From Pelotomaculum sp. (GTDB lineage Bacteria > Bacillota > Desulfotomaculia > Desulfotomaculales > Pelotomaculaceae), in contig JAHDOA010000023.1 of the NCBI GenBank assembly GCA_018435055.1, positions 1 through 35,005 of the forward strand: a DNA stretch of 35,005 bases, in the 5' to 3' direction. Position numbers and translations under genes: made by a program. The notes below the pieces were generated by a model, which made no database searches, was not told the DNA's origin, and was given only the letters and a program-made list of their open reading frames with translations. This document shows positions 1 through 35,005 of this stretch, one piece after another (positions within the stretch are counted from its first letter, which is position 1; every line of letters starts with the position of its first letter).

Positions 1-58
1 AATGTACTTTATTCTTTATGGTTATTAATGAACGGGTCTTTATTTTAATTATTTAAAA

Positions 59-110
59 AATCCTGTTAATCTTTTTTTAATCCTGTTAATCCTGTCAGAT
101 TGTTTTAAAT
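59..110. repeat. TCCTGT repeat patch (solo copy)
   Basis: Three copies of the short word AATCCTGTT/AATCCTGTC lie in this patch, ending in CAGATTGTTTTA. The last 30 bases are nearly identical to the right end of the larger inverted-repeat element at 2386-2597. The patch lies directly upstream of the queH start. It may be a solo end of a dispersed intergenic repeat; no ORF or promoter role is evident. Confidence 0.6.
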
Positions 111-141
111 CTTAAAAATATAGCGTTAGGGGTAATAACTA

Positions 142-696
142 ATGAAAATATTGCTGCATACCTGCTGCGCCCCCTGTTCGATTTACCCTGTGGGGTTTTT
201 AAGAGGCGAGGGGCATGATGTGACGGGGTATTTTTTTAATCCGAACATACATCCATATACAGAATTTAAAAAACGGCAGGAGGCGCTGGAAAAATATGCT
301 GCTGAAATCGGCATGGATATGATCTTTGATCCGGGCTATCACCTGGAGGAATTTTTACGCGGCGCCGCCTTCAGGGAATCAAACCGCTGCCGGGTATGCT
401 ACACGATGCGGCTGGACCAGGCTGCCCGGGAGGCAAAAGCGGGTGGTTATGATTGCTTCAGCACCACCCTCCTGGTCAGCCCTTACCAGAAACATGAGTT
501 GATCAGGGAAATCGGCCAGGAAGCTGGAGATAAACACGGGGTAACGTTTTATTATATGGATTTCCGCCCGGGATACAGGGAGGCTGCGGCACTGTCCAGA
601 AAAATGGATATGTATCGCCAGAAATACTGCGGCTGTATCTACAGTGAAAAAGAACGTTATTACAAACCGAAGAATAAAAGGGAAGTGAAAGGTTAA
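142..696 (+). CDS. queH: Epoxyqueuosine reductase QueH (DUF208)
   Basis: QueH reduces epoxyqueuosine to queuosine in the wobble position of GUN-anticodon tRNAs, replacing the unrelated B12-dependent QueG. The 184-residue protein has the family's cysteine layout: a CC-x2-C group at Cys8, Cys9 and Cys12, a CxxC pair at Cys83/Cys86, and CGC at Cys163/Cys165, which in characterised members bind an Fe-S cluster and an adjacent metal. Length is normal for the family. The start ATG has only a weak upstream AGGGG. The stop overlaps the next start by one base, so the two genes are probably co-transcribed. queA and tgt of the same pathway follow 2 kb downstream, which supports the call. Confidence 0.93.
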   Translation: MKILLHTCCAPCSIYPVGFLRGEGHDVTGYFFNPNIHPYTEFKKRQEALEKYAAEIGMDMIFDPGYHLEEFLRGAAFRESNRCRVCYTMRLDQAAREAKAGGYDCFSTTLLVSPYQKHELIREIGQEAGDKHGVTFYYMDFRPGYREAAALSRKMDMYRQKYCGCIYSEKERYYKPKNKREVKG

Positions 697-911
697 TGTG
701 GGAGTCTTTCGGCAAAATGTTCCTGTTTATCGGCATAATTATGCTGGCGTTGGGGGGCATAATGCTGGCCGGCGGCAGGTTGTTCGGACTGGGGCGCCTG
801 CCCGGTGATATTTTTATACAGAAGGGTAATTTCAGTTTTTATTTCCCGGTAATGACTGGGATCATATTAAGCATATTGCTGACAATAATTCTGAACATAT
901 TCCGCCGGTAA
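696..911 (+). CDS. DUF2905 small membrane protein
   Basis: This 71-residue protein has two hydrophobic segments (about residues 7-27 and 48-68) separated by a loop with the GRLPGD motif typical of DUF2905. It is probably an integral membrane protein of unknown function. The start codon overlaps the queH stop (TAATG), indicating translational coupling. This family is often found near queA/spoIID/ruvB in Firmicutes, so the context is ordinary. No catalytic residues are apparent. Confidence 0.85.
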   Translation: MWESFGKMFLFIGIIMLALGGIMLAGGRLFGLGRLPGDIFIQKGNFSFYFPVMTGIILSILLTIILNIFRR

Positions 912-1010
912 GCGAAAAAGCCCCGGTTTTTTTTAACTTGGGAAGGAAATTTAACTAATCCGCCGAATTTTTGTCGAATGAGACATTAATGCCAGGGGGG
1001 GGATTAGTCT

Positions 1011-2384
1011 ATGAAGTTACATTTTATTTTCAGGACTTTTATTATATCTTTAGTAGCCTTATCGTGCGTTTTTTTATGCGCCGGCGCCGCCGGCGCCGCT
1101 TCTGCCGGTATTGTCCGGGTAGCCCTGGTCAGGGACAGTGATGACCTTTCTTTTAAGGTTAGCGGTAATTACGAAATTGTCGACAAGGCGACAGGCCGGG
1201 TTCTGGCTGTGCCGAAGCAGGGTGAAAAAATGCAGGTGGAATTAATGGAAAAGCGCATCTCGCTTTCCGGCCCACAGGGCAATTACGGCTCCTTTAAAGG
1301 TCCGCTGCTGGTACGTGAAGCAAGTTGCAGCGCTGCTGTAATCAACGGCAGCGGCCGGGTGACGGAACAAAGTATTGCCGCATCGATGGCTGTAAATAGT
1401 GACGGCAGGGCTATTTCATTAGGATCGTCAGAAGCCCCGGCTGTCAGATCGTCCAGCAAAACAGTGCAACTTACCGGCGGCAGCGACGGCCTGAACCTGG
1501 TTACCTTAAACAGCGCGTCCGCCGGCAAGAGGTACCGCGGCGACATGGAGTTTCTGCTGGAGGACGGCGGGCTTACCGCAGTAAATGTGCTGAATATTGA
1601 AGACTACCTGCGGGGCGTTGTCCCGGCTGAAATACTGTCCTACTGGCATCCGGAAGCCTTAAAGGCGCAGGCGGTGGCGGCGCGGAACTATGCCCTGGAG
1701 CGCGCTGAAACCAGCCGGGGGTCTTTTGATGTGTACTGTGACATGACGAGCCAGGTTTACGGGGGATATGACGCTGAATCTCCTTCAACCAATAAAGCAG
1801 TAGAGGAAACCAGGGGGATAGTAATGCTGTCCGGCAATAGGATAGTGTCGGCATTTTACCATTCCAGCAGCGGCGGCGCCACGGAAAATAGCGAAGACGT
1901 CTGGTATGATAAAGTTTCATATATAAAGGCGAAGTCTGATCCCTATGATAAAAATGGCGATCACTATAACTGGCAGGTTAGTTATACCACTGATCAGCTA
2001 ATAAAAAAGCTGGCGTCCGCCGGTTATAAGTTCAAAAAGATAACAGACATTAATGAGCTGGCCCGCACATCATCCGGCCAGAGGGTCAAAAACCTGGAAA
2101 TAAAAGGAGAGGGGATGGAAGGAAAACCACTGACTGTTCAGATCAGCAATGCTGACAACGTGAGGATGGCGCTTGGTTTAAAAAGTTCACTGTTCCAGTT
2201 AACCAGGCAATATGACAAGCAGAAAAATCTAACCGGTGTAGAAATCACCGGCAGCGGTTCGGGCCACGGGCTGGGGATGTCACAGTACGGCGCCCGCGGC
2301 ATGGCGGAGGAAGGTTATAAATACCAGGATATCCTGAAATACTATTATTCCGGAGTAGTAATTGCAGAAGACTACGGCCGTTGA
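1011..2384 (+). CDS. spoIID: SpoIID/LytB domain protein
   Basis: The 457-residue protein begins with a signal peptide or membrane anchor (about residues 8-30, ending in an alanine-rich stretch). The SpoIID/LytB domain occupies roughly residues 180-450: the segment NIEDYLRGVVPAE carries the glutamate (Glu207) expected to be the catalytic residue of SpoIID-type lytic transglycosylases, and the C-terminal GSGSGHGLGMSQYG motif is diagnostic. In spore formers SpoIID works with SpoIIP and SpoIIM to remodel septal peptidoglycan during engulfment. The first ~170 residues after the signal are variable. This copy sits in the queuosine cluster rather than in the classical spoIID-spoIIID locus, so it may be a paralogue and the symbol is tentative. 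A G-rich Shine-Dalgarno site precedes the ATG. Confidence 0.85.
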   Translation: MKLHFIFRTFIISLVALSCVFLCAGAAGAASAGIVRVALVRDSDDLSFKVSGNYEIVDKATGRVLAVPKQGEKMQVELMEKRISLSGPQGNYGSFKGPLLVREASCSAAVINGSGRVTEQSIAASMAVNSDGRAISLGSSEAPAVRSSSKTVQLTGGSDGLNLVTLNSASAGKRYRGDMEFLLEDGGLTAVNVLNIEDYLRGVVPAEILSYWHPEALKAQAVAARNYALERAETSRGSFDVYCDMTSQVYGGYDAESPSTNKAVEETRGIVMLSGNRIVSAFYHSSSGGATENSEDVWYDKVSYIKAKSDPYDKNGDHYNWQVSYTTDQLIKKLASAGYKFKKITDINELARTSSGQRVKNLEIKGEGMEGKPLTVQISNADNVRMALGLKSSLFQLTRQYDKQKNLTGVEITGSGSGHGLGMSQYGARGMAEEGYKYQDILKYYYSGVVIAEDYGR

Positions 2385-2385
2385 G

Positions 2386-2597
2386 GCAAACAAATTGACA
2401 GGATTTACAGGATGAATAAGGATTTACAGGATTTTATTATACAAATAAATTTAATTTAAATAATCCTTACTTACACTCCTGCATATATTGTTTATTTTCG
2501 ATGGTATCTAAAGAACTGGTATTTATTATTATTTAATTTTTAATCCTGTTAATCGGTTTAAATCCTGTCAATCCTGTCAGATTGTTTTATTTGTTAA
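2386..2597. repeat. Imperfect inverted-repeat element with TCCTGT/ACAGGA ends
   Basis: The left arm (2387-2440) carries four ACAGGAT/AAGGAT-type words in one orientation and the right arm (2541-2597) carries four ATCCTGT words in the other, so the arms are imperfect inverted repeats around about 100 bp of AT-rich DNA with no ORF. The right arm end recurs near-identically at 78-110. The layout fills the whole spoIID-queA gap and resembles a small non-autonomous element or structured intergenic repeat. No transposase gene is present in the window. Confidence 0.6.
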
Positions 2598-2648
2598 ATT
2601 TTTAAAAGGATGTATTTAGAAAACTAGCTTAGGAGCTAACTGATACAG

Positions 2649-3674
2649 GTGAATATTTCCGACTTCGATTATTTTCTGCCACAAGAATTGATAGCCCAAG
2701 ATCCTGTCAGAGACAGGGACTCATCCAGGTTAATGGTAGTCCGGCTGGACAGGGAAGATTTAGCGCACCGCCGGTTTTCAGATCTTGTCTCATTCCTCAA
2801 GCCGGGGGACGCCCTCATTATAAACGATACAAAAGTAATTCCCGCCCGGCTGATGGGTTATAAAGAAGCGTCAGGCGCCCCGGTGGAGGTGCTTTTGCTA
2901 AAACAACTGGATACCAGGCGCTGGGAGGCGCTTGTCCGGCCAGGCAAAAAGGCCCGGCCTGGCGCCAGGCTGGTGTTCAAAAAAGATGTGCTGGCTTGCC
3001 GGATCCTGGATAACACTGATTTTGGCGGCAGGGTAGTAGAAATGGATTTTGCGGGTCCTTTTGAAGAAATCCTGGCGGAGGTAGGCATTATGCCGCTGCC
3101 GCCGTATATCAAAAAGCCCCTTTTGGACCAGGATCGTTACCAGACGGTTTACGCCCGGCTGGCGGGATCGGCAGCGGCTCCCACGGCCGGGCTCCATTTT
3201 ACGAAAGGCCTGCTGGCCCGGATCAGGGAAATGGGTGTGGCAGTGGCGCCGGTCCTGCTGCACGTGGGGCTGGGCACCTTCCGGCCGGTAAAGGTAGAGG
3301 ACATTACCAGGCACCGCATGCATGAGGAATATTATGGGGTGCCGGAGGAAACAGCGGCAGTCATAGCAGGCGCCAGAGAGCGCGGCGGCAGGATCATCGC
3401 TGTCGGCACCACGACCACCCGCTGCCTCGAAAGCGCTGCTGACGGCAGTGGCCGGCTGCGTCCCGGTTCAGGCTGGACTGATATCTTCATTTACCCGGGC
3501 TATAAATTCAGGGTGATCGACGGGATGGTGACCAACTTCCACCTGCCCAAATCCACCCTGCTGATGATGGTCTCCGCCCTGGCGGGCAGGGAAAAGATCA
3601 TGGCGGCATACAAAGAGGCTGTGCAGCGCAGGTACAGGTTTTTTAGTTTTGGGGACGCTATGTTAATCATATGA
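2649..3674 (+). CDS. queA: S-adenosylmethionine:tRNA ribosyltransferase-isomerase QueA
   Basis: QueA transfers and rearranges the ribosyl moiety of SAM onto preQ1-modified tRNA to make epoxyqueuosine. The 341-residue protein is full length and begins with the typical [13 protein letters not shown] segment. It retains the family blocks [45 protein letters not shown] and [16 protein letters not shown]. Translation starts at a GTG; AGGAG lies 13 bases upstream, a slightly long spacing. tgt follows after 38 bases, so the last two enzymes acting on the base are made together. Confidence 0.97.
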
Positions 3675-3712
3675 AAAATATGGGTATAACTGTAACTGAC
3701 ACGGAGGACTAA

Positions 3713-4825
<1,113 letters not shown>

Positions 4826-4903
4826 TATCAGATAAAATTCTTCTAAAAAAAAGGAATTTACCTGACAGTAGAAGAAATAAAGAAGATGAAAGGAGGGGTG
4901 GCA

Positions 4904-5203
4904 GTGGGTGGTAGTAATCCCCAGGCGATATCCCTGCTGTATATAGTCGGTTTGTTTGCCATACTTTATTTTCTGATGATCCGGCCCCAGCAGCAGCGAC
5001 AGAAAAAACACACTGAAATGATTAAAAGTATCAAACAGAATGATAAGGTCATTACCATCGGCGGGATTTACGGCACCATAATAAAGATCAAAGATAAATC
5101 ATTCATACTTGAGGTAGCCGACAAAGTCCGGATGGAATTCCTGAAAACCGCAGTCTCTCAGGTTGTAGCCCAGCAAGAAGATGGAGATGAAGGTGAGCAA
5201 TAA
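4904..5203 (+). CDS. yajC: Preprotein translocase subunit YajC
   Basis: YajC is the small membrane partner of SecD-SecF at the Sec translocon. The protein has one N-terminal transmembrane helix (residues about 9-24 from this start) ending in FLMIRPQQQRQKK, the family signature, followed by a cytoplasmic domain with DKVITIGGIYG. I chose the GTG at 4904 because a strong AAGGAGGGG lies 4890-4898; an in-frame ATG at 4886 lies upstream of and partly inside that ribosome-binding site and would add only six residues. The stop codon is embedded in a hairpin. Confidence 0.95.
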   Translation: MGGSNPQAISLLYIVGLFAILYFLMIRPQQQRQKKHTEMIKSIKQNDKVITIGGIYGTIIKIKDKSFILEVADKVRMEFLKTAVSQVVAQQEDGDEGEQ

Positions 5204-5229
5204 AGGAGTAGAAGGGCATCTACTCCTTT
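5202..5229 (+). terminator. Hairpin overlapping the yajC stop
   Basis: A perfect 11-bp stem (5202-5212 with 5219-5229) encloses the 6-base loop AGGGCA. Only three T follow at the stem base, with a T-rich stretch 20 bases later, so it is a plausible but weak intrinsic terminator or a 3'-end stabilising hairpin. Confidence 0.6.
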
Positions 5230-5318
5230 CCTGAATTAAATATGGCAATTTATAGTTTTTTTCTTTTTTACTATGTTATGCGACAAAAAGGTATATCTGG
5301 GGAAGGGACCTTAACAGC

Positions 5319-5978
5319 ATGATAACCCTGGAGGATATAAAAAAGGACCCTGTGATCGATGCTTTTATTCGAAAGGGGAATAAGTATTTAAGTGTAATGG
5401 GTTTTACCGAGCACAGCTACCGCCATGTAAACCTTGTTTCCAGTATTGCCAGGAGTATTATGGAACGGCTGGGCTACTCGGAAAGACAGGCTGAACTGGC
5501 TGCTATCGCAGGCTACATCCACGACATCGGGAACGTGGCCAACCGCAATGACCACGGTATTTCCGGCGCGGTTATGGCTTACCCGATCCTGATGCAGATG
5601 GGTATGCACCCGGATGAAATAGCTACGGTAATATCCGCCATAGCCAACCATGAGGAGCAGTACGGCCACGCTGTAAACAGCGTGGCGGCGGCCTTGATCA
5701 TTGCCGACAAGTCCGACGTGCACCGCTCCAGAGTCCGCAACCCCGATTTTGCTACCTTTGACATCCATGACCGGGTGAATTATGCTGTGGAACATTCTTT
5801 CCTCTGGGTGGCTGACGATAAGCGCACGATTACTATGGAGCTCACAATTGACATTGATATCTGCCCCGTTATGGAATATTTTGAAATATTTTTGAGCCGC
5901 ATGATGATGTGCCGCAGGGCGTCCAACTTTCTAAAATGTAAATTTGAACTGGTTATTAACGGCGCCAAGTTATTATAG
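5319..5978 (+). CDS. HD-domain phosphohydrolase-like protein
   Basis: The 219-residue protein contains an HD superfamily core: an upstream His in EHSYRHV, the HD doublet in GYIHDIGN, a second conserved block ANHEEQYG, and the Asp in IIADKSDVH. These are the metal ligands expected of HD phosphohydrolases. The substrate is not known; nucleotide or phosphomonoester hydrolysis is only the family expectation. The gene sits immediately before secD, an arrangement that recurs in related Clostridia. GGGAAGGGA precedes the ATG. Confidence 0.8.
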   Translation: MITLEDIKKDPVIDAFIRKGNKYLSVMGFTEHSYRHVNLVSSIARSIMERLGYSERQAELAAIAGYIHDIGNVANRNDHGISGAVMAYPILMQMGMHPDEIATVISAIANHEEQYGHAVNSVAAALIIADKSDVHRSRVRNPDFATFDIHDRVNYAVEHSFLWVADDKRTITMELTIDIDICPVMEYFEIFLSRMMMCRRASNFLKCKFELVINGAKLL

Positions 5979-6009
5979 CTGAAGTTTTTTTGTATGGAGG
6001 TTTAAAACT

Positions 6010-7248
6010 GTGATGAAGTCGGACAAGATCCTGAAACTGGCTGGTATCGTACTGGCTGTGGCGGTTTTGTGTGTTCTGGCCGTCCGGCCGGTATTTCCGG
6101 GAGTAAACTGGATTCCTTTTACAAATTTAATTAAACAGGGGCTGGATTTAAAAGGCGGCGTTTATGTAGTGCTGGAGGCTGTAGATACGCCGGAAGCGCC
6201 TGTCACCGAAGACAGGGTAAAGCAGGCGATGGCTGTGATCGAAAACAGGGTTAACGCTTTCGGTGTAGCGGAACCGATTATCCAGATGCAGGGGCAACGG
6301 AGAATTATCGTAGAGTTGGCCGGAATAAGTGACCCGGATGAGGCGGTCAATAATTTAATCAAAACGGCCTTCCTGGAGTTTAAAACAGAAGACGGCACGA
6401 CTGTGCTTACCGGCAGGCAGCTTAAAACCGCCAAGGAAAGCACAAACCCGCAGAGCGGTGAAGCGGAGGTAAACCTGGAGTTTGAGCCTGACGGCGCGAA
6501 GACGTTTGCCGAGGTTACCGCAGCCAATGTGGGCAAGCGAATTTCCATTGTGTTAGACGGAGTGGAAGTACAATCTCCCATGGTACGCGAGGCTATTCCC
6601 AACGGCAAGGCGCAGATTTCACCGTACGAATCACTGGATGAGGCGCACAACGTGGCCGTTCTGCTTCGTTCAGGCGCCCTGCCTGTAAAGATGGATGTGA
6701 TGGAGAAAAGGACGGTGGGGCCGACTCTCGGCGCCGATTCCCTGAACAAGTCGGTTCAAGCCGGTCTGATCGGCTTAATCGTCATAGCATTGTTTATGAT
6801 CGGTTATTACCGTTTGCCGGGCCTGGTGGCTATCCTCGCCCTGGTCATCTACACCCTTTTAGTCCTGATGATATTTGCCGCGCTGCATGTGACGATGACT
6901 TTGCCCGGTGTGGCGGGCTTCCTCCTGTCGATGGGTATGGCTGTAGACACAAACATCATCATTTTTGAACGGCTGAAGGAGGAACTTTGGGCCGGCAAGA
7001 CGCTGCGCTCGGCTATTGACGCCGGGTTTAAGCGGGCCTTTGTGGCCGTCCTGGACTCGCACGTGACTACGCTGATTGCCGGCATGATCCTGTACTATTT
7101 CGGCACCGGGCCGATTAAAGGCTTCGGCATCACCCTTTCCATCGGTGTAGTCGCCAGCTTGTTCACAGCTGTTTCTATGACCCAGTGGATCCTTCATTTA
7201 GTCGCCGGCAGCAACCTGGTCCGTGACCTCAGGCTTTACGGGAAATAA
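6010..7248 (+). CDS. secD: Protein translocase subunit SecD
   Basis: SecD uses the proton gradient with SecF to help complete protein export. The 412-residue protein has one N-terminal transmembrane helix, a large external domain opening with the GLDLKGGVYVVLE motif, and five C-terminal helices containing GADSLNKS and GMAVDTNIIIFERLKEE. Start is GTG at 6010 (GGAGG at 5996-6000); an ATG one codon later is equally possible. In Bacillus secD and secF are fused, here they are separate genes 14 bases apart. Confidence 0.97.
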   Translation: MMKSDKILKLAGIVLAVAVLCVLAVRPVFPGVNWIPFTNLIKQGLDLKGGVYVVLEAVDTPEAPVTEDRVKQAMAVIENRVNAFGVAEPIIQMQGQRRIIVELAGISDPDEAVNNLIKTAFLEFKTEDGTTVLTGRQLKTAKESTNPQSGEAEVNLEFEPDGAKTFAEVTAANVGKRISIVLDGVEVQSPMVREAIPNGKAQISPYESLDEAHNVAVLLRSGALPVKMDVMEKRTVGPTLGADSLNKSVQAGLIGLIVIALFMIGYYRLPGLVAILALVIYTLLVLMIFAALHVTMTLPGVAGFLLSMGMAVDTNIIIFERLKEELWAGKTLRSAIDAGFKRAFVAVLDSHVTTLIAGMILYYFGTGPIKGFGITLSIGVVASLFTAVSMTQWILHLVAGSNLVRDLRLYGK

Positions 7249-7262
7249 GGAGTGGAAAAATT

Positions 7263-8156
7263 ATGAACTTTAGAGAGAGCATGCCTTTTCATTTTATCAA
7301 GCTGCGTAAAATCTGGTATACGCTATCCGTTGTGATTCTTATACCGTGCATTATATCGCTGTTTATGCAAAGTCTAAACCAGGGCATCGACTTTACCGGC
7401 GGTACGCTGTTGGACCTGAAATTTAGTAATCCGGCTACAATAGAGCAGGTCAGGGGAGTGTTGAATGATTTTGAGCTTGAAGGAGCGTCGATTCAACAGA
7501 GCGCCGATGACAGTTTCCTGATCAGGACAAGAGAACTAACTGAAGAAGAAAGCCAGAGCCTGATCAGCAAATTGAACGGCGAGCTGAGCGAGGTGACTGT
7601 GCTGCGCGACGAGCGGGTAGGGCCGGTCATGGGCCGGGAATTGATCATGAAAGCTTTTCAGGCTCTGGCCCTGGCCGCTGTGCTAATCCTGATCTATGTC
7701 GCTTGGCGCTTTGAGTTTAAACAGGGCGTTGCGGCAATTATCGCTGTGCTGCACGATGTGGTGATTGTGGTGGGGGTGTTCTCCATCCTGCAGTTTGAGG
7801 TGGACAGCTCTTTCGTTGCCGCCGTCCTGACCATCGTCGGTTTCTCCCTGATGGATACTATTATCATTTTTGACCGGACCCGGGAAAATATTCATTTAAA
7901 GAAAAAGGGCGAAGCTCTGGGGGACATTGTCAACAGGAGCTTGTGGCAGACAATGTCCCGCTCCATCAATACGACCCTGGCGATAGTAATCCTTTTGCTG
8001 GCGCTTCTAGTGTTTGGCGGCGTGACTGTGCGCCACATGGTTTTGGCCCTGATGATCGGCATTATCAGCGGCGCTTATTCCTCAATCTTCATCGCCGCTC
8101 CCCTGTGGTATGATTTCAAGAGCCTGGAGAACAAGCCCAGGGCCGCCAGAGCGTAA
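7263..8156 (+). CDS. secF: Protein translocase subunit SecF
   Basis: This 297-residue SecF has the six-helix plan of the family with an external domain carrying GIDFTGGTLLDLKF after helix 1 and SLMDTIIIFDRTREN in the C-terminal half. The AAGGAG site lies at the end of secD, so the two subunits are co-translated. An intrinsic terminator lies 60 bases after the stop. Confidence 0.97.
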   Translation: MNFRESMPFHFIKLRKIWYTLSVVILIPCIISLFMQSLNQGIDFTGGTLLDLKFSNPATIEQVRGVLNDFELEGASIQQSADDSFLIRTRELTEEESQSLISKLNGELSEVTVLRDERVGPVMGRELIMKAFQALALAAVLILIYVAWRFEFKQGVAAIIAVLHDVVIVVGVFSILQFEVDSSFVAAVLTIVGFSLMDTIIIFDRTRENIHLKKKGEALGDIVNRSLWQTMSRSINTTLAIVILLLALLVFGGVTVRHMVLALMIGIISGAYSSIFIAAPLWYDFKSLENKPRAARA

Positions 8157-8213
8157 AGACAATAATTTTCGCAAAATTACGGGAATGGTCCTGATGATTC
8201 CTTTGTATAGTAT

Positions 8214-8251
8214 GAAGGTGTGTGGTTAAAACCACCGCCTTTTTTGTTTTT
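8214..8251 (+). terminator. Intrinsic terminator after secF
   Basis: AAGGTGTGTGGTT pairs imperfectly with AACCACCGCCTT around a short A-rich loop and is followed by TTTTTGTTTTT. It closes the HD-secD-secF transcript. Confidence 0.8.
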
Positions 8252-8404
8252 CTCATGGTATCAAACCTGCATCGCGTTAGCGGTATTTCATCCTGTCAAT
8301 ATGTTTACCCGGCAACTTGGATAACGGGTACCATTGTTTGTTTTTCATGATTTCGGGGAAGATTAAAAACAAAATTTAAGGCGGTAAAAGCAAAAGGGGT
8401 AAAC

Positions 8405-8701
8405 ATGGATACCACGGACCAAAACCGGCTGATCAAAACACTGCATGAAAAAATCACGGACCTGGCGGTAAAAATAGAAAAAATGAAACTGGCCGAATAT
8501 GTCCAGCTGCTGGACCGGCCGTGGAGGCTGCTGTATATCAACTTTGTCGCCGGGGTGGGCCGGGGCGTGGGTATAGCGGTGGGGTTTACAATTCTGGGCG
8601 CAATTGTTTTATATTTTCTAAAATATTTGGTTATGCTGAACCTGCCGTGGATTGGCGGCTTTATAGCGGAAATAGTCAGGATGGTACAGCTGAAAATCTA
8701 G
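8405..8701 (+). CDS. DUF5665 small membrane protein
   Basis: The 98-residue protein has a charged N-terminal part (residues 1-45), a segment LDRPWRLLYINFVAGVGRGV and two hydrophobic segments near residues 55-75 and 78-95. This matches DUF5665-type membrane proteins of Firmicutes; the function is unknown. AAAGGGG lies upstream of the ATG. Its next neighbour is a YteA-type gene 30 bases away, likely in the same transcript. Confidence 0.75.
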   Translation: MDTTDQNRLIKTLHEKITDLAVKIEKMKLAEYVQLLDRPWRLLYINFVAGVGRGVGIAVGFTILGAIVLYFLKYLVMLNLPWIGGFIAEIVRMVQLKI

Positions 8702-8731
8702 GTTCTATAATTATGGGGGGGGGAAGTTAAT

Positions 8732-9415
8732 ATGGATAGCGAAACGCTGTTGAATTTCCAGCGGCGCCTTTTACAAGAAAGGGAGAAACTTACCGGCCAG
8801 GTCAATTTTTTGGATGAGCAGGGACAGAGCGGACTGGGAGTTTCCATGAAAGATTCGATCGGTGAACTGTCAACCTGTGATAATCACCCGGCCGACCTGG
8901 GGACGGAATTTTTTGAACGCAGCAAGGATTTTTCGCTGAGGGAAAGCGCCATGACAACAGTAGCGGCGATAGATAAGGCACTGGAGGGAATAAACGATGG
9001 GACCTACGGCGCATGTGAGGTTTGCGGCAGGGATATCGCGGTAGAAAGGCTGGAAGCCGTCCCTTCGACAACAAAATGCCGGGATTGCAAAAAGGCGGAT
9101 GAAAAAATCCCGCACCAGAACGACCGGCCTGTGGAGGAAGAAATGCTGCGTCCGCCCTTTGCCAGGACTTTCAATGACGATACTGACGCCATAGAATATG
9201 ACGGGGAAGACGCCTGGCAGGAGGTAGCCCATTATAGTGAGACTACCGACGAGTGGTCCAGGGGCGGGTCTTACTATGGATATTCGGATTTTGACATAGA
9301 AAGGAAGGGCGCAGTGGAGGATGTTGACGCTATTCCTTACGAGGTAGGCGATGACGGCATGTTTTATAAGAACTTTCGCGGGCCGGATGACGAAAAAGCG
9401 CCCTCCGGGGAATAG
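8732..9415 (+). CDS. yteA: TraR/DksA-type zinc finger protein, YteA-like
   Basis: The 227-residue protein has an N-terminal helical part (about residues 1-85), the DksA/TraR C4 finger CEVCGRDIAVERL...CRDC (around residues 96-120) and an acidic C-terminal extension rich in Asp/Glu/Tyr. The central part matches YteA-family proteins of spore formers. The D-x-D residues used by DksA at the RNA polymerase channel are not evident, so regulation of transcription is not implied. A run of G gives a strong ribosome-binding site. Symbol by similarity to the Bacillus protein only. Confidence 0.8.
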   Translation: MDSETLLNFQRRLLQEREKLTGQVNFLDEQGQSGLGVSMKDSIGELSTCDNHPADLGTEFFERSKDFSLRESAMTTVAAIDKALEGINDGTYGACEVCGRDIAVERLEAVPSTTKCRDCKKADEKIPHQNDRPVEEEMLRPPFARTFNDDTDAIEYDGEDAWQEVAHYSETTDEWSRGGSYYGYSDFDIERKGAVEDVDAIPYEVGDDGMFYKNFRGPDDEKAPSGE

Positions 9416-9451
9416 TTGTTGTTGGGCGCCTTCGGCAAGTTGGTAAACACC

Positions 9452-9475
9452 TATGGCGGGATAAATCCCGCCATA
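9452..9475. repeat. Perfect 11-bp palindromic hairpin
   Basis: An 11-base arm rich in GGCGGGAT pairs perfectly with its complement around a two-base centre. No T-run follows on either strand, so it is not a standard terminator. It sits between yteA and the universal stress gene. Confidence 0.6.
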
Positions 9476-9503
9476 CAACGTTTGTAGCATTTTCCATTGT
9501 CAG

Positions 9504-9532
9504 TTGACAGGTTGTTTTTTATATAGGATAAT
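9504..9532 (+). promoter_or_regulatory. Sigma-A promoter of the universal stress gene
   Basis: TTGACA (9504-9509) and GATAAT (9527-9532) are separated by 17 bases, close to the housekeeping consensus, about 44 bases before the start codon. Confidence 0.8.
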
Positions 9533-9575
9533 TTTTGAAAATAATCTTTTAGGAAACAGGAGGACGGACTTTAAG

Positions 9576-10016
9576 ATGGAATACAGGCTGCTTTTAGCTT
9601 CCGATGGTTCAGAAAACTCTATCAGAGCCGCTGAATTTGTGGTGGGACTGGTCGCTATCGCTCCCGCCATCAAGGTTACTGTAATTGTTGTAAACGATAT
9701 CTTGGAGAAAATAAAGTACTATTCGCCCCTGCGTACCCCGACTGTAATTGTGGAAGTGGATGCCCTTTTTAAAGAAAAAGCAAAGGAAGCCCTGGATGTA
9801 ACCCTGGAGGTTCTTGAGAAAAAAGGTGTTAAAGCAACCGGGTTGACCAAGCTGGGTAACCCGGCCGGGGACATTGTAGATTACGCCCGTGCAGAAGGTA
9901 TCAAACATATAGTAATAGGCAGCAGGGGAATGGGCAGCTTAAAGGGTATTGTGCTGGGCAGCGTAAGTTCCAAGGTAGTACAACTGGCGGACTGTCCGGT
10001 TACAATAGTAAAGTAG
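9576..10016 (+). CDS. Universal stress protein, UspA family
   Basis: The 146-residue protein is a single Usp domain. It opens with YRLLLASDGSENSIRAAE and ends with the ATP-binding signature G-x2-G-x9-GS (in GSRGMGSLKGIVLGS), so it probably belongs to the nucleotide-binding subgroup. I start it at ATG 9576, preceded by CAGGAGGAC; a longer in-frame extension back to 9504 would place the start codon on the promoter's -35 box. The stop abuts the stop of the convergent minus-strand gene with no gap. Confidence 0.92.
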   Translation: MEYRLLLASDGSENSIRAAEFVVGLVAIAPAIKVTVIVVNDILEKIKYYSPLRTPTVIVEVDALFKEKAKEALDVTLEVLEKKGVKATGLTKLGNPAGDIVDYARAEGIKHIVIGSRGMGSLKGIVLGSVSSKVVQLADCPVTIVK

Positions 10017-10499
10017 TCAGTGCAGTGATTTTTTGCTGTCATTGGGGCGGCCGGATTCCAGGAGTTCTTTTAACTCCTGGTGCTGCCCTTCATTTAGCAG
10101 TTCTTCAATGGCCAGTGTTCCTTCAGCAACTTTCTCGCTGAGATAGATCGGCGTCTCTGTACGCAGCGCCAGTGCAATGGCGTCACTGGGCCGGCAATCA
10201 ACCACCAGTTCCTTGTTGTGGCGCCAAATGTGCAATTCAGCAAAATAGGTCCCTTCTTTGACATCGTTAATCACAACCATGCTCAATTTGGCGTCAAGCA
10301 GGCTGAGGACATTATTAAGCAGGTCGTGGGTGAGAGGCCGTTCAAGCCTGATCTCTTGCAGGGCAATCCCAATGGCATGGGCTTCAAAGGGGCCGACCCA
10401 GATAGGCAGAGCCTTCAGCTCATCCTCATCTATTAATAATATGACAGGATTCATCATTATGTCATAAGCAATCTCTTTGACCTTTACTGGAATCATCAC
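10017..10499 (-). CDS. Bifunctional nuclease-domain protein (DUF151)
   Basis: The 160-residue protein carries the DUF151/BFN domain over residues 1-135, with LLIDEDELKALPIWVGPFEAHAI and the block CRPSDAIALALR that is characteristic of the family. Plant members have DNase and RNase activity, but bacterial members are mostly uncharacterised. The last ~25 residues are charged. AAGGTG lies before the start on the minus strand. It converges tail-to-tail with the universal stress gene. Confidence 0.88.
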   Translation of the reverse strand: MMIPVKVKEIAYDIMMNPVILLIDEDELKALPIWVGPFEAHAIGIALQEIRLERPLTHDLLNNVLSLLDAKLSMVVINDVKEGTYFAELHIWRHNKELVVDCRPSDAIALALRTETPIYLSEKVAEGTLAIEELLNEGQHQELKELLESGRPNDSKKSLH

Positions 10500-10605
10500 G
10501 ATTTCACCTTCTTAAGGTTTTTATATGCGGCTGAGGCCAATATTGAGATTTTTATTTTATTTTATCATAAATTGAATGGAACTGGGAAGGTTATAAACTA
10601 TGCAG

Positions 10606-10643
10606 ACAGCAGCAGCTGGAAAAATTTTCACTGCTGTTTTTTT
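10606..10643 (+). terminator. Plus-strand hairpin with T-run, upstream of the DUF151 gene start
   Basis: ACAGCAG (10606-10612) pairs with CTGCTGT (10631-10637); an inner GAAAA/TTTTC stem extends the hairpin, and seven T follow. It would stop plus-strand transcripts, although the only plus gene upstream is the universal stress gene 590 bases away on the far side of the antisense gene. Confidence 0.65.
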
Positions 10644-10715
10644 AAAGAATGCTTATTTTTAACTAAATAAATGACCATACTATCAGTAAAGCTTGCAATA
10701 AGGAGGTTGTTGTAA

Positions 10716-10985
10716 ATGACTGCTACACTAATGGAATATTTTGCCGGGGTGCAGCACCGCCTCCCCGAAGAGGCGGAAAGGGTACTCAGGGCTCTGGATG
10801 ATTATGGGCCCATGAACAAGGAGGAGCTCTCCCTGACTGCCAAGGTGAAAAGAGCAGTGCTTGACCATGTTGTGATGCAGCTTTATGCCCTCGGCCTGGT
10901 TGACGTGGCCACTGAAGGTAAAAGCAAGATGTGCAGCATGACAAGTCTGGGCTGGGATTTCCTCGAGATCAGTAAGGCCGGTTAA
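10716..10985 (+). CDS. Small winged-helix-like protein, function unknown
   Basis: This 89-residue protein is predicted from its pattern to be all-alpha with a final beta-wing: a helix pair (RALDDYGPMNKEELSLTAK), a putative recognition helix (AVLDHVVMQLYALGLVDV) and a short wing (EGKSKMCSMTSLGWDFL). That is the layout of winged-helix DNA-binding domains, but I cannot assign a family. AAGGAGG is well placed. The motif CATACTA at 10676-10682 matches a forespore-type -10, without a properly spaced -35. A strong terminator overlaps its stop. Confidence 0.65.
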   Translation: MTATLMEYFAGVQHRLPEEAERVLRALDDYGPMNKEELSLTAKVKRAVLDHVVMQLYALGLVDVATEGKSKMCSMTSLGWDFLEISKAG

Positions 10986-11009
10986 TTATAACCGGCCTTA
11001 CTTTTTTTT
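10971..11009 (+). terminator. Strong intrinsic terminator
   Basis: A perfect 14-bp stem (10971-10984 with 10989-11002) with loop ATTA is followed by eight T. The stop codon of the preceding gene lies in the stem/loop. It separates that gene from the recJ promoter immediately downstream. Confidence 0.92.
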
Positions 11010-11017
11010 ATCGCAAG

Positions 11018-11046
11018 TTGCTAAACATTATGGTGTCGGCTATAAT
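11018..11046 (+). promoter_or_regulatory. Sigma-A promoter of the recJ operon
   Basis: TTGCTA (11018-11023) and a perfect TATAAT (11041-11046) are 17 bases apart. Transcription would be expected to start near 11053, only about four bases before the recJ ATG at 11057. Confidence 0.8.
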
Positions 11047-11056
11047 CTTATTATCT

Positions 11057-13768
11057 ATGAAAAGTTTTCCTGAACATGCGCAAAAATTGTGGAAAATAAA
11101 GTCTCCCGTCCCCGCCCTCAGCCGTATTCTTGCCCGCAAACTTGGAATATCGCCTGTTATCGCCCAAATTCTAATTAACCGGGGTATCTATACGATCGAA
11201 CAGGGACGCTGCTTCCTGGGCAGCGGACTGGATGCGCTGCACAACCCGCTGCATTTTCCAGATATGGGTAAAGCGGTAGCGAGGATTTTAAAGGCGATCC
11301 AGGTTGGGGAAAGGATCCTGGTATACGGGGACTACGATGCGGACGGCTTAACGGCCACGGCCCTGCTCGTCAAAATTTTCCGGCGCCTTGGATGCGCTGC
11401 CGCTAGTTTTGTCCCCAACCGGATGGTTGAAGGTTATGGCCTGCATCTTGATGTTTTAAAAAGAGAAAAGGCGCTGGGGACCAGCCTGGTAATTACAGTG
11501 GACTGCGGTATCAGCGATGTGGCGGAAATCAGCTGGGCAAAAGAAAACGGCATCGACCTGATCATCACGGACCATCACGAACCGCCCACACAGGCGCCGC
11601 CGGCCTTTGCCGTGATCAACCCTAAATGCAGTGAAGGCAGGTATCCTTTCAGAGACCTGGCCGGGGTGGGTGTCGCCCTCAAGCTGGGCCAGGCGCTATT
11701 GGCAGCTGCCGGCCAGGGGAGCGAGGCGTGGCAGGCTTACCTGGATCTGGCCTGTTTGGGGACTATAGCCGACGTGGTACCGATCCAGGGGGAAAACAGG
11801 ATATTAGTCAAACACGGGCTGCCTGCGCTGGCAGATAGCAGGTGGCCGGGTATTCAGGCCCTAATTAGTACATGCGGTCTTAAAAACAAAGATATTGGTA
11901 CGCGGGGGGTCGCTTTCGTCCTGGCCCCGCGCTTGAATGCGGCAGGCCGGACCGGCGCTCCTGAACTTGCCCTGGAGCTCCTGCTTACAGAAGATTACGA
12001 CGAGGCGCTTACCCTTGCCGGCAGATTAAATCAGGCCAACCTGGAGAGGCAGAGCATTGAGTCTGCTGTCCTGGCAGAAGCCCTGGACATGCTGGAACGT
12101 GAGCCGGCAAAGAAGGAGTCATGCGTAATTGCCCTGGCTTCGCCAAACTGGCATGCCGGAGTAATCGGCATTGTCGCCGCGCGACTGGTAGAGCGCCTGT
12201 ACCGGCCGGCCCTTTTGATTTCTGTTGAAGGTGAAGAGGGGCGGGGTTCAGCCAGGGGTATACCGGGATTTAATATGCATAAAGCACTGGTCCACTGCCG
12301 GGAGCACCTGTTGGATCATGGCGGACATGCCCTGGCGGCGGGATTTACCATTAAAAGCGCCAATATAGAAGAATTTATTAGTACATTAGAGACATATGCC
12401 CGGGAAGCAACACGCGGGGAAAAGCCGCAACCATTGCTGGAAATTGACGGGTTGATCCAAATAAATCAGCTGTCAGAAGCGCTGGTAGATGAAATTAATC
12501 TGCTCAGGCCTTTTGGTCACGCCAACCCCGGCCCGCTGTTAAGCTGCCGGGGAACACGGCTTTTAGAAAGCCGTGGTGTGGGGAAAGGAGCGGCCCATCT
12601 AAAAATGCGCCTGCGCGGCGGCAATACCGTCCTGGACGGCATTGGCTTTAACCTGGGGGCTTACGCGGAAGTCCTGGCTGCGGGCGAGGTTGTCGATCTG
12701 GCCTTTGTTCCTGATATAAATGAATACAACGGCAGGCGTTCCCTGCAGCTTAATGTGAAGGACCTGGGCGCTCCGGCTGTTTTTGCGGACGTTGATGCGC
12801 AGGAACAGGGCGGAGATGACATGGCGGCAGGCTATTTTATACCCGCGCCTGAACAGACTGGGGACAGTGACGATCTTTATGTGCCGGAATTTGTCTTTAC
12901 CACCCTGCAAAAGCTGGAAGGCGGAGCAAACGCCGGGCCGGACAAATCCCATAGACAGGACCGGGATGTCCAGCTTATCGACTGCCGTAATTCAGGCAAC
13001 CGCCTGCTCCGGCTGTCGGAGCTGGCCGCAGCGGGTGAACAAGCGCTGGTGATTACCTCGTGCGGCTACCAGAACATCGGGCCGGCCTATCATCTGCAGC
13101 AATCTAACCCATCGCTGCGGGGAAAAATTGCGCTCTGTCATCACCACACTTCTGGAGCTATTAGGGATAAAATATTTTCATTGTTCCAGAAAGGCCAAAT
13201 CGACATATTATTTACCACCCCGGCTGTGGTAAACGCCGCCGGGCTTGGCGCCTCAAAAGTGCTGCTGTATCACCTGCCCTACGGTCTTGAATCACTGCAA
13301 CATGCATATAACTGCGTCAACCCGGGGGGCAGACTGTATTTTCTGTACGGGCCGGGTGATTTACAAGATAACCTGGACGGTCTTGAAGCGCTGGCGCCCG
13401 GCCGGGAATACCTGGTAGAGCTGTACCAACAGCTGCGACGGCAGGGAAAAGAGAGCCTTGTTTTTAATATAAATACCCTGACTAAGATACTGGCGGAAGC
13501 AGGGTTTCATTATGCCGGCGCCTGCACACTGCGGACCGCCATGAAAATATTTGTGGAATTAAAACTGATTACATGTAATAATGAAGGAAAGATTTTGAAT
13601 ATTCATTTTTTGCCTGCGCCAAAACAAAAAAAAGACCTGTTTCAAGCGCAGACATTTAAAAGGCTTACCGAGATAAAAATGAATTCAATTAAGCTTATGG
13701 AAAACTTTCTAAGTGAACCCGTTTATAACCTGATCAGCCAGGAAGTATCATTTCAAGGGAGGTTATAA
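11057..13768 (+). CDS. recJ: Single-stranded-DNA exonuclease RecJ, long Firmicute form
   Basis: RecJ degrades single-stranded DNA 5' to 3' in recombination and repair. From ATG 11057 it has 903 residues. The DHH phosphoesterase domain carries DYDADG (Asp92 onward), DCGISD and TDHHEPP; the DHHA1 domain carries RLNAAGR, GSARGIPGFN and GGHALAAGF; an OB-like part follows to about residue 570. The rest, about 310 residues, is the C-terminal extension seen in Firmicute RecJ, with a helicase-C-like pattern (DILFTTPAVVNAAGLG, LLYHLPYGLESLQHAYN). The start is taken from family alignment; a TTG at 11018 adds 13 residues but lies on the -35 box. No ribosome-binding site precedes 11057, suggesting a leaderless message. 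First gene of recJ-apt-rel-dtd-MBL. Confidence 0.95.
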   Translation: MKSFPEHAQKLWKIKSPVPALSRILARKLGISPVIAQILINRGIYTIEQGRCFLGSGLDALHNPLHFPDMGKAVARILKAIQVGERILVYGDYDADGLTATALLVKIFRRLGCAAASFVPNRMVEGYGLHLDVLKREKALGTSLVITVDCGISDVAEISWAKENGIDLIITDHHEPPTQAPPAFAVINPKCSEGRYPFRDLAGVGVALKLGQALLAAAGQGSEAWQAYLDLACLGTIADVVPIQGENRILVKHGLPALADSRWPGIQALISTCGLKNKDIGTRGVAFVLAPRLNAAGRTGAPELALELLLTEDYDEALTLAGRLNQANLERQSIESAVLAEALDMLEREPAKKESCVIALASPNWHAGVIGIVAARLVERLYRPALLISVEGEEGRGSARGIPGFNMHKALVHCREHLLDHGGHALAAGFTIKSANIEEFISTLETYAREATRGEKPQPLLEIDGLIQINQLSEALVDEINLLRPFGHANPGPLLSCRGTRLLESRGVGKGAAHLKMRLRGGNTVLDGIGFNLGAYAEVLAAGEVVDLAFVPDINEYNGRRSLQLNVKDLGAPAVFADVDAQEQGGDDMAAGYFIPAPEQTGDSDDLYVPEFVFTTLQKLEGGANAGPDKSHRQDRDVQLIDCRNSGNRLLRLSELAAAGEQALVITSCGYQNIGPAYHLQQSNPSLRGKIALCHHHTSGAIRDKIFSLFQKGQIDILFTTPAVVNAAGLGASKVLLYHLPYGLESLQHAYNCVNPGGRLYFLYGPGDLQDNLDGLEALAPGREYLVELYQQLRRQGKESLVFNINTLTKILAEAGFHYAGACTLRTAMKIFVELKLITCNNEGKILNIHFLPAPKQKKDLFQAQTFKRLTEIKMNSIKLMENFLSEPVYNLISQEVSFQGRL

Positions 13769-13772
13769 TGAG

Positions 13773-14288
13773 TTGGACTTAAAAAACTTTATCAGAGAGA
13801 TTCCGGACTTTCCCAGGGAGGGCATCAATTATAAAGATGTTTCCACCCTGCTGCTTGACGGAAATGCCTACCGGCGGGCGGTTCAGGAACTGGCTGTCCA
13901 GTGCCGGCACAAACAGGCGGAGCTTATTGTATGCCCCAAGGCGCGTGGTTTGGTGATTGGGGCGCCTCTGGCGTATATTCTGGGTACCGGGCTTTTAACC
14001 CTCAGTCTGCCCGGCCGGACGGAAGAAATATTTACCTGGCATTATGACCGGGAATTTGGCGATAGGCCGGTTGAACTGAATAGCGGGATTATTAAGCCGC
14101 AAATGAAAGTCCTGGTAGTGGACGAATTGATTGCTACCGGGGGGACAGCGGCAAAAGCCGTCAAGTTGCTTGAGGAATTTGGCGCCGAGGTGGCCGGCAC
14201 AGTATTTCTGGTAGAGCTGACCGGGCTTGGCGGCCGGGTAAAGCTGCAGGATTATGATACAATATCTCTTGTACAGTATAATTATTAG
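13773..14288 (+). CDS. apt: Adenine phosphoribosyltransferase-like protein
   Basis: APRT converts adenine and PRPP to AMP. The 171-residue protein aligns throughout with APRT (IREIPDFPREGINYKDVSTLL at the N-terminus; PKARGLVIGAPLAYILG; PRPP loop LVVDELIATGGTA). It departs from typical APRT at several conserved places: DE instead of DD in the PRPP motif, LSLPGR where the flexible loop is usually RKPGKLP, and REFGDRPVELN in place of the usual EYGTDTLEIH. The position between recJ and rel is the classical apt location in Firmicutes. It could therefore be a diverged APRT with altered substrate use. Start is TTG 13773 with AAGGGAGG ten bases upstream; the nearby ATG 13768 opens only a four-codon frame. 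Confidence 0.82.
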   Translation: MDLKNFIREIPDFPREGINYKDVSTLLLDGNAYRRAVQELAVQCRHKQAELIVCPKARGLVIGAPLAYILGTGLLTLSLPGRTEEIFTWHYDREFGDRPVELNSGIIKPQMKVLVVDELIATGGTAAKAVKLLEEFGAEVAGTVFLVELTGLGGRVKLQDYDTISLVQYNY

Positions 14289-14293
14289 GGAAA

Positions 14294-16594
14294 ATGATTA
14301 ATATGGAAAACTCAGCCGGGATTTCCGCTGCGGATACCCTTTTAGAGTTGGCGCCCGTTAATCCTGAAAGCCGGGAAAAACGGCCGGGATATAACCTGGA
14401 CGATTCTCTGAAGGAATTGTTCCAAATAATCAAGGGTAACAACCCGAAAGCGGACCTGACAGCGATCAAAGAAGCATATGATTTTGCCGAAATTGCACAC
14501 AGGGGACAAAAACGGTTTTCCGGTGAACCTTATATTGTTCATCCCCTGGAAGTGGCAAAAATACTGGCTTTGCTGGAGCTGGATCAGGAAACTATGATCG
14601 CCGGCTTGCTGCATGATCTGGTTGAAGACACAGTGATATCTTTAGAAGATATCACTGAAAGGTTTGGCGGTGAGGTTGCCCTTCTTGTAGATGGCGTCAC
14701 CAAGCTGAGCAAGATTGCGTATAAGTCAAAAGAAGAGCACCAGGTGGAAAACCTGCGCAAAATGTTCCTGGCTATGGCCAAAGACATCAGGGTGATCATG
14801 ATTAAACTGGCTGACCGCCTGCACAACCTGAGGACGCTCAAGTATCATAACACCCCCAAACAGCAGGAAATTGCCAGCGAAACTCTTGAGGTATTCGCGC
14901 CACTGGCGCACCGTCTGGGAATTTATCGTGTAAAATGGGAACTGGAAGATCTGGCTTTCCGTTTCAGGGAACCTGAAAAATATTTCGCGCTTGTGGATAA
15001 GGTCGCCAAAACCCGTGGGAAGCGGGAGGAATATATCCGTTCGGTAATTTCAATACTATCCGGTAAGCTCACGGCCATGGGCATTGAGGCCAGCATCGAG
15101 GGCCGTCCGAAACACCTTTACAGCATTCAGACAAAAATGGAGGAGCAGCAAAAGGACGTTAACGAAATTTATGATGTTACTGCCGTGCGCTGCCTGGTGA
15201 ATACTGTGCGTGACTGCTATGCCACGCTGGGCATCGTGCACACCTTGTGGACTCCCATTCCGGGACGCTTCAAGGATTTCATCGCCATGCCCAAGTCCAA
15301 CATGTACCAGTCCATCCATACTTCCGTCATCGGCCCGCAGGGCGAACCTTTTGAGATCCAGATCAGGACCAAAGAAATGCACCGCACCGCCGAGTACGGG
15401 ATTGCCGCACACTGGCGTTACAAAGAAGGCGGCAGGGGGGACCGCGAGTTTGATTCAAAACTGGCCTGGCTGCGGCAGTTGCTGGAGTGGCAAAAAGACC
15501 TCAGGGATGCCAGGGAGTTTATGGAGACCCTCAAAATAGATCTTTTTGCTGATTCCGTTTTTGTCTTTTCACCAAAGGGCGATGTCGTGGAACTGCCGGC
15601 CGGATCCGTGCCGCTGGACTTTGCCTACCGCATTCATACCGACGTCGGCCACAGATGTATCGGCGCCAAGGTCAACGGCCGGATTGTGCCGCTGGAATAC
15701 AAACTGAAAAACGGTGATATCCTGGCTATCCTTACTTCCAAAACCAGCGAGCCGAAACGGGATTGGCTGAATATAGTTAAAACCTCTCATGCCAGAACTA
15801 AGATCAGGCAGTGGTTTAAGAAAGAACAAAGAGATGAAAATATCCTCAAGGGTAAGGAAAACCTTGAACGGGAGGGTAAAAAACAGGGATTTGACCCTGA
15901 ACTGCTCAAAGGCGACAAACTGTTAGAGATAGGTAAGAGGTTTAATATTGTTAGCCTTGATGATTTATACGCGGCGATTGGTGTCGGTCAAATAACCACC
16001 GGCAATATCCTCAGCAAGATTAAAATGGAAGAGGCCAAAACTGAGAAGAAAGGCACGCTGGCTGAGGAAGCCCAGGCTTTATTCAATGATAACAGGCCGG
16101 CCGCCGGATGGGGTAAGCCGACCCGGGGGATCCGGGTCAAGGGCATCGACAACCTCCTGATCAGGCTGTCACACTGTTGCAATCCGGTGCCGGGGGATCC
16201 GATCACCGGCTATGTTACCCGCGGCAGGGGTGTGTCAATCCATCGCAGTGACTGTAGGAATATTATTGCCTCACAGGATGAAAAAGGGCGGCTGGTCGAG
16301 GTGGCCTGGGATAAAGAGTTTACTGAGCCGTTTCAGGTTAAACTGGAAGCAACCGGGCTGGATCGGGCAGGCTTTTTAAGCGATGTGATGTCTGTCCTGC
16401 TGGAAATGAAAATCAGCGCCAACTGGGTTACCGCCAGGGGCAAGAAAGACGGGGGAGCGGTGATTGAAATGGTGCTGGAAATGAGGGGGCTGGAGCAGTT
16501 AGAACATATAATGAACAAAATAAGGCGGGTGAAAGACGTCTATGACGTCAGGCGGGTTAGTTTCGGCTCCCACCCGTCAGGCCCGCTCAACTGA
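14294..16594 (+). CDS. relA: Bifunctional (p)ppGpp synthetase/hydrolase Rel
   Basis: Rel makes and degrades the alarmone (p)ppGpp. All domains are present in the 766-residue protein: HD hydrolase domain with His83 and HDLVED at residues 107-112; synthetase domain with [20 protein letters not shown] and FEIQIRT; TGS domain ([20 protein letters not shown], near residues 420-470); zinc-finger/CC region ([14 protein letters not shown]); and C-terminal ACT domain. Both catalytic sites look intact. Start: ATG 14294 or ATG 14303; the upstream AGGG is weak and six bases separate it from apt, so translation is probably coupled. Confidence 0.97.
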
Positions 16595-16611
16595 CCGGGG
16601 GTGAACAGCGT

Positions 16612-17061
16612 TTGCGGTTGGTAGTGCAGAGGGTGCGCCGCGGTTCAGTAAAGGTCGAGGGCAGATTAATAAGCGAAATAGATAGCGGGCTTGTGGCGCT
16701 GCTTGGTGTGGGTCAGGACGACACCAGACGTGACGCGGCTTACCTGGCTGAGAAGGTTGCCCGTCTGCGCCTGTTTGAAGATGAAGCGGGAAAGATGAAC
16801 CTTTCTGTTTTAGAAACCGGAGGGTCAGTGCTGGCGGTATCGCAGTTTACACTTTACGGCGACTGCCGCAAGGGCAGGCGGCCGGGTTTTTCTACAGCCG
16901 CGCCGCCGGACATGGCACGTGAACTATATGAAAATTTTGTTGATGAACTGGGAAAATTGGGTTTAAATGTCTCCACAGGATGTTTTCGCAAGCATATGGA
17001 AGTGGAAATCATCAACGACGGGCCGGTTACACTGCTGCTTGACAGCAAGAAATATTTTTAA
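16612..17061 (+). CDS. dtd: D-aminoacyl-tRNA deacylase Dtd
   Basis: DTD removes D-amino acids (and glycine from tRNA-Ala) mischarged on tRNAs. The 149-residue protein is full length and shows both active-site signatures, [17 protein letters not shown] and the Gly-cisPro motif [11 protein letters not shown]. It starts at TTG 16612, with GGGGG ten bases upstream and 17 bases after rel. The rel-dtd-MBL order is standard in Firmicutes. Confidence 0.96.
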
Positions 17062-17083
17062 CAAATGGAGGTATTGCGGAGCA

Positions 17084-17707
17084 ATGATTTTTCGAGGGCT
17101 ATCAGTAGGCATGATGGATTCAAACTGCTATATCATCGGCTGTGAGGAAACCAGGGAGGGCGCCATCGTAGATCCCGGCGCAGATGCGAAGAGGATACTA
17201 AAAAAGGTTGAAGAACTGGGCCTGAAGATTGTCGCTGTTATCCTTACCCACGGTCATATTGACCACATCGGGGCGCTGTCCGATGTGCGGGAAGCAACCG
17301 GCGCGCCGGTGATGATCCACGCTGATGACGCGCCACAGCTTACAGACGCAGGCAAAAACCTGTCGGTTTACGTCGGCTCTAAGGTTTCCACAAAGGCGGC
17401 CGACCGCCTGCTGCAGGACAATGACAAAATTGAAGTGGGCAAAATTACACTGGAAGTGATCCATACACCCGGCCATACCAGAGGTGGCATCAGCATAAAA
17501 TGCGCGCCCGAAATCCTTATTACAGGAGACACATTATTCGCCGGCTCTATCGGACGCTCTGATTTTCCCGGCGGGAACCATGCCCAGCTCATATCTTCAA
17601 TTAAAACCAGACTTCTTATATTCCCGGACGAAACCAGGGTCTACCCCGGCCACGGCCCCAGTTCAACTATAGGTGAGGAAAAGAGATTTAACCCGTTTCT
17701 CAGGTAA
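17084..17707 (+). CDS. Metallo-beta-lactamase-fold hydrolase, copy 1
   Basis: The 207-residue protein has the complete MBL metal-ligand set: THGHIDH (His56, His58, Asp60, His61), TPGHT, TGDTLF and YPGHG. The block GSIGRSDFPGG resembles glyoxalase II-like enzymes of the YqgX group, but the substrate is unknown. I start at ATG 17084 (GGAGG at 17067-17072); longer versions in the same frame would run into dtd. The next gene is a diverged copy. Confidence 0.9.
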   Translation: MIFRGLSVGMMDSNCYIIGCEETREGAIVDPGADAKRILKKVEELGLKIVAVILTHGHIDHIGALSDVREATGAPVMIHADDAPQLTDAGKNLSVYVGSKVSTKAADRLLQDNDKIEVGKITLEVIHTPGHTRGGISIKCAPEILITGDTLFAGSIGRSDFPGGNHAQLISSIKTRLLIFPDETRVYPGHGPSSTIGEEKRFNPFLR

Positions 17708-17778
17708 GAATAAAGCTGCGTGCAAAACCACAGCGGAGATATTTTTGGGGTTGTGCGGGAAAACTGAGTTTAAAGGTG

Positions 17779-17801
17779 GCTGCCGGTGTTTCCGGCAGCA
17801 A
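17779..17801. other. Hairpin between the two MBL genes
   Basis: GCTGCCGG pairs with CCGGCAGC around TGTTT. It is followed by A rather than T on the plus strand, so it is not a terminator for copy 1; it may shape the leader of copy 2. Confidence 0.45.
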
Positions 17802-17861
17802 AAAAGCCGTTGATATAGGACAAAAATTAAGAACCAGTAAATGGAGGGACCTTTTTTTAAA

Positions 17862-18482
17862 GTGATTATACGGACATTATTATTAAACATGACGAATTGT
17901 TATATTATCGGCTGCGAGGAAACAAAAGAAGGTATTATTGTAGATCCGGCCCTGGACGGTCAGAGAATACTGAAAAAGGTCGAGGAGCTGGGCTTGCGTA
18001 TTAAAGCCATCGTCCTGACACATGGTCATGTTGACCATGTCGGGGCGCTGCAGGAGGTGCGGGAGGCCACCCGCGCGCCGGTGATGCTCCATGCCGACGA
18101 GGTCGCGGAAATGGATGAATCCATCAAAGAACTGTCGTACAGCGATACCTTTAGAGCGTCCGAAATCCCTGTCGACCGCCTGTTGCAGGATGGTGGCAAA
18201 ATAGAAGCAGGCAAAGTGACACTGGAAGTTATTCATACGCCGGGACACACCAGCGGCAGCATTTGCCTGAAGGCCGCGCCTGATATTGTTTTCACGGGGG
18301 ATACTCTTTTTGCCGGCTCGATAGGGAGCGTGGGTTCCCAGGAAGAATTTGAACAGCTGATATCATCTATTCAAACCAAGCTGCTGGTATTACCGGCGGG
18401 AACCAAGATATACCCCGGCCACGGCCCCGGTTCAATAGTCGATGTGGAAAAAAGAAACAACCCCATGCTCATGATGCTGTAG
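17862..18482 (+). CDS. Metallo-beta-lactamase-fold hydrolase, copy 2
   Basis: This 206-residue protein is a tandem paralogue of the preceding gene, similar over its full length (NCYIIGCEET, ILKKVEELGL, THGHVDHVGAL, LEVIHTPGHT, GDTLFAGSIG). Metal ligands are all kept, but the RSDFPGGNH segment of copy 1 is replaced by SVGSQEEFE, which could change substrate binding. Alignment with copy 1 supports the GTG at 17862, with GGAGGG 13 bases upstream; ATG 17841 is in frame but overlaps that ribosome-binding site. Confidence 0.88.
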   Translation: MIIRTLLLNMTNCYIIGCEETKEGIIVDPALDGQRILKKVEELGLRIKAIVLTHGHVDHVGALQEVREATRAPVMLHADEVAEMDESIKELSYSDTFRASEIPVDRLLQDGGKIEAGKVTLEVIHTPGHTSGSICLKAAPDIVFTGDTLFAGSIGSVGSQEEFEQLISSIQTKLLVLPAGTKIYPGHGPGSIVDVEKRNNPMLMML

Positions 18483-18493
18483 TTTGAAAATGT

Positions 18494-18522
18494 TTGACAA
18501 AAAAATAAATTTTTCATAAAAT
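18494..18522 (+). promoter_or_regulatory. Sigma-A promoter of hisS-aspS
   Basis: TTGACA (18494-18499), 17 bases, TAAAAT (18517-18522). Transcription would start near 18529 and include the full T-box leader. Confidence 0.9.
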
Positions 18523-18528
18523 GATGGT

Positions 18529-18805
18529 CAGAGTTCTTCAATCTTTATAAAGCGATGACCGGGAAAAGTAAACGCGCGTGGTATGCGACAGGGAGGGAAG
18601 GCCCTGACTGAAAGCCTTCCTCGTAAACTGGCGTTGAAAAAACACCCGGGAGCGGTCCCCGAAAGTTGTAGGTACAAGTAGGCCGGCCCGGCAGCCTCCG
18701 TTACAGGCATTGAGGGAAAAACACAAAATTTCCGAAAAAGGGTGGCACCGCGGGTAGAAATATCCGTCCCTGGCTGTGCTTGATGCATGGCCCGGGTTTT
18801 TGTTT
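18529..18805 (+). promoter_or_regulatory. T-box leader of hisS-aspS, probable Asn (AAC) specifier
   Basis: The leader has the hallmark T-box core AGGGTGGCACCGCG at 18739-18752 and a terminator stem (18768-18796, 12 bp with one mismatch) followed by a T-run. Stem I is recognisable: AAGTA (loop E) then AACGC, an upper arm, and GCGTT closing it, followed by the specifier loop GAAAAAACAC at 18636-18645. In this loop AAC (18641-18643) is followed by A, the usual purine; CAC (18643-18645) is followed by C. The base pairing with the tRNA discriminator is C18746, which fits G73 (Asn, Asp) and not the C73 of bacterial tRNA-His. Asn is therefore the best reading, His the alternative. Confidence 0.93.
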
Positions 18806-18822
18806 TATAAAGGAGGATTTAG

Positions 18823-20097
18823 ATGCTGACAACACGCCCTCGCGGCACTAACGACATTATTCCGGGTGAAGTGGAAAAATGGCGCCGGGTTGAAAACCAG
18901 TTTTTCAATATATGTGCCCATTACGGTTATAACGAGATCCGGACGCCTGTATTTGAGCATACTGAGCTGTTCCAGCGCGGTGTCGGCGATACTACCGATA
19001 TAGTGGAGAAAGAAATGTACACCTTCACGGACCGGGGCGGCCGGAGCATTACGCTCAGGCCGGAAAATACCGCTCCCGCAGTGAGAGCCTACCTGGAAAA
19101 CAAGTTATATGCCGGACCACAGCCGGTCAAGCTTTGTTACAGCGGGCCGATGTTTCGCTACGACAGGCCCCAGGCCGGGCGCTTCCGGCAGTTTCACCAG
19201 GTGGGAGTGGAGGTTTTCGGCGCCAATGACCCGGCCGTGGACTGCGAGGTAATCGCCATGGCTATGGATTTCTACGGGAGGCTTGGCCTGCAGAACCTGG
19301 AGCTGCATATCAACAGTGTCGGCTGCCCGGTATGCCGGCCACTGCAGCGCCGGGAATTGAAAAAATATTTTCAGCCCCACCTGGACGCTCTTTGCCGGAA
19401 CTGCCAGGAAAGATTTGAAAAAAACCCTTTACGCATTCTGGACTGCAAAGAAAGGCGCTGCGCGGAGACCGGCGCGGGCGCCCCGTCGACGCTGGACTGC
19501 TTGTGCCCGGAATGCGCGGACCATTTTGCCCGGGTAAAAAAGAACCTTGATCTATTAAATATTGCTTATGTCATAGACCGGCGGCTGGTCCGGGGGCTGG
19601 ATTACTATACGCATACCGCTTTTGAAATTATGGCCAGGGACATCGGCGCCCAGAGCTCCATTGGCGGCGGCGGGCGTTATAACGGGCTGATTGAGACCTG
19701 CGGGGGGCCGCCCACTCCCGGTGTGGGCTACGCGCTCGGTATGGAGCGGATTATCCTGGCCATGGAACGGCAGGGGATTACTATAGACACTTCCGCCGGG
19801 TCCGATGTGTTTGTGGTTACAGCCGGGACGGAGGCGGCGGATATGGCCTGTAAACTGCTGTTCAGCCTGCGTTCCGCCGGTATCTCGGCAGACAAGGATT
19901 ACCTGGGCCGCAGCCTGAAAGCTCAGATGAAATATGCCGGGAAATCCGGCGTCCGTTTTGTGGTGATCATCGGCGCGGAGGAACTGGCGCGGGGCGCCGT
20001 CCTGGTGCGGGACATGAGCGCCGGCGAGCAGGAAGAGGTAGCGGCGGATTCAATCGCCGCCTATTTAGAACGAAAGAAAAACATTTGCCGCGCATGA
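18823..20097 (+). CDS. hisS: Histidyl-tRNA synthetase HisS
   Basis: HisRS charges tRNA-His. The 424-residue class II synthetase is full length: it opens with the typical PRGTNDIIPGE, has motif 2 in GPMFRYDRPQAGRFRQFHQ, the histidine-binding motif LVRGLDYYTHTAFE, motif 3 in GVGYALGMERI, and a C-terminal anticodon-binding domain. AAGGAGG precedes ATG 18823. aspS follows after 49 bases in the same T-box-controlled operon. Confidence 0.98.
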   Translation: MLTTRPRGTNDIIPGEVEKWRRVENQFFNICAHYGYNEIRTPVFEHTELFQRGVGDTTDIVEKEMYTFTDRGGRSITLRPENTAPAVRAYLENKLYAGPQPVKLCYSGPMFRYDRPQAGRFRQFHQVGVEVFGANDPAVDCEVIAMAMDFYGRLGLQNLELHINSVGCPVCRPLQRRELKKYFQPHLDALCRNCQERFEKNPLRILDCKERRCAETGAGAPSTLDCLCPECADHFARVKKNLDLLNIAYVIDRRLVRGLDYYTHTAFEIMARDIGAQSSIGGGGRYNGLIETCGGPPTPGVGYALGMERIILAMERQGITIDTSAGSDVFVVTAGTEAADMACKLLFSLRSAGISADKDYLGRSLKAQMKYAGKSGVRFVVIIGAEELARGAVLVRDMSAGEQEEVAADSIAAYLERKKNICRA

Positions 20098-20146
20098 TAT
20101 CTTCTTACATATTATGCAGGCATCATTTTAGGAAGGGGACTACTTG

Positions 20147-21946
20147 ATGATGGATTTTTTAGGCAGTAAAAAACGGAGCCACTACTGCGGCGACCTGCGG
20201 ATCGGGAATGAGGGCGAGAAGGTGACGCTGATGGGATGGGTGCAGACGCGGCGCGACCACGGCGGTTTGATTTTTATCGATATGCGTGACCGGACCGGCC
20301 TGATCCAGGTGGTGTTCAGCCCTGATTTTCAAAAAGAAGCTTTTGAGAAGGCGGAAGGCGTGCGCAGCGAATATGTTATCTGCGTAGGTGGAACAGTGAG
20401 GGAACGACCGGCGGGGACGGCCAATCCCAACCTGGCCACGGGACAGGTGGACGTGATGGCTGATGAACTGCTTGTGCTGAACCGGGCCAAGACACCCCCG
20501 TTTTATATCGAAGACGGTATCGATGTAGATGAAAACCTCAGGCTGCGCTACCGCTACCTGGACCTGCGCCGGCCTGAGATGCAGGAGGCGCTTATCCTCA
20601 GGCACCGGGCAGCCAAATCGGCCCGCGATTATCTGGACGAGAACGGTTTTCTAGAAATTGAAACACCCGTGCTGACCAAGAGCACGCCGGAGGGGGCCAG
20701 GGACTACCTGGTGCCCAGCAGGCTGAACCCGGGCAAATTTTACGCCCTGCCCCAGTCGCCGCAGCTTTTCAAGCAGATTCTGATGGTAGCCGGTCTGGAC
20801 AAATACTTTCAGATCGTGCGCTGCTTCCGGGATGAAGACCTGCGAGCCGACCGCCAGCCCGAGTTTACCCAGATCGATATTGAAATGTCCTTTACGGACG
20901 AGGATAATATGCTGGGGCTTACGGAGGGCCTGGTCAAAAGAATGTGCCGGGAGACAACCGGCCTTAATGTGGCAGGCCATTTCCCCCGCATTACATACAG
21001 CGAAGCGATGGACCGCTACGGCTCGGACAAGCCGGACACCCGCTTCGGTATGGAATTAAAAGACATTACCGACATAGCCGCGGGCTGCGGTTTTAAGGTT
21101 TTCGCCTCCGTCGCCGCTGCCGGCGGGCAGGTAAAGGGGATCAACGCTAAAGGTTGCGCTTCTTTCAGCCGGAAGGAAATCGACGACCTGACTGCCTTCG
21201 CGGCCATTTATAAAGCCAAGGGGCTGGCCTATTTCATCGTCACTGATGAAGGCGTCAAGTCAGTCATCGCCAAGTTCTTCACCGAACAGGAACTGGCGCA
21301 GATTATGGCCAGGCTGGAAGCCGAACCGGGCGACCTGCTGCTTTTCGTCGCCGACAAGCCGAACGTGGTGGCCGCCTCCCTCGGAGCGCTGCGCCAACAT
21401 CTTGCCGAGCGTCTAGGTTTAATTCCCGACGGCCTCTACCACTTCCTCTGGGTGGTGGATTTCCCCCTGCTGGAGTATGATCAGGAGGAAGGGCGCTACC
21501 AGGCCATGCACCACCCGTTCACCGCGCCGCGGGAGGACGACCTGCCGCTGCTGGAAAGTGAGCCGGGACAGGTGCGGGCCAGGGCTTATGACCTGGTGCT
21601 CAACGGGGTGGAGGTCGGCGGCGGCAGCATCAGGATCCACCGCCGGGATGTCCAGGAGAAGATGTTTAACGTCATCGGTATCAGCAGCGAGGAAATTGCG
21701 GAAAAGTTCGGGTTTATGCTGGAGGCCTTCGAATACGGCACACCGCCGCACGGAGGCATTGCCATCGGCTTTGACCGCCTGATCATGCTGCTGGCGGGAA
21801 AGAAAACGATCAGGGATGTCATCGCCTTCCCCAAGACCCAGAGCGCCACCTGCCTGATGACCCGGGCGCCTGGTCCGGTTGCTTACAAACAGCTAAAAGA
21901 ACTGCATATTAAAACCGACTTTAAAAAGGCACAATCTGGTCAATAA
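20147..21946 (+). CDS. aspS: Aspartyl-tRNA synthetase AspS, probably non-discriminating
   Basis: The 599-residue protein is a bacterial-type AspRS: N-terminal OB-fold anticodon domain, class II core with [16 protein letters not shown], the GAD insertion, and motif 3 [13 protein letters not shown]. In the anticodon domain it has His in TRRDHGG (residue 38) and Gly in RPAGTANPN (about residue 90). These match the pair associated with relaxed recognition of tRNA-Asn in the Pseudomonas aeruginosa enzyme, whereas the discriminating E. coli type has Leu at the first position. Start: ATG 20147, eight bases after GGAAGGGG; TTG 20144 and ATG 20150 are alternatives. Confidence 0.97.
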
Positions 21947-22017
21947 CGAGGTTGCAGAAGTCAGCGGCGCGTACTTGTAAAAATCGTTTTGTTGTGATAA
22001 CATAAATAAAGAAATAA

Positions 22018-22165
22018 ACGCCCTGCTGTGTGCGTGGTCTACCCTGAAGTTTTGTTCCAACACCTTAGAAAAGGGAGCGCGGTCTCTGGATGTGGCTTGC
22101 ACGCCTCTTAATTGAGGAAACATAAATCATCCAGGCGGGCACCCACCTGTGAGAGCAGGTTCAAA
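22018..22165 (+). ncRNA. ssrS: 6S RNA (SsrS), RNA polymerase regulator
   Basis: 6S RNA binds the sigma-A holoenzyme by mimicking an open promoter. CCTGCT (22022-22027) pairs with AGCAGG (22154-22159) as closing stem; an apical arm closes with TGGATG/CATCCA and an inner CCTC/GAGG; the large internal region between them holds TTGTTCCAACACCTT, as expected for the central bubble. No ORF is present. The location between aspS and rarA matches the place of bsrA in Bacillus, which is strong support. The 3' boundary is uncertain; the primary transcript may run to the terminator near 22262. Confidence 0.82.
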
Positions 22166-22215
22166 CTTTTGGTGGGCACGGCATTAGTGGGGTTTTAATA
22201 AGGCCTAATCGGCAG

Positions 22216-22263
22216 TGGTTTTCAGTGTTAATTAGCGCTAACTGAAAACCTTTAGTTTTTTCT
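22216..22263 (+). terminator. Intrinsic terminator downstream of 6S RNA
   Basis: GGTTTTCAGT pairs with ACTGAAAACC, with a further TTA/TAA extension inside, and the stem is followed by TTTAGTTTTTT. It ends the transcript that includes the 6S RNA region. Confidence 0.8.
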
Positions 22264-22317
22264 GGATGTCATAGTTGTCGATAGATAATGAATTAACTTG
22301 GATAAACTCATATATCA

Positions 22318-22347
22318 TTGACAAAGGGTTTTAAGGAAGATTATAAT
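22318..22347 (+). promoter_or_regulatory. Sigma-A promoter of trxA
   Basis: Perfect TTGACA (22318-22323) and perfect TATAAT (22342-22347) are 18 bases apart. The leader to the trxA start would be about 95 bases. Confidence 0.88.
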
Positions 22348-22447
22348 TTGTTTGTAGTATTAGCTTATTTTTCTAATATTACCTTATGTTCACACTGCAA
22401 AATAAATAGACAACCTGCAGATAATAAATATGAAAGGGGATAGTTTT

Positions 22448-22777
22448 TTGGCCACCAATAAGGTAATTGAAATCAACGATGACAATTTTAAACAGGTTAT
22501 GGGCGAAGCGAAAGTACCGGTCCTTGTCGATTTTTGGGCGGATTGGTGTGGCCCCTGCAAAATGATTGCGCCTGTTATTGAAGAAATAGCCGAACAGTTT
22601 GCGGGTAAAATCCTGGTGGGCAAACTGAATGTTGACGCCAACCAGACCATGCCGTCTGCTTATGGCGTTATAAGCATACCTACTATAGTGCTGTTTAAGA
22701 ACGGGGAGGAGTTGGACCGTTCTATCGGTTATAAAACAAAAGACGAACTGAGCAGTTTTATTAATAATTATTTGTAG
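22448..22777 (+). CDS. trxA: Thioredoxin
   Basis: A canonical 109-residue thioredoxin with the redox motif WCGPC (Cys34, Cys37), FWADW before it and the cis-proline in SIPTIVLF. I start at TTG 22448 because GAAAGGGG lies nine bases before it; the ATG at 22430 is in frame but sits upstream of that ribosome-binding site and adds six residues not typical of thioredoxins. It has its own promoter and terminator. Confidence 0.96.
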   Translation: MATNKVIEINDDNFKQVMGEAKVPVLVDFWADWCGPCKMIAPVIEEIAEQFAGKILVGKLNVDANQTMPSAYGVISIPTIVLFKNGEELDRSIGYKTKDELSSFINNYL

Positions 22778-22791
22778 GATGGTAATGGAAG

Positions 22792-22817
22792 AGCGCGTTT
22801 ATACGTGCTTTTTTTTT
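22792..22817 (+). terminator. Intrinsic terminator after trxA
   Basis: AGCGCGT pairs with ACGTGCT (one G-T) around TTAT and is followed by eight or more T. Confidence 0.85.
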
Positions 22818-22859
22818 CGCCCCGCTAAAGGAGTTCGCTGGCCTTAACAGGGAGGTGTA

Positions 22860-24176
22860 ATGATGAATTTGTTTGAACAAGCTATGGAGAAAAAAATAGT
22901 AAAGACTGCGCCGCTGGCTTTGCGGATGAGGCCGCAAACCCTGGATGAATTTGAAGAACAGGCCGGAATCGTAGGCAGAGGAACGCTGTTGAGAAAATCG
23001 ATAGAAGCGGACAACCTGCGGTCAGCCATATTTTTCGGTCCGCCCGGCACCGGCAAAACCACACTGGCCAGAGTAATAGCCGGCATGACCAAATCCCGCT
23101 TTGAAACGATAAATGCCGTGATGGCGGGCGTCGCTGATATCAGGCGGGTGGTGGAGGAAGCCAGGGGCAGCCGTTCTCTTTATGACGAAAAAACAATCCT
23201 TTTCATAGATGAGATCCACCGCTTTAATAAGTCTCAGCAAGACGCCCTGCTGCCTTTTGTGGAGAACGGCCTGATTACTCTGATCGGCTCCACCACGGAA
23301 AACCCCATGTTTTCTGTAAACCGCCCGCTGCTTTCCCGCTCGCAGCTATACCGCTTTGAACTCCTTTCCCCGGAGGCCCTGACAAAAATACTTTTAAGGG
23401 CGCTGGGAGACGTGGAAAGAGGTTTGGGATGCTACCAGGCTGAAGTTTCCCCGGAAGCGCTGGCGCATATTGCCGGGGTGGCCAACGGGGACGCCCGGGC
23501 TGCTTTAAACGCCCTCGAGTTGGCTGTGCTTACCACCCCGCCGGACGCAGCAGGGAAAAGGCTTATATCGCTGGCTGTCGCGGAAGAGGCTGTCCAGAAG
23601 CGAGTCCTCAAGTATGACCGGGCGGATGAACACTATGACGTAATCTCCGCATTTATCAAAAGTATGCGGGGTTCAGACCCGCACGCCACCCTTTACTGGC
23701 TGGCCAGGATGCTGTATGCCGGGGAAGACCCCGCGTTTATCAGCCGGCGGATTATGATCCACGCGGCTGAGGATGTCGGCCTGGCGGACCCGCAGGCGCT
23801 TGTTGTCGCTGTCGCCGCCGCCCAGGCAGTAGAAAGGATCGGCATGCCCGAAGCGCGGATCATACTGGCTGAAGCCGCTCTCTATATTGCCGCCGCCCCG
23901 AAAAGCAATGCGGCGATTAGAGGCATCGACGCGGCTATGTCAGCTGTTGAAAAAGAAAGAGTTGAGCCGGCGCCGCCTCATTTAAGGGGAACCGGCTATA
24001 AAGGGGCGGCAGAACTGGGCGCCGGCCGGGGCTACAAATACCCGCACGACTACCCGGATGCATTTGTCAAACAGGCCTACCTGCCGGAAAACATGGCCGG
24101 GAAAAAATTTTATAATCCCTCCGGCAGCGGCTATGAAGCTGAAGTAAAAAAAAGACTTGATAAAAAGATTTTTTAA
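22860..24176 (+). CDS. rarA: Replication-associated recombination protein RarA (MgsA) AAA ATPase
   Basis: RarA is an AAA+ ATPase acting at stalled replication forks, related to clamp loaders. The 438-residue protein has Walker [10 protein letters not shown] (residues 60-68), Walker [11 protein letters not shown] (Asp117-Glu118), sensor 1 IGSTTENP, the arginine-finger region [12 protein letters not shown], and the conserved C-terminal domain ending [25 protein letters not shown] precedes two ATG codons (22860, 22863), either of which can be the start. aspS-6S-rarA synteny is as in Bacillus (yrvN). Confidence 0.97.
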
Positions 24177-24218
24177 TTTGTTGCATTAAATTTATTTAAC
24201 CGGGCAAAATACCGTCAC

Positions 24219-24645
24219 AAGGGTTCGTAATGGCCGAGCCCAGACTGTTACAGGGTCAAAAGGCTCTGTAATAGTCGGCCAAAGATTAATATCAGGTCGT
24301 AATGGCTTGATATTAGTCGGCGGGCAGACTGGTAGGTGTTCCGGCAGGTTCTGCAGCAGTCTTAAGAGATTGTTGCAGGGTCGTAAGGGATATCTACTGG
24401 TCGAGCTAAGATTATCATGGGTGTCGGATGCTGCTTTTTTTAGCCTGAGGTCTGTAGCAGTCGAAAGATTGCTGCAGGCTTCCTAGATATCCATGATAGT
24501 CGAGCAAAGGTCATTATGGGTTCCGTAATGGTCTATGGCAGTCGAAAGATTGTCATAGGCTATGTAGGGATGCATAATGGCTGTAGCGTAGGTCATTACG
24601 GGCTCTTAACATAGAAACCTTCCTCTTTGGAGGAAGGTTTCTTGT
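24219..24645 (+). ncRNA. Candidate structured RNA: array of five helical arms with GAAA tetraloops
   Basis: No ORF lies here, but the plus strand folds into a regular array. Arms A (24243-24253 with 24266-24276) and B (24284-24294 with 24308-24318) are simple 11-bp hairpins. Arms C (24327-24335/24394-24402), D (24410-24420/24491-24501) and E (24510-24518/24573-24581) each carry an inner 11-bp hairpin: 24351-24361/24368-24378, 24452-24462/24467-24477, 24533-24543/24548-24558. The inner loops of D and E are GAAA closed by C-G. Linkers between arms resemble TCGAGCAAAG, and CGTAATGG recurs in loops. CGTAATGGCC (24226-24235) can pair with 24591-24600 to enclose the array. A hairpin at 24614-24641 ends it. 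I recognise no known RNA family; strand is inferred from G-U pairs and GAAA loops. Confidence 0.6.
24614..24641 (+). terminator. 12-bp hairpin ending the structured region
   Basis: GAAACCTTCCTC pairs perfectly with GAGGAAGGTTTC around TTTG. Only TTGTAGTT follows, so U-tract support is weak. Confidence 0.5.
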
Positions 24646-24647
24646 AG

Positions 24648-24698
24648 TTCGCCGGCAAAAAAACGGTATTAAGCAGGAATATTTAGTATGCCGGCGAA
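24648..24698. repeat. Inverted repeat TTCGCCGGC / GCCGGCGAA
   Basis: A perfect 9-bp inverted repeat (24648-24656 and 24690-24698) encloses 33 AT-rich bases between the structured array and the next gene. Role unknown. Confidence 0.45.
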
Positions 24699-24767
24699 AT
24701 ATTAACCAAATGCTATCAGGATTATATTATATTTCTGTGCCTTGAGCCTGGAAAGGAATGGTTAAAA

Positions 24768-25040
24768 ATGGAAGAAACAAAGTTTTGCCCGGTGGCAAAA
24801 GCCGATTGCAGAAAAGAACAATGCGCCTGGTGGGATATTTATATTAATGAGTGCGCCGTGCTCTCGATGATGCTCGCTTTATGGGCGGATGTGGATGAGG
24901 ATGACGACGACGATGATGAAGAAGATGAAAAAGAAAGAGAAAAAAAAGATGCTGGTGATGTGGAGGATAATGCCGCAGGTGAAGAGTTTGCAAACGGCGA
25001 TATAAAAGAGTTTATGGTCAAGGTAAAAAGGTTGGACTGA
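24768..25040 (+). CDS. Cys-motif and acidic-tract small protein, unknown
   Basis: The 90-residue protein has an N-terminal CPVAKADCRKEQCAWW motif (Cys at 7, 14 and 19, plus Cys29 in INECAV), which may bind metal and resembles small uncharacterised Firmicute proteins with FCP...C...CAWW. Residues 42-66 are almost all Asp, Glu and Lys. The rest is unremarkable. AAAGGA lies upstream of ATG 24768. I do not recognise a function. Confidence 0.7.
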   Translation: MEETKFCPVAKADCRKEQCAWWDIYINECAVLSMMLALWADVDEDDDDDDEEDEKEREKKDAGDVEDNAAGEEFANGDIKEFMVKVKRLD

Positions 25041-25049
25041 ACTGCAACA

Positions 25050-25853
25050 TTAAATTTTAATTAGTTTTAATATGTTTTTATAAAAAAGTTTGTTTTTCTG
25101 TTCCTGGCTGAAAAGATCCGAGTTCTTGATAAAGTCGACGAACCTTTTTTGATCCTGCCAGGGGCTGTCTGTGCCGAAAACAAAACTACCCTCATTCTCC
25201 CTGTACAGTTCCATGGCGTTCTTATCCCGCACCATTTTTTCCAGTACGAATGATGTGTCGTAATAACACTTTTTGTCGCCAAATAGATCCAATACTTTAT
25301 CCCACTCGCCGTCTCCGCCCGCGTGGGCCATAACTATTTTTGCGCCGGCAAAATCCTTTAATACTCTGGCAAACCGTTCAATTGTGGCATAGTCCGTTTC
25401 CGGCATGCTCATATCGAAACCTGAATGAAAATACAGTATTAAATCATTTCTCACAGCCTCTTCGTAGACTTTATAAGCCTTTCTGGAATCAGCCGGGAAA
25501 TCTTGATAAGCGGGGTGAAATTTAAGGCCCTGCAACCCCATTCCCGCCATTTCGCGAATAATACTTTTACTGTTTGGATCATCGGGATGGATCGAACCAA
25601 AGTAAATTAGCCGCGGGGTGCGAACGATTATCTGGTTCAGCCACTTGAGTATGCCACGGCCCTGTAAAGGGGAGGTGGCGATAGTCAGCACGATAGACAG
25701 ATCAATACCCGCCGTGTTCATAGAGGAAAGTAAATTAGTAAAGGTACCGTCTGTATAGGCGTTCACTTGTCCGTTGGTGTTTCCTAAAATTGTGCTTACT
25801 GCTTTCCCCGCCACGTGGTCGGGGTAAATGTGTGTGTGCGCGTCAATGATCAT
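25050..25853 (-). CDS. Amidohydrolase-family metal-dependent hydrolase
   Basis: This 267-residue protein has the amidohydrolase-2 plan: N-terminal metal motif DAHTHIYPD, GLKFHPAYQDF (position of the metal-bridging Lys/His region), YFHSGFD, MAHAGG, and a C-terminal FGTDSPW with the conserved catalytic Asp. The substrate is unknown; TIM-barrel hydrolase or decarboxylase activity is the family expectation. I start it at the ATG preceding IIDAHTH, which has AAAAGGA eight bases before it; a longer frame to 25895 adds 14 unconserved residues. Confidence 0.88.
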   Translation of the reverse strand: MIIDAHTHIYPDHVAGKAVSTILGNTNGQVNAYTDGTFTNLLSSMNTAGIDLSIVLTIATSPLQGRGILKWLNQIIVRTPRLIYFGSIHPDDPNSKSIIREMAGMGLQGLKFHPAYQDFPADSRKAYKVYEEAVRNDLILYFHSGFDMSMPETDYATIERFARVLKDFAGAKIVMAHAGGDGEWDKVLDLFGDKKCYYDTSFVLEKMVRDKNAMELYRENEGSFVFGTDSPWQDQKRFVDFIKNSDLFSQEQKNKLFYKNILKLIKI

Positions 25854-25937
25854 GTGTTTTTCCTTTTCATAAAATATTTTCTGCCCTAAATACATATATC
25901 ACAGTTTTTAGCAAAATGGCAATGGCCAAAAGAAATA

Positions 25938-25970
25938 ATAAAAACCAAATCACCCTTGCAGGTGATTTGG
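25938..25970 (-). terminator. Intrinsic terminator of the yjcZ-like gene
   Basis: A 10-bp stem (25945-25954 with 25961-25970) is followed on the minus strand by a T-rich run (TTTTTATTATTT). It lies 30 bases after the small gene's stop. Confidence 0.82.
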
Positions 25971-25999
25971 CCAGGAGAGGTTATATATGAGATGTGGTG

Positions 26000-26134
26000 T
26001 TAAAACCCACAGCCCCCGCCTAAAAAGATAAAGCCAAAACTCAGTATAAGCAGGATCAAAATCAGAAAAAGAATGAAAGCCCAGTTGTTGCCAAAGCAGC
26101 CTTTTCCGACTCCTTCGGCTAAGTATTCAGTCAT
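26000..26134 (-). CDS. YjcZ-type sporulation micropeptide (44 residues)
   Basis: This small gene encodes a 44-residue protein: a polar N-terminus (MTEYLAEGVGKGCFGNNW), one hydrophobic helix (about residues 19-38), and a C-terminal GGGCGF. That composition matches the YjcZ family of small spore-associated membrane proteins. The ribosome-binding site is excellent (AGAAGGAGGG, six bases before ATG), and a terminator follows, so it is a real single-gene transcript despite its size. Confidence 0.85.
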   Translation of the reverse strand: MTEYLAEGVGKGCFGNNWAFILFLILILLILSFGFIFLGGGCGF

Positions 26135-26237
26135 GTTAAACCCTCCTTCTCATTTTCCAATAAAATATTCCATTAATGTGAGATTGGTTAACGTTTAGCG
26201 CAAAAAAAGTAAGATTAAAAATTAATTCATTTTGGGA

Positions 26238-26263
26238 CATGGTATTATTTGTAAATACCATGA
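26238..26263. promoter_or_regulatory. Palindrome CATGGTATT / AAATACCATG, possible operator
   Basis: An inverted repeat with nearly 10 bp per arm lies between the divergent yjcZ-like and SRAP genes. It has no T-run. It could be an operator or a transcript hairpin; the evidence is only symmetry. Confidence 0.35.
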
Positions 26264-26361
26264 AGGAAAACATGGCTCACATAGAGAAGGGCATTAAACC
26301 GGTCTTATCGGGACAATCTTTTTTTAGTATTTATTGACATGGCAGGGAGGGGACAGATATC

Positions 26362-27030
26362 ATGTGCGGGCGCTTTACTTTATATGTTGACAGTAAGAAG
26401 CTAAACACGGTTTTTCACCTGACCAATGACATTTTTGACTATGTGCCGCGCTACAATATAGCGCCCGGACAGCACATTCCTGTAATTACACAGAATAACG
26501 GCGGCAGGGTGTTCTCTTATATGAAATGGGGTCTAATACCGCATTGGGCTAAAGATGCGAAAACGGGCTACAGGCTGATTAACGCCCGCGCGGAAACCAT
26601 AGATGATAGACCTGCTTTCAGGGACTCATTCAGACACCGCCGCTGCTTGATACCCGCTGACGGTTTTTATGAATGGAAAAAGAACAACGGCAAGCAGCCG
26701 GTTTATATCAGCATGCCGGACAGAGCGGTCTTTGCCTTTGCCGGCATATGGGCGCAGTGGGCGCCGCCGGAGGGAGGCGCCATTAATTCCTGCAGCATAA
26801 TCACCACTGCCGCCAATGATACAATCCGCAGTATACATAACCGGATACCGGTTATTTTTGCTCAGGATCAGCAGTACCGGGCCTGGCTCGAACAAAACGA
26901 TACATTAGGGTTGAAAAAAATTTTGCAGCCGTACGCCGGCGCAATGACGGCTTACCCGGTTTCGAATGCCGTTAACACTGTAAAATACGACAGCCCGCAG
27001 TTGATAGAAAGGGCAGGCGCTAACATTTGA
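26362..27030 (+). CDS. SRAP (HMCES/YedK) abasic-site DNA-protein crosslink protein
   Basis: SRAP proteins protect abasic sites in single-stranded DNA by forming a thiazolidine crosslink through the N-terminal cysteine. The 222-residue protein begins MCGRFTLY, so Cys2 is exposed after Met removal. The other active-site residues are in place: Asn74 (NARAET), Glu104 (YEWKK) and His159 (SIHNRIP). GGGAGGGG precedes the ATG. A hairpin closes the unit. Confidence 0.95.
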   Translation: MCGRFTLYVDSKKLNTVFHLTNDIFDYVPRYNIAPGQHIPVITQNNGGRVFSYMKWGLIPHWAKDAKTGYRLINARAETIDDRPAFRDSFRHRRCLIPADGFYEWKKNNGKQPVYISMPDRAVFAFAGIWAQWAPPEGGAINSCSIITTAANDTIRSIHNRIPVIFAQDQQYRAWLEQNDTLGLKKILQPYAGAMTAYPVSNAVNTVKYDSPQLIERAGANI

Positions 27031-27041
27031 CAGCGTTAAAT

Positions 27042-27068
27042 AAATAACCCGGCCTGGCCGGGTTATTT
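27042..27068 (+). terminator. Hairpin after the SRAP gene
   Basis: AAATAACCCG pairs with CGGGTTATTT around GCCTGGC. The following sequence is TCCGCTTT rather than a clean U-tract; probably a terminator with flanking A/T. Confidence 0.65.
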
Positions 27069-27093
27069 CCGCTTTAATGAGCGGCTCTTCTAT

Positions 27094-27108
27094 GGTAACT
27101 TAGTTACC
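27094..27108. promoter_or_regulatory. Palindrome GGTAAC-TTA-GTTACC
   Basis: A perfect 6-bp inverted repeat with a 3-base centre, about 135 bases before the next gene. It has operator-like form but no identifiable regulator. Confidence 0.3.
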
Positions 27109-27243
27109 TTGATCTATATTATGCGGGATGCTGTAATTTTTGTTCATTATTATTCAGGTTTTGGTTGCCTTTACCGTTTGTGGAACATAACTTATAAAAA
27201 AGGAGATTTGAGATTTTACCAGGTATGGAAGGGGTGGTAAGAA

Positions 27244-27453
27244 GTGATACGCCTGCTTTATCCTTTGATATTCTCCATGGCCATCATACCCGAAGCGGAT
27301 AAGCATTTGGAAAATTTACAATCGGTTGCCCAGACAGCCCGGATGACAGTAAAATATATTAGAGACGGCATGGACGGTTTCCACAGTAATGTCATGGATT
27401 TTTATCAGATTATAAATGAGAGAGGAAAACAGGGACAGGAGCCGTCATCTTAA
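27244..27453 (+). CDS. Hypothetical 69-residue protein
   Basis: The protein starts at GTG with AAGGGGTGG upstream. It has a short hydrophobic N-terminus (LLYPLIFSMAIIP) and a predicted helical remainder (ENLQSVAQTARMTVKYIRDGMDGF) with no conserved motif that I recognise. The ribosome-binding site and lack of competing frames support it as a gene; function is unknown. Confidence 0.6.
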   Translation: MIRLLYPLIFSMAIIPEADKHLENLQSVAQTARMTVKYIRDGMDGFHSNVMDFYQIINERGKQGQEPSS

Positions 27454-27581
27454 TTGCAATCAGGTTTTCTAGACATTCCTGTCATGGCTGACAGCTGCAG
27501 ACGCTGCCGGCCATTTTGGTTATAGCGCCGGTGTATAAAAGAATGTCACCAGACCATAATAGATACAAAGGAGGTGAATGT

Positions 27582-27965
27582 ATGAATAAGCATTTGACTG
27601 CGCTGGTGATTAAATTTATTGTAATCGGCCTGGTTAGTGTCATTATTTTACCTATTTTCGGCCGGTTCAGTAGCGGACAGGCAGTACTGACCGCCCTTGT
27701 GCTGACCCTGATTGCTTACCTTTTCGGGGACCTTGGTGTCCTGCCCCGATATGGCAATGTCACGGCGGTAATCGTAGACGCTATCACAGCCGCCCTGGTA
27801 ATAGGCGTGGCGGACTGGACTTTCAACGGGGTAATTACCCTGAACGCAACCGGTTGGGTCCTGGCCCTGGTCCTGCTGGCTGTTGGAGAGTGGTTCTTTC
27901 ACAGATATCTCGCAGCTGCGCCTGTCCAGGTGGGCGGCGAACCGGGTGAAAAAACAACAGAATAA
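27582..27965 (+). CDS. DUF2512 (YndM-like) membrane protein
   Basis: The 127-residue protein has four hydrophobic segments (about 8-27, 33-52, 60-80 and 91-110) and the ALVIKFIVIGLV and LGDLGVLPR-type blocks typical of DUF2512, a family found mostly in spore formers. Function unknown. AAAGGAGGTG is ideally placed before ATG 27582; the same frame extends back to 27516 without a ribosome-binding site. It converges with the germination operon. Confidence 0.85.
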   Translation: MNKHLTALVIKFIVIGLVSVIILPIFGRFSSGQAVLTALVLTLIAYLFGDLGVLPRYGNVTAVIVDAITAALVIGVADWTFNGVITLNATGWVLALVLLAVGEWFFHRYLAAAPVQVGGEPGEKTTE

Positions 27966-27989
27966 TCCTTAGCCCTGATCAGAGTGGCG

Positions 27990-28034
27990 CCAAAAAGACC
28001 ATCCCCCAATCTCAGATGAGATCGAGGGATGGTT
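27990..28034 (-). terminator. Terminator of the germination operon
   Basis: An outer stem ACCATCCC/GGGATGGT encloses an inner ATCTCA/TGAGAT stem. On the minus strand TCTTTTT follows. It lies just after the fourth gene of the ger operon and may also block read-through from DUF2512. Confidence 0.8.
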
Positions 28035-28040
28035 CTGTGC

Positions 28041-28211
28041 TTAATAAGGATGACCGAAAAAAATGCCGTATACAGACAAGGACAGGACAAAAGCGGCCAG
28101 GATGAAAACCCCGATGCCGCCCCGCTTGTTCCCCTTTTCCAGCGCCCAGCGGCCATAGGTATAGGTATAGTAAGCAACCGCGAGAGGGGGGAGAAGCGCC
28201 AGCCATTTCAT
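28041..28211 (-). CDS. Small membrane protein at the end of the ger operon (56 residues)
   Basis: This gene lies eight bases after gerC on the same strand, and AGGAG overlaps the gerC stop 11 bases before its ATG. The 56-residue product has two hydrophobic segments (MKWLALLPPLAVAYYTY and GVFILAAFVLSLSVYGIFF) separated by a basic loop (EKGNKRGG). The intrinsic terminator follows directly, so it is the last gene of the germination operon. I know of no named family; short membrane proteins such as GerD partners and GerAD/GerXD occur in some ger operons, and this could be one. Confidence 0.78.
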   Translation of the reverse strand: MKWLALLPPLAVAYYTYTYGRWALEKGNKRGGIGVFILAAFVLSLSVYGIFFGHPY

Positions 28212-28219
28212 TTTTCACA

Positions 28220-29467
28220 TCACTCCTGTCTGGTGGGAATTGTTTTCATAAGCAGACCGGTCCGCCTGATCTGTGAGCGGACGCTTACATTTACCTGCGC
28301 CTCCGGGTAACGTTCCAGCCACTTGTATTCCTCCCACGTCTGTACTGTTAAAAACTTGCGTTTTACTTTTTCACCAAAACCAAAAATATCCGCACGTAAC
28401 TCATCCTGGGTACGCTTGATCAGGTTATGGCAGCCCTGCTCGGTTTGTTTTGAAAAGGCTTCTTCAAGAATAGGTTTAAGATCCGTCCGTTCGAAGTCGT
28501 TGGCGCTGTATGAGGCAGTTATTTCCGGCTCTAAAAAAAGCTCAACGTCTATAGCCACGTTACCGTCTTCATCAATGCCGGTCCTGTATTTAGGTTTCTG
28601 CCCCTGCCGGACCCGCAGGCCGATATCGCCTGACCCATCGAGGGGATCTTTGATGCCCATGTACCCGCTCCCGAAATGGCCGGTCAGCATCAGGAAATAC
28701 CTTGTATCCTGTCCGTCCAGCAACCCAACCAGTTTGTCTTCCCGAAACACTGCGGTACCGGTGAACTGTACTTTACTTTTACCGGCCACAGGGACTTCAC
28801 CCGCCAGGTACTCGCCCAGGCCTCTCTCGTGCCCGGGTTTGGCCAATTCAAACTCACCCTCGTGGATGGCGGCAAGGGGCAGAACCGCCTGCTTTGCATG
28901 AGATTTCGTGTCCAGATATAGATCTATAAGCTGGGTGGTTGGATAAAGCCCGTGTATTTCCGACATCTTTCTGATCAGTTCAAATTGTTTGGCAGGGCTC
29001 AATTCCAAAAAAGGGCTGGTCTTTTGAATGAGGTCCCTGGCTTTGCCCCGGCAAATAAAAACTTCTGAGTTGCCCCGGATTTCACGGAAGCGCATTAACG
29101 CGGAGAGCCACCGGCCTATTCCTTCCCTGGCCAGGTCCTCCGAAAATATGAAAGCCTTGGCGTGCTGCAGGTATATGCGCCTGTCGATGGCCGTGTTCAA
29201 TAAATCAAGCATCGCCAGAGGGCCAATAGTCTCCACGCTTACAATTTCCCTGGTGGTTTCTTCTCCTCCGCCTCCGCCTCCGCCTCCGGTGGCGGTCCTG
29301 GGATTGGCAATGCTTAAGGTCAACACCAGGTTGTCCTTTTCCCCTTTGTCAAATCCCACCGCCAATACGTAGGCGATCTCGTCCGTCTCCCGCATGCTCC
29401 AGCAGCCGGTAAGTGATAAAAGGGATATGACCAGCAATAAAAAGGCGTACAGCTTAGTTGCCGGCAC
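28220..29467 (-). CDS. gerC: Ger(x)C family spore germination lipoprotein
   Basis: The C subunit of a GerA-type nutrient germinant receptor. The 415-residue protein begins with a lipoprotein signal peptide and lipobox LTGC (Cys22), followed by the conserved RETDEIAYVLAVGFDKGE. Later blocks such as LLDLLNTAIDRRIYLQHAKAF-like sequence and the C-terminal EEYKWLERYPEAQVNVSV fit Ger(x)C. An eight-glycine tract (residues 61-68) is encoded by a hexamer repeat. GTG start with GGGAGGG; it overlaps the end of gerB by 14 bases. Confidence 0.95.
   Translation of the reverse strand: MPATKLYAFLLLVISLLSLTGCWSMRETDEIAYVLAVGFDKGEKDNLVLTLSIANPRTATGGGGGGGGEETTREIVSVETIGPLAMLDLLNTAIDRRIYLQHAKAFIFSEDLAREGIGRWLSALMRFREIRGNSEVFICRGKARDLIQKTSPFLELSPAKQFELIRKMSEIHGLYPTTQLIDLYLDTKSHAKQAVLPLAAIHEGEFELAKPGHERGLGEYLAGEVPVAGKSKVQFTGTAVFREDKLVGLLDGQDTRYFLMLTGHFGSGYMGIKDPLDGSGDIGLRVRQGQKPKYRTGIDEDGNVAIDVELFLEPEITASYSANDFERTDLKPILEEAFSKQTEQGCHNLIKRTQDELRADIFGFGEKVKRKFLTVQTWEEYKWLERYPEAQVNVSVRSQIRRTGLLMKTIPTRQE
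29265..29288. repeat. Hexamer microsatellite in gerC
   Basis: Four perfect tandem copies of CCTCCG (plus strand) encode most of the poly-glycine tract of GerC. Copy number changes would alter glycine count but not the reading frame. Confidence 0.9.
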
Positions 29468-30551
29468 GGCGGACCCTCCCTTTCAGCCAGTAAGCCGCCA
29501 GGAGCAGCAGAGGCAGCAGATAGTTGGGAACATGGGCAAAGACTCTTAAGAAGTCGGTGTCCAGTTTTATCGTTGTGGGCAGGTCGGGCGGCAGAAAGCT
29601 GAGAATAAAAATAATCAAGCCCAGCGGCCAGATTAGAGGGCGGTAGTCGGGGAGCTTCAGGGTCCTGGCCAGGGAAACAGCGGCCCCGTACAGGGTCAGG
29701 GCTATTTTCAGCGCCCCTACTATGCTCCAGATAATGATGAACAGCGCTTCCACCCGCTGGAAAAAGCGGCCCAGGTAAATATTCCTGGAAAGCCTGTAAA
29801 ATGGCAGCGTTGTCTCTGTTGATATTTCCTTGCCCATTGTCAAAACTGAAACTGCCAAAAGAATGCTCAGGACAGTAAAAGCAATCAGTGCTGCAAAGAA
29901 GTTGATCCGGACATACTTGTCTGCCCCGCCCATTGATTGTACCAGGACAGCGGCCAGGATAATTTCGGTGACTGCGGCGGTGCTGAAGGTTCCCAGGCCA
30001 AAAACCGGGAAAAACCCGTTGCCGAGCACGGGGAACAGGTTGTCAAAGTTCCACTGCGGAATTAAAGCAAACAGAAGAAAGACTATACCTCCGAAAACGT
30101 ATATGTAGGTAAGGCGGGTTGACCGCGCTATGGCTTCTATGCCCAGATAGGCCCCCAGCAGCCCAATTGCCAGGAAGACTGCCGCTATCACGCTGATCGG
30201 CGTTTCGGGCAGCGCGGCGATGATCAGTGCTTCGCTGAATTGCCTGACAAAAAGAAAGCTCACTGATATAAAGAAAGCGATAGTAATCAAATTGAATGTT
30301 ATGCCCAGGGCAGGGCCAAAAGCTTCTTCGGTAATCTCAATAATGGTGTTGTCCGGGTTTTTCTTCAGGAGCAGCGACATGATATAAGCCCCGGCCAGGG
30401 CAACGGCAAAGCCGCCGATGGGGGTGATCCAGGCGGCGGGTCCGCCCATTTCAACCAGGCTCCTGGGGTAGGGCAGGAATATCCTGGCCACGTTGGATAC
30501 GGCCAACAGGACAATAGCTTCCGCCGGGCCAAATTTGCCCTCTTTAATCAT
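29454..30551 (-). CDS. gerB: GerAB/ArcD/ProY family germination permease
   Basis: The B subunit of the germinant receptor, related to amino-acid permeases. The protein has about ten hydrophobic segments and ends in a basic tail. The family block GVFFPLWSF-like region is replaced by LGTFSTAAVTEIILAAVL. I choose the ATG at 30551, which overlaps the gerA stop (ATGATTAA) with GGTGG seven bases upstream; GTG 30563 is in frame but follows AAAGGA too closely. Expected to sit in the spore inner membrane. Confidence 0.93.
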   Translation of the reverse strand: MIKEGKFGPAEAIVLLAVSNVARIFLPYPRSLVEMGGPAAWITPIGGFAVALAGAYIMSLLLKKNPDNTIIEITEEAFGPALGITFNLITIAFFISVSFLFVRQFSEALIIAALPETPISVIAAVFLAIGLLGAYLGIEAIARSTRLTYIYVFGGIVFLLFALIPQWNFDNLFPVLGNGFFPVFGLGTFSTAAVTEIILAAVLVQSMGGADKYVRINFFAALIAFTVLSILLAVSVLTMGKEISTETTLPFYRLSRNIYLGRFFQRVEALFIIIWSIVGALKIALTLYGAAVSLARTLKLPDYRPLIWPLGLIIFILSFLPPDLPTTIKLDTDFLRVFAHVPNYLLPLLLLAAYWLKGRVRRAGN

Positions 30552-32295
30552 TCTTTTTACCACCGTCCTTTATCCATCCCCTGGATACTTGCGGCTGGCG
30601 CGTCATATCCAGCGGGTTGATGTAGTCAGGCCGCCTTTCGTGGAAAAATGCAGGCGCCACTGTGACGATGTCGGTCCAGTCAGCAGTCCTGGGACCCGTT
30701 GGCGCCAGATAGGGCACGCCGAAGGACTTAAGGTTGGCGGTAAGGTTGACATGAGCAATGAGCCCCATCGAAATGCCGAAAATCCCCAGTGTTGAACCCA
30801 GGGCAATGTAAACGAAGCGGTATATGCGCAGGGAAAAGGCCAGGCTGTGATAAGGGATGGCAAAGGAAGCCAGGCCGGTGACCGACACCAGGATGACCAG
30901 GATCGGGCTGACGATGTTGGCCTGCACCGCGGCCTGGCCCAAAATCAGGGCTCCCACTATGCCGATGGTGGCTCCCATGACACCGGGTATGCGCAGCCCG
31001 GCTTCCCGGATTAGCTCAAAAGACAGCTCCATCAGCAGGACCTCGACAATGGAAGGGAAGGGCACCTTTTCCCGGTTCCCGGCGATGGCCAGGATCAGTT
31101 CGGTCGGGATCATCTCCTGGTGATACAGTACAACAGCCAGGTATAAGCCGGGCAGCAGAAAAGAAAGGAGGAAGGCTACGGCCCTCAGCCAGCGGACAAA
31201 TGTGCCGTACTGCCAGTGGATGTACATCTCTTCCCCGGTCTGAAGCTGTTCGTACATAGTTGTTGGAACAGTCAGGACATTAGGACTGCCGTCTACTATA
31301 ATAGCTACTCTGCCTTCCAGGATTTTGGAGGCCACTCGATCGGGGCGCTCGGTGGCCAGGGCTGTCGGGTGCAGGTTGTAAGGGTGTTCCTCGATAAATT
31401 GTTCTAATACTCCGCTGTCAAGTATGGAATCTGTTTTTATGCTGTTAATCCGCCTCTTGACCTCTTTTACCAGGTCAGGGTTGGCCAGGTCGCGCAGGTA
31501 CATGACGGCAATCATTGTTTGGCTCCGCTGGCCGACTACGGAAAACTCGGTGGTGAGGTTTTCATTTTTAATAATCTTTCTCAGCAGGGCTGTATTGGCA
31601 CGCAGCGTTTCATTAAAGGCTTCCTGCGGTCCCTGGATGGACTGCTCGGTAACCGGTCTTTCCACGCCCCGGTGCTCCCAGCCCTTGGTTTCCACTACTA
31701 CCGCACCGGCGCACCCGTCAAAAAACAGGACAGTGTCCCCCATATTAACTGCGGCCAGGATATCTTTAAAGCTGGAAATTACTTTGACCTGGTTGCCGGG
31801 AAGCAGCGCCTTCATCACCAGTTTCGCGAGTTTTCCCCGGTCCGCGTCAGGCGGCACGGCAAAGAGCATCAGGGCCTGGAACAGCAGGTCCTGCACAGCC
31901 TTGTCGGTCAGTCCGTCGATAAAAACGGCCATACCTTTATAAGCAGAATTCATCCCCAGAAAAAAATCCCTGGTGATAATGTCTTTGTTGTCCGGCAGTC
32001 CGTATAGCCTGTTGATCACCTCCCGGTTTTCCGCAAGGGAGGAACTGGCCGAATCAGTTTTTGCCGAGTCAGTTTTTTCAGCAGGGTCCCCGTAGTTTAT
32101 TTCTGACGGGCGCCGGGGTTTTATAAAATTTCTTTTTTTTGCCCGTGGCTTGTCTGATATTTCTTTATCCGCAGCCTTGCCGTCGCTGTCCGGCCCGGCA
32201 ATTTTTTCGTCTTTGGTCTCCTGCAGGATAAAACCTTCACGATCCAGGTTTTCCCGGTAGGAGATCATTTCAAGGAATGTCTTGAGGATATTCAT
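30544..32295 (-). CDS. gerA: GerA-type spore germination protein
   Basis: The A subunit of the germinant receptor. The 583-residue protein has a charged, probably unstructured N-terminus (residues about 20-95, with several Lys/Asp/Ser-rich stretches), a soluble domain (NREVINRLYGLPDNKDIITR onward) and the conserved membrane part with FPSIVEVLLMELSFELIREAG and RIPGVMGATIGIVGALILG. GGAAGGTG precedes the ATG. The upstream region has GCATAG and GATACAA spaced like a sigma-G promoter, only a weak match. First gene of the operon. Confidence 0.95.
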   Translation of the reverse strand: MNILKTFLEMISYRENLDREGFILQETKDEKIAGPDSDGKAADKEISDKPRAKKRNFIKPRRPSEINYGDPAEKTDSAKTDSASSSLAENREVINRLYGLPDNKDIITRDFFLGMNSAYKGMAVFIDGLTDKAVQDLLFQALMLFAVPPDADRGKLAKLVMKALLPGNQVKVISSFKDILAAVNMGDTVLFFDGCAGAVVVETKGWEHRGVERPVTEQSIQGPQEAFNETLRANTALLRKIIKNENLTTEFSVVGQRSQTMIAVMYLRDLANPDLVKEVKRRINSIKTDSILDSGVLEQFIEEHPYNLHPTALATERPDRVASKILEGRVAIIVDGSPNVLTVPTTMYEQLQTGEEMYIHWQYGTFVRWLRAVAFLLSFLLPGLYLAVVLYHQEMIPTELILAIAGNREKVPFPSIVEVLLMELSFELIREAGLRIPGVMGATIGIVGALILGQAAVQANIVSPILVILVSVTGLASFAIPYHSLAFSLRIYRFVYIALGSTLGIFGISMGLIAHVNLTANLKSFGVPYLAPTGPRTADWTDIVTVAPAFFHERRPDYINPLDMTRQPQVSRGWIKDGGKKND

Positions 32296-32487
32296 GGCAC
32301 ACCTTCCAGTAATGCATTATTACCGCCTATTGTATCCTGTTGAAATGGAACTATGCGCTCTGGAAAAGTGCAATTTGTTGGATAGTGATGCAAAAAATTT
32401 TTTTCAAAAGGAGTAAAAAGAATTGTGTCGAAAGTCGTAATTAATTACGATTTCAAGGGACAATATCTGTGAGTGGAGGTTTTGGAA

Positions 32488-32982
32488 GTGGAACAGATCT
32501 GGGCGCCCTGGCGTATGGTTTACATTGGCGGCGACCACGGCGGGGACAAATGTGTTTTTTGCGAAAAAGTTGAGTCGGCCGAGGACGAGAAAAACCTGAT
32601 CCTCCTGCGGGGAGATAAGACATTTGTCATATTGAACCTTTATCCTTATAACAACGGGCACCTGTTAATCATACCGAAGCGGCATGTTGGTGATATAGAG
32701 GACCTGACCGGTGAAGAAATGACGGAGCTGTTTCAAATGACCCGGAAGATGGTCAGGGTTCTCCGCTCCTTCAACCCGCAGGGATTCAACGTGGGAATTA
32801 ACATGGGCCGGGCGGCCGGGGCAGGTATTCCGGGGCATTTGCATATTCATGTGGTCCCCCGGTGGGTGGGGGATACCAATTTTATGCCGGTGTTCGGCGA
32901 TGTCAGGGTAATATCCGAGTCGCTGGAGGGTACTTATAAGAAGCTGAAAGAATCCCTGGCCGCTTTGGATTCTCAAAAATAA
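32488..32982 (+). CDS. HIT family nucleotide hydrolase/transferase
   Basis: The 164-residue protein has the histidine triad HLHIH (His117, His119, His121) in GIPGHLHIHVVPRW, the block HLLIIPKRHVGDIEDL, and a CVFC pair (Cys22, Cys25). This matches the Ap4A phosphorylase/hydrolase-like branch of HIT proteins that start with EQIWAPWRMVYI. I begin at GTG 32488, eight bases after GGAGG; GTG 32473 is in frame but precedes that site. Confidence 0.93.
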   Translation: MEQIWAPWRMVYIGGDHGGDKCVFCEKVESAEDEKNLILLRGDKTFVILNLYPYNNGHLLIIPKRHVGDIEDLTGEEMTELFQMTRKMVRVLRSFNPQGFNVGINMGRAAGAGIPGHLHIHVVPRWVGDTNFMPVFGDVRVISESLEGTYKKLKESLAALDSQK

Positions 32983-33092
32983 GGGAAGCGAGTGCAAAAA
33001 GAGGGAGGCCCGGAACTAGTATCATTACACGCTGCTCACAGCCAGTTTTGGACCAAAGGGTTTCAACATCGCGGAATCTTTATCTGCATTCC

Positions 33093-33148
33093 AATCGGGG
33101 ACATTCCTCAGCATGCAGAAATACCCGTGAGAGAGGTGTGTCCCCATT
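33093..33148. repeat. Short inverted element ending in GGGGACA / TGTCCCC
   Basis: AATCGGGGACA (33093-33103) and TGTCCCCATT (33139-33148) form inverted ends around 35 bases. Similar GGGGACA-ended inverted repeats occur at REP-associated or IS200-like tyrosine transposase sites, so this may be a remnant. It lies between the convergent HIT and DegV genes; no transposase is present. Confidence 0.45.
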
Positions 33149-33171
33149 CCTCTGCCGGCCCCGGTGAAGGG

Positions 33172-34017
33172 TTAAAAAGATACTATCAAGCCGCCATTGC
33201 CCGCGTATGTTCCCATAGTGCTGCCTACTTTGCTTATGATTATACTCTGGGGACGGTATTTTTCTTCAATTTCTTTCTTTATATTAAGTGCTTCCTGCAG
33301 GCAGTTGACATGGCTGATACCCACGATCTTTTCCTGCAGTTTGTTGCCCATTTCGCCCACCAGCTGCACTATCCGCTGCAGTGATTTAGCGCGTCCCCGC
33401 ACCTTTTCCAGGACGTCTATCTGTCCCACGTCCCCGGCTTTGCCGATCGGTCTGATGCTCAGCATAGTGCCGATAAAACCGGGCAACCTGCCCACACGCC
33501 CGCCTTTAATCAGGTTTTCCAGAGAGTCCATAGTAAAGAGGGTGTTCATGCCGTCTCTGTAATCAATAATTTTATTTACAACTGTCTGCGCGCTAAATCC
33601 GGAATGGATGAAATCGTGAGCCTTGACGGCAAGGATGCCGAGACCCAGGGAACCGGTGAGGGAGTCGATCAGGTGTATATCGCCGGGGACTGATTTTGCG
33701 GCCAGTTGGGCGCTTTCAAAGGTGCCGCTGAGGGCCGATGATAAGCCTAGATATATAACGGAGCCGTAATTGGTCAGGGCTGCGCTGAAAGCGCCGGCAA
33801 AGGCTTCCGGGGTTGGCCTGGAGGTTTTGGGAAGTTCCTTTGACTCAGCCATGCGTTTCCAGAACTGCTCCGGTTCGATGGTAACTCTTTCGGTAAAGGT
33901 TTCATTATTGTCGAATGTGACATGCAGGGAAACTACGCCGATATCATATTTGTCAACCAGGTCCTGCGGCAGGTCGCACGAGCTATCGGTGATTATTTTT
34001 ATGTCTATTTTAAACAA
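33172..34017 (-). CDS. DegV family fatty-acid-binding protein
   Basis: DegV/FakB proteins bind a fatty acid and present it to the FakA kinase. The 281-residue protein has the typical opening IITDSSCDLPQDLVDKYDI, the block TSRPTPEAF, the lipid-head-group motif LIDSLTGSLGLG, SLENLIKGGRVGR, and IRPIGKAGDV. It is full length. Translation starts at TTG, after AGGAAAGGA. No fakA lies nearby, so the partner is elsewhere. Confidence 0.93.
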   Translation of the reverse strand: MFKIDIKIITDSSCDLPQDLVDKYDIGVVSLHVTFDNNETFTERVTIEPEQFWKRMAESKELPKTSRPTPEAFAGAFSAALTNYGSVIYLGLSSALSGTFESAQLAAKSVPGDIHLIDSLTGSLGLGILAVKAHDFIHSGFSAQTVVNKIIDYRDGMNTLFTMDSLENLIKGGRVGRLPGFIGTMLSIRPIGKAGDVGQIDVLEKVRGRAKSLQRIVQLVGEMGNKLQEKIVGISHVNCLQEALNIKKEIEEKYRPQSIIISKVGSTMGTYAGNGGLIVSF

Positions 34018-34156
34018 TCCTTTCCTGTGCTTTCGAGGAAATTCTACATTATAAACGGGAAAAGAGCAATATGAATATCGATTGACGTCATTCAGCTTAT
34101 CCGCGATAAAAATTAAATTTACACGTCAAAATGCACGTCAAATTTAAAATAGACAT

Positions 34157-34194
34157 TAAAAAGGGCCACAGCCGAAACGCTGTAGCCCTTTTTA
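34157..34194 (-). terminator. Terminator of tRNA-Leu, symmetric
   Basis: AAAAAGGGC and ACAGC pair with GCTGT and GCCCTTTTT around CGAAAC (one bulge). Both sides carry A/T runs, so it can act on either strand; on the minus strand it follows the tRNA directly. Confidence 0.88.
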
Positions 34195-34196
34195 AT

Positions 34197-34285
34197 TGGT
34201 GCCCGAGACCGGAATCGAACCGGTACGAGCTTTGAGGCTCGCAGGATTTTAAGTCCTGTGCGTCTGCCAGTTCCGCCACTCGGGC
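34197..34285 (-). tRNA. tRNA-Leu (anticodon UAA)
   Basis: The minus strand gives a complete class II tRNA: acceptor GCCCGAG/CTCGGGC, D arm, anticodon stem CAGGA/TCCTG with loop CTTAAAA (anticodon UAA at 34249-34251), a long variable arm (CGAGC...GCTCG) and a T arm with GGTTCGATTCC. Discriminator is A and the CCA end is encoded. It has its own promoter and terminator. Confidence 0.98.
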
Positions 34286-34311
34286 AATTAGTTGAATTTT
34301 AGCGCAAAGTT

Positions 34312-34340
34312 ATTCTAGCATTTCGAGTTTGTATTGTCAA
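34312..34340 (-). promoter_or_regulatory. Sigma-A promoter of tRNA-Leu
   Basis: On the minus strand TTGACA (34340-34335) and TAGAAT (34317-34312) are 17 bases apart, about 27 bases before the mature tRNA 5' end. Confidence 0.9.
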
Positions 34341-34344
34341 GAAT

Positions 34345-34615
34345 CCATCAGTTAGATAAGGTTATGGCAATAGTGTATCCAGCGGCATGATACGCTGACC
34401 TGGTCCATGTCGTCAATGATATGCTGGTATTTTTTTGCATCAGCAGGTTGCTATGGGCTGGGGAGACTTGCAGCCGGGCGGCATGCCTACCGGCCACCGC
34501 TTCACAGGGCTTTGAAAGCCTTTTCCTTTTGTTCAAGTATGCGCGCAGCTGTGGTTTTGTCCAGCCCGGAAAGGCGCCTGGCGGCCTTTGATGAGAGCTT
34601 GTTTTATATTTTATC
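34345..34615. other. Gene-free stretch, possibly decayed coding DNA
   Basis: No convincing gene is seen. On the minus strand, short frames without start codons look protein-like: 34502-34603 reads KAARRLSGLDKTTAARILEQ-type sequence of helix-turn-helix character, and 34352-34445 reads a hydrophilic run ending in CRWIHYCHNLI. Both are closed by stops. They could be remnants of a disrupted gene or coincidence. Confidence 0.3.
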
Positions 34616-35005
34616 CTATTTTACCCGTTTTACCGCCTGGAGCTCCGCTTCCTGGTAAATGGAACGGGTTGCCAGGACGTTAATTACTTCTGATTGCTGA
34701 TTTTGTTTTTCGGCAATCCCATCAAGTTTATTTTCAAGTTTACCTGCCTTTGATTCTAGCCGGTCAGTTTTTGTTTTTAGTTCGCCGATATCGCCCGAAA
34801 GGCGGGCTACCTGGTGGGTGAGGTTGTCCATGCCGGCCTTGTGAACTTCGGAGGCATGCTGCAAGGCGCCCAGAATGGCGCCATGTTCCTTTAACTGAGT
34901 TTGGATGTTATCAAACCTGCCGTCATGTTCCTTTAACTGAGTTTGGATGTTATCAAACCTGCCGTCATGTTCCTTTAACTGAGTTTGGATGTTATCAAAC
35001 CTGCC
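34616..35005 (-). CDS. Coiled-coil protein with 14-residue repeats, 5' end outside window
   Basis: The minus-strand frame is open from the window edge to the stop at 34616, so at least 129 residues are seen and the start lies beyond 35005. The visible N-terminal part consists of near-three perfect copies of GRFDNIQTQLKEHD, followed by GAILGALQHASEVHKAGMDNL-like sequence and a heptad-rich coiled coil (LSGDIGELKTKTDRLESK; LENKLDGIAEKQNQ). A TTG 30 residues downstream could be mistaken for the start. No catalytic domain is visible; function unknown. Confidence 0.72.
   Translation of the reverse strand, partial: GRFDNIQTQLKEHDGRFDNIQTQLKEHDGRFDNIQTQLKEHGAILGALQHASEVHKAGMDNLTHQVARLSGDIGELKTKTDRLESKAGKLENKLDGIAEKQNQQSEVINVLATRSIYQEAELQAVKRVK
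34882..35005. repeat. Perfect 42-bp tandem repeat, three copies
   Basis: Copies begin at 34882, 34924 and 34966 and are identical (the last is cut after 40 bases by the window end). The period keeps frame and gives 14-residue protein repeats. The array continues past the window or ends at its edge. Confidence 0.97.

Follow-up and report, generated by a model that had tools for sequence, protein, structure and literature searches.

A six-arm star RNA with a forespore-type promoter, probably a new class of structured RNA in endospore-forming Bacillota

Relation to described RNA classes

Large structured RNAs and small RNAs of the forespore are both known as general types of bacterial RNA. CsfG, the reverse strand of the ylbH element (PMC3574147), is a free-standing structured RNA under forespore sigma-F/sigma-G control that is kept in spore formers (PMC3574147, PMC9147052). 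Bvs196 (S357) of Bacillus is a forespore RNA under sigma-F/G with a terminator and a stable fold, and its deletion affects spore resistance (PMC9147052). The large RNAs GOLLD, ROOL and OLE form homo-oligomers (PMC12286853).

The window analysed here, 35,005 nucleotides from Pelotomaculum sp., carries in the gap 3' of rarA a gene for an RNA of about 390 nt, termed star RNA in the following. A search of positions 24170-24780 against Rfam 15 gave no match at the gathering or at a relaxed threshold (no meaningful E-value), in agreement with the initial annotation, which had taken the RNA for an undescribed class, and 14 distant homologous loci gave no match on the star RNA itself. Weak Rfam matches to MicC and PyrR were rejected as chance. 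The six-arm architecture is absent from Rfam 15 and from the openly accessible journal literature that was searched. Star RNA is a class new to Rfam 15 and to this literature, as is the combination of a large structured RNA with a forespore type of promoter.

The ylbH element is represented in Rfam; neither the window nor the 14 distant loci match its (CsfG) model. Star RNA resembles CsfG as a free-standing structured RNA kept in spore formers, and the sigma-F/sigma-G promoter that marks forespore RNAs of the CsfG/Bvs196 kind is found in front of it as a sequence consensus only. In contrast to the six-arm star of about 390 nt, CsfG measures about 136 nt in an Hfq study and has CU-rich loops. 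Bvs196/S357 has 294 nt and -82 kcal/mol and is reported in Bacillus only. OLE, GOLLD and ROOL are large, elaborate, conserved and free-standing, as is star RNA; their architecture is unlike that of star RNA, and their Rfam models gave no match to it.

Locus, fold and selection on the RNA

The rarA gene, with MgsA_C/RarA domains, occupies positions 22860-24176 and is followed by a gap (24177-24767) that, as claimed at the outset, holds no ORF of at least 80 aa. Within this gap the star RNA, comprising a closing stem and five arms, extends on the plus strand from 24219 to 24607, as delimited by fold z score, homologues, covariation and the minimum free energy (MFE) map; the probable transcript start is predicted at about 24216-24219. 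The initial annotation had drawn the feature to 24645. Its start stands, and the end does not, since 24613-24642 is a distinct terminator-like plus-strand hairpin of 13 bp (AGAAACCTTCCTC-TTTG-GAGGAAGGTTTCT), lying outside the RNA proper. The T run of this hairpin is short and weak in the window copy; a hairpin of the same kind also stands 3' of many homologues, often followed by a longer U run. Further 3' lie an inverted repeat of 13 nt with a spacer of 31 nt (24645-24701) and, at 24768-25040 on the plus strand, an ORF for an acidic protein of 90 aa that has no Pfam or NCBIfam match. The window also contains two ordinary plus-strand RNAs, a T-box leader 5' of hisS (18546-18774) and a 6S RNA flanked by aspS and a thioredoxin gene (22017-22197).

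The plus strand of the gap folds at -247 kcal/mol, compared with -136 +/- 5 kcal/mol in dinucleotide shuffles (z = -21), and the fold of the minus strand is far weaker (z = -5.5 only). In the MFE map the RNA is closed by stem P1, in which 24219-24235 pairs with 24591-24607 over 17 bp; the proposed pairing of CGTAATGGCC at 24226-24235 with 24591-24600 is part of this stem. The five helical arms that had been described are all present and, in addition to the MFE map, supported by covarying pairs: arm A (24243-24276, 15 bp), arm B (24284-24318, 15 bp), arm C (24327-24402, 16 bp), arm D (24410-24501, 16 bp) and arm E (24509-24582, 10+5 bp). The second hairpins of the latter three, also described before, are found at 24347-24382, 24447-24482 and 24528-24563, each with 16 bp; those of D and E are GAAA hairpins and bear the AGTC-GAAA-GATT tips noted earlier. 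From A to E the hairpin loops of the window copy read AAAA, GTAAT, TAAG, GAAA and GAAA. The array architecture was thus seen correctly; helix lengths of 9-11 bp were too short, arms and inner hairpins having 15-16 bp.

The reading as a five-arm array has to be extended in one respect. The 3' strand of P1 resembles the 5' strand of arm E, and the 5' strands of arms A to E together with the 3' strand of P1 share a mean identity of 57%, against 27% (maximum 40%) in shuffles. By this resemblance P1 is itself a sixth, homologous arm, and the RNA a pseudo-six-fold star round one junction. Where P1 is kept in the predicted fold, exactly five further arms meet at the junction in 85 of 89 homologues.

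Homologues with 62-96% identity were found in most of 60 relatives. Together with the window copy they provide 57 long copies, all of which fold (-183 to -299 kcal/mol). RNAalifold places 146 pairs on these copies; in 96, both partners are substituted in two or more sequences. With 36 more distant copies from Bacillota the set rises to 93 full-length homologues, in which canonical pairs fill 97.3% of the pair cells and G-U is found in 3318 cells against 95 with A-C (35:1). Since a DNA palindrome gives no such excess, this points to selection on an RNA read from the plus strand, as the G-U pairs of the window copy had initially suggested. The check for covariation in homologues that the initial annotation had asked for was carried out on 86 sequences with a home-made imitation of R-scape, in which substitutions are reshuffled on a FastTree tree and scored by an APC-corrected G statistic. 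It yields 26 significantly covarying pairs, 26/26 within the predicted fold, spread over all five arms, inner hairpins included. No covarying pair falls in P1 among these 86 sequences; this stem hardly varies. The element is an RNA rather than a palindrome of DNA.

Distribution and genomic context

The distribution was followed with two partial covariance models rather than a full-length one, R1 covering the 5' strand of P1 with arms A and B, and R2 covering arm E with the 3' strand of P1. Among 113 genomes from the class, R2 finds a match in 87. Across a sample of 299 genomes of Bacillota in the wide sense, R2 matches 127 and R1 109, and 131 genomes are RNA-positive overall; searches centred on a Blautia and on a Paenibacillus genome draw on the same genomes, which shows how wide the sampled phylum is and also means that they are not independent evidence. 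No star RNA was found in one Blautia genome and two Paenibacillus genomes. The spread reaches well beyond Peptococcaceae, and carriers include Pelotomaculum, Desulfoscipio geothermicus, Desulfotruncus, Desulfocucumis, Desulfallas, Sporotomaculum, Desulforudis, Desulfovirgula and Carboxydocella thermautotrophica. Ten named carriers have one to three matches each, weak matches counted. Such conservation of an RNA of about 390 nt, over some 60 of the Bacillota families sampled, is seldom met among undescribed RNAs.

The neighbours of the gene vary by lineage over about 90 loci and include rarA, ileS/lspA, spoIVA/recJ, aroB, radA/pnpS and ABC transporters. It is a free-standing gene that occupies unconnected intergenic sites and has a promoter of its own (see below) and, as a rule, a terminator-like hairpin. 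An obligate protein partner encoded next to it was considered and rejected, since the neighbours differ among the loci. Part of its distribution reflects inheritance at the same site, and part duplication or relocation.

Several other genomes hold 2-5 copies, some of them 0.5-2 kb apart, and the ends of the element are inverted repeats, as would be expected of a mobile or repetitive DNA element of the MITE/REP type whose terminal inverted repeats form the closing stem. Such an origin is nevertheless hardly tenable. The 35:1 preponderance of G-U over A-C is at odds with a strand-symmetric DNA palindrome, and every arm has covarying pairs. Moreover, the promoter and the terminator-like hairpin are conserved outside the repeat, the gene context is common within lineages, and phage and plasmid records contain no copy. 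Three matches in IMG/VR, and matches of an 18-base pattern in non-Bacillota-like genomes, fail the covariance model and were rejected as chance.

Some individual loci deserve mention. In G023, two copies at locus L061 (3991-4452 and 5978-6436) lie 2 kb apart behind identical upstream sequence, which indicates a recent duplication of the segment; the genome has further copies. A short variant of about 290 nt, all arms of which resemble single hairpins, was found at L291 (4001-4289, contig C7 of G256), and a longer copy is present elsewhere in that genome. At four loci between ileS and lspA (L092, L093, L096 and L098) plain blastn sees the 3' part only; these are probably more divergent copies. 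In two distant Bacillota genomes a c-di-GMP-I riboswitch (L211 545-645 and L224 520-610) lies about 1 kb or less from star RNA.

Forespore-type promoter, sporulation and possible role

The consensus of sigma-F promoters has been given as GTATA / GGNAANAMTR and that of sigma-G promoters as GNATA / CAWAMTA (PMC3416734, Table 4). In C. difficile, sigma-F promoters are marked by a G upstream of the -10 element and sigma-G promoters by an A downstream of it, and spoVT has both (PMC3789822). Upstream of the star RNA copies, a block xNAT, mostly followed by A, is separated by about 15 nt from a block GGNCATAMTA, whose end lies about 7-9 nt upstream of the first paired base in most copies. In the window the putative -35 element of this forespore (GNATA-like) type, within the xNAT(A) block conserved in 93 homologues, is GCATT (24183-24187, plus strand) and departs from GNATA in this copy. 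The putative -10 element is GGGCAAAATA (24202-24211, plus strand), which fits GGNNANAMTR and, from 24205, CAWAMTA (consensus from PMC3416734, Table 4).

Over the upstream regions of the 93 homologues, GGNNANAMTA occurs in 45 (1.4 expected from shuffles), CAWAMTA in 39 (6.4 in shuffles) and the exact pair GNATA-n-CAWAMTA in 9 (0.11 in shuffles); the exact sigma-F pair GTATA..GGNAANAMTR occurs in none of the 93. A profile made from the star RNA promoters is enriched upstream of genes for small acid-soluble spore proteins (SASP) relative to random windows (p 0.002); upstream of spoIIR, a classical sigma-F gene that served as positive control, enrichment is not clear (p 0.06). By its sequence the promoter fits the forespore sigma-F/sigma-G type and not that of sigma-A.

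With genes for alpha/beta SASP (PF00269) as spore marker in the same 299 genomes, 256 genomes are SASP carriers, including every one of the 131 that are RNA-positive, and star RNA is absent from the 43 genomes that lack SASP genes (Fisher p 1.4e-12, not fully corrected for phylogeny). A test by family gives p about 4e-4, with 63 RNA-positive among about 121 families listed, of which at least 10 have neither SASP genes nor star RNA. The sole SASP-lacking genomes among the 113 sampled from the class (G080 and G085) also lack star RNA. On the other side, 125 of the 256 SASP-bearing genomes, about half, have no match, from which it follows that sporulation does not generally require star RNA. Its restriction to SASP genomes in this sample, along with the forespore-type promoter, makes it probable that star RNA is a hitherto unrecognised spore RNA.

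An alternative is that RNAs of this fold are transcribed in vegetative cells from a sigma-A promoter, without any particular tie to spores, and that phylogeny accounts for the link to SASP genomes. The -10 core CATAAT resembles TATAAT, some copies have TTGNAT about 18 bp upstream, and half of the spore formers are without star RNA. We regard this as improbable, because sigma-A pairs are not above shuffles in the 93 copies (2 against 1.6, 20 against 13, and 50 against 46), because the near-invariant promoter bases (A-T of the -35 element; A, T, A and GG of the -10 element) fit sigma-F/G, and because star RNA is absent from all 43 SASP-lacking genomes, which represent at least 10 families. Our preferred reading, which we hold to be probable, is that star RNA constitutes a new class among the structured RNAs of endospore formers in the Bacillota, free-standing and presumably trans-acting, and that it is made in the forespore. 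We infer that it may then be kept in the spore. If the forespore link holds, it would be a spore RNA that exceeds the known forespore sRNAs both in size and in breadth of conservation, and would allow the part of structured RNA particles in spore maturation, dormancy or germination to be tested directly.

How such an RNA might act is suggested by its repeated form. Following transcription in the forespore from the sigma-F/sigma-G-type promoter, and retention in the spore, each of the six similar arms would present the same binding site to a protein. This site would consist of a wobble-rich helix segment, for example GGGUC/GGCUC or GGUUCC/GGGAUC, at a distance of about one turn from the junction, and would also include the A-rich bases of the arms and the GNRA tips. 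The arms would thereby hold several copies of a protein, or of star RNA itself, in spore maturation or dormancy. Since the arm is repeated and the wobble-rich segments, A-rich bases and GNRA tips are conserved, repeated identical contacts and hence a scaffold or a protein-binding decoy are favoured; we put this forward as the most likely mechanism, as a proposal of a tentative kind. A more specific version, in which an RNA class devoted to the spore throughout Bacillota forms a six-fold pseudo-symmetric star, is made only in the forespore and builds a stable particle, with a protein or by self-assembly, inside the core of the dormant spore, is rather doubtful. RNAs of the CsrB/RsmZ type titrate a protein through repeated hairpin modules, and as a working idea the repeated hairpin modules of star RNA could bind many copies of one protein in a similar way. 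However, the GGA loop motif of those RNAs is not repeated in the hairpin loops of star RNA.

Two other roles in the spore were weighed. Bvs196 and CsfG are forespore RNAs under sigma-F/G (PMC9147052), and star RNA might resemble them as an antisense regulator whose loops act on spore mRNAs; words in its loops and linkers, for instance GUCGAGCAAAGG, are indeed strongly conserved. However, it is short junction and internal loops, not long seed regions, that contain these words, and antisense action is unlikely because the median homologue has no more than about 22% of its nucleotides unpaired. The very stable, highly paired fold and the several copies in some genomes would also suit an abundant, nuclease-resistant RNA that serves as nucleotide reserve or core filler without a specific partner. 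This we consider very unlikely, given that the sequence of the junction and internal loops is conserved beyond the need of mere bulk.

Scanning for related promoters elsewhere supplies further observations. In four genomes, GNATA-n-CATACTA yields 12 sites, one lying in front of a SASP-like gene and another in front of a dacF-like gene, both named by reading translations; the former coincides with a PF00269 location (G015, contig C1, 1838884-1839063). A strict scan of 110 genomes with TGNATA..GGNCATAATA yields 13 sites, of which two are star RNA itself, one precedes a GerXA-like gene (match below the model cut-off) and the others are mostly uninformative. In G065 (L187), star RNA starts about 60 nt 3' of a SASP gene on the same strand, and the same order is found in G067.
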